From NCBI GenBank assembly GCA_004296455.1, contig AP018280.1:3596001-3660000 (forward strand): DNA of 64,000 bases, in the 5' to 3' direction. A program made the position numbers and the translations under genes. Shown here in pieces: positions 1 through 64,000 of the stretch; the first letter of the stretch is position 1; each line of letters begins with the position of its first letter. The notes beneath the pieces are model-generated. The model had not been told where the DNA came from, made no database searches, and saw only the letters and a list, made by a program, of their open reading frames with translations. Source of the DNA: Calothrix sp. NIES-4101. GTDB lineage: Bacteria; Cyanobacteriota; Cyanobacteriia; Cyanobacteriales; Nostocaceae.

Positions 1-6
1 TTAAAT

Positions 7-537
7 ATGGCAACTGGTGGTCGAAAGAAATCTAACCGCACAAAAAAAGAAGATACTACCTGGCAAGAGCGAGTTATTCAAATTCGCCGTGTTAGCAAAG
101 TAGTCAAAGGTGGTAAAAAACTCAGCTTCCGTGCAATTGTTGTTGTTGGTAACGAACGCGGGCAAGTTGGAGTTGGCGTTGGGAAAGCATCTGATGTAAT
201 CGGTGCTGTGAAAAAAGGCGTTGCCGATGGCAAAAAACATCTGATTGAAGTTCCGATCACTAAATCCAATTCGATCCCTCATCCCATCAACGGCATGGGT
301 GGTGGAGCTAAAGTGATCATGCGTCCAGCTGCCCCTGGTACTGGTGTAATCGCTGGTGGAGCAGTGCGTACTGTTCTTGAATTAGCAGGAGTTCGCAACA
401 TCTTAGCGAAGCAACTCGGTTCAAACAACCCCTTGAATAATGCCCGCGCCGCAGTGAATGCCCTCTCTACCTTGCGTACTTTATCGGAAGTTGCTGAAGA
501 CCGAGGTGTTCCCATTGAACGCCTTTACGCTCAGTAA
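7..537 (+). CDS. rpsE: 30S ribosomal protein S5
   Basis: Small-subunit ribosomal protein S5 (176 residues), which helps shape the decoding centre and translational fidelity. The N-terminal double-stranded-RNA-binding-like domain is seen at about residues 17-80, including the loop [14 protein letters not shown], followed by the S5 C-terminal domain ([18 protein letters not shown]) to about residue 165. Length is normal for the family. It is the first complete gene in the window and is followed 39 bp later by rplO, the usual spc-operon order. The upstream partners (rplR, rplF) would lie outside the window. Confidence 0.98.
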
Positions 538-576
538 TATCCACAACTCATTTCATTTAAGGACGAATGACAAGCC

Positions 577-1026
577 ATGAGACTCCATGATGTCAAGCCG
601 CAAGCTGGCTCCAAAAAACGTGGTCGCCGCGTCGGTCGAGGTATTGCAGCAGGTCAAGGTGCTAGTGCTGGTAGAGGTATGCGCGGTCAGAATTCACGTT
701 CTGGCGGTGGAACTAGACCAGGTTTTGAAGGTGGTCAACAACCGTTGTACCGTCGTTTACCAAAGTTGAAGGGCTTTCCCCTCGCCCCTCGGAAAAAGTA
801 CACTACGATTAATGTAGAAAAGCTAGCTTCGCTACCCGCAGATACAGAGGTAACATTGGAATCTTTGAAAGAAGTAGGCATTTTGACTTCTGGTAAAGAC
901 CCATTAAAAGTACTAGGTAACGGGGAGTTGGGTGTTGCACTCAAAGTCAAAGCAGCAGCTTTTACTGCATCAGCTCGTAGCAAAATTGAGGCAGCTGGTG
1001 GGAGTTGTGAAGTTTCGCCAAGGTGA
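577..1026 (+). CDS. rplO: 50S ribosomal protein L15
   Basis: Large-subunit protein L15 (149 residues), a late assembly protein. The N-terminus shows the characteristic glycine/arginine-rich extended tail ([20 protein letters not shown]), followed by the globular L15 domain with [19 protein letters not shown]. The ATG at 577 sits 12 bp after the purine-rich AAGGACGA. The gene lies between rpsE and secY, the conserved position in the spc operon, and is presumably cotranscribed with them. Confidence 0.98.
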
Positions 1027-1114
1027 GCCCAGTAGATATCTTCTTCAGGGCACACTCCCAGGGCAAACAATCCTCGCTGCCAGCGCCAGGTTCACTTTTT
1101 CAAGGTAGCCCTCT

Positions 1115-2428
1115 ATGATTAGTCGAGATAAAGCCCCAAGCGCTCAAGAAACTTTTATGCAGATGGCGCAAGCAGCTGGACTTCGAGGTCGGCTGCTTGT
1201 TACGGTCGGTATTTTAATTTTGATTCGGTTAGGTATTCACGTACCCATTCCGGGAATTGATCGTCAAGCTTTTGCGGCGGCGATCGCTAATAACAATCAA
1301 GTATTAAGCTTTTTGGATATCTTTTCGGGAGGCGGACTCTCGGCGCTCGGTGTTTTTGCGCTGGGAATTCTACCTTACATCAATGCTTCGATTATCATCC
1401 AACTTCTGACTGCTGCTATCCCAGCTTTAGAAAACTTACAAAAAAATGAAGGCGAAGCTGGTAGACGCAAGCTTTCTCAATATACTCGCTACGTCTCTTT
1501 GGGATGGGCAATATTACAAAGTGTTTTCATCTCAGCGTTTTGGCTACGACCATACGCAATTAGTTTTAGCCCCTTCTTTGTCGCCCAAACTGCGATCGCT
1601 CTTGTCGCTGGCTCAATGTTCGTCATGTGGGCTTCTGAGGTAGTAACTGAAAGTGGTATTGGTAACGGCGCATCCTTATTGATTTTTGTCAACATTGTCG
1701 CCACGCTACCAAAATCTTTACAAAATACAATCCAATTAGTTGAAAGTGGCGGGCGTGATACAGTCGGTCGTGTCATCGTTCTCTTACTCCTGTTCATAGT
1801 CACAACCATTGGGATTGTTTTTATCCAAGAAGGTGTCCGCCGCATTCCCATTATCTCCGCTCGCCGTCAAGTGGGTCGTCGCATCTTGGCAGAACAACGT
1901 AGCTACCTGCCATTGCGGCTTAATCAAGGTGGTGTGATGCCCATCATTTTTGCATCCGCCATCCTCAGCTTGCCTGCTTTGATTTCCCAGTTTGCTAAAA
2001 ATCAAACTTTCTCGGAAATAGTACAGACGTATTTAAGCCCTAGCGGTAATGGCTCTTGGGTTTATGCATTAGTACAACTTGTCTCGATTATTTTCTTTAG
2101 CTACTTCTATTCCTCACTGATTGTCAATCCGATCGACGTAGCCCAAAACCTCAAAAAAATGGGTTCGAGTATTCCTGGTATTCGTCCCGGTAAGGCTACT
2201 AGTGAGTATATCGAGCGAGTATTAAATCGGTTAACCTTTTTGGGGGCAGTCTTCTTAGGCTTAATTGCGATTGTTCCGACTGCAATTGAGGGATTTCTAA
2301 ATATCAGAACCTTTCAAGGTTTTGGTGCAACCTCGTTATTAATTCTGGTTGGTGTGGCGATTGATACTGCAAAACAGGTTCAAACCTACGTCATCTCTCA
2401 GCGTTATGAAGGAATGGTGAAACAATAG
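1115..2428 (+). CDS. secY: preprotein translocase subunit SecY
   Basis: Central channel subunit of the Sec translocon, 437 residues with about ten hydrophobic segments. Recognisable SecY features are IPIPGID near the first periplasmic loop, the plug region, LGVFALGILPYINASIIIQLL in helix 2 (named here by its ends LGVFALGI and IIIQLL), and the cytosolic loop EGVRRIPI. In cyanobacteria one SecY is used for both plasma and thylakoid membranes. The last base of its TAG stop is the first base of the GTG start of adk, implying translational coupling. Confidence 0.98.
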   Translation: MISRDKAPSAQETFMQMAQAAGLRGRLLVTVGILILIRLGIHVPIPGIDRQAFAAAIANNNQVLSFLDIFSGGGLSALGVFALGILPYINASIIIQLLTAAIPALENLQKNEGEAGRRKLSQYTRYVSLGWAILQSVFISAFWLRPYAISFSPFFVAQTAIALVAGSMFVMWASEVVTESGIGNGASLLIFVNIVATLPKSLQNTIQLVESGGRDTVGRVIVLLLLFIVTTIGIVFIQEGVRRIPIISARRQVGRRILAEQRSYLPLRLNQGGVMPIIFASAILSLPALISQFAKNQTFSEIVQTYLSPSGNGSWVYALVQLVSIIFFSYFYSSLIVNPIDVAQNLKKMGSSIPGIRPGKATSEYIERVLNRLTFLGAVFLGLIAIVPTAIEGFLNIRTFQGFGATSLLILVGVAIDTAKQVQTYVISQRYEGMVKQ

Positions 2429-2979
2429 TGACGCGACTAATCTTCTTGGGACCTCCGGGCGCAGGTAAAGGAACGCAAGCCAAAGCACTTGCAGACCACT
2501 GGCAAATTCCTCACATTTCTACGGGCGATATTTTACGTCAAGCATTAAAAGAGCAAACTACCTTAGGAGTTAAAGCTCAAAGCTACATGGATAAGGGTGA
2601 ATTAGTTCCCGACCAATTAGTAGAAGAGATGGTTGAGGAACGCCTGAAGCAACCCGATACCACCTCTGGCTGGATTCTGGATGGATTTCCTCGAACTGTA
2701 AAACAGGCTAGTTTTTTGGAAGCTTTATTACAAAAGCTAGATCAAGCAGGGGAACGGGTGGTTAATCTTGACGTGCCCGATGATATTGTGGTTGGGCGTT
2801 TACTCGAACGTGGACGTAAAGATGATACAGAAGATGTCATCCGTCGTCGTCTCGAAGTTTATCGTTCGGAAACTGCACCCTTAATTGACTACTACAGTTC
2901 GAAATCGCAACTGTTAATGGTTAATGGTAATCAGTCCCTGGAAGAAGTCACCGCCGAACTTGCAAAAGTTATTTCTTAG
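2428..2979 (+). CDS. adk: adenylate kinase, short-lid form
   Basis: Catalyses ATP + AMP to 2 ADP in the cytoplasm. The 183 residues contain the P-loop GPPGAGKGTQA at about residues 7-17, the AMP-binding STGDILR, and DGFPRT. The sequence RGRKDDTEDVIRRRLEVY passes directly from the R-x-x-R region to the DxxxxRRR motif, so the large zinc-type lid is absent, as in other short adenylate kinases. The start is GTG at 2428, overlapping the secY TAG by one base (TAGTG). Confidence 0.96.
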   Translation: MTRLIFLGPPGAGKGTQAKALADHWQIPHISTGDILRQALKEQTTLGVKAQSYMDKGELVPDQLVEEMVEERLKQPDTTSGWILDGFPRTVKQASFLEALLQKLDQAGERVVNLDVPDDIVVGRLLERGRKDDTEDVIRRRLEVYRSETAPLIDYYSSKSQLLMVNGNQSLEEVTAELAKVIS

Positions 2980-3158
2980 GAAGGGTTAATGGGTAATTGT
3001 CCGCAGCAAGTGACTAGTACCCAATTCCCTATTCCCAATTAAATAAGATATATTAATAAACTGTTGATATATTTGGCAAAACATGTGTTCTTGCAGTAGT
3101 AATACAACTGCGGGCGATTAAACAAGAACCAAAAATACTGAGTTGAGGAAAAAGCAAG

Positions 3159-3383
3159 TTGTCTAAGCAAGACTTAATTGAAATGGAGGGCACAGTTACA
3201 GAGTCATTACCCAACGCCATGTTTCGCGTTGACTTAGATAATGGCTTTAATGTGTTAGCTCATATCTCTGGCAAAATCCGCCGTAACTATATCAAGATTT
3301 TACCTGGCGATCGCGTCAAAGTAGAACTTACACCTTATGACTTGTCAAAGGGTAGAATTACCTATCGGTTGCGTAAAAAATAG
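3159..3383 (+). CDS. infA: translation initiation factor IF-1
   Basis: IF-1 (74 residues) is a single S1/OB-fold domain that occupies the ribosomal A site during initiation. The sequence begins [20 protein letters not shown] and contains the family hallmarks [20 protein letters not shown] and RITYRLRKK at the end. The start is a TTG at 3159, preceded by TGAGGAAA about 8 bp upstream. No in-frame ATG lies near enough to replace it. The gene lies between adk and rpmJ, the usual order. The 179 bp upstream contain no gene. Confidence 0.96.
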
Positions 3384-3496
3384 GTTAATGTACAGGATTT
3401 TACCATAACAAAAAGTTTTTGGGTAATATCCACCATTTAAACTGAATATTTTTCCTAAAAATGCTATAATTTAACATTTGGAGTCAAACTAGAAAA

Positions 3497-3610
3497 ATGA
3501 AAGTTCGAGCTTCGGTTAAACGAATTTGCGAAAAGTGCAACGTCATCAAACGTCGCGGTCGCGTTATGGTGATTTGCGTAAATCCCAAGCACAAGCAACG
3601 CCAAGGATAA
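3497..3610 (+). CDS. rpmJ: 50S ribosomal protein L36
   Basis: A 37-residue protein starting [20 protein letters not shown] and ending NPKHKQRQG. The zinc-binding set C-x-x-C (residues 11 and 14), a further Cys at 27 and a His at 32 is present, so this is the zinc-containing form of L36. It lies 113 bp after infA and 137 bp before rpsM, its usual site. The gene is easily missed because of its length. Confidence 0.97.
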
Positions 3611-3747
3611 GCCATTTTTGATAGATTTCGTCAGGCTAAATTTCATCAAGCATCGAAAATCTAAATATTACAACTACTCAGCATTCGCTGTTCAACATCT
3701 AGTTGTAGATTGCAACACAGGACAAGCAATATAGGGAGATATTCACA

Positions 3748-4128
3748 GTGGCACGTATTGCCGGAGTAGACCTTCCCCGCGACAAGCGGATTGAGATTGG
3801 TCTCACTTACATATTTGGAATTGGACTATCACGTTCAAAAGCGATTTTAGCCGCAACAGGCGTAAATCCGGATACACGAGTAAAGGATTTAAGTGATGCC
3901 GATATTTCCTCCTTGCGGGGCGAAGTCGAAAGCAATTACCAAGTAGAAGGTGATTTGCGACGCTTGGAAGCAATGAGCATCAAGCGCTTAGTGGACATTG
4001 GTACTTACAGAGGTCGCCGTCACCGCATGGGCTTACCAGTTAGAGGACAGCGCACTCGTACCAATGCCAGAACTCGACGCGGTAGAAGACAGACCGTAGC
4101 TGGTAAGAAGAAAGCACCAGGTAAATAA
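3748..4128 (+). CDS. rpsM: 30S ribosomal protein S13
   Basis: S13 (126 residues) sits in the head of the small subunit and contacts tRNA and L5. It shows the helix-two-turn-helix region with [13 protein letters not shown] at the start, [11 protein letters not shown], and the C-terminal basic tail with [13 protein letters not shown], which is the S13 signature. The start is GTG at 3748 with GGGAGATATTCACA just upstream. Followed by rpsK after 51 bp. Confidence 0.98.
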
Positions 4129-4179
4129 ATTAACAACACTTGCGAATAGCAAGTTTTACGCTAACTCAACTAAATCGAT

Positions 4180-4575
4180 ATGGCGCGTCAAACAGGAAAA
4201 AAAGGTGGGAGCAAGAAGACAAAACGTAATGTTCCCAACGGAGTTGCTTACATCCAATCCACTTTCAACAATAGCATTGTCACCATCACCGATCAAAACG
4301 GCGATGTTATATCCTGGGCAAGTGCTGGCTCCAGTGGTTTTAAAGGCGCAAAAAAAGGAACCCCTTTTGCGGCTCAAACTGCTGCGGAAAGTGCAGCCAG
4401 ACGAGCAATGGACTCAGGAATGCGTCAAATAGAAGTGATGGTAAGCGGCCCCGGAGCTGGGCGCGAAACCGCAATCCGCGCATTACAAGGAGCTGGATTG
4501 GAAATTACATTGATTCGCGATATTACACCGATTCCTCACAACGGTTGTCGTCCGCCCAAGCGTCGTCGAGTTTAG
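4180..4575 (+). CDS. rpsK: 30S ribosomal protein S11
   Basis: S11 (131 residues) forms part of the platform near the mRNA exit. The conserved block with [19 protein letters not shown] and the C-terminal signature [17 protein letters not shown] are intact. A long-stem hairpin and nearly 400 bp of noncoding DNA separate it from rpoA, so a transcript boundary or attenuation point here is possible. Confidence 0.98.
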
Positions 4576-4969
4576 ACCCAATTGGTTGGGCGGTTGTTGA
4601 CAACATTTAAGAATCAATTAGTGTCACTTTCAAGCATAAGCAAAAATTACCCTTGGGAGTGACTTATGCTTGGATTTTTAGTCATTATTCCGTTTTGATT
4701 CTCCTCACTCGTATCGTGACCGTCTGAAAAAAGTGCAATGGAAGAAGTTGCGAAAACAGTAGCAATACCAAACAAAGAAACTTCCTTTTCACCCAATCAA
4801 TTAGTATCGTCCACGTTTGTTGGAATATTTTCAGATATCTACAACTAATGTTAAATCATTTCAAGTTTTAGACTTTGGAATCATCTAGAAACGATCAGGA
4901 CAAAGTGTAAATTCGACAGGTAATCTTATATTGCCTGCTAGCAGGACTGAAAACAAGGGAGGCTGCTCC
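4576..4969 (+). other. intergenic region rpsK-rpoA with hairpin and possible rpoA promoter region
   Basis: This 394-bp stretch has no recognisable gene. It holds the hairpin at 4631-4672. A 36-codon open frame at 4738-4848 is unsupported by a ribosome binding site or any recognisable motif. The length suggests a separate promoter for rpoA, but no convincing -35/-10 pair was found by eye. Confidence 0.5.
4631..4672 (+). terminator. hairpin downstream of rpsK
   Basis: A perfect 10-bp stem CAAGCATAAG / CTTATGCTTG encloses a 22-nt loop and is followed by GATTTTTA. Outside the stem, GTCACT (4623-4628) and inside the loop AGTGAC (4659-4664) offer an alternative pairing. The U-run is short, so it may be a weak terminator, attenuator or processing site inside the ribosomal protein cluster. 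Confidence 0.5.
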
Positions 4970-5917
4970 GTGGCGCAATTTCAAATTGAATGTGTAGAGT
5001 CCAATACAGAAGAAACTCGGAGCCATTATAGTAAGTTTGTGTTGGAGCCTCTAGAAAGAGGACAAGGAACGACAGTAGGTAATGCCCTGAGAAGAGTTTT
5101 ACTTTCTAATTTAGAGGGTACTGCGGTAACGGCATTGCGGATAGCAGGTGTTTCACACGAATTTGCCACCGTTCCCGGTGTACGCGAAGATGTTCTCGAA
5201 ATCATGATGAGAATGAAAGAAGTCATTCTCAAAAGCTATTCCTCTCAACCTCAAATTGGTCGTTTGCTCGTTACTGGTCCAGCAAACGTTACTTCATCGC
5301 ATTTTGATTTACCAAGTGAAGTTGAAGTGATGGACCCTACTCAGTACATTGCCACTCTAGCAGAAGGCGCAAAGCTGGAAATGGAGTTCCGCATAGAAAG
5401 GGGTAAAGGGTATCGTACCGTTGAACGTGGTCGGGAAGAAGCTACATCGTTAGATTTTCTACAAATTGACTCCGTATTTATGCCAGTGCGGAAAGTTAAT
5501 TATAGTGTTGAAGAAACTCGCGGTGAGAGCAATATACCTAAAGATAGATTACTGCTTGAAGTCTGGACAAATGGTAGTCTTAGCCCTCAAGAAGCACTTT
5601 CTTCAGCCGCTAATATCCTGGTAGATTTATTTAATCCGTTGAAAGACTTTACTTATACGGAGCAGGATACAGGAATTACTGAGGACTTAGACCCAACGGC
5701 ACAAATCCCCATCGAGGAATTACAACTTTCAGTACGTGCTTATAACTGTCTCAAGCGGGCACAAGTTAATTCTGTAGCAGATTTGCTCGATTATACTCAG
5801 GAAGACCTATTGGAAATAAAGAACTTTGGTCAAAAGTCGGCTGAGGAAGTTGTAGAGGCTTTACAGCGACGTTTGGGTATTACCCTGCCAATGGAAAGAG
5901 GTTCTAAGCACAATTAA
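4970..5917 (+). CDS. rpoA: DNA-directed RNA polymerase alpha subunit
   Basis: Alpha subunit of RNA polymerase, 315 residues from the GTG at 4970. An in-frame start at 4931 would add 13 residues, but GGGAGG at 4957-4962 lies 7 bp before the GTG and the protein then begins AQFQIECVES, as in other cyanobacteria. The N-terminal assembly domain contains FVLEPLERGQGTTVGNALRR. The C-terminal domain (about 245-310) has the helix-hairpin-helix elements LKRAQVNSVADLL and EIKNFGQKSAEEV that bind UP elements and activators. Confidence 0.97.
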   Translation: MAQFQIECVESNTEETRSHYSKFVLEPLERGQGTTVGNALRRVLLSNLEGTAVTALRIAGVSHEFATVPGVREDVLEIMMRMKEVILKSYSSQPQIGRLLVTGPANVTSSHFDLPSEVEVMDPTQYIATLAEGAKLEMEFRIERGKGYRTVERGREEATSLDFLQIDSVFMPVRKVNYSVEETRGESNIPKDRLLLEVWTNGSLSPQEALSSAANILVDLFNPLKDFTYTEQDTGITEDLDPTAQIPIEELQLSVRAYNCLKRAQVNSVADLLDYTQEDLLEIKNFGQKSAEEVVEALQRRLGITLPMERGSKHN

Positions 5918-5927
5918 TTGTTAGTGG

Positions 5928-6047
5928 TTAAGGTTATTAGTTAGTTATTAGTAAACATTTGAGTTATTGATGAGCAGTTACTCAAGAAACTTTAATCAAC
6001 AACTTAAGGATTAACAACTAACAAATAACAACTAACACCTAACAAAG
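5928..6047. repeat. degenerate TTAGTTA / TAACTAA repeats between rpoA and rplQ
   Basis: The spacer is built of short repeats: TTAGTTATTAG-type units on the left and CTAACAA/ACTAACA units on the right, which are complementary and could form an imperfect hairpin. Similar low-complexity spacers occur at 7381-7500 and 12157-12282. This fits the short tandem repeats known from filamentous cyanobacteria. Confidence 0.6.
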
Positions 6048-6087
6048 AAATATCTAATTCAGTATTTATTGTTCACTGTCGATTATT

Positions 6088-6438
6088 ATGCGCCATCGTT
6101 GTCGAGTTAAACAACTTAGCAAACCAGCAGACCAGCGTCGCGCCCTGTTGCGATCGCTCACCACTGAATTGATTCGTCACGGTAAAATCACAACAACCTT
6201 GGTTCGCGCCAAAGTTGTTCGTGCCGAAGTCGATAAAATGATTACTCTCGCTAAAGACGGTTCGCTTTCAGCACGTCGTCGGGCAATGGGTTATATTTTT
6301 GACAAACAACTAGTTCATGCATTGTTTGAACAAGCGCCAACACGCTACGGTAACCGTAATGGTGGTTATACCCGCATTATGCGTACAGTGCCACGTCGTG
6401 GTGACAATGCGGACATGGCAATCATTGAATTGGTATGA
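6088..6438 (+). CDS. rplQ: 50S ribosomal protein L17
   Basis: L17 (116 residues) lies near the polypeptide exit tunnel. The conserved N-terminus [20 protein letters not shown] and the internal [11 protein letters not shown] are present, and it ends [13 protein letters not shown] as expected for the family. It follows rpoA, the universal bacterial order, and precedes truA by 129 bp. Confidence 0.98.
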
Positions 6439-6567
6439 ATTGGGCAATGGGCAGTAGACGGGAATAACATCTCTTACCCTGGATATTTTGCCAAAAACTA
6501 GGGTAGGCAATGTCAGGGAAATAACCACAATACCCAAATCCCCAGTACCCCATTTCTCAATAAACTT

Positions 6568-7392
6568 ATGTTAGAGAGCCAGTCCACAGAACAAAAACGA
6601 GTCGCCCTGGTAATACAGTACCTGGGGACTCATTTTCATGGCTGGCAAAGGCAGGCGCGACACCGTACCGTACAAGAGGAAATCGAAAAGGCGATCGCCT
6701 TAATAGTTGGTCATCATGTCACATTACATGGTGCCGGACGAACCGACGCTGGAGTACATGCAGCCGCACAGGTGGCACATTTTAACATCAATAGTAAAAT
6801 ACCACCGCACAAGTGGGCAGCAGTTCTCAACAAGTACCTCCCATCAGATATATTGATAAGGGCATCATCAGAAGTTGATAGTAACTGGCACGCACAATAT
6901 AGTGCAATGTATCGGCGCTATCGTTACACACTCTATACTGATGCGCGACCTAACTTATTTATCAAACCCTTTTGTTGGCATTATTATCATGCTCCTCTGG
7001 ATGAATCATTAATCCAGAATGCGATCGAGCCTCTGATTGGCAAGCATGACCTGGGAGCATTTCGCCGCGCTAATTCCAAACGCGCCCATTCTTGGGTAGA
7101 AGTGCAAGAAGCAAAATGCGATCGCGATGGTTCATTTATCCATATTGAAATTCAAGCAGATGGGTTTTTGTACGGGATGGTGCGCTTTATTGTGGGAATG
7201 CTAGTACAAGTTGGTTCGCAAGAAAGGACAATTTCCAACTTCACTGAAATTTGGAAAAATCAACTCCGCGAACAAGTGAAGCACTCAGCACCAGCCCAAG
7301 GTTTATGCCTATTGCGTGTAGGCTATCCAGATTTAACTTTTTCAAAAGAAATTTGGTTTGATACCCAGCCAAAGTTTGTATTTAGTTATTAG
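6568..7392 (+). CDS. truA: tRNA pseudouridine(38-40) synthase TruA
   Basis: Converts uridines 38-40 of the tRNA anticodon arm to pseudouridine. The 274-residue protein has the catalytic motif GAGRTDAGVHAAAQVAHF (catalytic Asp in RTD), the YLGTHFHGWQRQ motif near the N-terminus and YRRYRYTLYT. The C-terminal FLYGMVRFIVGMLVQVG is also diagnostic. Its place between rplQ and rplM is typical of cyanobacteria and firmicutes. Length is normal. Confidence 0.96.
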   Translation: MLESQSTEQKRVALVIQYLGTHFHGWQRQARHRTVQEEIEKAIALIVGHHVTLHGAGRTDAGVHAAAQVAHFNINSKIPPHKWAAVLNKYLPSDILIRASSEVDSNWHAQYSAMYRRYRYTLYTDARPNLFIKPFCWHYYHAPLDESLIQNAIEPLIGKHDLGAFRRANSKRAHSWVEVQEAKCDRDGSFIHIEIQADGFLYGMVRFIVGMLVQVGSQERTISNFTEIWKNQLREQVKHSAPAQGLCLLRVGYPDLTFSKEIWFDTQPKFVFSY

Positions 7393-7500
7393 TTATTTAG
7401 TTATTAGTTAATGGTTAAGAGTTAATCGGAATTAACCACTAACAATTACCAATTAACCAATACCAATTAACCAATAACAATTAACAATTAACCAAGGACA
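7381..7500. repeat. TTAGTTATT / AATTAACCAAT short repeats between truA and rplM
   Basis: The spacer starts with about four TTAGTTATT-like units and ends with several AATTAACCAAT/ACAATTAAC units, which are roughly their reverse complement. It can fold into an imperfect stem and has no coding potential. Same repeat style as 5928-6047. Confidence 0.6.
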
Positions 7501-7508
7501 ATTGACAA

Positions 7509-7970
7509 ATGACAGCACAAAAAACATATCTTCCCCCAGTCAGTACCCTTGAGGGTGACTGGTACGTAATTGATGCCGCCGACCAACGTTTAGGTCGCCT
7601 AGCTACTGCGATCGCCATGATTCTCCGGGGCAAAAATAAGCCGGAATTCACTCCCCACTTAGATACAGGTGACTTTGTAATTGTCATCAACGCGGAAAAA
7701 GTAACCGTCACAGGTAAAAAGCGGACTCAAAAACTTTACCGTCGTCACTCCGGTCGCCCCGGTGGGATGAAAACCGAAACATTCGCCAAACTCCAAGAGC
7801 GGATACCCGAACGCATCATCGAAAAAGCAGTCAAGGGTATGTTACCCAAAAACAACATGGGTAGACATTTATTTACCAAACTGAAAGTGTATGCGGGTTC
7901 AACCCATCCCCACGCTGCCCAACAACCCAAAGAATTAAAAATTAACACCATCCCAGGAGCAGAAGGTTAA
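7509..7970 (+). CDS. rplM: 50S ribosomal protein L13
   Basis: L13 (153 residues) is an early-assembly large-subunit protein. Visible signatures are [33 protein letters not shown] and the later [19 protein letters not shown]. Its TAA stop shares its last A with the ATG of rpsI (TAATG), so the two are almost certainly translationally coupled. Confidence 0.98.
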
Positions 7971-8386
7971 TGCAAACAACCGATATTAATAGCGGTCGTG
8001 CTATGTACTTTGGTACAGGTCGCCGCAAATCCGCGATCGCGCGTGTCAGATTAGTCCCCGGAACCGGACAACTCACCGTCAACGGCAAACCCGGAGAATT
8101 GTACTTTCAATTCAATGCTAATTACCTTGGTGTCATCAAAGCACCCCTAGAAACTCTAGGTATGGAAAATGACTACGACATCCTGGTAAAAGCCGAAGGT
8201 GGTGGCCTCACTGGACAATCAGATGCAGTTCGTCTTGGTGTTGCACGGGCACTTTGCCAACTCGACCCCGGAAATCGTCCCCCACTCAAGACTGAAGGTT
8301 ATTTAACCCGCGACCCACGAGCTAAAGAACGTAAAAAATACGGTTTACACAAAGCTCGTAAAGCTCCTCAATACTCAAAACGATAA
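7970..8386 (+). CDS. rpsI: 30S ribosomal protein S9
   Basis: S9 (138 residues) reaches the P-site tRNA with its C-terminal tail. The family motif [19 protein letters not shown] is near the N-terminus, and the tail [20 protein letters not shown] with the final SKR is intact. A second possible start, ATG 11 codons in (just before YFGTGRRK), would also give a normal protein. The first ATG is preferred because it overlaps the rplM stop. Confidence 0.97.
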
Positions 8387-8434
8387 TTTGGGAAATGGGC
8401 AGGCATGGGAACATCAGGACAGAGAAATACAGAA

Positions 8435-8477
8435 AAATAACATAAACAATAATACGTATGTATTGTTTGCGTTATTT
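8435..8477. repeat. large palindrome between rpsI and rpmE
   Basis: AAATAAC at 8435-8441 pairs with GTTATTT at 8471-8477, and AAACAATA at 8444-8451 pairs with TATTGTTT at 8461-8468, around an ATACGTATG centre. Weaker complementarity continues outward (ATCAGGA with TCCTGA-like, TTTGGG with CCCAAA) to about 8387-8516. No U-run follows, so a simple terminator is unlikely. A foldback repeat or structured spacer is a better description. Confidence 0.65.
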
Positions 8478-8553
8478 CCGCCTGATCCTCACTGCGTCCT
8501 CCTATTCCCCCAAATAAAGTTATAATTTCTATAGATTCACCACGTAAGGAACA

Positions 8554-8790
8554 ATGGCTAAAGAAGGTATTCATCCTCAGTGGTATCCAGAAGCTAAAGT
8601 TATTTGCAACGGACAAGTTGTGATGACAGTAGGCTCCACCAAGCCCGAATTGAACGTAGATGTTTGGTCTGGAAACCACCCTTTTTACACAGGAAATCAG
8701 AAGATTATTGACACCGAAGGTCGCGTAGAACGTTTCCTTCGCAAATACGGTATGTTCGACCAATCCGCCAGCGACCAAGAACAAAAGTAG
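8554..8790 (+). CDS. rpmE: 50S ribosomal protein L31
   Basis: L31 (78 residues), starting MAKEGIHPQWYPEAKVICNG. Only one cysteine is present (in VICNG), and the second C-x-x-C seen in zinc-binding L31 is replaced in the WSGNHPFYTG region, so this is a zinc-free-type L31. The C-terminus has GRVERFLRKYGM. It lies between rpsI and prfA, as usual in cyanobacteria. Confidence 0.95.
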   Translation: MAKEGIHPQWYPEAKVICNGQVVMTVGSTKPELNVDVWSGNHPFYTGNQKIIDTEGRVERFLRKYGMFDQSASDQEQK

Positions 8791-8902
8791 CTGTTTGGCT
8801 TTGCTTAATGACGACCCGGCACTAGCTGTTGGGTCTATTTTGCGTATTTAGTTTACGTACTTTGCCAAAGCCAATTTAGTTATTTTTTTAAGGAGTGCGA
8901 TC

Positions 8903-10000
8903 ATGGCTGAACAATATTTGCTGGAGAAATTAAAATCTGTTGAACAAACTTTTCATGAACTAACCCGTCGTCTTGCTGATCCAGATACAGCTAAAGACCA
9001 AAATGAGTATCAACAAATCGCCAAAGCGCGATCAGGATTGGAAGAAGTAGTAAATACTTATGAAACTTGGAAAACAGCCCAAGATGATTTGATTGGGGCA
9101 CGTCAGATTTATAAGGAGTCTGCGAGTGACCCGGAAATGCAAGAAATGGCTGGTTTGGAAGTTAAAGAACTTGAAGAAAAAATTGATTTTCTAGAGAATC
9201 GTCTCAAAATACTTTTATTACCCCGCGACCCCAACGACGATAAAAACATCATGTTGGAAATTCGCGCTGGAACTGGTGGTGATGAAGCGAGTATCTGGGC
9301 TGGCGATTTAATGCGAATGTATACCCGCTACGCTCAAACCCAAGGCTGGAAAGTCTCCTTGGTAAGCGAATCCTTGGGAGAGATGGGGGGATGGAAAGAA
9401 GTCATTCTAGAAATTAAGGGTGATAGTGTATACAGCCAACTCAAGTTTGAAGCTGGTGTGCATCGTGTTCAACGTGTTCCTGTTACGGAAGCTGGAGGAC
9501 GGGTACACACCTCAACAGCAACAGTAGCAATCATGCCCGAAGTCGATGATGTGGAAGTGCATATCGACCCCAAAGATATTGAAATGAAAACAGCACGTTC
9601 CGGTGGTGCGGGTGGACAAAACGTCAACAAGGTAGAAACTGCGGCTGACTTGCTCCACAAACCCACTGGTATCCGCATTTTCTGTACTGAAGAACGCAGC
9701 CAGTTACAGAATAAAGAACGGGCGATGCAGATTTTACGTGCCAAGTTGTATGAAATCAAACTGCAAGAGCAGCAAGCAGCAATTACTTCGGCACGCCGTT
9801 TGCAGGTAGGTACGGGTTCTCGCTCCGAGAAAATACGGACATATAATTATAAAGATAACCGCGTCACCGACCACCGGATCAATCAGAATTTTTCGCTGAC
9901 TCCGGCTTTGGAAGGGGATATTGAGAACATCGTTCAGTCTTGTATTTCCCAAGACCAGCAAGACCAGTTAGCAGAACTTGCGGCTTCTGCTAGTAATTAA
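8903..10000 (+). CDS. prfA: peptide chain release factor 1
   Basis: RF1 (365 residues) reads UAA and UAG and triggers peptide release. The GGQ loop is seen in [16 protein letters not shown], and the codon-recognition tripeptide region reads [14 protein letters not shown], where RF2 would have SPF. The N-terminal coiled coil is at about residues 1-100. AAGGAG lies 8 bp before the ATG. It closes the ribosomal protein cluster. Confidence 0.97.
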
Positions 10001-10213
10001 TTTTGGCAATGATTAAATTTGAGGATATGGGATAGCAGCAGTCAAACGAAAGTGGGTATTGTGGTTATCCCTTATCTTGTTTTATGCGATCACTTTAGTG
10101 ACTTGCTGCGGGAGTATCAGGTTCAAATTAAAAACACCATAATGGATATTGGAGATGAGCGATCGCTTGTTCTTGTTTGAGGAGAAATCAAGAAACCAAA
10201 TTTCTCCTATTTT

Positions 10214-10450
10214 AATTAAACGTGAGTTCGATGAGTGATAAAGCCTGAAACTCTTATCCAGCATTGTGTGTGAGAACCAAGAGTTTCTAAAAATCTCTGA
10301 TTTTATTGAGAATAGAATCAGTAACCATTGAATTTGTGAATTATTGACTTGGTTCTCAACTAATGATTGAGGTAGCTTTGAGCCTTAGTGTCCAAAACCA
10401 TTGATTCACAAGGTTTATAGCGTTTGAAATCCGTCGAACTCACGTTAATT
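10214..10450. mobile_element. MITE-like foldback element
   Basis: A 237-bp noncoding segment bounded by near-perfect inverted repeats of 17-18 bp: AATTAAACGTGAGTTCGA at 10214-10231 and TCGAACTCACGTTAATT at 10434-10450. Nested inside are a second inverted pair, GAGAACCAAG (10272-10281) and CTTGGTTCTC (10348-10357), and a central CTGATT/AATCAG pair around 10300-10321. It has no ORF of note and no transposase. The right end runs into the stop codon of the neighbouring SDR gene. Short TTAA/TTAATTAA sequences at both ends could be a target duplication but are part of the repeat. The rest of 10001-10448 shows nothing else. Confidence 0.65.
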
Positions 10451-11108
10451 AAGCGACACTGGTAAATAATTCACTAAATCCCTGAGCGGGAATCTCTGGT
10501 TTCGCTACTATTTCCACAACTTTATTCCTTGCCGCAGTTTCTGTTAGCGCTTCCACACAAACCTGAGCGACTTTTTGTCGGGGAATGCTACCGTCAAACA
10601 AAGTATCAGCATTTTGCATGACAATTCCATCCGCATTGTCTTCATTTTTTAAGCCACCAGGACGGACAATCGTATAAGTGAGTCCACTTTTCTGAATATA
10701 TTCTTCGGCTTGCTTTTTCCAAACCAAAATTAGCCAAAATAGGTTGAGTGGGTGGAAAAACTGCGAGACACACAACGATGACACCAAAACAAAGTGTTCA
10801 ATTCCTTTTGTTTTGGCAATATCCACCAAATTTTTTGTCCCTTCAAAATCGACTTTATATGGTGCAGTCGGGTCAAAACCCGGTGTTGCACCCGTAGCAC
10901 ATAGTATCACCGTGCTGTCTGCGATCGCATCTGCAAGTTGTGTGGGTTGCAAAACATCTCCTTGTACCAATTCGACATTGGCAGGAAGAATACCTCTGGC
11001 TTTGTCAAGATCGCGGACAAGGGCACGAACTGGAATGTTACGCTTGATCAGCTCTTCGACGATACGACGACCCGTTTGTCCTGTTGCACCTGCTACAAAA
11101 GCTTTCAT
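10449..11108 (-). CDS. NAD(P)-binding atypical SDR (YbjT/Ycf39-like)
   Basis: A 219-residue Rossmann-fold protein of the NAD(P)H-binding, NmrA-like group. The nucleotide-binding GATGQTGRRIVEEL is at residues 7-20. Residues ALVRDLDKARG (NADP-type pocket), LCATGATPG and YTIVRPGGLKN follow the pattern of plant and cyanobacterial Tic62/Ycf39-type proteins. The classical Y-x-x-x-K pair is not obvious, typical of atypical SDRs. The substrate is unknown. The TAA stop lies in the terminal inverted repeat of the adjacent foldback element, so insertion may have set the C-terminus. Confidence 0.85.
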   Translation of the reverse strand: MKAFVAGATGQTGRRIVEELIKRNIPVRALVRDLDKARGILPANVELVQGDVLQPTQLADAIADSTVILCATGATPGFDPTAPYKVDFEGTKNLVDIAKTKGIEHFVLVSSLCVSQFFHPLNLFWLILVWKKQAEEYIQKSGLTYTIVRPGGLKNEDNADGIVMQNADTLFDGSIPRQKVAQVCVEALTETAARNKVVEIVAKPEIPAQGFSELFTSVA

Positions 11109-11469
11109 TATAAACGCTATCCTAAGAAACTAGTGAAGAAAGAATATAGGAGTCAATAATATAGACTCAGGAATCAGAATAAAACTTGGAGATTTTGGGC
11201 TAATACTGCCAATTTTGCTATCGAAATTCCCAATATACAAAGGCTTGAATCTCATCTGTATAGGTGTTCTACAATAAGCGAGGGCATAAAACTATTTATA
11301 GCCTTGACCCGGAACTGCTTAAATTCTTCCTGCTGAAGTTATGAATTGAATGAAGTTGATTACATATTTTTAAGGTTTTGGTGAAAATATCAAAACAACA
11401 CGAAAAATTACCTCCGAGATGGGAATTATTTAACTAAGGGAAAAGAAAAAAGATACAGGAACGCACTTT
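11109..11469. other. divergent intergenic region, SDR / DUF1997
   Basis: 361 bp between divergent genes. No gene, RNA or clear promoter was recognised by eye. It presumably carries both promoters. Confidence 0.4.
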
Positions 11470-12156
11470 ATGCTTTCAAAAGACCAGGAGTATCAAGTAT
11501 TTGAAACCGATGAGCCTCTAATGTCCGTAACTTCCAGTCTGATAAATACTGAAGATGCCATTGTCCAAACAAATTTGGTAGATGGAAAATTAGCAACTCC
11601 CATCAAATTTTATGGGCATTATTGCGATCGCATGGATATGTATGCTCCAGCGCAGACGGTTGCGGAGTATTTAAACAGCCATCATGAATGGTTTGTCAAT
11701 TGCGCCAAACCAATGAAGGTCAAGCCTTTGGGTCAAAATGGTTATGCTTTGGTCATTGGTAAGTTTGGTGCGTTCAACTATGAAGTCGAACCAAAAATTG
11801 GTTTGGAACTTCTACCGCCAGAAGAAGGCATATATCGTATCCACACAATTCCAGTTCCTGACTACAGTCCATCCGGCTATGATGTAGATTATCGCGCGAG
11901 ATTGCACCTAGTCGAGAATCCTGCGGAGGATTTTTCCACAGATTCGCAACAAATTACAGGAGTGGAATGGGAACTTGATTTGACTGTTTATGTTCACTTT
12001 CCCAAATTCATCCAGCGTCTACCCAAATCTTTAATTCAAAATACAGGTGACAAGCTACTTAATCAGATTGTCCGCCAAGTTTCCCGACGTTTAACACGCC
12101 AAGTTCAAGAAAATTTTCATCAGTCTATAGGCGTATCTTTTCCCATTAAGCGTTAA
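11470..12156 (+). CDS. DUF1997 family protein
   Basis: A 228-residue protein matching the cyanobacterial and plastid DUF1997 family, whose function I do not know. Features are the LATPIKFYGHYCDRMDMYAP segment, FGAFNYEVEPKIGLELLPP, and a C-terminal amphipathic region VRQVSRRLTRQVQENFH. No signal peptide or membrane segment is seen, so a soluble protein is expected. It is convergent with the DUF4079 gene across a repeat-rich spacer. Confidence 0.8.
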   Translation: MLSKDQEYQVFETDEPLMSVTSSLINTEDAIVQTNLVDGKLATPIKFYGHYCDRMDMYAPAQTVAEYLNSHHEWFVNCAKPMKVKPLGQNGYALVIGKFGAFNYEVEPKIGLELLPPEEGIYRIHTIPVPDYSPSGYDVDYRARLHLVENPAEDFSTDSQQITGVEWELDLTVYVHFPKFIQRLPKSLIQNTGDKLLNQIVRQVSRRLTRQVQENFHQSIGVSFPIKR

Positions 12157-12282
12157 TTATTCATGGTTAATGGTTAATTGTTACTTGTTAATGAATAGTG
12201 GGTGCGGGGCATTTGGGAATTTTCAATCTCTACTAGCCCATAACCAAGAACGATTAACTAATAACTATTAACCAATAACTAA
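12157..12282. repeat. GTTAATGGTTAA / TTAACCAATAAC repeats between convergent genes
   Basis: The 126-bp spacer has TTAATGGTTAATTGTTA-like units on the left and complementary ATTAACTAATAACTATTAACC units on the right, which could form a stem acting as a bidirectional terminator. Same style as the spacers at 5928 and 7381. Confidence 0.5.
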
Positions 12283-12747
12283 CTAAGCATTACTTAAAAT
12301 TCTTTGCACAATTTGTACGCCTGTAATCGCTTGCCAAGTGAATAAACCTAAAAGCGTAAAATTAAGCAAAATATGCGTCATTCTTGCCCAGTTTGCACCT
12401 TTTTGCATAAATGGTGAAAGTGCGGCGGAAAAAGCGATTGTAACTGTCATCCCCAATCCAGCGAGAAGGTGAGGGCCAACGAATAATTTACCATTATTAA
12501 TGTAGGTGACAGCCATTCCTCCAACCGAACCAGCCACCATCAACGCTAACAGAATTGAGCCAATTTGATTGTGGCGAATGGTATAACGTCCTTTAATTAA
12601 TTCTTTCTTTTCTTCTCCTTGAGCGCTACGAGTGCGCTGGACTTGCAAACCTAAATAGGCAGCATATAGCGAAACTAGTAATAAACCCCACATCATTACT
12701 GGATGCAGGAAGTTGAGCCAGTACTTTACCGATGGAGATAGTTCCAT
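12283..12747 (-). CDS. DUF4079 integral membrane protein
   Basis: A 154-residue protein with four hydrophobic segments (about residues 12-32, 60-82, 90-110, 122-145). It resembles the DUF4079 family, common in cyanobacteria and green plants. Histidines sit in or near the helices (FLHPVMMWG, TIRHNQIGS, GPHLLAGLG, MTHILLN), as in small b-type cytochromes related to b561. Haem binding is only an inference. It is divergent from the ankyrin gene. Confidence 0.75.
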   Translation of the reverse strand: MELSPSVKYWLNFLHPVMMWGLLLVSLYAAYLGLQVQRTRSAQGEEKKELIKGRYTIRHNQIGSILLALMVAGSVGGMAVTYINNGKLFVGPHLLAGLGMTVTIAFSAALSPFMQKGANWARMTHILLNFTLLGLFTWQAITGVQIVQRILSNA

Positions 12748-12930
12748 GATTACGTGTTCTCCCCCAAATATAAAATCTTCATAAAAATTAGCATAACTTT
12801 TTTTACAAAATTCTTCTTTACAAAAATCAAGGATATTTTTGTCCCCATGTATTGGGAAAATGAAGAAGTGGTTAATGGATAATGGCTAGTGGTTATTGCC
12901 CATTGCCTAATTCCTAATTCCCGATAACCA

Positions 12931-14202
12931 ATGACAAAAGACATGTTGCTGCTGTTGGCAGCCCAAAGTGGTGATATCAAGAAAGTTCAGATGTTGCTAG
13001 CTGCTGGTGCATCGGCAGATATTTGCGATCGCCATGGGACGACAGCGTTGATGTATGCTGCTAATTACGGCTATGTGGAAGTCGTGCGATCGCTCATTGA
13101 AGCAGGTGCGGATATCAACTTACAACGGCAACAATATGGTTTAACGGCGCTGATGTTAGCAACCGCCGCCAATCAGTTAGATGTTGTCCAATTATTGGTT
13201 GCCAAGGGTGTAAACACCAATGCCACAAACGAAGATGGTAGTACAGCATTAATGGCGGCAACCCTCAAAGGGTATAGCGAAATAGTCCAAGTCCTTTTAG
13301 CAGCGAGTGCCGATACAAACATTCAAGACAATGACGGTGATACAGCATTACGACTAGCTGTGAAACAGGGACACAGCAATATTGTGCAATTGTTAGTGCA
13401 GGCTAGCGTTGACGTTAATGCCCTAGATGAATGTGGGGAAACCGCCCTGATGCTGGCAGCAGACTTAGGACAGATTGACATTATCCAGACATTACTAACG
13501 GCAGGTGCAAATGTACATCTGCAAAACCAAGATGGGACTACCGCCTTGCTTGCAGCCTCATCTGCCGGAAATAGCGCCATTTCATCACTATTACTTGCCC
13601 ATGGTGCGGATATTAATCACCAAGATAGAGATGGCGAAACAGCACTACATTTTGCCGCCATCGAAGGATATGCCGATGTCACCGAAGTCCTGTTAAATCG
13701 TGATGCCAAAGTTGAAATCCGAAATAATCTTGGTGATACACCCTTGTTAGTTGCAGCATTACAAGGACACAGCCAAATCGTAGAGGCACTATTACGGCGA
13801 AACGCTGATGTTAACGTCACGAACCTGGGTGAAACACCATTAACACTGGCGATCGCTCAAAGACATCTGGATCTAGTTAAAGTGTTATTAGACTTTGGTG
13901 CAAATCCCAATTGTAAAACTACAGACGGCAAAACAGTTTTACTCAAAGCTTGCGAACGCAATTACACCAGTATTATTCAACAGTTAATTAGCAAAGAGGC
14001 TGATGTCAATTTTCAAGACGCAGTCGGTGCCACAGCCCTTATGTGGGCAGCATCGAGGGGCAACAGTGAAGTTGTGCAAATGCTCCTGCAAGCAGGTGCA
14101 AACATCAACCTCAAAAATCAAGGTGCATACACGGCATTAATGCTAGCAGAATTCAATAATTATGCCGATGTCGTAGAAATTTTAAAAGCAGCAGGGGAAT
14201 GA
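12931..14202 (+). CDS. ankyrin repeat protein
   Basis: A 423-residue protein made almost entirely of about twelve to thirteen 33-residue ankyrin repeats, each with the pattern DGxTALxxAAxxGHxxIVQxLLxxGAxxN (for example DGSTALMAATLKGYSEIV and NLGDTPLLVAALQGHSQIV). No signal peptide, membrane segment or added catalytic domain is visible, so it is probably a cytoplasmic protein-binding scaffold. Partner unknown. It lies upstream of the cyanoexosortase-associated gene by 90 bp, but a functional link is not evident. Confidence 0.92.
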   Translation: MTKDMLLLLAAQSGDIKKVQMLLAAGASADICDRHGTTALMYAANYGYVEVVRSLIEAGADINLQRQQYGLTALMLATAANQLDVVQLLVAKGVNTNATNEDGSTALMAATLKGYSEIVQVLLAASADTNIQDNDGDTALRLAVKQGHSNIVQLLVQASVDVNALDECGETALMLAADLGQIDIIQTLLTAGANVHLQNQDGTTALLAASSAGNSAISSLLLAHGADINHQDRDGETALHFAAIEGYADVTEVLLNRDAKVEIRNNLGDTPLLVAALQGHSQIVEALLRRNADVNVTNLGETPLTLAIAQRHLDLVKVLLDFGANPNCKTTDGKTVLLKACERNYTSIIQQLISKEADVNFQDAVGATALMWAASRGNSEVVQMLLQAGANINLKNQGAYTALMLAEFNNYADVVEILKAAGE

Positions 14203-14292
14203 CACAACTCAGCACTCCCACTGAACTCACAATTGCAATCAGAAGGTAAAATTTATACTGGAATAATCTAAATATTTATAATCTATTAATCA

Positions 14293-15012
14293 ATGCTTTC
14301 CTTATCTAAGCTTGTAAAAGAAAGACAGTATCCACAACTGATTGCATTATTATTACTTGTGCTACTGCTATTTATCGGGGCTGTACCGGGGTATGTGACA
14401 GGCAAATGGCAATGGAAGCAGCCCCCACCAATCCCCACCCTCAAAGAGTTAAAACAAATACGTACAAAAGGTTTGACTATTCCGGGATGGCAAACAATTG
14501 AACAAAAAGAACAAATAGTTGGTGAACGCAAATGGTCTTTGCAAACTATTCAAAAAGAAGGTACCGATAAAAAAGCAATTTTACTAATACTGCCCCAGAA
14601 TGGTCCCATGGATCAACCTCAAGTCGAATGGACGGAGGTTAAAAGCTTCTGGCAATGGGAAATTGCCCAAGAGCGAGATGTGGAATTTACTGTTAAAGCA
14701 CCACCCAGTGTCTCAAATCAAACAGATGTAAAAGTTAAAGCAAGATTTTTTCGCGGTTCTACTAAACAACAAACCTTTGCAGTTCTCCAATGGTACGCTT
14801 GGGCAAATGGTGGTAGTCCATCACAATTAAACTGGTTTATTGCTGATCAATCTGCACAGTGGCAAAAACATCGCGCTGCCTGGACTGCTGTGAGTGTGGC
14901 GATACCAATGGAGCCATTAGGACAGGTGAGTAAAAGCTGGGAAGAAGCCAAATCTTTGGGAGAAATAATTCAGTATCAGATGATGTCTAGTATTTTAATA
15001 AAACATACTTGA
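14293..15012 (+). CDS. cyanoexosortase B system-associated protein
   Basis: A 239-residue single-pass protein: a transmembrane segment at about residues 17-35 and the remainder extracytoplasmic. The body has LPQNGPMDQPQVEWTEV, ARFFRGSTKQQTFAVLQWYA and VSVAIPMEPLGQV, which I recognise as the protein that normally accompanies cyanoexosortase B. These partners are related to the EpsI family and help sort PEP-CTERM proteins or polysaccharide. No exosortase (multi-span with Cys-Arg-His) lies next to it here. Its downstream neighbours are polysaccharide export genes on the same strand. Confidence 0.75.
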   Translation: MLSLSKLVKERQYPQLIALLLLVLLLFIGAVPGYVTGKWQWKQPPPIPTLKELKQIRTKGLTIPGWQTIEQKEQIVGERKWSLQTIQKEGTDKKAILLILPQNGPMDQPQVEWTEVKSFWQWEIAQERDVEFTVKAPPSVSNQTDVKVKARFFRGSTKQQTFAVLQWYAWANGGSPSQLNWFIADQSAQWQKHRAAWTAVSVAIPMEPLGQVSKSWEEAKSLGEIIQYQMMSSILIKHT

Positions 15013-15259
15013 CATACCCTCTTAGCAGTGCAGTGATTTTGGGGTCAAAAAACAATTGCAGGCATAGCCAGTCTGACATTTCCTAACTCAACTCGATGCT
15101 TTAGCCAAGTCAAAATATTAAGTAAAGTATAGAGTCTATCTGGCTGTAAATAGAGGTTTTGTATAAAATATTTACTCCAGCTAGGAGACAGTTTCTAGAT
15201 TTCGAGAGTAAAATAGCCTCTCGGCGCTCCAAAGCTTAATAGTTGGGTAAAACTTCTAA

Positions 15260-16708
15260 TTGGCTGTACGGACACCAAATGTTACACCAATGTTGCACCA
15301 AATATTTATGGCTCAGATTTGGAACATCCTTGCATTCCGCGCTTTCTGTTTTGCCAGTCTTCAGGCGGGAGTTTGCTTTGGAACATTAGCTCAACCAGCT
15401 TTTGCTCAGAATCACCAGTTTTCTCAAGTGCCACCGCCAGGGCAACCAATTCAATCTTTACCTGAGGAAACAGAATCCCCTTTACAACCAGCTTCCCCCC
15501 CAGCAAATATTGAGTCTACACCGCTAGATTTTAATGATGGGATTTCGCCGCAGTTCAATCGTTACTATTTAGGGGTGGGAGATTCAGTAAATATACAGGT
15601 GCAACGTCCTCCTGGTCGTTTCCGTTTAGGACAAGGGGATGCTATCAGCGTTGTAGTACAGCGTTTTCCAGATTTGAGTTTTCAAGCCCAAATAAATCCG
15701 GAAGGAAATATTATTGTACCGTTGTTAGGGACGGTGCAGTTGCAGAATCTATCGCTACAAGAAGCACAGGAAAGGATTCGTGCCAGGTACAACCAATATG
15801 TTGTCAACCCTGTGGTGGCATTGTCATTAACAAGTCAACGTCCCGACCAAACTTTCCAGTCGCAGGTCAATCCCGAAGGTAACATCACCGTACCTTTATT
15901 GGGAACTGTTTCCGTAAAGGGTTTGACATTAGAGGAAGCACAAGAAAAAGTGCGCTTGGGACTGAGCAAAATTCTTGTAGACCCAGTTGTCACAGTATCA
16001 TTATTTTCTCCTCGCCCAGTACAAATAACCGTGAGTGGTGAAGTTTTTCGACCAGGGATTTACCCGGCAACGTCATCAATACCCCGTGTTACAGATGCCT
16101 TATTGTCGGCGGGTGGCTCAACAATGATGGCTGATTTACGACAGGTACAGGTACGACGGAGATTGGTTGATGGGACGGTAATTTCCCAGAATTTGAATTT
16201 ATATGCATCTTTGCAAAATGGTGGTTCTTTGCCTAATTTACGTTTGCAAGATGGTGATGCAATTGTGATACCCCGGCGAGAAGTTGGTACAGATGATGGT
16301 TACGATCGCAATTTAGTTGCCCGTTCTTCCCTGGCTGTACCCCAAATCCGTGTCCGTATTCTTAACTATGCAGCAGGCGGTTTAGTGACTCAAGCATTAC
16401 CAAATGGTAGTAGCTTTATTGATGCGATCGCAGGAATTAATCCCGAAAATTCTAACCTTCGTGATATTGCTCTAATTCGCTTTGATCCGGAACGAGGAAA
16501 GGCTGTAACCCAGCGAATCGATGCTAAGAGAGCACTTCAAGGAGATATAACACAAAACGTGCCACTACAAGATAATGATGTTATTGTGGTAGGTCGAAAC
16601 TTACTGGGTAAAATTACTAACGTCCTAAGTACAATTACTAGACCTTTCTTTGACGTACAATCGTTTATTCGTTTCTTTGAAACTTTAGGCGGAGGAGGAA
16701 GTAATTAG
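15260..16708 (+). CDS. SLBB-domain polysaccharide export protein (Wza-like)
   Basis: Outer-membrane export channel of the Wza/OPX family, up to 482 residues. A secretory signal (about residues 20-49, ending PAFAQ) is clear. The TTG at 15260 is the longest start; ATGs at 15290 or 15308 would keep the signal and are at least as plausible. After a Pro-rich stretch, the Poly_export domain is present as two similar units, QAQINPEGNIIVPLLGTV and QSQVNPEGNITVPLLGTV, 58 residues apart. SLBB domains follow (VSGEVFRPGIYP; VRILNYAAGG). It pairs with the downstream Wzc-like gene 109 bp away. Confidence 0.9.
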   Translation: MAVRTPNVTPMLHQIFMAQIWNILAFRAFCFASLQAGVCFGTLAQPAFAQNHQFSQVPPPGQPIQSLPEETESPLQPASPPANIESTPLDFNDGISPQFNRYYLGVGDSVNIQVQRPPGRFRLGQGDAISVVVQRFPDLSFQAQINPEGNIIVPLLGTVQLQNLSLQEAQERIRARYNQYVVNPVVALSLTSQRPDQTFQSQVNPEGNITVPLLGTVSVKGLTLEEAQEKVRLGLSKILVDPVVTVSLFSPRPVQITVSGEVFRPGIYPATSSIPRVTDALLSAGGSTMMADLRQVQVRRRLVDGTVISQNLNLYASLQNGGSLPNLRLQDGDAIVIPRREVGTDDGYDRNLVARSSLAVPQIRVRILNYAAGGLVTQALPNGSSFIDAIAGINPENSNLRDIALIRFDPERGKAVTQRIDAKRALQGDITQNVPLQDNDVIVVGRNLLGKITNVLSTITRPFFDVQSFIRFFETLGGGGSN

Positions 16709-16817
16709 GCAAAAAATACATGGGGATAAAGGTTATATTCAACCATTAATGCTCCATGTTTCTCAGTTCAGTTTCTCTCAGTCTCCCACTTAGCACTCAG
16801 CATTCACCACTAAAAAA

Positions 16818-18965
16818 ATGACACCACCGATTGTTAAACGCTATCTCATTGCATTTGAAAAATACAAGTGGATTGGATTGGCTAGCTTCGCGTTAGTTGT
16901 AGCGGGTTCAACGGTGGTGGCTATGCAACCTGATCCACCTGTCAAATATATGGCAGATGCCGCATTGACTTACTCAGGCCCGCCAATTTCGTTCTCAACG
17001 ATTGGTAGTGAAATTCAACAAAAAGGACAAACTCTCACTGCGGAAGATTTACTTTCCGAGCCAATTGTACGGGCAATAATTGAGAAAACTAAACTTAAGC
17101 CCAAGCAACTGTCGGCAATGATTGCCATTGAATTTCCGAAAGCTCCTAAACCTGGTGAAACCGGGTCTAGTATTATTGAACTCAAATATCAAGATACGGA
17201 ACAAAAGCGAGCCGCAGAGGTATTACAAACCTTAATGCAAGCGGCAGTGAAGTTAAGCGCAGAAAGGAACACAGGTCAACTCAAATCTATTATTAGTAAA
17301 ATTGAGGAACGATTACCACAGGCAAAGAAAGAACTGGAAGCCGCAGAGCAAAAGCTGGAAGCATATGATCGAGTCGAACGCCCGGCTATTTTAGCAGCCG
17401 AAAATGGTAGTTTGTTAACTGCTGTAACTACAAGTCAAAGCCAGCAACGTTTATTACAACAAACTTTGATTGGCATTGATGCCCAAATTCGTAGCTTGCA
17501 GAGTAAATTAGGCTTAACTCCCACTGATGCTTATGTTTCTTCAGCATTAAGTGCAGACCTGATTTTAAACAACTTGCGATCGCAAATTTTTCAAATCGAT
17601 TCCCAAATCGAAGTCTTAAAAAAAGATTTGCGTCCCCAACACCCAACAATGGTGCAGTTGATGCGGCAAAAAGAAGCTTCGGAAAAACTATTCCGAGAGC
17701 GTGCCAATGAAGTTGTTAGTGGTGGTGGTAATGCTGCACCTCTACCAGCCAGTGTTTCGGCGTTGCGTGCCCGTAGTAATTTAGACCCGGCACGTCAAGA
17801 ACTCGCAAACCAACTAGTTGCACTCCAAACCCAACGTGATACTCTCATCCAACAACTGAATAATGAAATTCGCCAAGAAGCAAAACTTCGCCAAGAATAT
17901 TCCCTCATCCCCAACAAACAACTAGAAAGAAGTCGTCTCGAACAGCAGATACTCCTCAAAAAAGCTGTTTACGACCAAATGCAGTTAAAAATCACGGATG
18001 CCAAAACTGCTGAAGCAGAAACCGTCAGCAGCTTGAGTATTGCTAGACCTCCTCGCGTGATTGCTGATCTCAAACCCCCGAAAAGTGTCCCTGTGACTTT
18101 AGGCGCAGGAGGATTCTTTGCAATTATTATTGGTGGTGGTGTCATATTTTTATTAGGTTCCCTCGAAGGCACTTTCAAAACCCAAGAAGATATTCGCGAC
18201 AACTTGAAACAAAAAGAAGTTGCCCTGTTGGGAGAGTTACCTTTACTACCAGTAGATGACCTTGAAAAAGGGGAATTACCAGTAATAATTTCTCCAGAAT
18301 CACCATATTTAGAATATTATGAGAAATTTCGCAGTAACTTACGTCGAATTGGCAATAGCAATTTAAAGGTAGTATTAATCACTAGCGTTGGTAGTTCAGA
18401 AGGTAAAACAATTAGTGCCTACAACTTAGGAATAGCATCAGCCCGGGCTGGGAAACGTACTTTAATCATTGAAACGGATTTGCGATCGCCCTCTTACTGC
18501 CAATCGTTAGGTGTGGCAGTAGACCCCAACGCGACAATTGAACCATTACGTTATTATGCCAGCCCCAGCGAATGTGTCCGCCTCGTCCCACAAGTCGAAA
18601 ATTTATACATCGTTCCTAGCCCTGGGCCAGTCCGAAATTCGGCTGCAATCATCGAATCAAGTGAAATTCGCCGACTCATGGAAGACGCAAAACAACGTTT
18701 TGACTTTGTTATTTTGGATACTAGCCCGCTAGGATTATCCAACGACCCATTATTAATTCAACCATACAGTGATGGTATGATTATGGTGGCACGACCCAAT
18801 TACACCCAAGAAAGCGTATTTAGTGAAGCCATCGAGCAATTATCTGAGTCAGACATTGACTTACTGGGTGCAATAGTTAACGGTGCTGATATTATTGTCG
18901 CCCCGCCTCAGCCAGTGGTAGTTGTAGATGAAATGGATAAGGTTGCAGCAAACGGAAGAAAGTAA
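16818..18965 (+). CDS. GumC/Wzc-like polysaccharide copolymerase with CpsD/BY-kinase domain
   Basis: Inner-membrane copolymerase (715 residues) controlling exopolysaccharide chain length and export. Wzz domain with TM1 at about 16-34, a long coiled coil (170-400) and TM2 at about 430-450 after the Pro-rich KPPKSVP. The cytoplasmic ATPase domain has Walker A TSVGSSEGKT (about 522-531), Walker A' LIIETDLRSP and Walker B FDFVILDTSP. The C-terminus (VVVVDEMDKVAANGRK) lacks the tyrosine cluster that BY-kinases autophosphorylate. Together with the SLBB gene it forms the trans-envelope exporter; polymerase and flippase are not nearby. Confidence 0.9.
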   Translation: MTPPIVKRYLIAFEKYKWIGLASFALVVAGSTVVAMQPDPPVKYMADAALTYSGPPISFSTIGSEIQQKGQTLTAEDLLSEPIVRAIIEKTKLKPKQLSAMIAIEFPKAPKPGETGSSIIELKYQDTEQKRAAEVLQTLMQAAVKLSAERNTGQLKSIISKIEERLPQAKKELEAAEQKLEAYDRVERPAILAAENGSLLTAVTTSQSQQRLLQQTLIGIDAQIRSLQSKLGLTPTDAYVSSALSADLILNNLRSQIFQIDSQIEVLKKDLRPQHPTMVQLMRQKEASEKLFRERANEVVSGGGNAAPLPASVSALRARSNLDPARQELANQLVALQTQRDTLIQQLNNEIRQEAKLRQEYSLIPNKQLERSRLEQQILLKKAVYDQMQLKITDAKTAEAETVSSLSIARPPRVIADLKPPKSVPVTLGAGGFFAIIIGGGVIFLLGSLEGTFKTQEDIRDNLKQKEVALLGELPLLPVDDLEKGELPVIISPESPYLEYYEKFRSNLRRIGNSNLKVVLITSVGSSEGKTISAYNLGIASARAGKRTLIIETDLRSPSYCQSLGVAVDPNATIEPLRYYASPSECVRLVPQVENLYIVPSPGPVRNSAAIIESSEIRRLMEDAKQRFDFVILDTSPLGLSNDPLLIQPYSDGMIMVARPNYTQESVFSEAIEQLSESDIDLLGAIVNGADIIVAPPQPVVVVDEMDKVAANGRK

Positions 18966-19227
18966 TTAGGGCTGGCTGAGTAGTATTATGCTCGTTTGAT
19001 ACAGTATTAATACTAGTATTAATGTAAATCCCCACCCAATAAATAATTTTGAGCAGGGTTAGAAGTTGGTTTAACTAAAATTTCTCCGCATCTTTGCGTC
19101 AGTCTTAATAATTAAGTATTCAACCGGAAATGATATGAGTACTTTTACAATAGGGCGATCGCAGATTTTCCGATTACATCAAACGCACTTGCGACAAATT
19201 CATCCCTATTTTGGATGGAATCTCGTT

Positions 19228-20124
19228 TTAGCGACATGCTGTCAACGCAATCGCGGTTAATTGCACAGAGGAGTGAATGAGCTTGAGTTCATCTTCACGT
19301 AAGGCAAAGGGTTGTTTCCACTGAAGTGAAAGCACCGCTAGAGTTTGACTGCGGTAAACAATTGGTATTGCTAAATGTGCTTTAATACCGCTTTCCGAAT
19401 AATGCGGTACCCCAGCCAATTTTTCATCGCTAGGTACATTTGCTACAACCTGTATTTGCTGAGTGGCAATCGCTTGAGTAACTAATGGATCACTAGCCAG
19501 CCAGTTCCCGATTGTACCATTGCTGCTGTAATTCCCTTGGGGTGACGTGAGTGCATTACCATCCACCATCTGGAGAATACAGCCATCCGCAGCAAAGCTG
19601 TTGCCAAAAGCACTAGCAATAGGAACAAGAGTATCCTCAAAACTAGAAGACATTTGTACCACATTGACTAATGATGTCAGTAATGACATTTGAGCATTGG
19701 CACGACGTAGTTCTTCGGTTCGCTGCTTGAGCAAGTCGTAGGTTTCCGCAGCACGTTGCACTACAGCCTTAAGCTCCGTCGGGTCCCAAGGTTTGGTAAT
19801 ATACTTGTAAACCTGTCCAGCATTAATAGCTTCTACTAAATCCTCAATATCGGTAAAACCAGTGAGGATAATACGAACAGTATCAGGAAACTGAGGAACT
19901 GTTTTACTGAGAAACTCAGTTCCCTTCATTTCCGGCATTCTTTGGTCGGATATGATGACTGCAACTTCCCCTTCTTGTGCCAGAACCTGGAGAGCATTGA
20001 CACCACTATCAGCCTTGAGTACATTAAAGTCGCGACGAAACGTACGATAGAGCAAATCGAGATTGTCTGGCTCATCGTCAACTACTAATAGTTTGAGTTT
20101 TTTAGGTTTTTCAGAAGTCATCAT
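19228..20124 (-). CDS. response regulator with receiver and GAF domains
   Basis: A 298-residue signalling protein. The receiver domain (about 8-125) has the acidic pair VVDDEPD, phospho-acceptor Asp in IISDQRMPEMKGTEF, Thr in ILTGFTD and Lys in YITKPWDP. The receiver resembles that of HD-GYP (RpfG-like) regulators, but a GAF domain (about 165-295, AHLAIPIVYRSQTLAVLSLQW) follows instead of an output enzyme. A helical linker with QRTEELRRANAQ joins them. No kinase lies beside it; the partner and ligand are unknown. Confidence 0.88.
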   Translation of the reverse strand: MMTSEKPKKLKLLVVDDEPDNLDLLYRTFRRDFNVLKADSGVNALQVLAQEGEVAVIISDQRMPEMKGTEFLSKTVPQFPDTVRIILTGFTDIEDLVEAINAGQVYKYITKPWDPTELKAVVQRAAETYDLLKQRTEELRRANAQMSLLTSLVNVVQMSSSFEDTLVPIASAFGNSFAADGCILQMVDGNALTSPQGNYSSNGTIGNWLASDPLVTQAIATQQIQVVANVPSDEKLAGVPHYSESGIKAHLAIPIVYRSQTLAVLSLQWKQPFALREDELKLIHSSVQLTAIALTACR

Positions 20125-20500
20125 CTTGTTTGGGAATTTTATCAGTTTTAAGAATCAGATTATCCATAAGATAATTCTTTTAAGTTTCTAATGATAGCGT
20201 TATATTCCATACCTCAGTTTAATGGATAATAGTAAGTATTAAATTGTGGAATATCCTGATTTTCTATATTAATTAATCTCTCTATAAATAATACATATCA
20301 TTTTATACAGAAGATAGAGGTGATTGTCTCCAGTGCATATACTGATGCCAAGCAGGTGATATAGATAGCTATTGAGTTTGAGGTTTAAATTTCACCAGCA
20401 AATCCAGCAAGGCTGAAAAAAACTAAGAAAAATAGTATTGTTTAGAACATAGAATAATACTTGGTGTATTAAAGCCCAGTGATTAAGTGCAATTTCAGTT
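20125..20500. other. divergent intergenic region, response regulator / raf1
   Basis: 376 AT-rich bases without a gene. A spaced inverted repeat ATATTCCA (20202-20209) / TGGAATAT (20247-20254) is the only structure noticed. Promoters for both flanking genes presumably lie here. Confidence 0.4.
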
Positions 20501-21589
20501 ATGAGCGACCAACCACGCGATACTCAAAACCCAGGAAATAGTAATGATAATGCAGCAACGGAGTTGCTGAGGAAACTCAGGCAAAAACAAGGTAATTGGG
20601 TAGAGTGGGGAATTGCGATCGCGCAATTGCAGAAATCGGGTTACAATCCCCAAACCATCTTTGAAGAAACTGGATTTGAACCAGTTCAACAAAATCAGGT
20701 AGTTGTAGCTTCACAGGTTTTTAGCTCCGCCGAGAAAGTGGGAATTTCCGAAGAAGTGCGATCGCATTTTAGCAAACGTGCCAGCGACGTTTTGTATGAG
20801 TTTCGCTTGTTAACTCAAGAAGAACGAGCATCCGCAACAGAACTGGCATTTGCCCAAAAAATAGACTGCGACGAAGCCAAGGAAATTGCCAGAGCAATTA
20901 AAGATTTTTCCCGTTTCCGCAATCCTCCCGAAGGATTTACCAAACATCCAGGTGATGCAGTTGCATATCAAGCGTGGAAATATGCACGTCAATACTCCGA
21001 TTTACAGGAACGTTCCCGTCTCATCGCCAAAGGTTTACGTTTTGTCCATTCTCCCGAAGCCAGAAAGCAAATCGAACAATTACTAACGGATTTTACTGTT
21101 ACGCCCAAAAAACCCGCACCAATACTACCGCTTTACCGACTGGAATCAGCATCCGAGTTAGCGCGTATTTTACCCGTTGTGGGGGAAATGCCTTTAAAAC
21201 CTGAAGATATCAAAGCAGTACCCATAGTAGAAGAGATTGGCGCATTCCGTATGGTGAGAATTGTCGGAGAACAAGCATGGGTTCCTCTTCCTGGCTGGCA
21301 AGTGGTTTTAGCCGCCGAAGACCCTGTGGTAATTTTATGTAATAGCGAACGATTGCCTAATCAAACTGTAAATTCTCCCGTTGAAGATGTTTTGGTGGTG
21401 TGCGATCGCTCTCAACGAGAATGGAATGATAGTAGTTATTTTGTGGTGGACAATAACGGGGAAATCGATTTTCAATGGTTTGACAGTTCTCCCGAACTAA
21501 CTATATTAGGGAAAATTGTGGTAATCGTCCGTCCCAAGAAAGTTTTAGATGAAGACTTTAACAAAGATTCTTGGCAAATTGATGAGTAG
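20501..21589 (+). CDS. raf1: Rubisco accumulation factor 1
   Basis: Raf1 (362 residues) is a dimeric assembly chaperone that stabilises RbcL dimers during Rubisco biogenesis. The N-terminal alpha domain includes RKLRQKQGNWVEWG, NPQTIFEETGFEP and FRNPPEGFTKHPGDAVAY. A linker leads to the beta domain with IVEEIGAFRMVRIVGEQAWVPLPGW and CDRSQREW. Length agrees with cyanobacterial Raf1. The gene is monocistronic here, not linked to rbcL. Confidence 0.93.
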   Translation: MSDQPRDTQNPGNSNDNAATELLRKLRQKQGNWVEWGIAIAQLQKSGYNPQTIFEETGFEPVQQNQVVVASQVFSSAEKVGISEEVRSHFSKRASDVLYEFRLLTQEERASATELAFAQKIDCDEAKEIARAIKDFSRFRNPPEGFTKHPGDAVAYQAWKYARQYSDLQERSRLIAKGLRFVHSPEARKQIEQLLTDFTVTPKKPAPILPLYRLESASELARILPVVGEMPLKPEDIKAVPIVEEIGAFRMVRIVGEQAWVPLPGWQVVLAAEDPVVILCNSERLPNQTVNSPVEDVLVVCDRSQREWNDSSYFVVDNNGEIDFQWFDSSPELTILGKIVVIVRPKKVLDEDFNKDSWQIDE

Positions 21590-21903
21590 CTCCGACTCCT
21601 GACATGAATATGTGTTGGGAACTTGGCAGATATAAATTTAGTCTCTGGCTTAGACTTAAATATATTCCGAGCCAAATTTTCACCGATTGGGTTGATTAAT
21701 ACTCTAATTTGCAACCAGACAAAATCAGCCGAATACTTGCTCATCAAAGCCTCACAACCAGGGTCAGAGTAAAATTGTACGTATTATCGCTGTAATATAC
21801 ATGACGAAATCGGCAAGTTTGTCTAAAATCTACTGAGCAACAGCCCACTGATGTGAAAATGTTGAAACAAACTCTATCTGTAATCAATAACCCTTTTAAG
21901 TAG
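21590..21903. other. intergenic region raf1 - secreted Cys protein
   Basis: 314 bp. No gene, stable hairpin or convincing promoter was seen. Open frames on the minus strand here show no recognisable features. Confidence 0.4.
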
Positions 21904-22260
21904 ATGAATAGAAAATTTGCCCTCACATTGTTTTCTAGCCCTGTATTGTTTGCTTCGATTGTGTCAATGGTAATGTTGACTCAACCAGCACAAGCAAATG
22001 AAGTGATCAAACAAGGCTCTTTGACTTGTATGCGATCGCCCCATTCCGCGCAGCATAAATTTGTTTGCGAACGTCGTCAGAATAATACAAATGTATCGGT
22101 AACCAACCAAGAGACTGTAGAAATAGCTCCTGATAAAGTCAACGAATTAAACTTTACTGAAGAAGAAAGCGATGCTGCGATCGCATTATTCGGTTGTGAC
22201 TGTCCTTCCTGTCTAAATTCACTGCGTCAAATGCGGGGAATGACACAAATGGCTGTTTAA
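21904..22260 (+). CDS. small secreted protein with C-terminal CxCxxC motif
   Basis: A 118-residue protein that I do not recognise as a named family. A Sec-type signal peptide covers about residues 1-31, with probable cleavage after AQA. The mature part has a Cys pair further upstream (LTCMRSPHSAQHKFVCERR) and ends with GCDCPSCLNSLRQMRG. The last motif is shared with the 90-residue secreted protein at 29465-29737 (pattern GCxCxxCxxxxxQMxG). Three clustered cysteines suggest metal binding or disulfides in the periplasm; this is inference. A strong terminator follows. Confidence 0.75.
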   Translation: MNRKFALTLFSSPVLFASIVSMVMLTQPAQANEVIKQGSLTCMRSPHSAQHKFVCERRQNNTNVSVTNQETVEIAPDKVNELNFTEEESDAAIALFGCDCPSCLNSLRQMRGMTQMAV

Positions 22261-22322
22261 TCGATAGTTGAGATTTTAGTTTTGGGATTTTCGATTCTGA
22301 GAATTTAACAGAACACAAAAAG

Positions 22323-22358
22323 TGGAGTTGGAATTAGTCCAACTCCATTATTTTTTTT
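22323..22358 (+). terminator. Rho-independent terminator after the secreted Cys protein gene
   Basis: Perfect 10-bp stem TGGAGTTGGA (22323-22332) / TCCAACTCCA (22338-22347) with a 5-nt loop, followed within 3 bases by eight T residues (22351-22358). It sits between convergent genes; the minus strand lacks an equal U-run, so it mainly serves the plus-strand gene. Confidence 0.9.
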
Positions 22359-22427
22359 ATTTTGTCTCCAACAAGTACTGTCTTCTACCAATCACTTATT
22401 ATTCGCGTAATACTCAGCACTTCAATA

Positions 22428-22694
22428 CTAAATTCTGCCCAAGCTATGTAAACCCAGAATCACGCCCACTCCTAAAATATGACCGAAGCTAGCGCTAGCT
22501 AAAACAGCAGGTAAGCCAAAACCACCAAATAAGTTACCAGATGGCATTGCAGGTCCAGCATTAGGTATTTGAATGGTTCCCTTAGCAAAAGCAACAGCAA
22601 GAATATTGCAAAAAAGCATAATTCCCCCTACTGTTGGACTCCATTCTAGAGGAGTAGCAGCAGCAGTTGTAGCGATTAAAGTCGATGTCAGCAC
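22428..22694 (-). CDS. psaK: photosystem I reaction centre subunit PsaK
   Basis: PsaK (88 residues) is a peripheral PSI subunit with two transmembrane helices joined by a cytoplasmic loop. Helix 1 is in the region VGGIMLFCNILAVAFAKGTI and helix 2 in FGLPAVLASASFGHILGVG, with the glycine-rich NLFGGFG between them, as expected. The N-terminal LTSTLIATTAAATPLEW resembles the processed leader region of cyanobacterial PsaK. Monocistronic on the minus strand. Confidence 0.95.
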   Translation of the reverse strand: MLTSTLIATTAAATPLEWSPTVGGIMLFCNILAVAFAKGTIQIPNAGPAMPSGNLFGGFGLPAVLASASFGHILGVGVILGLHSLGRI

Positions 22695-23042
22695 GCGATT
22701 TTCTCCTTAGCGATGTTTTAATCTTTTAAAAAATATTGCTTGAGAAAGTCTTATCAAAAAACACTAATCAAAATCTCGTTTTTGTATCACTAGTTAATAT
22801 TTTGTCTTAATACTTCATACATATTTCATCATAATTATAACTTTCGCATTATTCCACATGTTTGCATTATGAGTATAAGTATATTTCTATACTTACTATA
22901 GATTGATGCGAATTTTATTTGAAAACTTTTATTTGAAAACTAATCGTAGATAAAACTTTAAAAAAGCTACACGATATCTATAAATTCAATCATCAACAAA
23001 GTGAATATAATAATCATTTGGAACCGTGATATTACTTAGTGT
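22695..23042. other. divergent promoter region psaK / glycosyltransferase
   Basis: 348 very AT-rich bases between divergent genes, without a coding frame. It contains the palindrome at 22876-22895. Presumably holds the psaK promoter, but no clear -35/-10 was identified. Confidence 0.5.
22876..22895. promoter_or_regulatory. palindrome upstream of psaK and the GT2 gene
   Basis: TAAGTATA (22876-22883) and TATACTTA (22888-22895) form a perfect 8-bp inverted repeat around TTTC. Its place about midway in a divergent promoter region makes an operator possible. No protein is known to bind it. Confidence 0.35.
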
Positions 23043-24248
23043 GTGAAGATAATGCAAAGTTTAATCATATTTTTTTTATATAGTCTGTATGTATCATACG
23101 TGATACTACTTTTAATCCCGGTGGTAGTTTTGTTTGTGGAATGTATTACTGCATTATTACCGAATAAATTGAGTCATAATTATGACAAAATTACGTATCC
23201 TTCGGTATGTATTTTAATACCCGCACATAATGAAGCCTCTGGCATTGGCATGACACTCTCAAGTCTGAAAAGTCAGTTAACCACACAGGACAGAGTTATT
23301 GTGATAGCTGATAACTGCACTGATGATACTGCAAAAATAGCCCATGAATATGGTGTCACAGTTATCGAACGAAACGATACATTGCGAAGAGGAAAAGGTT
23401 ATGCATTAGACTTTGGTTTGCAGTACATGAAAGCCAATCCACCCGAAGTCGTAATCTTCATCGATGCTGATTGTATTGTTCATCCAGGAACGATTGAAAA
23501 ATTGGCAAAAACGGCTATTTTCAATAATCAGCCAGTGCAATCAACCAACCTTCTCAAGCCACCACAACCAATTACACCTAGACATGCAGTGTTAACGCTG
23601 GCGTTTTTAGTGAAAAATTTAGTTCGTCAGCGTGGAATGCACCGATTAAAATTATCAGCTTCCCTAACGGGTACGGGAATGGCTATACCTTGGTTTCTGA
23701 TTAATAAAGTTAGTTTTGCCAGCAGTAATATTGTTGAAGATAAACAGTTAGGATTAGATTTTACCTTGGCTGGGTATACGCCAATTTTTTGTGAAGAAGC
23801 ATTAGTAACGGGGTACTTTCCTCAACAAAAGAAAGCAGGAGAAACCCAAAAAACACGATGGGTTCATGGACATTTAGAAACATTGCGATCGCAACTTCCT
23901 CAATTCATGAAAGTAGGAATTTTCCAAAAAAGACTTGATTTAATTGCGATCGCTTTGGATTTAACAGTTTTGCCAATATCATTACTAATGATGTTATGGT
24001 TTGTTAGTGCAGGTTTTTCTTATTTTATTGCAGTGACAATGGGAATTATTTGGTTGCCTGTGATTACTCTCATTCAGGGAGTTTTGATATTGATTGCAAT
24101 TGTTAGTGCCTGGATGAAATTTGGACGTGCAGAACTACCAACAAGGATGTTATTATCAATTCCATTTTACATGTTGTGGAACATGGGAATTTATTGGTCT
24201 TTTCTGATAAAGCCACAAAAGGCTTGGGTTCGTACTGGAAGAGATTAA
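23043..24248 (+). CDS. family 2 glycosyltransferase, membrane-bound
   Basis: A processive-type GT2 (401 residues from GTG 23043; ATG 23052 is an equally good start). One or two N-terminal membrane segments, then the GT-A domain: PAHNEASGIGMTL, ADNCTDDT, FIDADC (the D-x-D metal site), the EDKQLGLDF acid motif and a Q-x-x-R-W-like element in ETQKTRWVHGH. Three to four membrane segments follow. The architecture resembles NodC/hyaluronan/PgaC-type synthases. A NodB-type deacetylase lies 247 bp downstream on the same strand, suggesting a deacetylated amino-sugar polymer. Confidence 0.87.
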   Translation: MKIMQSLIIFFLYSLYVSYVILLLIPVVVLFVECITALLPNKLSHNYDKITYPSVCILIPAHNEASGIGMTLSSLKSQLTTQDRVIVIADNCTDDTAKIAHEYGVTVIERNDTLRRGKGYALDFGLQYMKANPPEVVIFIDADCIVHPGTIEKLAKTAIFNNQPVQSTNLLKPPQPITPRHAVLTLAFLVKNLVRQRGMHRLKLSASLTGTGMAIPWFLINKVSFASSNIVEDKQLGLDFTLAGYTPIFCEEALVTGYFPQQKKAGETQKTRWVHGHLETLRSQLPQFMKVGIFQKRLDLIAIALDLTVLPISLLMMLWFVSAGFSYFIAVTMGIIWLPVITLIQGVLILIAIVSAWMKFGRAELPTRMLLSIPFYMLWNMGIYWSFLIKPQKAWVRTGRD

Positions 24249-24495
24249 TAATTTGCTTGGCAATATTTCATCTGAACTTCCCCAGCTTAAATGTATCAAC
24301 CAGTTCTGACAAAATTGTCAAGTGACACCTCAAATTTGCTCACATTAAGCCATAGAAAATTCAAAATATTCATTTAAATAAGAGCAAAATATAAAATTTG
24401 AAAGTCACTCTGGAAAAATTTAGTTATTTTTGGTTAGGGTAAGTTCAGTTTAATTGATAAATTACAAATCTAAATCATAGACATAATCAATTTAT

Positions 24496-25206
24496 ATGCC
24501 TACCATCATTATTGTATTGATAACAATCACATTATTGACATTTTATGTATTAGATAAACTCGCAAAAACTGCAAAAATTCAATTATTTGGAGAATATTTT
24601 TTAAAAGTAAACACAAAAGAAATGGTGGTGGCTTTAACTTACGATGATGGCCCCCATCCACCTTATACAAATCAGTTAATTAATCTCCTAAATAGATTAG
24701 AAGCCAAGGCAACTTTCTTTACAGTTGGTAAAAATGTTGAAGAGCATCCAGAAACAGTAATGATGTTAGTTGAGAGTGGTCATGAGGTCGGGAATCACTC
24801 CTACTCTCATAAAGAACTAATTTGGAAAAAACCTGCTTTTGTCAGTGCGGAAATAAATAAAACAGATGAGTTACTGCGGAGATTGGGGGTAAGAAACGAA
24901 ATCCTATTTCGTGCGCCATTTGGATTTAAGCGGTTTACATTACCTTACATTCTCAATCGGATGCACAAGAAACATATATTGTGGAATCTAGACCCCAAAG
25001 ATTATCAAGAAAACAATCCAGAGTTAATTGCTAACCGCGTATTCGAGAATGTTACTCCTGGAGCAATTATATTGTTACATGATGGGGGAGGCGATCGCAC
25101 TGCCACAATCGCCGCGACAGAAATCATCATCACCAAATTACAAGCACAAGGCTACAAATTTCTCACCGTCTCGCAAATGCTTGCCCAGAGAAACAACACA
25201 AACTAG
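24496..25206 (+). CDS. polysaccharide deacetylase (NodB homology domain, CE4)
   Basis: A metal-dependent deacetylase acting on N-acetylglucosamine-type polymers (236 residues). An N-terminal membrane anchor (about residues 3-18) leads to the NodB domain: motif 1 TYDDGPH (catalytic base and metal Asp), motif 2 GHEVGNHSYSH (two metal His), motif 3 FRAPFGFKR, and motifs 4-5 WNLDPKDY and ILLHDGGG. All catalytic residues are present. Its neighbour, a GT2 synthase, is the likely source of substrate. Confidence 0.93.
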   Translation: MPTIIIVLITITLLTFYVLDKLAKTAKIQLFGEYFLKVNTKEMVVALTYDDGPHPPYTNQLINLLNRLEAKATFFTVGKNVEEHPETVMMLVESGHEVGNHSYSHKELIWKKPAFVSAEINKTDELLRRLGVRNEILFRAPFGFKRFTLPYILNRMHKKHILWNLDPKDYQENNPELIANRVFENVTPGAIILLHDGGGDRTATIAATEIIITKLQAQGYKFLTVSQMLAQRNNTN

Positions 25207-25268
25207 CAGTAAATAATTTAAACTCAAGGTGATAGTCCTCAATCTAATTACCTGTTAACGCTGCTGTT

Positions 25269-25694
25269 ATGTCGTTTTCGATTGAATCATTGCCACCAAA
25301 CCTGGCGAAAATTGTCCAGCGCTTCCAACGCGCAACAGACCAGAAACGGCGCTATGAACAGCTAATCTGGTATGGTACCAAACTCAAAGAATTTCCCGAA
25401 GCTGACAAAGTACCCGAAAACAAAGTTGCTGGTTGCGTTTCCCAAGTTTATGTTACAGCCACACTTGAAGAGGGCAAAGTAACATATCAAGGAGAATCAG
25501 ACTCACAACTAACCAAAGGACTAGTGGGGTTGTTAATAGAAGGTTTGAATGGGTTAACACCCAAGGAAATAGTCCAACTAGCACCCGATTTTATCCAAGA
25601 AACAGGCTTAAATGTGAGCCTCACACCCTCGCGCGCCAATGGTTTTTACAATATTTTTAAAACAATGCAAAAAAAAGCATTGGAACTAGGATAA
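25269..25694 (+). CDS. sufE: SufE family sulfur transfer protein
   Basis: SufE (141 residues) accepts persulfide sulfur from the cysteine desulfurase SufS for Fe-S cluster assembly. The acceptor cysteine is in KVAGCVSQVYV, and the flanking EQLIWYGTKLKEFP and ESDSQLTKGLVGLL match the family. Length is typical for the short cyanobacterial form, without the BolA domain of plant SufE1. No other suf gene is adjacent. Confidence 0.93.
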   Translation: MSFSIESLPPNLAKIVQRFQRATDQKRRYEQLIWYGTKLKEFPEADKVPENKVAGCVSQVYVTATLEEGKVTYQGESDSQLTKGLVGLLIEGLNGLTPKEIVQLAPDFIQETGLNVSLTPSRANGFYNIFKTMQKKALELG

Positions 25695-25873
25695 GGGGAA
25701 AGAATAGGGTGTTGCAGAATAATTAAGAGGATTGAGGCGGATACGAAGATATGGAGACAGGGAGACGTGGTGATTATTTTAGATGCTTAAATCCCAAAAA
25801 AAACCGGTTTCTTTAGTCTTCAGATTTTAGTTGATTAATAATCTCTAGCCAATAACTAATTAAAAAATACCCA

Positions 25874-26782
25874 ATGTCAACCGATTTATTATCAGCGCCT
25901 ACCGAACTGGAAATTGGTGGAAATATTCAAGAATACATTTGGAACTGGGAAAACCAACAAGTTCGGGTAGTTTACGAAACCCTTGGTAACGGTTCTCCTA
26001 TTTTATTATTACCAGCATTTAGTACCGTATCCATGCGATCGGAAATGGCTGGTATTGCTAAACTCCTATCTCCCTACTTCCAAACTTTTGCTGTTGATTT
26101 CCCAGGTTTTGGCGACTCTGCCCGTCTTCCTTTCGACTACCAACCTGCTATTTATCAACAGTTTCTTGAAGATTTTATTACATCTGTTTGTAACCAACCC
26201 ATTGCAGTAGTCGCAGCAGGACACAGTTCCGCATATGTCCTTAAACTCGCTCATAAAAAACCCAATTTATTCTCTCGAATTGTCTTAATTGCCCCAACTT
26301 GGCGTGGTCCTTTACCAACAATGGGATTAAATCGCGATGCTGCAACAACTGGTAAGAACCTAATTCGTACTCCCATTATCGGACAGTTACTTTACAAACT
26401 CAACACGTTGCCATCTTTTCTCAGTTGGATGTACAGTCGTCACGTATATGTAAATACTAGTAAACTCACCCCGGATTTTATTCAACATAAATGGCGCAAT
26501 ACTCAAAAACCTGGCGCTCGTTATGCACCAGCAGCATTTGTTACAGGTAATCTCGATGCAGTCCATAGCCAATCCCAATTTTTAGAACTTGTAAGTGGTC
26601 TAGCAATACCACTGATGGTCATGATTGGAGAATCCTCTCCCCCTAAATCGCGCGCAGAAATGGATGCTGTAGCCTCATTACATAACGTGATTGATGTAAA
26701 ACTTCCGGGTACGTTAGGAATGCACGAGGAATATCCTCATGAAGTATTTGGAGTGATCGCACCATTTTTACAAGCTATATAG
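25874..26782 (+). CDS. alpha/beta hydrolase
   Basis: A 302-residue alpha/beta-hydrolase fold protein. The oxyanion region is near ILLLPAFSTVSMRSE, DFPGFGDSARLP precedes the nucleophile elbow AAGHSSAY (nucleophile Ser), and the C-terminal LGMHEEYPHEV supplies a candidate catalytic His. No signal peptide. Substrate unknown. It stands alone between sufE and the COG0523 gene. Confidence 0.88.
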   Translation: MSTDLLSAPTELEIGGNIQEYIWNWENQQVRVVYETLGNGSPILLLPAFSTVSMRSEMAGIAKLLSPYFQTFAVDFPGFGDSARLPFDYQPAIYQQFLEDFITSVCNQPIAVVAAGHSSAYVLKLAHKKPNLFSRIVLIAPTWRGPLPTMGLNRDAATTGKNLIRTPIIGQLLYKLNTLPSFLSWMYSRHVYVNTSKLTPDFIQHKWRNTQKPGARYAPAAFVTGNLDAVHSQSQFLELVSGLAIPLMVMIGESSPPKSRAEMDAVASLHNVIDVKLPGTLGMHEEYPHEVFGVIAPFLQAI

Positions 26783-27012
26783 TTGAATGATTGTTTAAGG
26801 ATTGTTGAAAAGAAACCTAGACATCATTAATTAGGAATCAATCAGAAATAAGACAAGAGAATGACACAAAATCTTAGAGAATCTAGGAAAATCCAATCTG
26901 CATTTATTCATGTGTATCTGCGGCTAATCCCTCTTGCAAAAATCATTCCTATAATTAATGAGCGAAAATCAAATATCATCTCAAAAAAGTAAACTTCTCT
27001 GCGAAAGTATTT

Positions 27013-27990
27013 ATGACAGCAACAACAGATATATCAAATACAGTTCCCGTTACAGTCTTAACTGGCTACCTAGGTGCTGGTAAAACCACACTTTTAAATC
27101 GTATTCTGACCCATGAGCATGGTAAAAAAGTAGCCGTTATTGTAAATGAGTTTGGCGAAGTTGGTATCGATAACCAATTAGTAATTGATGCTGACGAAGA
27201 AATATTTGAAATGAATAACGGTTGTATCTGTTGTACGGTGCGCGGCGATTTAATTCGCATTATCGGCAACTTGATGAAACGCCGTCATAAATTTGACCAT
27301 TTAGTTATTGAAACTACTGGACTTGCAGACCCAGCCCCCGTAATTCAAACATTCTTTGTTGATGAAGATATGCGGGAAAAATTAGAACTGGACGCAGTAG
27401 TCACCGTTGTTGATGCCAAGCATATTTGGCAACATTGGGATGCGGATGAAGCACAGGAACAAATTGCTTTTGCTGATGTAATTTTGTTGAACAAAACCGA
27501 TTTAGTTAAACCAGAAGAATTGGAAGAACTCGAAAAGCGGATTCGTTCGATGAATATCATGGCAAAAATTTATCGCACCCGCAATTCAGAATTAGCAATG
27601 GATGAGTTATTGGGTGTAAAAGCTTTCGACTTAGAACGTGCTTTAGAAATTGAACCTGGTTTTTTGGAAGAAGAACACGAACACGAACATGATGATACTG
27701 TAACATCAGTAGCATTGGTCGAACATGGCGCACTTGATGGCGAAAAACTCAATACTTGGATGGGTGAGTTGCTACAAACCCAAGGAACTGATATTTTCCG
27801 CATGAAAGGTATTCTCCATATCGAAGGTGAGGATACCCGCTTTGTCTTTCAAGGGGTACATATGTTATTTGAAGGTAAACCCGATCGCCCCTGGAAAGCT
27901 AACGAAACCCGCAAAAATGAACTTGTGTTCATCGGACGCAACCTCGACGAAGCAAAGCTAAAAGCTGATTTCCTTGGTTGTCTGGCATAA
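27013..27990 (+). CDS. CobW/COG0523 family GTP-binding metallochaperone
   Basis: A G3E-family GTPase (325 residues), thought to deliver metal, often zinc, to target proteins. Walker [16 protein letters not shown] is at about 16-30, the metal-binding C-x-C-C motif is in [13 protein letters not shown] (about 69-81), and the guanine-specificity NKTDLV is near 159. A His/Glu-rich linker [10 protein letters not shown] (about 220) precedes the CobW C-terminal domain. The WD40 gene follows 71 bp downstream. Zinc-type regulation is plausible but no clear operator was identified. Confidence 0.93.
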
Positions 27991-28061
27991 AAGAATCACT
28001 GAGTGGTGTTGGGCAATTGTATATACCTATTCCACTCAGTACAGCCCACTCCCCAAAATCT

Positions 28062-29120
28062 ATGACTACTTCCACAACTAATCTAGAATTTGCCCAAAAT
28101 TATCTCGGAACCCTTACTGATTATGTAACAGCCGTTGCCTGGTCGCCTGTAGATTCGATACTTGCTGCTGTGTCTGCTGCGGGTGAGGTGGCTTTGTGGC
28201 GAAATGAAGAGTTAAATATTTTACAGACTGCAACTGGTACATCTATTGACTGTACCGCCTTTTCCTATGATGGGAAATTTTTAGCTGTTGGTGGACAGGA
28301 TGGACGGGTAAAGATTTGGCATGATGGCGAATTAATTGCGAATTTAGACAATGCTCCCGCTTGGGTTGATAAACTGGTTTGGAATCCTCAAGGTAATCAA
28401 TTGGCATTTTGTATTAAAACATACATACAGATTTGGGATGCCGAAAAAAATGAAGTGATTACTACTCTAAATTTTGAGGATTCGTCTCCTTTGGGAATAG
28501 ATTGGAGTGGTGACGGTAAACACCTGGCTGTCGGTGGCAACAAGGGTGTAAAAATTTGGACTGGCGAAGATTGGGACGAGGAACCATATTTATTGGCAAT
28601 GCCCACAGTTAGTTTGGCGATCGCCTGGTCTGCTGATGGTAGATTTCTAGCATCTGGTAATATGGATCGTTCTGTTTCTGTCCTCGAATGGGGTAATCCC
28701 GACCCTTGGGTAATGCGCGGTTTCCCTGGGAAAATTCGTCAAATTGCTTGGTCTGATATTAATGCACCCATTGGTGCGCCATTGTTGGCTACTTCTAGCG
28801 TTGAGGGTATGGTGGTTTGGGAAAAGTTGGCAGAGGAATCTCTGGGTTGGGAAGCGCGAGTTTTGACAAATCACGTTGATATTATTCAAGGTATTGGTTT
28901 TGCACCAAATAGCTTTCTGTTAGCTTCTGCCGCTAGTGATGGTTGGTTATGTCTGTGGAAAAAAGCGAAAACAGTTTCCCAAGTTCTGACAGGTGTTTCC
29001 AATGGCTACTCTTGTTTAGCATGGCATCCTCAAGGTAAACTCCTCGCAGCCGGAGGAGACAATGGAGAAATCATGATTTGGTCAAAAGTATCTCGGAATA
29101 AAGGGTTTGGTAAAAGTTGA
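28062..29120 (+). CDS. WD40 repeat protein
   Basis: A 352-residue beta-propeller from the ATG at 28062. The open frame begins at a TTG at 27978 inside the preceding gene, but the extra 28 residues are not WD40-like. About seven repeats with the typical ends are visible, such as VKIWHDGELI, IQIWDAEKNE, VKIWTGEDW, LCLWKKAKT and IMIWSKV. No other domain or signal is seen. It probably acts as a protein-interaction platform and is likely cotranscribed with the COG0523 gene. Confidence 0.9.
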   Translation: MTTSTTNLEFAQNYLGTLTDYVTAVAWSPVDSILAAVSAAGEVALWRNEELNILQTATGTSIDCTAFSYDGKFLAVGGQDGRVKIWHDGELIANLDNAPAWVDKLVWNPQGNQLAFCIKTYIQIWDAEKNEVITTLNFEDSSPLGIDWSGDGKHLAVGGNKGVKIWTGEDWDEEPYLLAMPTVSLAIAWSADGRFLASGNMDRSVSVLEWGNPDPWVMRGFPGKIRQIAWSDINAPIGAPLLATSSVEGMVVWEKLAEESLGWEARVLTNHVDIIQGIGFAPNSFLLASAASDGWLCLWKKAKTVSQVLTGVSNGYSCLAWHPQGKLLAAGGDNGEIMIWSKVSRNKGFGKS

Positions 29121-29464
29121 AAAATTTTCATACTTCCCTGTTTCACTCACAGGGAACCCAATAACACCAAATTATTGTCATTAAAAATGCGATCGCTAGT
29201 AGCGAAAGTCTAGGATTTGAGATGACAGCACCGGGATGAAAAACTTCCACTAGCCAATGTGCTTTTTCTTAATGTCGGCACACAAAGCTTGAAGGTTGAA
29301 CCTGGTAAGACTGTATGAAGCAGTTAAAATGCGTTTATAATAGCGCAGAAGAGTGTTGCTTAGTGTTTATTAAGACAGGATAGCAACAGTAGTTCAAAAT
29401 CCCTTGTTTTCCAATGGGAAAAGTTCCAGTTGTATCTTAAAAAATGCCTCTTTAGGGTTTAATT
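29121..29464. other. intergenic region WD40 - second secreted Cys protein
   Basis: 344 bp without a gene. A small hairpin TTCCCTG (29134-29140) / CAGGGAA (29150-29156) has no U-run. TATAAT at 29336-29341 could be a -10 box for the downstream gene, but no matching -35 was seen. Confidence 0.4.
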
Positions 29465-29737
29465 ATGAAGGTAGCTAAACAGATTTTATTTGCTTTGCCT
29501 GTAATGTTCGCTTCGCTGCTATTTATAGTTAGCCCAGCAACAGCAGGAATAGTTAAGCACGTAACTCCAACACAACGTATAGAGTTAGTATCTGCACATC
29601 CAATTTTTGCCACTATTACCCCAGGAATGTTTAACAAGTCCAATCCTATTGTTGATAGTATGGGTTGTAGTTGTTCTGCTTGCGTGAAAGCAAAACTTCA
29701 AATGGAAGGTAAATTACCACTAGCCAGCCTTTTGTAA
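29465..29737 (+). CDS. small secreted protein with C-terminal CxCxxC motif (second copy)
   Basis: A 90-residue protein with a Sec signal (about residues 1-27, cleavage near ATAG). The C-terminal MGCSCSACVKAKLQMEG shares the pattern GCxCxxCxxxxxQMxG with the protein at 21904-22260; the rest of the two proteins differs. No named family is recognised. The tri-cysteine cluster may bind metal or form disulfides in the cell envelope. It starts with ATG at 29465 and stands alone. Confidence 0.75.
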   Translation: MKVAKQILFALPVMFASLLFIVSPATAGIVKHVTPTQRIELVSAHPIFATITPGMFNKSNPIVDSMGCSCSACVKAKLQMEGKLPLASLL

Positions 29738-29847
29738 TAAGAAGTAGCCATCATCAACTTATGAAAGGATTGTTCATAATCGGGCAAATCTCTAAAATTA
29801 AGTTGAGTTGGCTATTAACTTTCTACAAATTATTATCTGTAATTGTG

Positions 29848-30276
29848 ATGAGTAGTCATGAATATTTTATGCGGGTGGCGTTGGAAGAGGCGAAAAAAGG
29901 CAATGCCAGCTATGGTGCTGTAATTGTTAAAGATGGTGAAATAGTTGCTGCTGCTCATAATACAGTAGGGCAGGATCATGATCCTTCGGCACATGCAGAA
30001 ATAAACGCAATTCGGATATTAACTTCCAAACTAAAAAATCATTCTTTGGAAGGATATCAAATTTATACGACTGGTGAGCCTTGTCCAATGTGTGCCGCCG
30101 CATGTGTCTGGGCGGGCATATCGGAAATAATTTATGGTGCTTCTATTCAAGATTTGGTAGAAGTCAAGCAATCACAAATTCATATTTCCTGCCAAGAGGT
30201 GATTGCTCAAAGTTTTAGAAATATTCGCGTCACAACGGGTATTTTGCGGAAAGAATGTATGGAATTATTTCAATAA
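29848..30276 (+). CDS. nucleoside/guanine deaminase family protein
   Basis: A zinc-dependent CDA-fold deaminase of the guanine deaminase/TadA group. The zinc and proton-shuttle motif HAEINAI (H-A-E) and the paired GEPCPMCAAACVWAGI (P-C-x-x-C) are intact. The open frame starts at ATG 29761, but homologues begin near SSHEYFMRVALEEA, so ATG 29848 (142 residues) is preferred. The substrate cannot be read from sequence; a small-molecule deaminase (guanine or related) is more likely than tRNA, since tRNA deaminases have a different C-terminus. Confidence 0.88.
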   Translation: MSSHEYFMRVALEEAKKGNASYGAVIVKDGEIVAAAHNTVGQDHDPSAHAEINAIRILTSKLKNHSLEGYQIYTTGEPCPMCAAACVWAGISEIIYGASIQDLVEVKQSQIHISCQEVIAQSFRNIRVTTGILRKECMELFQ

Positions 30277-30304
30277 TATTTGTTTAAATAAAATTGAATA
30301 TTAA

Positions 30305-30970
30305 TTAATCAGAAGTATCTTCTAAATAGGATAAATAAGAGTTAGCAAAAATTGCCGCTTGAGTGCGATCGCGCAGATTTAGCCGATTCAATATATTGGT
30401 CACATGATTTTTGACTGTTCCTTCAGAAATATATAGTTGCTGGGCAATTTCACGGTTATTTGCACCACTGGCAATTAATTTTAAAACGTCTTTTTCACGA
30501 GGAGTTAATTCGGCTAAATTGGGTGGTGGTAATGTTTCTTGATTAGCAGAATTGACTGGAAAATGAGTTAAAAGCTTTTTGACTATTCCCGGTCCTAATT
30601 GCGTATATCCCTTATATACTGCACGAATCGCTACTGCTAGTTCTTCTGAGGGAGTGTCTTTTAATAAATAACCCATTGCCCCATGTTGTAAGGCAGTCGT
30701 CACATATTCATGATCATCAAATGTTGTTAATACTAATACTTTAACTTGAGCAAAATTTTTGTGGATTTCTCGTGTTGCAGCGACTCCATCCATAATTGGC
30801 ATTCGCATATCCATTAATACAACATCTGGTTGTAATTCCCTAATGAAGTTAAGTGCTTCTTGCCCATTTTCTGCTTCTCCGATAATTTCTAAATCAGGTT
30901 CTAATTCTAATAATGTTCGTAATCCCTGACGAATTAAATGTTGGTCATCAACTATAAGAACTTTAATCAT
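30305..30970 (-). CDS. NarL/LuxR-type response regulator
   Basis: A 221-residue regulator. Receiver domain at residues 1-120 with acidic IVDDQH, phospho-acceptor Asp in [13 protein letters not shown], Thr in VLTTFDD and Lys in YLLKDTPS. The C-terminal LuxR helix-turn-helix (about 150-212) includes [15 protein letters not shown] and [19 protein letters not shown]. It follows the histidine kinase gene on the same strand by 236 bp and should be its partner. Confidence 0.94.
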
Positions 30971-31206
30971 TTTTTTTAGTGATAATTAGGATTAGTAAAT
31001 AAATAGATTAAAGATAAACTCAGTCATCAATTAAAAATTTCTAGTCCTTTCCCATAGACTTATCTGAGGATACAAAGTGAAGAGAAGCCAGCACTAGAAA
31101 TACTATATTTTTCAAGTTATTCAACTTGTTTTGATAAGCATTGTTACCTAAAATTAAGTAGTCAAACTTAATGCGGCAGGAAACACTCCCTATCTAATTA
31201 GACTAA

Positions 31207-32421
31207 TTAGAAATGATAAATTGGAATATTTACTTGTATTTTACAACCCTGACCTGGTGCAGTTTCAATATTAAATTTTCCCCCTAAAGCTTCAGTGCGA
31301 TCGCGCATACTTTGCAATCCAAATCCTGTCGTATTTTTGTTTAAGTCAAATCCAATCCCAGTATCCTGAATTTGTAAATATAGTTCGGTTGGTGAAGTTA
31401 AAATTTCTAACTTGACTTCGGGGGGATTGGCATATTTACTAATATTTGTTAATGACTCCTGAATAATTCGATAAACAGCAACACTAATTTCGCTGGAAAG
31501 TTTCTCAGAAAAATTTATACTATAGCTAGGTTTGACACCAATTGTATGTTCTAAGTCTCTTAAGAGAGTAATGATTGCCTGTTCGAGTGATTCACCTTGC
31601 CACGGGTGCGATCGCATAGTCGAAACTGATTCTCTCACATCCTGTAGCGCTTTGGAACCAAGCTCTTTAGCTCGCGTTAAAAAACCCTCAGCTTTGGCGG
31701 GATTAGCTTGCCAAAGTTTTAAACCTGTTTCTAATTGTAGGTTCAAAGCTGTTAGCGAATGTCCTAAGGAATCGTGAATTTCCCGTGCCAGTCGGTTACG
31801 TTCTTCTAAGGTTGCTTGATTTTCAATTCTGAGGGCATATTCCCGTAACTTCTTGTTGGCAACAGCTAGTTTTTCTCGACTTTGCCTCTCTGATAAAACT
31901 GCATTCATTAACAATAAAGTAAAAATTAAAGTTAATAAAAATAAAATTGCTAAATTTAATCCAAAAAATCTAAATCTTTCATTGACTATTGCTGGTATAG
32001 GCGAATGGTAAAAACGTATCCTTAATGTCAGCAAAAACAATGAAAAAGAAATACTTGTGACTACTAACCTACCTGGCAACTCAAAAATCAAACAACTACG
32101 AATCACAAAAATTAAAAAAATTACCGGAAATACTCGTGCTGGTTTTCCCCAAAATAAAGCAATGATAACAATTAGGATAACTTGAAGCGCAGTGTAGAGG
32201 ACTTTATGAGATTGCTTATTGGTGGGCAATCTTAAACCAAGAATTGTAAAAATCATCAAGGAGAAAATTGTTAAACCCGGATATCCTGTGTAGTTAGAAT
32301 ATCGCGTGATTGGATAGGGTACGATTGCCGAAATGGATGCGATCGCTAATAATATCCACTCTAAATATAATAGAAAACGAAAAGGATGATTATTAAATTG
32401 AATTGGACGACTCATAGTCAA
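31207..32421 (-). CDS. HisKA_3-type sensor histidine kinase
   Basis: A 404-residue membrane kinase of the NarX/DesK class. About six N-terminal hydrophobic segments (residues 12-175) form the sensor, with almost no periplasmic domain. A coiled coil leads to the dimerisation box AREIHDSLGHSLTALNLQLE (phospho-acceptor His) and the ATPase domain with GFGLQSMRDRTEALGG. The architecture resembles DesK-like sensors of the membrane state; the signal is unknown. Divergent from the Spy-like genes, with the response regulator downstream. Confidence 0.93.
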   Translation of the reverse strand: MTMSRPIQFNNHPFRFLLYLEWILLAIASISAIVPYPITRYSNYTGYPGLTIFSLMIFTILGLRLPTNKQSHKVLYTALQVILIVIIALFWGKPARVFPVIFLIFVIRSCLIFELPGRLVVTSISFSLFLLTLRIRFYHSPIPAIVNERFRFFGLNLAILFLLTLIFTLLLMNAVLSERQSREKLAVANKKLREYALRIENQATLEERNRLAREIHDSLGHSLTALNLQLETGLKLWQANPAKAEGFLTRAKELGSKALQDVRESVSTMRSHPWQGESLEQAIITLLRDLEHTIGVKPSYSINFSEKLSSEISVAVYRIIQESLTNISKYANPPEVKLEILTSPTELYLQIQDTGIGFDLNKNTTGFGLQSMRDRTEALGGKFNIETAPGQGCKIQVNIPIYHF

Positions 32422-32509
32422 AAGATAAATTAGAAATTTTAATCATTAGATGGAAATATATATCTAATTTATAACTCATAACTCATTACTACTAATAATT
32501 ACCAGTCAA

Positions 32510-32557
32510 ATTCGTCACTCTCGTATCTATGACATTCGTCACGGTGATATTCGTGAC
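32510..32557 (+). promoter_or_regulatory. three 9-bp repeats between kinase and Spy-like gene
   Basis: ATTCGTCAC occurs at 32510-32518 and 32534-32542, and ATTCGTGAC at 32549-32557. The spacing is 24 and 15 bp. The second and third also form an inverted GTCAC/GTGAC pair. Located in the divergent region upstream of the first Spy-like gene, they are candidate binding sites for the neighbouring NarL-type regulator. A one-mismatch relative (GTCATGAAT, complement ATTCATGAC) is at 33232-33240 upstream of the second Spy-like gene. Confidence 0.45.
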
Positions 32558-32633
32558 TTTTCTCAAATGCTGTATCTACATCAAACTATCTATGATGGTG
32601 ACATCAAACAAACTACTTCTCAAGAAAGAGCCA

Positions 32634-33113
32634 ATGAATACTAAAAATCTATCAATCGTAGCTGGTTTATTTGCTTTTAGTTTATCTGCTATTCCTTTTG
32701 CCGCTAACGCTAACGTATTTACCTCCCGTTCCGATTCACAAATTTTTGCTCAAGCACAACCTGTCAAAAAAAATAAAAAAGCTTATTTTGAAAAGTTTGC
32801 CCAAGAATTAGGATTGACTGATTCCCAAAAATCTCAACTAGCTCAGATTCGCCAAAATACAAAGGCTGAGATTGATAAAGTCCTCACACCTGAACAGCGC
32901 CAACAGCGTCAAGCTGCATCTCAAAATCGTGAAGGAAGAAGAAATAGAAAAGCTCAATTAAACTTGAGTGACGCACAAAAAGCCCAAATCAAGCAGATTA
33001 TGCAGTCATCCAAAGCCCAAATGGATGAGGTTCTAACTCCCGAACAAAAGCAAAAATTAGAACAATTACGTCAAAATAGAGGCAATCGCCGCCAACAACG
33101 TCAAGGACAATAA
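32634..33113 (+). CDS. Spy/CpxP-like LTxxQ periplasmic protein
   Basis: 159 residues from ATG 32634, which follows AAGAAAGAG and begins a clean signal peptide (NTKNLSIVAGLFAFSLSA, cleavage near ANA). An upstream in-frame ATG at 32529 would add 35 unlikely residues. The mature part is alpha-helical, highly charged, and has two LTxxQ-type units: LGLTDSQKSQLAQIRQ with VLTPEQRQQ, and LNLSDAQKAQIKQIMQ with VLTPEQKQK. Proteins of this type act as envelope-stress chaperones or regulators. A paralogue follows. Confidence 0.88.
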   Translation: MNTKNLSIVAGLFAFSLSAIPFAANANVFTSRSDSQIFAQAQPVKKNKKAYFEKFAQELGLTDSQKSQLAQIRQNTKAEIDKVLTPEQRQQRQAASQNREGRRNRKAQLNLSDAQKAQIKQIMQSSKAQMDEVLTPEQKQKLEQLRQNRGNRRQQRQGQ

Positions 33114-33343
33114 TGGCGTAAATCGTTAATATCAATTCGGAACTGCGGTTTCTACTGAGGAATAGTAGGAACCGCAAGTATTATTAAATGCAGTCACAAA
33201 ATCATGCCATTTTCGGAAACATCAAAAAATAGTCATGAATTTCATTGAAAAAGTATATATTAGTGATTTTCTCTGACATGGCTTTGGTCAATCACTTTCT
33301 ATAATGGTGAGAACAAAGCCGGAAAAATCTACGAGGCAATATA

Positions 33344-33772
33344 ATGAAGTTTAAAAATTTATCACTGTTAGCAGGTGCTCTTGCACTTTCCTTAACAGCA
33401 ATCCCTTACACCGCACATGCCAAGCCAGCACAGCAGTTTGCCCAAGCAAATCAACCAACCGTTGCTCCACCTCCCCAAATCAAACTGACACCGCAACAGC
33501 AAGAACAAGTTAAGAAAATTAACCTGCAAGTACGTAATGACATCAATAAGGTTTTAACTCCTGCCCAACGTAAGCAACTAGAAGCATCGTTGAAAGCACG
33601 CCGTAGCCCTCAGGAAATCACCACTGACTTGAAATTGACACAACAACAAGGACAAAAACTCCGTCAAATTGTTGTAGCTTCACAACAGCAAATTTTTAAT
33701 AATGTTTTAACAAACCAACAAAGACAAGAAATTCAGCAATATCAACAAAGCCGTCAAAGCGGTAAACGATAA
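33344..33772 (+). CDS. Spy/CpxP-like LTxxQ periplasmic protein (paralogue)
   Basis: 142 residues with a signal peptide very similar to that of the preceding gene (KNLSLLAGALALSLTAIPY, cleavage near AHA). LTPQQQEQVKKI, VLTPAQRKQLEA, LKLTQQQGQKLRQI and VLTNQQRQEI are the LTxxQ-like repeats. Glutamine-rich. It lies 230 bp downstream of its paralogue with its own probable promoter region (TATAAT at 33300-33305). Same likely role as an envelope chaperone. Confidence 0.85.
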   Translation: MKFKNLSLLAGALALSLTAIPYTAHAKPAQQFAQANQPTVAPPPQIKLTPQQQEQVKKINLQVRNDINKVLTPAQRKQLEASLKARRSPQEITTDLKLTQQQGQKLRQIVVASQQQIFNNVLTNQQRQEIQQYQQSRQSGKR

Positions 33773-33946
33773 TTTCAGATCAGTAAATCTCTGATGGCAG
33801 CAGGATTGGGAATAGGCTGGGCTATTGTTCTCCTCATCTCCCCTGCCCTATTTTCTTTAATTAATTCATATATACTAGTTGACCTAAAGGGGAATGGAAG
33901 TAGTATTATTCGCCTTTAGGTTCCTTACTGGGATAGTGCGATCGCC

Positions 33947-36580
33947 ATGTCATTTGTACCTTTACATATTCACAGTGACTACAGTTTGCTGGATGGTGCC
34001 AGCCAGCTACCTGCATTAATCGAACGTGCGATCGCTCTGGACATGAAAGCGATCGCTCTGACTGACCATGGGGTCATGTATGGTGCAGTCGAATTAATTA
34101 AAACTTGTCGTGGTAAGAGTATTAAGCCAATAATTGGCAATGAAATGTACATTATTAATGGTGATATTACCAAACAGGAACGTCGTCCTAAATATCACCA
34201 AGTTGTATTAGCCAAAAATACAAAAGGCTATAAAAATTTAGTAAAATTAACATCGACTTCACATCTGGAAGGGATGCAAGGTAAAGGTATATTTTCCCGC
34301 CCTTGTATTAATAAAGAATTACTACAAAAATACCACGAAGATTTGATTGTAACTAGTGCATGTTTGGGTGGAGAAATACCCCAAGCAATTATGAGTGGTA
34401 GACCAGATGCAGCCCGTAAAGTTGCCCAATGGTATAAAGATGTATTTGGCGATGATTACTATTTAGAAATTCAAGATCATGGTTTACAAGAAGAACGGAT
34501 TGTTAATGTTGAAATCGTCAAAATAGCCAAAGAACTAGGCATAAAACTAGTCGCAACTAACGATTCACATTTTATCTCTTGCTACGACGTAGAAGCACAT
34601 GATGCCTTATTGTGTATCCAAACAAAAACGTTAATTAGTGAAGATAAACGAATGCGCTATACGGGAACAGAATATTTAAAATCCGCAGAGGAAATGCGAA
34701 AACTGTTCCGCGACCATTTACCTGATGATGTCATTGAAGAAGCCATTAATAACACTGAAGAAGTTGCTGATAAAGTCGAACCATACACAGATATTCTTGG
34801 GGAACCTCGCATTCCTAATTATCCCATTCCCGCAGGTCATACCACAGATACCTATGTCGAAGAAGTCGCTTGGCAAGGTTTATTAGAAAAACTACGTTGT
34901 AAAAACCGCAGCGAACTCGAACAAGTTTATAAAGAGCGGATGGAATATGAATTAAAAATGATTCAACAGATGGGATTCTCTGGCTATTTTTTAATAGTAT
35001 GGGACTACATCAAATTCGCTCGCGATAATAAGATTCCTGTAGGGCCAGGTAGGGGAAGTGCAGCAGGTTCTCTAGTGGCTTTTTCCATGGGAATAACGAA
35101 TATTGACCCCGTACATCATGGATTATTATTCGAGCGTTTCCTCAATCCTGAACGGAAATCAATGCCAGATATTGATACAGATTTTTGTATCGAGCAACGC
35201 GACAAAGTCATTGATTATGTAACTGATAAATATGGCAAAGAACGAGTTGCCCAAATTATTACATTTAACCGCATGACTTCCAAGGCGGTGTTAAAAGATG
35301 TGGCGAGGGTTTTAGGGGTTCCCTACGGAGATGCTGACAAAATGGCGAAACTAATTCCCGTTGCCAGGGGAAAACCAGCGCCTTTGAAAAAAATGATTTC
35401 CGATGATACTCCCGCACCAGAATTTAAAGAAAGATATGATAATGACCCCAGAGTTAAACATTGGCTAGATATGGCAATCCGGATCGAAGGTACTAACAAA
35501 ACCTTTGGGGTACATGCTGCGGGTGTCGTTATTTCTGCCGAACCATTAGATGAGATTGTCCCTTTACAAAGAAATAATGATGGTTCCGTAATTACTCAAT
35601 ATTATATGGAAGATTTAGACTCAATTGGTCTCTTAAAAATGGACTTTTTAGGTTTAAAAAATCTCACCATGATTCAAAATGCGATTGATTTAATTGAAAA
35701 AAATCATGGTTGGAGCATTGATCCGTATGATATTACTGCCCAAGAACGCAAAGCCCAGAAAATACTGGCGAAAGGTGGAGATGCGGCGAAATTACCCAAA
35801 GATGTGAAAAAGACCTATGAATTATTAGAATTAGGCGAATTAGAAGGTGTATTCCAGTTAGAATCTTCGGGGATGAAACAAATTGTTCGTGATTTGAAAC
35901 CCTCAAATATTGAAGATATTTCCTCAATTTTGGCACTATACAGACCGGGACCATTAGATGCTGGTTTAATTCCTCACTTTATTGATCGAAAACACGGACG
36001 AGAAGAAATTGATTATGAAAGTAATTTTCTCGAACCTATTTTAGATGAAACCTATGGAATTATGGTTTATCAAGAGCAAATCATGAAGATTGCTCAAGAT
36101 ATGGCAGGATATTCCCTGGGTGAAGCTGATTTGTTGCGTCGAGCAATGGGTAAAAAGAAAGTTTCGGAAATGCAGAAACAGAAAGAAAAATTTATCGATG
36201 GCTCCACCAAAAATGGTGTAAAAAAACAAGTTGCAGAAAAATTATTCGACGACATGCTGAAGTTTGCAGAATATTGTTTGAGCTATGACACAGAAATTTG
36301 TACTGTTGAATATGGCTTTATTCCCATTGGCGAAATTGTCGAAAAACGCATTCATTGTTCTGTTTATACTGTGAATAAATTAGGCAATATTTACACACAA
36401 GAAATTGTTCAATGGCATAATCGAGGACAACAAGAAATATTTGCCTATGAGTTAGAAAATGGTGCAATAATTAGAGCCACAAAAGACCATAAATTTATGA
36501 CAGTTGATGGTCAAATGTTACCAATAGATGAAATATTTGAGCGGCAATTAGATTTATTGCAAGTAAATGGCCTGCCATAG
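33947..36580 (+). CDS. dnaE-n: DNA polymerase III alpha subunit, N-terminal half with split-intein N fragment
   Basis: Replicative polymerase N-half (877 residues). PHP domain at the start ([17 protein letters not shown]), then the C-family polymerase palm with [14 protein letters not shown] and PDIDTDF. After extein residue 776 (...FAEY) the frame continues into a 101-residue N-intein beginning CLSYDTEI at nucleotide 36275, with intein block [17 protein letters not shown] and ending DLLQVNGLP. The polymerase C-half and the C-intein are not in the window, so the two halves are encoded separately and joined by protein trans-splicing, as known for cyanobacterial DnaE. Confidence 0.97.
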
Positions 36581-36732
36581 TCCAAATTTTTACCCAAGCC
36601 CAACAAATATTAACTACTCTAGAGAGTAGATGCAAAAAAACTTGTTCATAGCAACTGACTAGAATAAATCAGTAAACTAGTTATAGGAATCACGAGCCTC
36701 TGAATCCTATACCTTATAGCTATTATTTACCA

Positions 36733-37950
36733 ATGCCCCAACCATTATCTCAACAACCTGCACGAATTTGTATTTTAGGTGGTGGCTTTGGCGGTTTATA
36801 TACTGCCCTACGCTTAAGCCAATTTCCTTGGGAATCTAATTCACAATCACACCAAAAGCCAGAAATAGTCTTAGTTGACCAAAGCGATCGCTTTCTATTT
36901 TCTCCCCTTTTATATGAATTACTCACAGGAGAATTGCAAACTTGGGAAATTGCTCCTCCTTTTGCCGAAATATTGCAAAATACCAATATTCGCTTTTGCC
37001 AAGCTGCGGTTTCTGGCATCGATATTGATCACATGCATGTGCATCTCCACGACGGAGTTGATATTGCTTGCGATCGCCTAGTTCTAGCCTTGGGTGGCGA
37101 AACCCCCCTAGATATGGTTACCGGGGCAACTTCATATGCCTATCCATTCCGAACTATTACTGATGCTTATCGATTAGAAGAGAGGCTGAGAATCCTCACA
37201 CAATCAAATCTAGATAAAATTCGGATTGCGATTATTGGTGCCGGTTATAGTGGTGTTGAATTAGCCTGTAAATTATCTGATCGACTGGGTGAGAAAGGCA
37301 GATTTCGCCTAATCGAAATCAGTGACCAAATTTTACGCACCTCCCCAGAGTTTAATCGCGAAGCTGCTCAAAAAGCCCTGGATAAACGCGGTATTTTCCT
37401 GGATTTAGAAACAAAAGTCGAATCCATTACCCAAGACAACATTTCCCTCGAATACAAAAATCAAATCGATACTATCCCCGTCGATTTAGTGATTTGGACG
37501 GCAGGAAACCGTGTCAATCAAATAGTCCGAAACTTACCCCTCAAACAAAATCAACGGGGACAAATCAGCACCCAGCCCACCCTCCAAGTCCTCGACTACC
37601 CTCATATTTTTGCCTTGGGAGATATCGCCGACTGTCAAGATGCCGAAGGACAGCAAGTTCCGGCAACAGCACAATCAGCCTTCCAACAAGCAGATTACAC
37701 AGCTTGGAATATCTGGGCAAGTTTAACAAATCGTCCTTTACTACCCTTCCGATACCAGCATTTAGGCGAAATGATGGCCTTAGGTATCGACAACGCTACA
37801 CTTACGGGATTAGGGGTAAAACTAGATGGTAATTTTGCATATCTAGCTCGTCGCCTTGCTTACTTATATAGAATGCCCACATTAGACCACCAACTGAAAG
37901 TAGGTTTTAATTGGTTGGCGCGTCCAATTATCGAGGCTCTATCAAATTAG
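36733..37950 (+). CDS. NAD(P)/FAD-dependent oxidoreductase, NDH-2-like
   Basis: A 405-residue flavoprotein of the type II NADH dehydrogenase group. FAD-binding ICILGGGFGGLYTALRL near the N-terminus, the NAD(P)-binding IAIIGAGYSGVELACKL at about 165, and the second FAD motif FALGDIADCQDAEGQ near 295. QSAFQQADYTAWN follows. Such proteins oxidise NAD(P)H and reduce quinones, or act as redox sensors. No obvious membrane helix; peripheral attachment is typical. Confidence 0.88.
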   Translation: MPQPLSQQPARICILGGGFGGLYTALRLSQFPWESNSQSHQKPEIVLVDQSDRFLFSPLLYELLTGELQTWEIAPPFAEILQNTNIRFCQAAVSGIDIDHMHVHLHDGVDIACDRLVLALGGETPLDMVTGATSYAYPFRTITDAYRLEERLRILTQSNLDKIRIAIIGAGYSGVELACKLSDRLGEKGRFRLIEISDQILRTSPEFNREAAQKALDKRGIFLDLETKVESITQDNISLEYKNQIDTIPVDLVIWTAGNRVNQIVRNLPLKQNQRGQISTQPTLQVLDYPHIFALGDIADCQDAEGQQVPATAQSAFQQADYTAWNIWASLTNRPLLPFRYQHLGEMMALGIDNATLTGLGVKLDGNFAYLARRLAYLYRMPTLDHQLKVGFNWLARPIIEALSN

Positions 37951-38084
37951 AGTTACACAGTACAGTTACATAACTCGGATGAGGGATTTGTGATACATAC
38001 AAAATCTCAATCATTGAATTGGTTCTCTTTAGCCATAGTGATGCTACAGTTGCAAAGATATTGATGTCACTTTCAGCGGGTATC

Positions 38085-40316
38085 ATGCTGAAGAAGCTAC
38101 AAAAAAAGCAAATTTCTTTAATTGTGGGTGCTGGTTTATGCGCCTTTCTGGCTGGAGCAATGGTTGCAGCCCCGGAGATTGGTAAAAACTTGGGCAATCT
38201 GTTTAAATTGAACAGAAATAAAACCGAGTTATTGACCGAAGCGACTAAGGCAAAATCGATTGTCTTGCCTTTGGTGGTACAGTCTCCGGACGAAAGAGCC
38301 GCAAAACTCGAGGCTATTGCCAAGGGTTCACAATCAGCCGATCACAACCGTGCTAGGTATCTTCTTGCCAGCGATTTGCTCGAAAAGAAGAATGCCAAAG
38401 CTGCTCTGATATACTTAGACGGACTGGAAAATGATTATCCGCTACTTGCACCTTATGTTTTGCTCAAGAAAGCCCAAGCGTACGAACTTTTGAGTCAAGA
38501 TGGCAAAGCTTCGGATTTACGACAAAAGGTAGTCAAGGACTATCCCAAACATCCAGCAACTGCCAAAGCCTTATATTTGATTGGTACTAACGAATATCAA
38601 GATCAAGCGATCGCTCAATTTCCTTCCCATCCCCTCACCTGGGAAACAATTCGTAAGCGTCTCGAACAAAACCCTAACCAACCAAAATTACGGCTAGCGT
38701 TGGCAAAATTTGCGTTCGATCAGCCTGGTATTGTGCCTGTATTAGAACAACTCGCTAGCGAACCAACGCTAACACCTGAAGATTGGGAAATTCTGGGAAC
38801 AGCATATTGGGAAAATAGTGAATTTGGTAAAGCTGCATCTGCTTATAGTAAGGCATCTCGGACTCCCCGCAATCTCTACCGTGTTGGACGTGGTTTGCAA
38901 GTTGGAGGGCAAAGGGAAGATGCATTGAATGCTTATAAAGCCTTAGTTACAGAATTTCCAGAAGCCCGGGAAACAGGTATGGGCTGGTTGCGGATGGCAG
39001 AAGCTAGTAAGAGTAAGCAAGAAGCGATACCTTATCTTGATGCAGTCATCAGTAAATTCCCAGAACGTGCGGGAACGGCACTGGTTAAAAAAATTGAAAT
39101 TCTCAAGGCACAAAATGATAGTAAGGCTGTGGAAGCAGCAAGAAAACTATTAATTGACAAATTTGGGAATAGCAAAGAAGCTGCGGAATATCGCTGGAAA
39201 GTTGCACTGGATAAAGCCAAAGCCAAGGATTATAAAGCTGCTTGGCAGTGGGCAGAACCAATTGCCACCAATAACCCCGACAGCATTTTAGCTCCACGTG
39301 CAGGCTTCTGGGTCGGCAAATGGGCAACTAAACTTGGCAAGCAAGCAGAAGCAAAACAAGCTTACGAGTATACAGTCAGTAATTACCCATACTCCTATTA
39401 TGCCTGGCGATCGGCTGGTGTTTTGGGGTTAAATGTGGGTAATTTCAACAACCTCCGACAACTCAATCCCAAAGTTGTTGAATTGGTGCGTCCAGTTCCC
39501 ACCGCAGGTTCGGAAACTTTCAAAGAGTTATATCTGCTGGGACAAGATCGAGATGCGTGGTTGCAATGGCAAACTGAATTCCAGAATAAAATGCAACCGA
39601 CAGTCCCAGAACAATTTACTGAAGGATTATTGCAGTTAGCAAAGGGTGAAAATCTCAAAGGGATTGATATCATTTCCAAATTAGAAGATCGGGACGCACC
39701 TGAAGACGCAGAGCAATATCAAGCTTTGCACGAACAGTTAATTTATTGGCAAGCACGTTATCCTTTGCCCTATATCGAAGAAATTGAAAAATGGTCAAAG
39801 GAATATAAAGTCAATCCTCTGTTAGTCACAGCAGTAATTCGTCAAGAATCGCGATTTGAGAAAAAAGCAAAATCCATTGCAGGTGCGACTGGCTTAATGC
39901 AAGTCATACCATCAACAGCACAATTCATTGCACCTCAGATTAAGAAAGATATCAAAAATATCAACCTCGAAGACCCCAAAGACAATATTATGCTGGGAAC
40001 TTGGTACTTAGGACATACCCACGACTCGTATCAAGAAAACTCATTACTTGCGATCGCATCTTACAATGCGGGACCTGGTAATGTTTCCAAGTGGTTGACT
40101 AGTTTACCAAAAGATGATCCTGATGATTTCGTTGAAAGCATACCCTTCGACGAAACCAAGAACTATGTGAGGCAAGTTTTCGGTAACTATTGGAATTATT
40201 TGCGCTTGTACAATCCCGAAATTTCCCAGATTGTTGCCAAATATTCAACCAAACATCCCACATTACCCCATCAAGGAGATACAGCAGGAACTCCATCTGC
40301 AAAACCCCAGCAGTAA
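38085..40316 (+). CDS. lytic murein transglycosylase (Slt70-like)
   Basis: Periplasmic or membrane-anchored peptidoglycan transglycosylase. From ATG 38085 the protein has 743 residues and begins LKKLQKKQISLIVGAGL, giving a hydrophobic anchor (about 8-30); frames from 38019 or 38064 are longer but less natural. A long TPR-like superhelix (about 60-560) precedes the SLT domain with the catalytic Glu in AVIRQESRFEKKAKS, then GATGLMQVIPSTA and ASYNAGPGNVSKW, and YVRQVFGNYWNY. A strong terminator follows. Confidence 0.93.
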   Translation: MLKKLQKKQISLIVGAGLCAFLAGAMVAAPEIGKNLGNLFKLNRNKTELLTEATKAKSIVLPLVVQSPDERAAKLEAIAKGSQSADHNRARYLLASDLLEKKNAKAALIYLDGLENDYPLLAPYVLLKKAQAYELLSQDGKASDLRQKVVKDYPKHPATAKALYLIGTNEYQDQAIAQFPSHPLTWETIRKRLEQNPNQPKLRLALAKFAFDQPGIVPVLEQLASEPTLTPEDWEILGTAYWENSEFGKAASAYSKASRTPRNLYRVGRGLQVGGQREDALNAYKALVTEFPEARETGMGWLRMAEASKSKQEAIPYLDAVISKFPERAGTALVKKIEILKAQNDSKAVEAARKLLIDKFGNSKEAAEYRWKVALDKAKAKDYKAAWQWAEPIATNNPDSILAPRAGFWVGKWATKLGKQAEAKQAYEYTVSNYPYSYYAWRSAGVLGLNVGNFNNLRQLNPKVVELVRPVPTAGSETFKELYLLGQDRDAWLQWQTEFQNKMQPTVPEQFTEGLLQLAKGENLKGIDIISKLEDRDAPEDAEQYQALHEQLIYWQARYPLPYIEEIEKWSKEYKVNPLLVTAVIRQESRFEKKAKSIAGATGLMQVIPSTAQFIAPQIKKDIKNINLEDPKDNIMLGTWYLGHTHDSYQENSLLAIASYNAGPGNVSKWLTSLPKDDPDDFVESIPFDETKNYVRQVFGNYWNYLRLYNPEISQIVAKYSTKHPTLPHQGDTAGTPSAKPQQ

Positions 40317-40326
40317 TGCTACAAGG

Positions 40327-40361
40327 AAAGGAGAAAGTTTTACTAATTCTTTCTCCTTTTT
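40327..40361 (+). terminator. Rho-independent terminator of the transglycosylase gene
   Basis: Perfect 11-bp stem AAAGGAGAAAG (40327-40337) / CTTTCTCCTTT (40349-40359), 11-nt loop, followed by further T residues. Because the stem is AT-rich at its base, it could also serve transcripts from the Uma2 gene on the other strand (A-run on the left). Confidence 0.85.
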
Positions 40362-40436
40362 ACTTAGTGTTGTTATAATTTCCCACCCTAATTTCAAGCT
40401 ACACAATCAAGCTCAAAATATTTTACAAACAGTCCC

Positions 40437-41015
40437 TTAAGGCAACAAATCTCTGACATTTAAACTACCAAATTTATAATTTTCAATCACAACATCAATC
40501 TGCATGGATAAATCATAATCTTGGCGTTGTTTGTATATTGCTTCCTCACCATTATCAGGTTGTGTGTAAATTTCAATAATTCGTTCAACAAGATTAACTA
40601 TCCAATAAATAGGAATACCTGCACGTGCGTAAATACGTTGTTTGTAATTGCGATCGCGCTCCAATGTGGAATTGGCAATTTCGACAACTAAAACTACATC
40701 TTCTGAGCCTGGATGACGTTCAAAATAATCGCGAGTCTGACCACGTATAATTGCTACATCTGGTTCTGGTTCGCTGTCTGTCAAAGTTATTGGTTCCTGA
40801 GTATCAACATACCAACCAGGTGGAACAATCTCCTCAAAAGCACTGCGAATCAATTTATTCGCAACACGATGTAGCGGATTTTTCGGCATCTTGTGAATTA
40901 TTAACCCTTCCAGCAACTCTACAGGGTCATCCTCAGTAAGTATACCCAGACGAATCATTTCATGATATTGTCCCACAGTAAAGCGCCAAACTGCTTCCGT
41001 TGGCACAGTTGGCAT
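40437..41015 (-). CDS. Uma2 family endonuclease-like protein
   Basis: A PD-(D/E)xK-fold protein of the Uma2 (DUF820) family, highly expanded in cyanobacteria; biological role unknown. The putative active site is PEPDVAIIR, VLVVEIANST and the Lys/Arg of RDRNYKQRIYARAGI, followed by YWIVNLVERIIEIYTQP. The open frame begins at 41114, but homologues start near PTVPTEAVWRFTVGQY, so ATG 41015 (192 residues) is preferred. Confidence 0.88.
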   Translation of the reverse strand: MPTVPTEAVWRFTVGQYHEMIRLGILTEDDPVELLEGLIIHKMPKNPLHRVANKLIRSAFEEIVPPGWYVDTQEPITLTDSEPEPDVAIIRGQTRDYFERHPGSEDVVLVVEIANSTLERDRNYKQRIYARAGIPIYWIVNLVERIIEIYTQPDNGEEAIYKQRQDYDLSMQIDVVIENYKFGSLNVRDLLP

Positions 41016-41308
41016 GAGAGTAGTATATTCGTATGGGCTGGAAGTAGTGAAAGCCACAAATTTCTGGTTTAGTTGATGTCTTGATGCCTTAAAGATGATT
41101 CTAACACCTAGCAATTCTCAAAAAGACATAGAGACATAGCATCGCTACATCTCTAAACTTTAAGTTACAGCACTTTTGAGGTACGTGAGGTACACAAATT
41201 TCAGGTTAGCGTTTAAGCCTTTGAATTTTGATTGAGTGCTGTACCTCATAAACATCGAATCTGCTGTATGTGATTAATATGTGATTAAGATACTTCATTA
41301 ACTGGAGA

Positions 41309-42433
41309 TTAGGCAGGGTTTAGTTGGGTTCTTTTCTGAAGTAAACTCACAATTGCCGGTTTTTCTAAAATTCCCACCAATACCCCATTTTCACGAATCA
41401 CAGCTAGTGCAGACAGCTTTTGTTGTTCGATTAACTGCACTACTTCCAACAAAGATTTGTCAGCTTGGACTGTGTTAGATTCAGCAATTGGTTGCATCAC
41501 ATCTTGAATTTGAGTTGCTGCCCACAATTGCGTGGGGATAGAACGCATATGATCAAAAGATATTGCTCCTACCAACTGTCCATCATTGTTAGTGACTAAA
41601 AATCGCTGCCAGTTTTGTCCACTCACAATTTGCTCGTCAGCAAACTCCCTCAAGCTCAGATGAGCAGAAACAACCGGGCTATCACTACTTACAGCATCAC
41701 CAGCTGTTAAACCTGTGAGTCGTTCTTGTACCCGTGCAACTTGGGCTGCATTTCCAGCATTTTGCAATAAGAAGAAACCAATTAACAAATTCCAAAAGTT
41801 ACCAAAACTACCAACTAATAGTAGTGGAAGTAAACCAGAAGCGATCGCTACCCAACCAAAGATTTGTCCAACTCGACTGGCAAAAACCACTCCTTTATTG
41901 GGATTACCTGTAATTTTCCACACAATCGCTTTGAGTATATTTCCGCCATCCAAAGGCAAGCCAGGAATCAGGTTAAATGCGAAGAGTGCCAAGTTCACAG
42001 AAGCTAATACACCCAAAATTGCCGCGAAGACCCCAGATGCTCCAGTCCCAAAACCAACACCTGTAAAGACGGTGAATAACAACAAGCTAACGAGAGGGCC
42101 TGCGATCGCTACCCAAAAAGCTTCTGCTGGGGTTTTTGAGTCTTTCTCTAAGCTTGCCAAACCACCAAATATGAACAGTGTGATGGATTTGACTTCAATT
42201 CCTTGGTGAATGGCAACAAAACTGTGTCCCAGTTCATGGGCAACAACGGAAGCGAATAGCATCAACGCTGTTATTAAGCCCAGTAGCAAAGCTAACCCAT
42301 TCCCTAACCCAGGAAATGCCGCCCCCAATCCACTGCCATAGCTCCAAGTTACCAAACCCAGGACTAAAAACCAGGAGGGATGGATATAAAAAGGAATCCC
42401 GAAGAGGTTGCCAACACGAATTGTACTATTCAT
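41309..42433 (-). CDS. site-2 protease family metalloprotease with CBS domains
   Basis: An intramembrane zinc protease of the SpoIVFB-like class (374 residues). Six or so hydrophobic segments fill residues 10-235. The zinc motif is VAHELGHSFVA (H-E-x-x-H, about 65), and the second metal-ligand motif is in IPGLPLDGGNIL (Asp). Two CBS domains occupy about 250-370 (VVSAHLSLREFAD; DKSLLEVVQLIEQQKLSAL), suggesting adenine-nucleotide control. The substrate is unknown. Confidence 0.92.
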   Translation of the reverse strand: MNSTIRVGNLFGIPFYIHPSWFLVLGLVTWSYGSGLGAAFPGLGNGLALLLGLITALMLFASVVAHELGHSFVAIHQGIEVKSITLFIFGGLASLEKDSKTPAEAFWVAIAGPLVSLLLFTVFTGVGFGTGASGVFAAILGVLASVNLALFAFNLIPGLPLDGGNILKAIVWKITGNPNKGVVFASRVGQIFGWVAIASGLLPLLLVGSFGNFWNLLIGFFLLQNAGNAAQVARVQERLTGLTAGDAVSSDSPVVSAHLSLREFADEQIVSGQNWQRFLVTNNDGQLVGAISFDHMRSIPTQLWAATQIQDVMQPIAESNTVQADKSLLEVVQLIEQQKLSALAVIRENGVLVGILEKPAIVSLLQKRTQLNPA

Positions 42434-42662
42434 GGCGTTTACCTTTGATTTCTAAATTGAGAGGCTTCTGTTCACCTCTCTCGATAGTTTTATAGTAACG
42501 AAATGTTAAGCATTTTTAATATTTGTAACTGTAGTGGTGTCCGTCCGTAAGAGTGCGGTTATGCGACCTCAGCAGTACCTCAAAACCAGAAATAGCTCTA
42601 AGCTTTGTGCAAAACACCGCCTTAAGCTATCTTATTTTCTTAGTTAAGAAAATCTAGTTAAC

Positions 42663-43856
42663 ATGACCTCAGTTTATCCTCACAACAAAGCGAAAGCTCT
42701 CAAACCCGGTAGTCGTCGTCCTGCCAAGGAATTATGTAGCGAATGTGGGCTATGCGATACATACTATATTCACTATGTCAAGGAAGCTTGCGCGTTTATT
42801 AACCAGCAATTTCAGGAATTAGAAACAAAAGTTCACGGACGCGATCGTAATCTTGAAAGTCCTGACGAGTTATATTTTGGCGTACATCAGGAAATGATGG
42901 CAGCACGCAAGCAGCAACCCATTGAAGGGGCACAATGGACAGGTATAGTCAGTTCTATCGCCATTGAAATGCTCAATCGCGGCATAGTGGAAGGAGTTGT
43001 CTGCGTCCAAAATACTAAAGAAGATAGATTTCAACCAAAACCAATCATTGCCAGAACCCCGGAAGAAATACTCGCAGCAAAAGTAAATAAACCAACTTTA
43101 TCCCCGAACCTGTCAGTCTTAGAAGAAATTGAAAAATCTGGGATGAAGCGACTTTTGGTAATTGGTGTTGGTTGTCAAATTCAAGCGCTACGGGCAGTTG
43201 AAGAAAAACTCGGCTTAGAAAAGCTGTATGTATTGGGTACACCCTGCGTTGATAACGTCACCCGGGCTGGATTGCAAAAGTTCCTGGAAACAACTAGTAA
43301 ATCACCCGACACAGTCGTGTATTACGAATTCATGCAAGATTTCCGGGTACATTTCAAACATGAAGATGGTTCCACTGAACTAGTCCCCTTCTTCGGTTTA
43401 AATACAAAAGAACTCAAAGATGTTTTTGCACCATCCTGTATGAGTTGTTTTGACTATGTCAATGCCACAGCCGATTTAGTAGTTGGGTATATGGGCGCGC
43501 CTTTTGGTTGGCAGTGGATTGTTGTTCGCAACGAGACAGGTAAAGAAATGCTAGATTTAGTCAATGGGCAAATTGATACACAGCCTGTTACTTCTCAAGG
43601 AAACCGTAAAGAGGCAGTACAGCAAAGTATTCCTGCTTACGATAAAGCTGTAACTCTACCAATGTGGGCAGCAAAACTCATGGGTGTAGTCATTGAAAAA
43701 ATTGGGCCTAAGGGTTTAGAGTATGCGCGTTTTTCCATAGATTCCCACTTTACCCGCAATTATTTATACGTCAAACGCAATCATCCAGAGAAGTTGGCAG
43801 CACATGTTCCCGAGTTTGCCAAAAAAATTGTCGAGCAGTATAAGTTACCGGAATAA
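42663..43856 (+). CDS. bciB: 3,8-divinyl (proto)chlorophyllide 8-vinyl reductase, F420-dehydrogenase-beta family
   Basis: A 397-residue Fe-S flavoprotein of the FrhB family. The N-terminal cluster CSECGLCDTYYI and the later SCMSCFDYVNATADLVVGYMG supply iron-sulfur ligands. Length and the N-terminus (HNKAKALKPGSRRPAKELC) match the cyanobacterial 8-vinyl reductase BciB, which gives monovinyl chlorophyll using ferredoxin. The plant relative, 7-hydroxymethyl chlorophyll a reductase, is the main alternative. No other pigment gene is adjacent. Confidence 0.87.
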   Translation: MTSVYPHNKAKALKPGSRRPAKELCSECGLCDTYYIHYVKEACAFINQQFQELETKVHGRDRNLESPDELYFGVHQEMMAARKQQPIEGAQWTGIVSSIAIEMLNRGIVEGVVCVQNTKEDRFQPKPIIARTPEEILAAKVNKPTLSPNLSVLEEIEKSGMKRLLVIGVGCQIQALRAVEEKLGLEKLYVLGTPCVDNVTRAGLQKFLETTSKSPDTVVYYEFMQDFRVHFKHEDGSTELVPFFGLNTKELKDVFAPSCMSCFDYVNATADLVVGYMGAPFGWQWIVVRNETGKEMLDLVNGQIDTQPVTSQGNRKEAVQQSIPAYDKAVTLPMWAAKLMGVVIEKIGPKGLEYARFSIDSHFTRNYLYVKRNHPEKLAAHVPEFAKKIVEQYKLPE

Positions 43857-44062
43857 CTTCACGCAGAGACGCAGTGATTCCGCTTGACAGTGTCGATTTC
43901 CGTCCCGTCAAAGTGGCAAACCTGGAGGAAGATGCAGAAAAGGAGGTGTTTCTGTGTCTTTGATATTTTAATAGCAATATCCACAGCACAACCTTTTCTT
44001 AACCTGGACTTGGTATAACTAATTAGTTATCTGGAAATTTTTTACATGCCACAGGTGAATAT

Positions 44063-45817
44063 ATGGCAAGATTTAAAAAGCCGACTTTTGCCACTTTACC
44101 GAAATTTTTTCAGAGTCTTGATTCTATATCGAAATTAGTTTTTATCAGTCTTGGTATTGCTAGCTTCAGTTTATTGACTTTGGTTAGTTGGAGAATTTTG
44201 CTGCGTTTGACTGCACCACAAATTACAATCGCAGCTGGCGATAAGCAGGGTGAAAGTTATATTATTAGTGATGCGATCGCCAAGGTAATTGAAAAGCGTT
44301 CTAATATCAAAGTTAATGTGATAACAACTGGCGGAACCAAAGAAAATTTACAGTTATTAGAAAAAGGTGAGGTTCATCTGGCTACTGCCCAAGCTGATGT
44401 TGTTAGTGAAAATCTAGATGTATCAACTAATACCAATAATTCATCAAAACCTTCATTCAGAACTGTTGCAATCTTATATAAAGATTTATTTCAATTAGTT
44501 GTTCGTGATCCAAAAATTCAAGAATTTATCCAACTCAAAGGCAAAACAATTGCTTTACCTGTAGAGGGTGGACAATATAAATCATTTCAAAAAGTCGCTA
44601 GACATTATAGATTTTTTAATGAACTCAATGAAAATTTGGAAGTCAGAATTAAAGGCTTAGATATTAAAGATTATGATGATAAACAAGCGGAGGAAGATTT
44701 TAAATTTCAACGTGCGGATGCATTATTTCGTGTGCGCGCGGCCGGAAATCAAGGTATTTCTCTAATAGTACAGAATTATGGTGGCAGATTAGTTGGAATT
44801 GATCAAGCAGAGGCAATGAAAATTAAGCATCCTGCCTTTGAAGCCACAACAATCCCCAGAGGTGCATATAAGGGCAATCCAGCCGTACCCGAAAAAGATT
44901 TACCAACAATTGCTGTGTCGAGGTTGTTGATTACTACCAATAAAGTCGACGATGCTGTAATTCGAGATATTACACAGATTATATTAGAAAATCGCCAAGA
45001 TATTGCTAATGCGATCGCACAAGAACATCCAGAGGTAAAACCTTTAGTGGCGACAATTAGTAAACCGGATAGTCAAAATGATTCTGCGGTACCTCCGTTA
45101 CATGTTGGAGCAATTTCTTTTTATGACAGAGACAAACCGTCATTTGTACAAGAAAATGCAGATTTTTTAGCATTAGTATTAACAATGATTTTACTTTGTT
45201 TTTCTTGGATTAAAAATTTAAAATCTTGGGTTGCTAGCGGCAAGAAAAATGAAGCTGACGAGTATATAGAATTATCTATTGCTTTGATGAGTAATACCGA
45301 TAATGAACTTCAGAAAAAACTCGAACGGTTTTATTCTAAACTTGAGACATTAAAGCAAGAATATGCAGGTGATTTTAGAGTTTGGATTGAACAAAAAATA
45401 GAACCACATTTAAAGCAATTGCAAAATAAATACCAGAATGATATGGATTTAAGACAGGAAATCCTTGATTTGATTTTTGAAAGAGCAGCAAAAGCTTTAG
45501 ACGTAGATAATATTTCTCAAGAGTCTTTCCGAACTTTTAATGAAGCTTATAAAACAGCTAGAGAAACAATAGAAAGACAGCAACAACGTGCCCAACAAGG
45601 CAACGATTATATTCATGAAGCGATTCAGTTAATGAGTAATACGCAAATTAGTCTTGAAGATAAACAAAAACAACTTGATCAAGTTTTTAATAATGCGGCA
45701 ATTGCGTTACTCAACAAAAAAATTTCCCAAGAAGCATTCCGAACTTTTAATGAAGCTTATAAAACAACTCGTGAAACAATAGAGAGGAACAGACAAATTT
45801 CACATCAGAACAAATGA
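44063..45817 (+). CDS. TAXI-type solute-binding protein fused to a membrane segment and duplicated coiled coil
   Basis: A 584-residue protein. N-terminal TM (about 22-45), then a TAXI/TRAP-type binding domain (about 50-350) with ITIAAGDKQGESYIISDAIA and VNVITTGGTKENLQLL. A second TM follows at about 367-385. The C-terminal cytoplasmic part is helical and contains a repeated module: YIELSIALMSNT ... FRTFNEAYKTARETIER and YIHEAIQLMSNT ... FRTFNEAYKTTRETIER. The latter repeat is 210 bp apart and nearly identical in DNA (45527 and 45737). No TRAP permease is nearby, so it may be a ligand sensor rather than a transporter component. Confidence 0.8.
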   Translation: MARFKKPTFATLPKFFQSLDSISKLVFISLGIASFSLLTLVSWRILLRLTAPQITIAAGDKQGESYIISDAIAKVIEKRSNIKVNVITTGGTKENLQLLEKGEVHLATAQADVVSENLDVSTNTNNSSKPSFRTVAILYKDLFQLVVRDPKIQEFIQLKGKTIALPVEGGQYKSFQKVARHYRFFNELNENLEVRIKGLDIKDYDDKQAEEDFKFQRADALFRVRAAGNQGISLIVQNYGGRLVGIDQAEAMKIKHPAFEATTIPRGAYKGNPAVPEKDLPTIAVSRLLITTNKVDDAVIRDITQIILENRQDIANAIAQEHPEVKPLVATISKPDSQNDSAVPPLHVGAISFYDRDKPSFVQENADFLALVLTMILLCFSWIKNLKSWVASGKKNEADEYIELSIALMSNTDNELQKKLERFYSKLETLKQEYAGDFRVWIEQKIEPHLKQLQNKYQNDMDLRQEILDLIFERAAKALDVDNISQESFRTFNEAYKTARETIERQQQRAQQGNDYIHEAIQLMSNTQISLEDKQKQLDQVFNNAAIALLNKKISQEAFRTFNEAYKTTRETIERNRQISHQNK

Positions 45818-45878
45818 GAACAACCAAATTCAGTTGTTGGTAAGTTACAGAAAAGTAGTTTAAAGGAATGAGTAAGCA

Positions 45879-46391
45879 TTAATTCCTTTGTGTTTGAGAA
45901 ACTCTTTCCCGTAAAATATCTCGAAATTGATTTATATCTGCCTCACTCATAAAAGCACGTTTGGGAAAAATATTGCAGCAGTTTTTAGTTTGATAAACCA
46001 GAAATAGGTTTGGAGTTTCCAGCCAACTTTCAAAAATCGCCCATTTCAAATTACTTTCCTCAACAGAAGTAGAGATTATTAAACCTTCTTCAACAACTTC
46101 AACATGAATATCACGTTGAGATGCTGGATGATTTTTCCAACTATATTTAAGTATCAAAGGTGGAATGATCTTCATCCCTAAATAAAAGCAGATGAATAAT
46201 ATTAAATTCGGCAATATTACATCTGTAATTATGTCTTGCAGTGTGATTTTACCACTTTGAATAAGTGGCAGCAACGACATAAAAATTAAAAATACCGCAA
46301 TACCCAAAAAGTAAATTTTCAATATCTTTTTTGGATGTGCTTTGTTCATCTCCTGAAAGTCTTTTACATTGAGTCGGTATTCAAATATCAT
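45879..46391 (-). CDS. YcxB-like membrane protein
   Basis: A 170-residue protein with two hydrophobic segments (about 25-45 and 60-82). A soluble C-terminal domain shows VEVVEEGLIISTSVEESNLKW, AIFESWLETPNLFLVYQT and IFPKRAFMSEADINQFRDIL, the pattern of the YcxB-like C-terminal domain. Function unknown. Convergent with the TAXI-type gene. Confidence 0.75.
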   Translation of the reverse strand: MIFEYRLNVKDFQEMNKAHPKKILKIYFLGIAVFLIFMSLLPLIQSGKITLQDIITDVILPNLILFICFYLGMKIIPPLILKYSWKNHPASQRDIHVEVVEEGLIISTSVEESNLKWAIFESWLETPNLFLVYQTKNCCNIFPKRAFMSEADINQFRDILRERVSQTQRN

Positions 46392-46528
46392 ATATTTTTG
46401 ATAACCTCTTGCCTCAAAAATTAAAAATAGTTATAGTTGTACAATTTTATAGCTCAAAAATTTTGAGAAAGCAATAATTATAGAGAGTTTCTACTAGAAT
46501 CTCTCCATAACTGTTTTTATTGAGAAAA

Positions 46529-47758
46529 TTAGACTTTTCCCACTGCTGCGATCGCCTTTTCCAACGCAATCGAAACATGCGTCCAATGGGTTCCCCCTTG
46601 ACAATAAACTATGTAGGGTTCTCGCAACGGGCCATCGGCAGAAAATTCTAAGGTACTGCCCTCAATAAACGTTCCCCCAGCCATGACTACTTGGCTCTCG
46701 TAGCCAGGCATCTCATCAGGAACGGGGTCCAGGTAGGAACCAATGGGAGAACTCTGTTGAATAGCCTTACAGAAGGCAATCAATTTTTCTGGGGAACCAA
46801 GTTTAATAGCCTGGATAACATCTCGACGGGGTGCCAAAGGCGGAGGATTGACGGGATAGCCTAATTTATCAAATACATACCCTGTCAAATGAGTCCCTTT
46901 CATCGCTTCCCCTACCATTTGCGGTGCCAAAAATAAGCCTTGGTATAGTAACCTCAATTGGTCAAATGTTGCCCCACCCTCACTACCAATACCTGGTGCA
47001 GTCAAACGACATGCAGCAGCTTCGACTAAATCCTCTCGCCCTGCCACATAACCCCCAGCAGTGACAATTGTCCCCCCCGGATTTTTGATTAAGGAACCCG
47101 CCATTAAATCTGCACCAACATGCGTTGGTTCCTGGGTTTCGATAAACTCACCGTAGCAATTATCAACAAAACAAACAGTATGAGGATTTTGCTGTTTGAC
47201 AATCTTTATAATTTTTTCAATTTCTTCGATTGAGAGACTAGAACGCCAAGCATAACCGCAGGAACGCTGAATTAGAACTAATTTTGTATTTTCCTGTATC
47301 GATTGACTTAATGCATTCCAATCAATTCTTCCTGCTGAAGTTAACTCCAATTGTCGATAACTTATGCCAAACTCAATAAGGGAACCTTGACCTTTACCTC
47401 TTAAGCCGATAACTTCTTCTAACGTGTCATAGGGTGCGCCAACAACGGCTAGCATCTCATCACCCGGACGAAGTACGCCGAACAAAGCACATGCGATCGC
47501 ATGAGTTCCAGAGACAAACTGTACCCGGACTGCTGCTTTTTGGGCACCCATAACCTCAGCAAAGACTTTATCCAACGTTTCCCGTCCCATATCATCGTGT
47601 CCGTATCCCGTAACACCTGCAAAATGGTGCGCTCCGACACTATGATGGCGAAAGGCATTTAATACTCGTTGGAGATTTTGCTTGACTGTCGCGTCAATTC
47701 CAGAAAAAATCTGTAACAGTGCCTCTTCTGCTTGTCGCAGCTGTTCCAAGCTATTCAT
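46529..47758 (-). CDS. PLP-dependent lyase, methionine gamma-lyase / 'aluminium resistance' family
   Basis: A 409-residue fold-type I PLP enzyme of the family once named aluminium resistance protein. FVSGTHAIACALFGVLRPGD binds the cofactor phosphate region, FVDNCYGEFIE carries the PLP Asp, and SLIKNPGGTIVTAGGYVAG contains the Schiff-base Lys. The C-terminal FSADGPLREPYIVYCQGGTH is typical. The physiological substrate in cyanobacteria is not known. Divergent from desC. Confidence 0.88.
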   Translation of the reverse strand: MNSLEQLRQAEEALLQIFSGIDATVKQNLQRVLNAFRHHSVGAHHFAGVTGYGHDDMGRETLDKVFAEVMGAQKAAVRVQFVSGTHAIACALFGVLRPGDEMLAVVGAPYDTLEEVIGLRGKGQGSLIEFGISYRQLELTSAGRIDWNALSQSIQENTKLVLIQRSCGYAWRSSLSIEEIEKIIKIVKQQNPHTVCFVDNCYGEFIETQEPTHVGADLMAGSLIKNPGGTIVTAGGYVAGREDLVEAAACRLTAPGIGSEGGATFDQLRLLYQGLFLAPQMVGEAMKGTHLTGYVFDKLGYPVNPPPLAPRRDVIQAIKLGSPEKLIAFCKAIQQSSPIGSYLDPVPDEMPGYESQVVMAGGTFIEGSTLEFSADGPLREPYIVYCQGGTHWTHVSIALEKAIAAVGKV

Positions 47759-47874
47759 TAGTCTTTTGTTCCCAATTTATTAACATTTTGCGGGTTTATG
47801 GCGTTTCGCACCGAACTAAGCGAATGAATCGCAAGAGATAAGGCTCCTTCCAAAAATCCTATTGGCGGTAATGC

Positions 47875-48708
47875 ATGACAATTGCTTCTTCAACCAAGTC
47901 CCAACTTAATTGGACTCACATCCTTTTCTTTTCTAGCTTGCACGTTGGTGCTTTATTTGCCCTAATTCCGAGCAATTTTAGCTGGCAAGCGCTCGGCGTG
48001 TGCGTCTTCCTCTACTGGATGACGGGTTGCTTGGGTATAACTTTAGGGTTTCATCGTCTAATTACCCACCGCAGTTTTCAAACCCCCAAATGGCTTGAAT
48101 ATTTTCTCGCATTTTGCGGTACTCTCACCTGCCAAGGTGGCCCGATTGCCTGGACTGGTATGCATCGTATCCACCATTTGCACTCAGATCAAGAACAAGA
48201 CCCTCATGATTCCAACAAGGGTTTCTGGTGGAGCCATATCGGTTGGATGTTCTATCAATCCCCCGCTTTCGCTGATGTCCCCCGCTTTACTAAAGACATC
48301 AATGAAGACAAAGTTTACCAGTTTTTAGAGAAAAATATGATTTTACTCCAGGTCATCCTGGGTTTATCCTTACTTGCAATTGGTGGCTGGTCTTTTGTTG
48401 TTTGGGGTGTGTTTGTTCGCCTGGTTATGGTGTGGCATTTCACCTGGTTTGTAAATAGCGCTACTCACAAGTTTGGTTATAAAACCTACGACTCTGGCGA
48501 TCATTCCACCAACTGCTGGTGGGTTGCATTACTTACCTATGGGGAAGGCTGGCATAATAATCACCATGCTTACCAGTACTCTGCACGTCATGGCTTGGAA
48601 TGGTGGGAAATTGATTTTACCTGGATGACAATTCAAGTTTTACAATTCTTCGGTTTAGCAACTAACGTTAAATTGGCTCCAAAAAGAGAGTCTGCTGCTA
48701 GCAGTTAA
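47875..48708 (+). CDS. desC: acyl-lipid delta-9 fatty acid desaturase
   Basis: Introduces the first (delta-9) double bond into membrane lipid acyl chains. The 277 residues have four membrane helices and the three His boxes of the stearoyl-desaturase class: HRLITHRSF (box 1), HRIHHLHSDQ (box 2) and GEGWHNNHH (box 3). It is the first of four desaturases in a row, 332 bp before desA, with a repeat-bearing spacer, so it may be transcribed separately. Confidence 0.93.
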   Translation: MTIASSTKSQLNWTHILFFSSLHVGALFALIPSNFSWQALGVCVFLYWMTGCLGITLGFHRLITHRSFQTPKWLEYFLAFCGTLTCQGGPIAWTGMHRIHHLHSDQEQDPHDSNKGFWWSHIGWMFYQSPAFADVPRFTKDINEDKVYQFLEKNMILLQVILGLSLLAIGGWSFVVWGVFVRLVMVWHFTWFVNSATHKFGYKTYDSGDHSTNCWWVALLTYGEGWHNNHHAYQYSARHGLEWWEIDFTWMTIQVLQFFGLATNVKLAPKRESAASS

Positions 48709-49040
48709 GATCATCATTTTCTTGGTCGTCGCCATTGAAATTCCCCGCTTCGTGCTTATATCTCAAAATAGCGGGGCTTCAGATTCGTAGTATATGTTGC
48801 TATAATCTGAGAAACTGTTACAAAACTTTACCACAAGACACTTTTAGGAGTCAGGAGTCAGGAGTCAGGAGTTAGGCGCAATATATCGCACCGACACAGG
48901 AGTTAGAGCTGTAAATTAAAAGACTTTCATAAACAGCAAAGTCATAAAAAAAATAGATAGACTCAAGACTCAGCACTCAGTATTCAGAACTTCTTCACTC
49001 AATTAGAGTGACTTGGTAGTGAGGAGTATTCTAGGTATTC
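48709..49040. other. intergenic region desC-desA
   Basis: 332 bp without a gene. It holds four tandem heptamers at 48846-48873 and, at about 48960-48990, a run of loosely repeated ACTCAG-like units. The desA promoter presumably lies here; desaturase genes are commonly cold-inducible but no motif shows it. Confidence 0.5.
48846..48873 (+). repeat. heptameric short tandem repeat, AGGAGTC x4
   Basis: AGGAGTC, AGGAGTC, AGGAGTC and AGGAGTT follow one another without interruption. This is the heptamer periodicity of the STRR sequences of heterocystous cyanobacteria. Noncoding. Confidence 0.85.
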
Positions 49041-50117
49041 ATGACAACATCAATAGTTAATAGCGAAAAAGCTCGTAGAGAATTAGAAAAAAGTTTCTCC
49101 AGCGACATCAACAATCCTGAGATCAAGCTCAAGCATATTATCAAATCCTTACCCCGTGAGTGCTTCCAAAAAGATAGTCGTCAAGCTTGGATGACGGTAG
49201 TTGTAAATGTTCTGATGGTTGCTTTGGGTTACGCTAGCTTAGTATTTGCACCCTGGTATCTTTTACCATTTGCCTGGATTTTTACAGGTACGGCGCTAAC
49301 GGGCTTTTTTGTTATTGGTCACGACTGCGGACATCGTTCTTTTTCTAATAAGCATTGGGTAAATGACCTCGTAGGACACTTAGTTTTTGCTCCCTTAATC
49401 TACCCATTTCATGCTTGGCGAATTGGTCATAATTATCACCACAAACACACAAACAAGCTTGATTATGATAATGCTTGGCATCCTATCCGCCCCGAAGCTT
49501 ATGAAAACAGCAGTCCGACTTGGAAAGTAATTCTGAAGACTTTTCTAACTAATAAACTCTGGTGGATTGGTTCGGTGGGACATTGGGCAATGATCCACTT
49601 TGATCCCAATAACTTCCTGGAAAAAGATCGCGCCAAAGTTAAGCAATCCATAACAGTTGTCGCTGTGTTTGCTGCAATTGTTTTCCCCACACTCTTGATT
49701 ACCACAGGCATTTGGGGATTCATTAAATTCTGGGTTGTGCCTTGGTTAGTGTATCATTTCTGGATGAGCACCTTTACTTACGTTCACCACACAGCACCGG
49801 ATGTACCATTCGAGAGAGCGACAAAATGGAACGAAGCGATCGCCCAACTTTCTGGTACGATTCACTGTAATTATCCTGCTTGGGTAGAGTTTCTCTGTCA
49901 CGATATCAATGTTCACGTTCCGCACCACATTTCCACAGCTATTCCTTGGTATAATTTGCGAAAAGCATACAGCAGCATTCAAGAAAATTGGGGAAATTAT
50001 TTGCATGAAGAATGTAATTTCTCATGGTCTTTAATGAAGCAGTTAACGGATGAATGCCAGTTATACAAAGAAGATAGCGGCTATCTCACTTTTAAAGAAT
50101 ACGAAACTGGGAAATAA
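49041..50117 (+). CDS. desA: acyl-lipid delta-12 fatty acid desaturase
   Basis: Membrane desaturase (358 residues) that converts oleoyl to linoleoyl chains. His boxes: HDCGHRSFS (box 1), HNYHHKHTN (box 2) and HVPHHIS (box 3). Several hydrophobic segments around 55-105 and 205-250. The N-terminus KLKHIIKSLPRECFQKDSRQAW resembles DesA. Together with desC, desD and desB it gives sequential desaturation. A terminator follows. Confidence 0.92.
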   Translation: MTTSIVNSEKARRELEKSFSSDINNPEIKLKHIIKSLPRECFQKDSRQAWMTVVVNVLMVALGYASLVFAPWYLLPFAWIFTGTALTGFFVIGHDCGHRSFSNKHWVNDLVGHLVFAPLIYPFHAWRIGHNYHHKHTNKLDYDNAWHPIRPEAYENSSPTWKVILKTFLTNKLWWIGSVGHWAMIHFDPNNFLEKDRAKVKQSITVVAVFAAIVFPTLLITTGIWGFIKFWVVPWLVYHFWMSTFTYVHHTAPDVPFERATKWNEAIAQLSGTIHCNYPAWVEFLCHDINVHVPHHISTAIPWYNLRKAYSSIQENWGNYLHEECNFSWSLMKQLTDECQLYKEDSGYLTFKEYETGK

Positions 50118-50133
50118 ATAGTAAATTGCTAAC

Positions 50134-50169
50134 GATGGGAAGCTGAATATCTGGCTTCTCATCTTTTTT
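50134..50169 (+). terminator. terminator after desA
   Basis: Stem GATGGGAAGC (50134-50143) / GCTTCTCATC (50154-50163), one G-T pair, 10-nt loop, followed by six T residues (50164-50169). It separates desA from desD. Confidence 0.85.
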
Positions 50170-50236
50170 ATTGCATCAAAACCATATCTCTAACTTCTGC
50201 GAAAATCGGTGATATATCACCCTACTAACCGAATTC

Positions 50237-51358
50237 ATGATACAAACAAATCCAAAAATCACATTCGCAAAAAATGTTGGTTTTAGAAAAAAACTCAATC
50301 AAAGGGTTGATAATTATTTCCAAGTAAATAACATTGCTAAACGTGATAATCCAGCAATGTATTTCAAAAGTTTTATTATTTTAGTCTGGACTATTTCTGC
50401 ATGGTGTATAACCCTATTTAGTCCCGATATTATCTGGATTAAAATGCTCGGATGTGTCTGTTTAGGATTAGGGATTACAGGTATTGGCTTTAGCGTCGGA
50501 CATGATGCTAATCATGGTGGCTACTCAAATAAAACATCAATTAATCGAGCGATCGGATTAATTTATGATTTCATCGGACTTTCCAGCTACCTGTGGAGAT
50601 TTCGCCATAACTACTTGCACCATACATATACCAATATTTTAGGACACGATGTTGAAATACATGGTGATGGATTGGTAAGGATGTCGCCCTATATGGAGCA
50701 TCGCTGGTATCACAAATACCAACATATATTGATTAATTTTATCTATGCAATTATTCCCTTTTATTGGTCATTTGCAGACGTACAAATTATCTTATTTAAG
50801 AAAAAATATCATGAACATATAGTTCCAGTTAAGACGAAAGAGATACTTGTTTTACTCGCAGGTAAAATTGTTTGGTTAGGAATTTTCTACTTTATTCCTA
50901 TCGCTTTGGGTTATTCACCACTGGAGGCATTGATTGGATTTAGCATTACCTACATGACGTATGGATTACTAATTGGTAATGTCTTTATGCTCGCACATGT
51001 CTTAAAGCCAGCAGAATTTGTCCAACCGGAAATGCCATCAAATAGTGTTGATGACGAATGGGCAATTCATCAAGTGAAAACAACAGTAGATTTTGCTCCC
51101 AAAAATGCCTTTATCAATTGGTATGTTGGTGGTTTAAATTATCAAGTTATTCATCATTTGTTCCCTCATATTTGCCACATCCACTATCCAAAAATTGCTC
51201 CAATTGTAGCTGAAGTTTGTGCTGAGTATGATATTGATTACAATATATATCCAACTCTAGGAGCAGCTCTCAAAGCCAATTATGATTTCCTGAAAATCTT
51301 GGGTACTGGCTTAGATGAAAATGAATTTTCAACCCCAGAGATTTTTGCCAAATCCTAA
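50237..51358 (+). CDS. desD: acyl-lipid delta-6 (front-end) desaturase
   Basis: A 373-residue front-end desaturase, expected to act at delta-6 and so lead to gamma-linolenic or stearidonic acid. His boxes: GHDANHGGYS (box 1), HNYLHHTYTN (box 2), and QVIHHLFPHICH (box 3), where the first His is replaced by Gln, the hallmark of delta-5/delta-6 desaturases. No cytochrome b5 domain, as in other cyanobacterial DesD. The exact position (delta-6 versus delta-5) cannot be read from sequence alone. Confidence 0.88.
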   Translation: MIQTNPKITFAKNVGFRKKLNQRVDNYFQVNNIAKRDNPAMYFKSFIILVWTISAWCITLFSPDIIWIKMLGCVCLGLGITGIGFSVGHDANHGGYSNKTSINRAIGLIYDFIGLSSYLWRFRHNYLHHTYTNILGHDVEIHGDGLVRMSPYMEHRWYHKYQHILINFIYAIIPFYWSFADVQIILFKKKYHEHIVPVKTKEILVLLAGKIVWLGIFYFIPIALGYSPLEALIGFSITYMTYGLLIGNVFMLAHVLKPAEFVQPEMPSNSVDDEWAIHQVKTTVDFAPKNAFINWYVGGLNYQVIHHLFPHICHIHYPKIAPIVAEVCAEYDIDYNIYPTLGAALKANYDFLKILGTGLDENEFSTPEIFAKS

Positions 51359-51645
51359 TTTCAGCTAAAGTATTATTGTTTTGCAGACGTGACAATTTGG
51401 AATTGTCCCACAACTGAACTTGAAGACTGAAAATTAACTGGCAGAAACTTCAGTTTCTGTTCAGTAATCTCTATATTCGCACAGCAAAAAGTTGGTAACT
51501 TGAGAAAAAATTTGTGTTTTTAGCAACCTAATGTTAAAAATATTAAAGGCTAATTTGATTTAGCAGACAGCGCAAGTGATTTAAAAAAATTGCGCTATAT
51601 TTAGTTGACAAAAATACCCCGGCTATAAGCTTAAAATAGAATAAA

Positions 51646-52707
51646 GTGACATCGAATACACTAAATTTCAATAATCAGCAAGCCCTTGAATCGCAAGAAG
51701 AAAGAACCAATTTACCTTTCACCCTTGGAGATTTAAAAGCAGCAATTCCTGCGGAATGCTTTCAACCTAGCGTTGTCAAGTCAATGTTTTTCTTCTGCCG
51801 CGATGTTGCAGTGATCGCATTACTTTATGCAATAGCCTATCGTCTCGACTCCTGGTATTTCTTTCCCATTTTTTGGGTGATGCAAGGAACTATGTTTTGG
51901 GCTTTATTTGTAGTTGGGCATGACTGCGGACACCAGTCTTTTTCCAAACACAAATGGCTGAATGACTTTATGGGTCATGTGTGTCATTCTCCAATTTTAG
52001 TCCCATATCATGGTTGGCGGATTAGCCACCGTACACACCACAAAAATACAGGCAGTTTGGAAAATGATGAAAGCTGGTATCCTTCCAGTGAATCGGAATA
52101 CAACAAAGCTAATTTTCTGACTATGCTAGGGCGACATTATGCGTTTTTACTAGCGTATCCGTTTTACTTGTTTGTGCGATCGCCTGGTAAAACTGGTTCT
52201 CATTTTTCACCCAACAGTCCATTATTTAAACCCTCAGAAAAGTGGGATGTGATTACCAGTACCATTTGTTGGAGTGCGATGGTAGGTTTGTTAGGGTTCC
52301 TCACCTATCAATGGGGCTTTGTGTGGTTGTTGAAATACTACTTGATGCCTTATATTGTGTTTGTCATCTGGTTGGATTTGGTGACATATCTACACCATAC
52401 CGAACCTGAAATTCCCTGGTATCGGGGTGATGAGTGGACTTTCTTAAAAGGTGCGGTTTCCACGATTGATAGAGATTATGGTTTTATCAATCATATTCAC
52501 CATGATATTGGGACTCATGTCGCCCACCACATTTTCTTAAATATGCCGCATTACAATTTGAAGAAAGCGACTGCGGCAATTAAACCGATAATGGGTGAAT
52601 ATTTCTTTGAGTCAAAACAACCGATTTGGAAATCACTTTTACGTTCTGCAAAAGAGTGCCAATTTGTACCTGATAGTGGCAAAAAGGTTTATTACACCTA
52701 CAAGTAA
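51646..52707 (+). CDS. desB: acyl-lipid omega-3 (delta-15) desaturase
   Basis: A 353-residue desaturase that adds the omega-3 double bond. His boxes: HDCGHQSFSK (box 1), SHRTHHKNTG (box 2) and HVAHHIFLNMPHYNL (box 3). The N-terminal FTLGDLKAAIPAECFQPSV is the DesB/FAD-type pattern. The start is GTG at 51646 without a strong ribosome binding site. Long 5' spacer (287 bp), so probably its own promoter; omega-3 desaturases are often cold-induced. Confidence 0.9.
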   Translation: MTSNTLNFNNQQALESQEERTNLPFTLGDLKAAIPAECFQPSVVKSMFFFCRDVAVIALLYAIAYRLDSWYFFPIFWVMQGTMFWALFVVGHDCGHQSFSKHKWLNDFMGHVCHSPILVPYHGWRISHRTHHKNTGSLENDESWYPSSESEYNKANFLTMLGRHYAFLLAYPFYLFVRSPGKTGSHFSPNSPLFKPSEKWDVITSTICWSAMVGLLGFLTYQWGFVWLLKYYLMPYIVFVIWLDLVTYLHHTEPEIPWYRGDEWTFLKGAVSTIDRDYGFINHIHHDIGTHVAHHIFLNMPHYNLKKATAAIKPIMGEYFFESKQPIWKSLLRSAKECQFVPDSGKKVYYTYK

Positions 52708-52814
52708 GTCATATCAAGTTCATCTCAATCACTGGGATACAACAGACGCAAAGAATGTTTAATCACAAGTGATGCAGGGGACATGATATCAATCAATAAG
52801 TAATCAAAATCAAT

Positions 52815-52858
52815 AATATCCCCAAAATCCCTGACTTTGTGTAAGAGTCGGGGATATT
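52815..52858. terminator. bidirectional hairpin between desB and the ProA-like gene
   Basis: AATATCCCC (52815-52823) pairs with GGGGATATT (52850-52858), with an inner CTGACT/AGTC pairing and outer ATCAAAAT/ATTTTGAT pairing. The stem continues into a T-rich right side and A-rich left side, so it can terminate the convergent genes in both directions. Confidence 0.75.
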
Positions 52859-52891
52859 TTGATCTTAGAGATTATCTTGCTCGCAATGCGG

Positions 52892-54157
52892 CTAAAATCG
52901 TCCGTTCCCCTGGACAATATGCTTAACTGTTGTCAAACTTTCTAAATTAATTAATCCCCGTCTATGTCCTTTCTGATTCGACATTCCTAAAAAGACGGCA
53001 TCACCACCGGAGGGAGTACGAGAAAAACGCGGGGAGGCATTTATATATGTGGAAGCACTATTTACTCCCAAAGCAAATTGCCGACTTTCTTGATATGATT
53101 CAGTGACGATACAATCTGCATGTCCGCTACTATATTGATTTATCCAAGTAATAGCAGCTTCTAAGCTATCAACAAGTTTAAAGGCAACTGTCTTATTTAA
53201 AAACGCACTTCCCCATTCATTTACCTGTGCTAACTGTAATTGTGGAAATGCCTCCACTAATTCTTGATCTCCTTTGATTTCAAAGCCTTTTTCCTTCAAA
53301 CTATTAAATAGTGTTGTTAGGGATGATGATAAAGTTTGACGATGAATTAAGACTTTTTCAATAGCATTTACGGGGTCAGGTTCGCTATTATGACTATCAA
53401 TAATTGTCCAACGTACCATTTCTAAACTACTATTCAGCGACCAATAAAGATAACAGTTACCGATCGCCGATTTTAAGACAGGGACGGTTGATTGACGTAC
53501 CACCTGCTGAACTAAACTCGCTCGCCCATAGGGAATGACTAAATTTAAATATTGTTCTTGGGTAACTAAATCACGGGTTGACGAACTATGCTCACTGCTG
53601 ATGAACTCAATACAACCTTCCGGTAAGCCAATTTCAGTGATTGCTGCCAACAAGACATTAGCAATGGCAGCATTAGAATGGCTGGCTTCGGTGCTCCCCT
53701 TGAGAATAATGCTATTGCCTGTTTTGATGCACATTCCAGCTGCGATCGCTGCGAGTTCGGGAAAGGCTTCGTAAATCAAGGCAATTGTCCCTAATGGCAT
53801 TAACTGCGAGTAGGTTTGTGAGTCTGCTAACTGGTAATCCGCCGTTCGTACCCGTCGTAATGGGTCAGAAAACTCCCCTAATTGCTGTAAAATTTCAACT
53901 GTTGTCTCCAAGCGCCGGGGAGTTAATTTTAGCCAGTCCAAAATTAAGTCGGGAACTGCCATTTCTCGGCTGGCTTCTAAATCGAGAGTATTCGCTTCTA
54001 AAATATCATCAAAGGCATTATTAAGCGCTTTTGCCATCGTCAGCACAGCGCGACTGCGATCTATTCCCTTGGCAACTGCTAACTTCAAAGAAGCGCAATA
54101 CGCACGTTTGGCACTTGCAATCGCATCAGAGGCATCATCAAAATCATCAACAGTCAT
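52892..54157 (-). CDS. ProA-family gamma-glutamyl phosphate reductase homologue, probably without the catalytic cysteine
   Basis: 421 residues from ATG 54157. The open frame runs to 54232, but that would overlap the upstream gene, and the protein from TVDDFDDASDA fits the family. ProA motifs: LMPLGTIALIYEAFPE, KTGNSIILKGSTEASHS, SAIGNCYLYW and YSSGHADCIVTES. In true ProA the nucleophile is in the motif V-C-N-A-x-E; here the site reads PDPVNAIEKVLIH, with Val (codon 53369-53371, residue 263) where Cys is expected. Activity in proline synthesis is therefore doubtful; a second proA may exist elsewhere. Other cysteines nearby might substitute. Confidence 0.8.
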   Translation of the reverse strand: MTVDDFDDASDAIASAKRAYCASLKLAVAKGIDRSRAVLTMAKALNNAFDDILEANTLDLEASREMAVPDLILDWLKLTPRRLETTVEILQQLGEFSDPLRRVRTADYQLADSQTYSQLMPLGTIALIYEAFPELAAIAAGMCIKTGNSIILKGSTEASHSNAAIANVLLAAITEIGLPEGCIEFISSEHSSSTRDLVTQEQYLNLVIPYGRASLVQQVVRQSTVPVLKSAIGNCYLYWSLNSSLEMVRWTIIDSHNSEPDPVNAIEKVLIHRQTLSSSLTTLFNSLKEKGFEIKGDQELVEAFPQLQLAQVNEWGSAFLNKTVAFKLVDSLEAAITWINQYSSGHADCIVTESYQESRQFALGVNSASTYINASPRFSRTPSGGDAVFLGMSNQKGHRRGLINLESLTTVKHIVQGNGRF

Positions 54158-54162
54158 TGAAA

Positions 54163-54576
54163 TTAAGGTCTGTGGGTAAGCCAGAGCATTAATGCTGGCA
54201 AAATAGCTAACAGTAGGGCTACCAATGCCCAAGCAACTATGGTGTTAGTGCTTGCCAAGCGTAAAGCCAACGGTAGCCATATAATCACTAGCACGAAAAT
54301 AATCCCCAGCGCTACTGGTAAATAACTTTCTCCCAATTTTGGGTGAATTATATTCCAGCTACTTCCATTCCAACGCCAAGCTTTTTTGTAAGGATAAGTG
54401 GTTGAAAGTTGTTCCAGAACTTGTCCGTTGTCTTCCACCACAAAAATTTGCTGACAGCGATCGCAACCAAATGCCTCTGTCAGCGTAATTGGAACTAATG
54501 TCCCCCGACGACGACAGGGACAAGGATATTCGCTATTAAAATCTAATTTCTCAGGTTTTTGTGATTGCACAAGCAA
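54163..54576 (-). CDS. zinc-ribbon-like protein with two membrane segments
   Basis: A 137-residue protein I do not recognise by name. The N-terminus has paired cysteines, YPCPCRRRGTLVPI and FGCDRCQQIFVVEDNG, arranged like a zinc ribbon, followed by KKAWRWNGSSWNIIHP. Two hydrophobic segments (about 85-105 and 112-133) end the protein. Its stop is 5 bp upstream of the preferred ProA-like start, so the two are likely an operon. Confidence 0.75.
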   Translation of the reverse strand: MLVQSQKPEKLDFNSEYPCPCRRRGTLVPITLTEAFGCDRCQQIFVVEDNGQVLEQLSTTYPYKKAWRWNGSSWNIIHPKLGESYLPVALGIIFVLVIIWLPLALRLASTNTIVAWALVALLLAILPALMLWLTHRP

Positions 54577-55144
54577 AATTAAGAACTTGAGCCTATTTTA
54601 TAAAATATAGCAATACTCTTGTGAGAAGTATTAGCTACCATCCCAATTATATTTCCTGCTAATTGCTTAGGAGTTGCTAATTTGGCGATGATTGTTTGTC
54701 ATAACATGAGCCATAGTAGATTTTCCTTATCTTAAGCTATATTTTACTTAATTCTCGGAAGCTCCAGTTTAGCCCTAATTGGTACTTTAGAAGTAACTAC
54801 AATAATAGTAGTACCTTCTGATTAACTCAGTTTAATTGTACTTACAAAGATTTACTTTTAGATTTTCACTTTCTCCTCGAATTATTTTCAATTAGAATAC
54901 TTTTACGCATATTTAATGTTATCCAATTTTCTTCAAATTGCCGTATCTTCAGAGGCATATTTCACCCAATTTAGTTTGCAACGATGAGTGATTGATGCCT
55001 AAAATCAAAAATCATTTTGCTTTTATTTAGATGTCGATAATATAATGCCAAACATCCAAAACTCAATAAGTTTGCAAAACTGAAAAGTATTTTGGTAGAT
55101 ATGAAAATCAAGGTAACTATATCTATAGATTGCTTTTTCTAAAG
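54577..55144. other. intergenic region upstream of the zinc-ribbon gene
   Basis: 568 bp, AT-rich, without a recognisable gene, repeat or hairpin. It ends at the tRNA-Gly gene. Confidence 0.45.
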
Positions 55145-55216
55145 AGCGGGTAACGCGATTCGAACGCGCGACATCAACCTTGGCAAGGTTGCGCTCTACC
55201 ACTGAGCTATACCCGC
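55145..55216 (-). tRNA. trnG: tRNA-Gly (GCC)
   Basis: 72-nt cloverleaf on the minus strand. The acceptor stem GCGGGTA pairs with TACCCGC; the D-arm TAGCTCAGTGGTAGAGC, anticodon loop TTGCCAA with anticodon GCC, and T-loop GTTCGAATC are all normal. The CCA end is not encoded. It reads glycine codons GGC and GGU. Confidence 0.96.
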
Positions 55217-55372
55217 AAACAATTCACTTTACTAATATGACACGATTCAATTTATTTGTCAATACTTTTGATTGGGTAATGGATGCTTGGCGAATGAAAC
55301 AGTAGAGGGAGAGGGAGGAGAAGAATTTTGATATACCTTGCTTCTCCCTTCATCAATCCCTTTGAAAATTAA

Positions 55373-55987
55373 TTAGCTCATATCTTCTGGTTGCTTCGCT
55401 AAGTCATCTAAGTTTGCACTTTTGAGCGATGCAGGTAAAGATTGAGAGTTACTAGGATAGGTTGTAGTTAATTGTGAGACTCCAGAGGAGTCACCTTGCT
55501 TTCCCAACGGATTACGTAATTGTCGCATCAAGCTACCCATTTCCATCGCACTCATTGCGTATTCCCAACCGAGATTGCTTTTAATCCCAGCACGTTCTAA
55601 GGCTTGTTGCATGGTGTCAGTTGTCAAAACGCCAAAAACCACAGGAACACCTGTTTGGAAACTAGCAGCAGCAATACCTTTAGCAACCTCAGATGAAACA
55701 TAATCAAAATGGGGAGTTTGTCCACGAATTACAGCCCCCAAACAGATAATCGCATCGTAACGATGGGAAAGTGCTAATTGATGGGCGACTACAGGAACTT
55801 CAAAACTGCCCGGAACCCAGACATAATCTACTTGGGAACCTTGGGGATTAACATCTACACCGTGACGCTTCAAGCAATCTTGACATCCTTCAAGTAACCT
55901 AGTAGTTACCAAATCGTTAAATCGACCAATTACCACTGCAAATCGCAACGGTTCAGTCTGGGTAAAAGTTCCCTCAAATACTGCCAT
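55373..55987 (-). CDS. ribH: 6,7-dimethyl-8-ribityllumazine synthase
   Basis: Penultimate enzyme of riboflavin synthesis. Active-site regions are [47 protein letters not shown] and [11 protein letters not shown]. The core ends at about residue 160 ([11 protein letters not shown]); the remaining 45 residues ([18 protein letters not shown]...) are a low-complexity extension not needed for the fold. No FMN riboswitch was seen upstream. psbZ lies upstream on the same strand. Confidence 0.95.
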
Positions 55988-56369
55988 GATTGCCTCTCGG
56001 TTAACTTAAATTAAATATAGTTCTCGCAATATATATTTCCAGGAGTCCCGTAAAAACCGGATTGTTTGCAAAAAAGTTTCATCTGCATTGAACATGGAAG
56101 AAGATGTGGAGATGCGGAGAATATAAGACGTGGAGATGGGCAGATGAGGAGACGTGAAGAAAAGTTCCTGCTTCTATAACTCTTGATCATCGCGTCCCAC
56201 TTCTAAAATTCTAAAATTAAATAGCAGAGAAGCCAAGGTGAAAGGTCGAAAGTACAAGGCAATAGGACAGATACATCCTTTACCCTTTACCCTTTAACCT
56301 TTACCTCGATCGCTCCTCTGCTGCTGATGTTGCTTATACTAAGTTTTCGGCTTTAGGTTGAGCAGTGGC
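55988..56369. other. intergenic region psbZ-ribH with heptamer repeats
   Basis: 382 bp. It includes CCTTTAC-type tandem heptamers at 56277-56304 and GA-rich stretches around 56095-56160 (GGAGA repeats). AAAAACCGGATTG at 56052 belongs to the dispersed AAACCGGTTT-like motif seen also near 25800 and 59600. No gene seen. Confidence 0.5.
56277..56304 (+). repeat. heptameric short tandem repeat, CCTTTAC x4
   Basis: CCTTTAC, CCTTTAC, CCTTTAA and CCTTTAC in direct succession. Heptamer periodicity as in cyanobacterial STRR sequences. Confidence 0.8.
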
Positions 56370-56558
56370 TTAAACGACGAAAAAGTTTAAAATACCAACT
56401 ACAATCACCAAAGCAATCCAAACTCCAGAGCCAAGCCAAAGCAGTTTTTTAGATTCAATCCAGCTTTGTGGTGTGGCATAGGCGACAGGAACGCCTACAA
56501 CCATAACAAACGACATCAACACAAGAGCTAACAGTGCAAATTGGAATATGAAACCCAT
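56370..56558 (-). CDS. psbZ: photosystem II protein PsbZ
   Basis: PsbZ (Ycf9), 62 residues from ATG 56558, is a two-helix PSII core protein that stabilises the contact with peripheral antenna. Helix 1 spans residues 3-27 ([15 protein letters not shown]), the loop has [15 protein letters not shown], and helix 2 ends with [13 protein letters not shown]-like residues ([10 protein letters not shown]). The open frame from 56573 would add five residues absent in homologues. A possible operon with ribH. Confidence 0.94.
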
Positions 56559-56831
56559 TTTCTCTTCTCCCAAAACAGCTATTTTTAAAGATAGGATATT
56601 TTACAGCACAAATATTACTGTTCTTATCTAAATTGTAAGGTATCAGAAATTTCGCTATTTTGGTTAATGATTAGTAGTGAATAATAAGTAGATATTTGTC
56701 AATAGTTATTCGCCATTTGTTACTCAATTATTCGTCTTGAGTCACTAAGCAAGCTCTATTGCCCCTGTGAGGAAGTAAGGGACAATAGGAAACCCCATAT
56801 AAAGGACTGATCATGTCCAATTCTGAAGATT

Positions 56832-59567
56832 ATGGATTTAATTTTGTGCCATACAACTGCCGATTTTGACGCACTAGGGGCTGCGGTTGGATTATCGAGA
56901 TTACAACCGGGAAGTAAGATTGTCTTAACTGGGGGAGCACATCCACCGGTGCGGGATTTTTTGGCGTTGTATCGCGATGAATTCCCGTTGATTGAGCGTC
57001 GTTCGGTGAATCCCAAAAAAATTCGATCGCTCTCGGTAGTTGATACACAACATCGCGATCGCTTGGGAAAGGCATCTGAGTGGTTTGATTTACCCTATCT
57101 TGAAGATATTATCATTTACGACCATCACTCTGAACAAACAGGTGATATTCCCGCGAAACGGGTGTATATTGAGCCTGTAGGAGCCACAACTACAATGATG
57201 GTCGAATACCTCCAAAAGTCTTTGAATCATCAACCAACAACTTTTCTGACTACCGCCGAAGCCACAGTTATGGCTCTCGGTATCCATGTTGACACTGGCT
57301 CCTTGACTTTTGACCTGGCAACAGCCCGTGATGCTTTGGCTTTGGCATGGTTGATGCAGCAAGGTGCAAGTTTGGCGGTAATCAATAACTATTTAGAACC
57401 TGGTTTATCAACGCAGCTACAGCAATTACTTAAGGTAGCGTTGGAGAAAATACAATATTTATGTTTACGTGGATATACGATTGCGTGGGTAAACTTAAAA
57501 ACTGATAGTTTTGTGCCAGGTTTATCAAGTTTGGCTTCACAACTGCGTTCAATTGCCGAAATCGATGTATTATTTGTGGCGCATGAATTCCCCGTTGGAG
57601 ATGGCGAGGAAACGCGCTTGACTGTAATTGGGCGAAGTCAAATCCCTGATATTCACTTAAACGAAATTTTTCAAGCTTTTGGAGGTGGTGGACATTCCCA
57701 AGCCGCATCACTGAATTTGCGTGGTGTTAATTCTCAAGATATTATTAACCAATTGTGCGATCGCCTGAAGGAGCAAATCCCCCAACCTCTCACCGCCAGG
57801 GATATCATGTCTTCCCCGATTCGGAGTATTCGTCCGGATATGACGATTGCGGAAGCACAACGAATCTTATTGCGTTACGGGTATTCTGGTTTATCTGTTG
57901 TCGATGCCAATGGGCAATTAGTTGGTATAATTTCGCGTCGTGACCTTGATATTGCTTTGCATCATGGTTTCAGTCATGCACCAGTTAAAGGTTATATGAC
58001 AACTAACCTGAAAACTATTACACCTGATGCGACAATGCCACAAATTGAAGCCCTGATGGTGACATATGATATTGGACGCTTACCTGTAATTTCCGAAAAT
58101 AAATTAGTCGGAATTGTCACTCGCAGTGATGTGTTACGGGAATTGCACCAAGGAAGAGAAAGGGAAGGGGAGAAGGAAATAGGGGAAGAGAGAGAAGAAG
58201 AATCGATTAAATTACCAACCTTGGTGGAATTAAGAAGTCGTCTGACTCCTACTTTATGGGAATTACTCACCAAAGCCTCGCAAGCAGCAAAAAAACGTGG
58301 TTGGCACTTGTATTTAGTTGGTGGAGGGGTGCGCGATTTATTGCTAGCCGAAGCGGCATCTGGGACTTTACTCTTGAAAGATATAGACTTAGTGGTGGAC
58401 GGGTTTCATCATACCGTCGATGCTGGTGCTGGTGTGGAATTGGCAAAGGAACTACAACAAATGTACCCTAGCGCTAAATTAGATATTCATGGGGCATTTC
58501 AAACGGCAGCTTTGTTATGGCATAAAGACCGAGAATTGGATTCATTATGGGTGGATATTGCCACCGCTCGGACAGAATTTTATCCTTATCCAGCCGCAAA
58601 TCCCGAAGTAGAAGCCAGTTCTATACGTCAAGATTTATACAGAAGAGATTTTACAATTAATGCGATCGCTCTGCGTTTAACTCCTCCCCGTGCAGGTGAA
58701 TTGCTCGACTTTTTTGGTGGCTTAATCGATTTAAAAGCCAAGCAAATGAGGGTTTTACATGCCAATAGCTTTATTGAAGACCCCACCCGCATCTATCGTG
58801 GTGTTAGGTTTGCAGTGCGTTTGGGATTTCAAATTGAACCGCAAACTGAAGGTTATATTCGCTACGCCATCAATAGTGGGGTGTATGATAAAACGGCACG
58901 GGAAAATAATAAAACACCCGCATTGCATACCCGTCTCAAAGCCGAACTCAAGTTAATTCTCGAAGCCGCTTACTGGAAAAATGCTTTGGAATTGCTGAAT
59001 AATTTAGGTGCATTACAATGCATTCATCCCACCCTACAACTTGATAGGGAATTATTGCGACAGCTACAACTATTAGAACGGTGGTTGCGACAGTTTGATA
59101 AAGAGCACAACTTGATGCAATGGCAAATGCGGTTAGAAGCGATTATTGCCTATCTTGCACCTGAATATCGTGAGAAAGTTGCCAAGAACTTACAAATGCA
59201 AGAGGATAGCATTAAAAGATTAAGTGATTTATCGCGATCGCAAATTCAGATAGAATCAAACTTACCTACATTACAATTAAATAGTCAAGTGGTGCAATTC
59301 ATGCGGCAATATGACTTACCGACATTGATATTAATTGCCCTACAAACTCAGCGTCCAATTCGCCGCAAAATTTGGTATTACTTTACTATTTTACGGAATA
59401 TTCAAGCTCCATTAGATGGGAATAATTTACGGGGAATAGGTTATAAGCCGGGGCCACAATTTCGACAAATGCTTGATGATTTGTTGGCTGCAACATTAGA
59501 TGGAGAAATTCAAGATCAAGCTGGTGCAGAAAGGTTTTTAAAAACCAATTACCCCAATCTTTCTTAG
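56832..59567 (+). CDS. DHH - CBS - tRNA nucleotidyltransferase fusion (A-adding/CCA-type)
   Basis: A 911-residue multidomain enzyme. The DHH phosphoesterase domain (DFDALGAAVGL, IYDHHSEQTGD) with its DHHA1 end (FGGGGHSQAAS) fills residues 1-310; two CBS domains follow (about 318-432), then a charged linker with REREGEKEIGEEREEE. The class II nucleotidyltransferase head has GGGVRDLLL, DIDLVVDG (the D-x-D) and RRDFTINAIALRL, with the RNA-binding region EDPTRIYRGVRFA. This layout is known from bacteria with separate CC- and A-adding enzymes; which role it has here is not certain. Confidence 0.92.
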   Translation: MDLILCHTTADFDALGAAVGLSRLQPGSKIVLTGGAHPPVRDFLALYRDEFPLIERRSVNPKKIRSLSVVDTQHRDRLGKASEWFDLPYLEDIIIYDHHSEQTGDIPAKRVYIEPVGATTTMMVEYLQKSLNHQPTTFLTTAEATVMALGIHVDTGSLTFDLATARDALALAWLMQQGASLAVINNYLEPGLSTQLQQLLKVALEKIQYLCLRGYTIAWVNLKTDSFVPGLSSLASQLRSIAEIDVLFVAHEFPVGDGEETRLTVIGRSQIPDIHLNEIFQAFGGGGHSQAASLNLRGVNSQDIINQLCDRLKEQIPQPLTARDIMSSPIRSIRPDMTIAEAQRILLRYGYSGLSVVDANGQLVGIISRRDLDIALHHGFSHAPVKGYMTTNLKTITPDATMPQIEALMVTYDIGRLPVISENKLVGIVTRSDVLRELHQGREREGEKEIGEEREEESIKLPTLVELRSRLTPTLWELLTKASQAAKKRGWHLYLVGGGVRDLLLAEAASGTLLLKDIDLVVDGFHHTVDAGAGVELAKELQQMYPSAKLDIHGAFQTAALLWHKDRELDSLWVDIATARTEFYPYPAANPEVEASSIRQDLYRRDFTINAIALRLTPPRAGELLDFFGGLIDLKAKQMRVLHANSFIEDPTRIYRGVRFAVRLGFQIEPQTEGYIRYAINSGVYDKTARENNKTPALHTRLKAELKLILEAAYWKNALELLNNLGALQCIHPTLQLDRELLRQLQLLERWLRQFDKEHNLMQWQMRLEAIIAYLAPEYREKVAKNLQMQEDSIKRLSDLSRSQIQIESNLPTLQLNSQVVQFMRQYDLPTLILIALQTQRPIRRKIWYYFTILRNIQAPLDGNNLRGIGYKPGPQFRQMLDDLLAATLDGEIQDQAGAERFLKTNYPNLS

Positions 59568-59597
59568 AAATTTATATATGTTATGTGCAGATTTTTT

Positions 59598-59741
59598 GGG
59601 AAATAACAATCTCTAGAAACCAGGTTTCTCTGGAACCAATCATGACTAAATTTTTCAGTATCAGCCATTAAAAACCCGCTTTCTCCCCTCATCGAATGCT
59701 GAATGTGGCGTAGGTATTTCAGGTTTGCACGTTGGGGGAGA
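59598..59741. repeat. intergenic repeat unit, copy 1
   Basis: Starts GGAAATAACAATCTCTAGAA, continues CCAGGTTTCTCTGGAACCA, and ends TTTCAGGTTTGCACGTTGG. Copy 2 lies 157 bp downstream with roughly 85 percent identity by eye. Contains AACCAGGTTTCTCTGG, itself palindromic. Confidence 0.8.
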
Positions 59742-59752
59742 AATCGAGTTAC

Positions 59753-59895
59753 TGGGAAAACGATAATCTCTAAAAACCAGGTTTCTCTGGAACCAAGCAC
59801 GACTAAACTTTTAAGCATCAGCAATTAAAAACCTGCTTTTTCCCTTCACCGAATATTGAATGTGGTGTGGGTATTTCAGGTTTGCGTGTTGGAGT
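59753..59895. repeat. intergenic repeat unit, copy 2
   Basis: Begins TGGGAAAACGATAATCTCTA and continues CCAGGTTTCTCTGGAACCAA, ending TTTCAGGTTTGCGTGTTGG. A partial third copy of the right half (ACCGAATGCTGAATGTGGTG) is at 61290-61365. Confidence 0.8.
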
Positions 59896-60059
59896 GGGTT
59901 AGTAGAAAGTGTGTTTATGAGTTTGTCGTGGTAATTGGGGATTATTTGTAGCGGAGAAACCATATTTCTTGAGATTATTCTGCTACTTGAAAATGTCAAC
60001 AAATTTTATTGTCTCATAGTGGAGGAAAGGGAAAATTAAAGAAGTAAAGGAAGCAGTTA

Positions 60060-60818
60060 TTACACAAGCAATACTAAACGAAAACCGTCGAAGTAGTTAC
60101 GGAGGAAGTGCGTATTGAAAGTGCGATTGGCACTACGACAGTTTTCTGGGAAGTTAACCCAGGAACCACCACGTAGCAATTTTAATTGATTGTCATTACC
60201 ATTTTCCCAAGCTCTCCCATCTGTTGGTGCGCCATGATAATTATCATGCCAAACATCTTGGCACCATTCCCACACATTTCCGTGCATATCATATAATCCA
60301 AAAGCATTAGGTGGAAATTTTCCTACTTCTGTTGTTTCTTTTCTGTAAATACCTTTTGGTGCAGAACCATAGGTATAGTTACCATCATAATTTGCTAATT
60401 CGCTTGTAATTGTCTCACCAAAACAAAACGCTTTAGTTGTATCCGCACGACAGGCATATTCCCATTCTGCCTCACTAGGTAATCTATAATTTCGTGCTGT
60501 TTTCCAACTGATTTTTTGACAAAACTCGACAGCATCATCCCAAGAGACACTGTCAACAGGTCGATTTGCACCTTTAAAATAGGAAGGATTATGCCCCATA
60601 ATGACTTCATACTGCGCTTGGGTAACAGTAAATTTACCGATATAAAAAGGCTGAATAGTAACTCGGTGTTGAGGCCTTTCATAACTGGAGTGTCCTTGTT
60701 CATTATCTGGGGAACCCATGAGAAAAGTTCCTCCAGGAATTAGTACCATTTCTAAATTCACACCATTCCCCAAGTTTTCTTTAAAAATTTCTGCCACTTC
60801 AACACTCCCATTTTCCAA
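60060..60818 (-). CDS. formylglycine-generating-enzyme-like (SUMF1) protein with a DGR-type variable C-terminus
   Basis: A 252-residue FGE-sulfatase-fold protein: EMVLIPGGTFLMGS, PVDSVSWDDAVEFCQKI, RLPSEAEWEYACRA and NAFGLYDMHGNVWEWCQD. The C-terminus RGGSW...NCRSANR...GFRLV has only one Cys where true FGE needs two, so it is unlikely to make formylglycine. Residues 221-244 (60087-60158) carry 11 NNC codons; the 4 Phe codons there are all TTC, whereas the other 11 in the gene are all TTT. This is the mark left by adenine mutagenesis of AAC codons in a diversity-generating retroelement. No reverse transcriptase or template repeat is in the window. Confidence 0.85.
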   Translation of the reverse strand: MENGSVEVAEIFKENLGNGVNLEMVLIPGGTFLMGSPDNEQGHSSYERPQHRVTIQPFYIGKFTVTQAQYEVIMGHNPSYFKGANRPVDSVSWDDAVEFCQKISWKTARNYRLPSEAEWEYACRADTTKAFCFGETITSELANYDGNYTYGSAPKGIYRKETTEVGKFPPNAFGLYDMHGNVWEWCQDVWHDNYHGAPTDGRAWENGNDNQLKLLRGGSWVNFPENCRSANRTFNTHFLRNYFDGFRLVLLV

Positions 60819-61098
60819 AAATCCCGATCGCTTAAATGAGTTTGAGTCTATTTATTATTTATAGACGATCGCAAGAATTTAACAATAAATGGATCAAGCA
60901 ACGGTGGGATGAATTTGAAAAATTTCGTAATTTTCTGTAGGCTACGCTCAAAAATGTCTTAACGTATACACGTAGTGCTATGAAAATCATCAAACTCATG
61001 TTATTTTAACTAGCAAAACGCACTTACATGATTTTTATACTTGGATGCAAAATCATATTTTCAGACTGGGAGAACTCCAAGTAAAAAAATGCCCAGTT

Positions 61099-61212
61099 GT
61101 CATTGCGTAACTTGCTTCTCCATTTCGGAGTATGGAGCAAAGCGGAATGTAGGCAAAGCCTTGCCGCAGGGTAGCAACCGCAAGATATTGGGATTGCTTC
61201 GCTCGCAATGAC
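61099..61212. repeat. dispersed palindromic element with 9-bp inverted ends
   Basis: 114 bp bounded by GTCATTGCG (61099-61107) and CGCAATGAC (61204-61212). The interior has further short palindromes (GCAAAGCCTTGC-like, TTGCGGTTGC in complement) and is more GC-rich than its surroundings. Resembles the ATTGCGAGCGAAGCAATC-type intergenic repeats of filamentous cyanobacteria, from memory. Confidence 0.7.
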
Positions 61213-61289
61213 GGATTTTGGACATCTATTTTGTGGAGTTATCTGACTGAAAAAAGACTTCACAAGCCTATATTCAATACAACAGCAAT

Positions 61290-61365
61290 GTAAAACCAAG
61301 TTTTTTCCTTTTACCGAATGCTGAATGTGGTGTAGGCATGTGAGTGAGGTTTACACGCTGAGCGA
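61290..61365. repeat. intergenic repeat unit, partial third copy
   Basis: TAAAACCAAGTTTTTTCC, then ACCGAATGCTGAATGTGGTG and GAGGTTTACACGCTGAG match the right half of the units at 59598-59895. More diverged than the other two copies. Confidence 0.65.
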
Positions 61366-61562
61366 AAAATCCGGTTTTTCCTTCACAAGGATATACCTCC
61401 AAATTTTCAACTCACAATGTTTACTGAATTGTATTTGCGTTCCCATTCTTTATTTTCCGGAAAAATCTCTTCACGCTCTTCACAAAAGATTTTTACAGGT
61501 GTAGATTCTTTTTCTCTGGGTGTTTGTTAATATTAATTAAATTTTTATTCAAAAAGACCACT

Positions 61563-62606
61563 ATGGCTCTATATGCGGAATTGCATCGGCATCTTGGGGG
61601 TTCGGTAGTACCTCGCGTGTTATGGCGATACTTCCAGCGTCATTCTGAGGAAATGATTTCCCGCTTTAGTGACTATCCGGCGTTTGAAGAATTTTATACA
61701 AAACCCCGTAATACTCTTGATGAATATCTGGAATTACACACTTTAGTGGAAAGTGTGCAAACGGTAGAAACTTTGCCTTACTTTATTTACCGTTTGCTGC
61801 GTGGAGCTTATATTTTCGAGAATTTGGCATATTTGGAATTGCGTTATACTCCTTACCTGCGGACTCCTGAACATTTGAGTCAAGGGGAACGGATTGATAA
61901 AATGGCGGAAATTGTTGATGTGGTGGGAAAAGCTAGTCAAATCCCCGAATATCCAATTGTTACAAGTCAAATTCTCTGTATGCACTCACGTTTACCTTAT
62001 GAGGTGAATAAGGCAATTGTTGATTTGGCTGCACAAAGTCAAAAATTTGTCTGCGCGGTAGATGTGGCGGGTGGCGATCGCTATTATGCTGAAAGATTAG
62101 ATGAATGGTTAAAGTTGTATGAATATGCCCTGTCTTTGGGTGTGAACACAACTGGGCATCTCTACGAAACTACCACCGGTTGCTATCCGGAGTTAATACC
62201 ATTGTTGCAGCGAATTGGACATGGTATCCAAATTCCTTTACTGTATCCGGAATTATTACCAGATTTGGCACGTCGGGGACAATGTTTGGAGGTTTGTCCA
62301 ACTACCTATATTAAGACGGGTACTTTGGATGATATTCGCCAATTGAAAACAGTATTTGATAAGTGCTTTGCAGCAGGTGTAGATATTGCTATTTGCACTG
62401 ATAACGCAGGTTTACATAACGTGCGTTTACCCTTTGAATATGAAAATCTCTTGACTTACGACATTATTAGTTTTCAGCAGTTACAAGCTTGTCAAGATGC
62501 TGCTTTTAAACATGCATTTGCTTCGCCTTATCAACAGCGCCCTGCATCCTTGTTGAGCGGGATGTTGAATGCGCCAGTTGCGACAGTAGCAGCAAATCGA
62601 GAATGA
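61563..62606 (+). CDS. adenosine deaminase family protein
   Basis: A metal-dependent amidohydrolase (347 residues from ATG 61563; the open frame starts at a TTG 39 bp upstream without support). N-terminal metal ligands ELHRHLGGS, then TTGHLYETTTG, IGHGIQIPLL and AICTDNAGLHN resemble the adenosine/AMP deaminase metal and catalytic residues. The substrate may be adenosine or another nucleoside; the motifs deviate from the classic S-L-N-T-D-D-P. Confidence 0.87.
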   Translation: MALYAELHRHLGGSVVPRVLWRYFQRHSEEMISRFSDYPAFEEFYTKPRNTLDEYLELHTLVESVQTVETLPYFIYRLLRGAYIFENLAYLELRYTPYLRTPEHLSQGERIDKMAEIVDVVGKASQIPEYPIVTSQILCMHSRLPYEVNKAIVDLAAQSQKFVCAVDVAGGDRYYAERLDEWLKLYEYALSLGVNTTGHLYETTTGCYPELIPLLQRIGHGIQIPLLYPELLPDLARRGQCLEVCPTTYIKTGTLDDIRQLKTVFDKCFAAGVDIAICTDNAGLHNVRLPFEYENLLTYDIISFQQLQACQDAAFKHAFASPYQQRPASLLSGMLNAPVATVAANRE

Positions 62607-62881
62607 TTTTGGAATTTACCTAGAAAATAATCAGTGCGCCTCCATGCCAGCCTCAATCATCTTTTGATTCAAAAAATGTCGTTAATCTATGAATTTATGT
62701 CTATCTGTGTATCCTGTGGGTATACAGATTTTTTGTTTGATATGCAAATATTTTTATCTTTTGAGAGAGTCATTCTGTATTCTACTGCCAAGTATTAGTG
62801 ATCAAAATTTGTCATAAAAATTAAAACTTTGAAAATTTGAAAATAGGTATAGGTGTTTACTCATAACTTAAAATAAGGGTT

Positions 62882-64000
62882 ATGGCATCCACGATTCAAA
62901 CTTTACCCAACGAAGTCGTACATCTAATTGCGGCAGGCGAAGTAATTGACTCGTTTGCGGCTGTAGTACGGGAATTAGTCGAAAATTCTCTTGATGCAGG
63001 TGCAAATCGAATAGTAGTGTATTTACATCCAGAACAGTGGCGAGTTCGCGTAGTCGATAACGGTTGCGGAATGAACTACGAAGATTTAGAAAATGCCGCG
63101 ATCGCTCACAGTACGAGTAAAATACATCAAGGTGCAGATTTATGGAATGTTTGCAGTTTAGGGTTTCGTGGTGAGGCTTTACACAGTTTAACGACGCTGG
63201 CAAATTTAGAAATTTTAAGTCGAACTTCCCATATCCCAACATCTAATGGCACATCACGAAATGATGATGGATGTGGATGGAGAGTAGTATATGCTCAAGG
63301 TGGTAAAGTATTAGATATCGAAGCAACTGCGATCGCACCTGGTACAGTAGTTACCGTCTCGAATTTATTTGGTAATTGTCCAGAAAGACGGCAGGGTTTA
63401 CCAAACATCTCACAGCAAATGAAAGCTGTACAAGCAATTATTTACCAAATTGCCCTATGTCATCCCCAAGTTGCTTGGCAAATTTGGCAAAACGATCGCA
63501 TTTGGTTTAATTTGAGTCCAGCGACAACAATGGGAAAGTTACTACCCCAAATATTACACCAAGTTCGCCAAGGTGATTTACAGGAAGTTGAAGTTCAATT
63601 ACCATCGCCTCAAACAAAAAAAGTCTTACAATTCACACCAGAATCCCCACCAGGATTTGCATATCGTCAACTTGCTCCTCTTCCCCAGCAAACTCTTCAT
63701 CTAGTTGCAGGGCTTCCTGATAGATGTCACCGTCATCGCCCCGACTGGGTGAGAGTTGCGGTTAATAAACGCATGGTAAAAGTCTCAGAATTAGAACAAG
63801 CTATATTTAGCGCCTTTCATCGTACATTACCACGCGATCGCTTTCCTGTGTGTTTGTTACATTTACAAATTTCTCCCGAACACATCAACTGGAATCGCAA
63901 TCCCGCAAAAAGCGAAATTTATCTAAACAATCTCGAATTTTGGCAAGAACAAGTTACCCAAGCCATAGAACAGGTATTACGGATAAACTCCGATACCATT
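62882..64000 (+). CDS. mutL: DNA mismatch repair protein MutL, 5' part
   Basis: 373 codons from ATG 62882 to the window end with no stop, so the gene continues beyond. The GHKL ATPase motifs are present: LVENSLDAG, VVDNGCGM, HSTSKI and GFRGEALHSL. The LFGNCPERRQGLP segment replaces the more usual LFFNTPARRKFL. The transducer domain with VNKRMVK follows. MutL couples mismatch recognition by MutS to repair. The C-terminal dimerisation/endonuclease domain is not visible here. Confidence 0.94.
   Translation, partial: MASTIQTLPNEVVHLIAAGEVIDSFAAVVRELVENSLDAGANRIVVYLHPEQWRVRVVDNGCGMNYEDLENAAIAHSTSKIHQGADLWNVCSLGFRGEALHSLTTLANLEILSRTSHIPTSNGTSRNDDGCGWRVVYAQGGKVLDIEATAIAPGTVVTVSNLFGNCPERRQGLPNISQQMKAVQAIIYQIALCHPQVAWQIWQNDRIWFNLSPATTMGKLLPQILHQVRQGDLQEVEVQLPSPQTKKVLQFTPESPPGFAYRQLAPLPQQTLHLVAGLPDRCHRHRPDWVRVAVNKRMVKVSELEQAIFSAFHRTLPRDRFPVCLLHLQISPEHINWNRNPAKSEIYLNNLEFWQEQVTQAIEQVLRINSDTI

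Follow-up and report, generated by a model that had tools for sequence, protein, structure and literature searches.

Does the gene at positions 60060 to 60818 of the window, by which is meant the whole stretch of 64,000 nucleotides that was analysed, end in sequence written by a diversity-generating retroelement (DGR), and if so, what became of the reverse transcriptase (RT) and the template repeat (TR) that wrote it? The first-pass annotation had proposed an orphan variable region (VR) served by a cassette located elsewhere in the genome. The reading preferred here, which is considered probable, is that the stretch represents a DGR target frozen after loss of the machinery, the cassette being lost and not remote. 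A DGR origin of the VR, taking all readings that involve a DGR together, is held with high confidence. Orphan DGR targets in cyanobacteria have already been published (PMC7517822), and trans activity as well as degenerate DGR loci are on record (PMC10907252); a DGR survey (PMC8144416) was, by its own note, unable to detect remote targets.

The gene and its codon signature

The gene (60060..60818, minus strand) encodes a stand-alone FGE-sulfatase domain protein of the C-type-lectin fold (PF03781, E 1.3e-57), with 252 codons when read from a TTG at 60818; the start is uncertain, the other candidate being a GTG at 60797 directly ahead of the conserved domain. Counted from the TTG, codon 221 occupies 60156-60158 and codon 244 occupies 60087-60089. 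These 24 codons (60087..60158, minus strand) are regarded as the core of the former VR on the grounds of their NNC content and their fit to the TR of a relative. Position, PF03781 match and fold matches to 5hha and 2y3c together place the VR close to the 3′ end of a gene of the C-type-lectin fold. A model of the protein built from 34 sequences (mean pLDDT 80.2, lower within the VR) is nearest to PvdO (5hha) in structure comparison, and the DGR variable protein 2y3c is third-nearest with a TM of 0.79. Membership of this fold family suggests that the protein may bind a ligand.

NNC codons make up 13 of the 24 codons of this core versus 24 of 229 elsewhere in the gene (Fisher p 1.5e-6), and no 24-codon stretch of codons 1-220 holds more than five. 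The 11 NNC codons named in the first-pass annotation (AAC three times, TTC four times, and CAC, CTC, TAC and GAC once each) were recounted exactly as claimed, and GCC and CGC complete the 13. Also upheld on recounting is the split in phenylalanine codons, all four inside the core being TTC and all 11 outside being TTT, along with the predominance of TAT among the tyrosine codons outside (11 TAT, one TAC). Among the open frames of the window with at least 250 codons, 13 NNC codons are reached by 8 of 11,644 stretches, all within two genes. The same frames contain 121 TTC and 370 TTT, from which the chance of four TTC out of four is 0.004.

The body of the gene is maintained by selection, as follows from dN/dS values of 0.15 against the relative L036 and 0.20 against the relative L223. 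Compared with L223, the body shows a pN of 0.109 and a pS of 0.41, and the tail at the VR end a pN of 0.30 and a pS of 0.21. Interspersed repeats flank the gene, downstream at 59606-59978 (two copies of about 150 bases) and upstream at 61070-61203 (about 130 bases), and these match many contigs of two related genomes, G001 and G002. No usable orthologous locus was obtained from either genome, the best N-terminal match (G001 contig C353, 88% over 146 bases) reaching the contig end within the FGE gene.

Intact cassettes in relatives and the fit to their templates

The best named relative of the gene, at 69% identity, serves as target in a complete DGR that lies on a contig of Calothrix sp. CSU_2_0 (L036). 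This cassette consists of a kinase-FGE target, Avd (114 aa, matching NF033474 and PF22296), an RT of 352 aa that carries GLPIGNLTSQ, the TR, which encodes RGGSWNNNPENCRSANRNNNTRDNRNNNNGFRVVL, and then a structured RNA element. G002, a genome of the window's own genus, contains the same cassette with a 100% identical RT, a second cassette on contig C102 and a TR without an RT on contig C37. The proposal of a DGR-derived VR on this fold is thus borne out in relatives, where the same type of gene adjoins TR, RT and Avd. The closest relative found, by identity, is L223 (74%), a gene of G050; the matches listed in a search of 99 family genomes include nothing from G050 that is close to the DGR RT. 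Among those matches, 25 of the 99 genomes have a long DGR RT match (at least 60% identity over more than 300 residues) and eight have short or broken pieces only.

The stretch 60066..60178 (minus strand) aligns with the TR of the G002/L036 cassette at 76% over 113 bases. Relative to the L036 TR, the VR is changed at 14 of the 32 A sites and at 11 of the 73 non-A sites (p 0.003), a bias that non-DGR tails share. The bodies of the window and L036 genes differ at 37 of 185 A sites and 105 of 408 non-A sites, so that the VR exceeds the body in variability at template A (p 0.006) and is less variable than the body at non-A sites at a borderline level only (p 0.05).

The 11 non-A mismatches can be placed against 36 TRs and 154 VR-type tails found by regular expression in the collected loci, a non-random sample. 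Thirty of the 154 tails have a TR at no more than two non-A mismatches, and the same 30, when set against their next-best TR, show 3 to 26, with 20 of them at 11 or fewer. The window VR thus falls within the next-best-TR range and greatly exceeds the 0-2 mismatches of VRs that adjoin their own TR; it is no worse a match to a foreign template than many proven VRs are. Five of its 11 non-A differences are common to L223 and hence look inherited, not decayed. With the template adjusted to the letters shared by the two genes, a step that favours both, the window gene differs at 14 of 34 A and 6 of 68 non-A sites, and L223 at 18 of 34 A and 0 of 68 non-A sites.

The motif behind variable regions

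Behind cassette VRs comes AGGACT or AGGATT, then a pyrimidine tract; behind TRs comes a sequence resembling AGCGCTC or AGTACTC, then the RNA element. The VR-type motif was found behind 23 of 28 VRs from 27 hand-chosen cassette loci, some of which lack a perfect TR match, behind none of six FGE tails of the SRSWNE type, and behind one of 29 control ORF ends. The exact AGGACT motif is absent behind the window VR, where positions 60055..60065 (minus strand, including the stop codon) read GTG TAA TAA CT, compared with GCG TGA GGA CT in relatives. This decayed flank is of the GTGTAATAACT type; its four changes stand in register with the intact form, and it is followed by the remnant of a pyrimidine-rich tract (60020..60059, minus strand, 82.5% C+T over 40 bases).

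The genome of the window (G000) holds nine PF03781 genes, two of which (L027 and L028) have no tail recognised by the regular expression, and VR-like tails were observed in five FGE genes besides that of the window (L030, L032, L033, L034 and L029). L030, L032 and L033 retain the motif and L034 does not; L029 has a TR-type flank, and L035 has none. In the best 30 loci (L221-L250) from 24 genomes, which were chosen from the 99 for a low number of contigs and the absence of an intact DGR RT from the matches listed, an NNC fraction of at least 40% was seen in 22 of 29 FGE tails and the motif in 13 of 26. RT pieces are carried by four of these 24 genomes (G008, G030, G034 and G080) among the matches listed.

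Search for DGR machinery in the genome

G000 comprises 7.59 Mb in six contigs and is rated 100% complete. It contains 12 RVT_1 matches, and four representative RTs (L001, L006, L007 and L008) score best with the group II family TIGR04416 and have a GIIM domain, L007 and L008 falling below the TIGR04416 cut-off. The hallmark of DGR RTs, (I/V/L)GxxxSQ in domain 4 (PMC3521204), is absent from domain 4 of these four. The matches of a DGR RT query in G000 and G001 all lay at 22-34%, the best Avd match in G000 had an E of 0.53, and no TR was found in G000 with the window VR or the L036 TR region as queries. The RT matches at about 0.8-22.4 kb of contig C1 were seen to mirror each other (for example 4260-4949 on the minus and 18266-18955 on the plus strand), pointing either to a large inverted repeat that contains RTs of group II type or to an artefact of assembly.

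The orphan status claimed from the window alone accordingly extends to the whole genome, in which neither a DGR RT nor Avd nor a TR turned up. The absence of both an RT and a near-identical A-rich template from the genome had been named in the first-pass annotation as one half of what would refute its proposal, and as far as the searches reach, neither is there. A remote cassette in the same genome, as the first-pass annotation had supposed, is rejected on this basis; the decayed motif and the two cassette scars described below speak against it as well.

An RNA element behind templates and its copies in the genome

In 31 collected TR loci the TR is followed by a conserved element some 140 bases long, with a deviating second half in one of them (L143). 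An alignment of 29 of the 31 (A1, leaving out L143 and L156) gives a consensus with 24 pairs, of which 17 are changed on both sides. The element behind cyanobacterial DGR TRs corresponds over its full length to RT-14 of Rfam (RF02921), which matches L036:5568-5717 with 46.5 bits against a cut-off of 48.1 and G002:C102:1272-1416 with 49.4 bits. No mention of RT-14 RNA or RF02921 was found in the open-licence papers searched; RNA adjoining the TR is predicted to belong to the DGR complex (PMC12691664).

The Rfam model reports neither of the two copies present in G000; being too insensitive here as a scar finder, it was replaced by a model (R1) built from the 29 elements of relatives. R1 detects scar 1 at C1:1410612-1410749 (144.6 bits), directly behind an FGE gene at C1:1410775, and scar 2, which stands alone, at C1:7227959-7228096 (138.7 bits); within the window it detects no such element. 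The stretches around both copies gave no match to RT or Avd at E 1e-3, and no TR lies beside either. At scar 1 the VR is followed by a TR-type flank and then by the RNA element, an arrangement that would be the expected product of recombination between a VR and a TR, as seen at this one locus. The VR of scar 1 differs from the TR on C37 of G002 at 19 of 29 A and 5 of 76 non-A sites. The L036 stretch 4214-4359, between Avd and RT, was observed to recur beside an RT-14-like element at L190:8148-8223 and L194:302-442 (G000 and C37 of G002).

Mini-cassettes without a reverse transcriptase

Several relatives carry what may be called RT-less mini-cassettes, in which a target VR, 207-324 bases of linker, a TR and an RT-14-like element follow one another with neither Avd nor RT in between. 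Such loci were observed in G002 (C37, L270), G080 (L255), G008 (L260), G011 (L261), G068 (L262), Nostoc parmelioides FACHB-3921 (L075) and Anabaena UHCC 0204 (L114). The VR end and the TR start lie 207-221 bases apart in G002 C37, G080, G008, G011 and L075, 282 in L114 and 324 in G068, compared with 1720 in L036, and the linkers between VR and TR can be aligned. Several of these VRs show no or hardly any mismatch to the adjacent TR outside its A sites although an intact DGR RT was not found in the genome. Over the five loci compared, the differences between VR and adjacent TR amount to 15/29 A and 0/76 non-A sites in G002 C37, 15/25 and 2/80 in G080, 11/21 and 6/84 in G008, 14/25 and 1/80 in G011, and 8/26 and 0/79 in G068. 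Among the matches listed, the DGR RT query has none at E 1e-5 in G011 and a single one, of 31%, in G068. R1 matches above 100 bits occur in six of the 24 chosen genomes, four of which have RT pieces among the matches listed.

A transient RT, for example a plasmid-borne one, would explain well-fitting VRs in genomes without an RT, and DGR RTs do occur on cyanobacterial plasmids (six records, 60-80% identity). It may tentatively be suggested that non-autonomous mini-DGRs form a lineage within the Nostocaceae and are rewritten by an RT acting in trans, which is gained and lost over time, for instance with plasmids; G000 would then be an end stage, with one mini-cassette collapsed to VR and RNA and several frozen targets including the window gene. 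These mini-cassettes of VR, TR and RNA, a side finding, are more novel than the orphan target itself. No report of RT-less mini-cassettes in cyanobacteria was found in the open-licence papers searched, as judged from titles and abstract starts.

Proposed history and alternative explanations

The history that best accommodates these observations would begin with an ancestral cyanobacterial DGR of the Avd-RT-TR type, whose template RNA ended in an RT-14-like element. Its AAC-rich template would have been copied into the 3′ end of the FGE/C-type-lectin gene in the lineage of the window, with random bases placed at template A. RT, Avd and template would subsequently have been lost from this lineage; at one locus the loss was probably caused by VR-TR recombination, with the RNA element ending up fused to the downstream side of the target. 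The gene in the window would have been retained under selection as a fixed binding protein while the motif behind its VR decayed. Counting against this history are that no template is known for the window's lineage, that the 11 non-A mismatches are many for a VR and its own TR, that the A-bias is not specific to DGR tails, that the VR differs from the body at non-A sites at a borderline level only, and that the recombination is read from one locus.

Alternatively, the gene may have been copied or transferred in an already diversified state from a DGR-bearing cyanobacterium or from a paralogue, without ever being rewritten at its present place. This explanation is rather unlikely, and it gains from several features of the locus: the gene is without the kinase part present in the target of L036, its flanking genes sit on separate contigs in G001 and G002, no RT-14-like element lies beside it, and the repeats on either side of it are common in the contigs of relatives. 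However, the two RT-14-like scars and the other VR-type tails retained by G000 indicate that cassettes were once resident there, and the motif remnant behind the VR either moved or arose together with the VR.

That the tail is an ordinary FGE one, in which NNC codons and variable residues came about with no DGR involved, is decidedly improbable. Tails of the SRSWNE type, which show no DGR signs, display the A-bias as well (L035 differs at 22 of 29 A versus 24 of 76 non-A sites, and L133 and L139 are alike), because the variable residues of the fold fall at the A sites of the TR; the bias was for that reason dropped as sole proof of a DGR. The 11 non-A mismatches left by the best TR also favour this explanation. 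Yet the six SRSWNE tails have 17 to 24 non-A mismatches, none carries the 3′ motif, and the NNC fraction of four of them is 0.12-0.24 and that of the other two (L077 and L242) 0.36, as opposed to 0.52 in the window tail. Codon pattern and number of non-A mismatches discriminate DGR tails from SRSWNE tails better than the A-bias does. The in-register decay of the motif behind the window VR likewise speaks against an ordinary tail.

Continued rewriting of the VR in trans, by a plasmid-borne RT or a divergent element missed by the searches, is very improbable: the plasmid RTs and the nearly perfect VR-TR matches of relatives without a detected RT would allow it, but G000 yielded no TR, its RT-14-like elements stand without one, and the motif behind the window VR has been lost.

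Implications and comparison with known systems

If the target was indeed frozen by loss of its cassette, binding sites written by a DGR persist as selected, fixed genes in a genome without detected DGR machinery. The scars that remain legible, namely the RT-14-like element, the 3′ motif and the NNC codons, would provide a sequence test of how often hypermutated sensors become domesticated after the hypermutator is lost, and also of whether RTs serve RT-less cassettes in trans.

Similar situations have been described. In cyanobacterial DGRs whose variable proteins are encoded remotely (Vallota-Eastman et al. 2020, PMC7517822), as in the window gene, the C-type-lectin domain is C-terminal, alone or behind a kinase, with the VR at the 3′ end, and all3226 of Nostoc PCC 7120 from the same paper is likewise a remnant VR without a proximal RT. 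The genomes of that paper were picked for a complete DGR, whereas G000 yielded no RT, Avd or TR. The degenerate or trans-served DGR loci of Thiohalocapsa PB-PSB1 (PMC10907252) also comprise targets without RT or TR at the locus, but intact classes exist in the same genome and some of the targets still vary. In the freshly inactivated RTs of the DiGReF paper (PMC3521204) the broken RT is still there, whereas no RT remnant was found in G000; common to both is that the products of a DGR, in those cases VR/TR pairs, outlast the RT.
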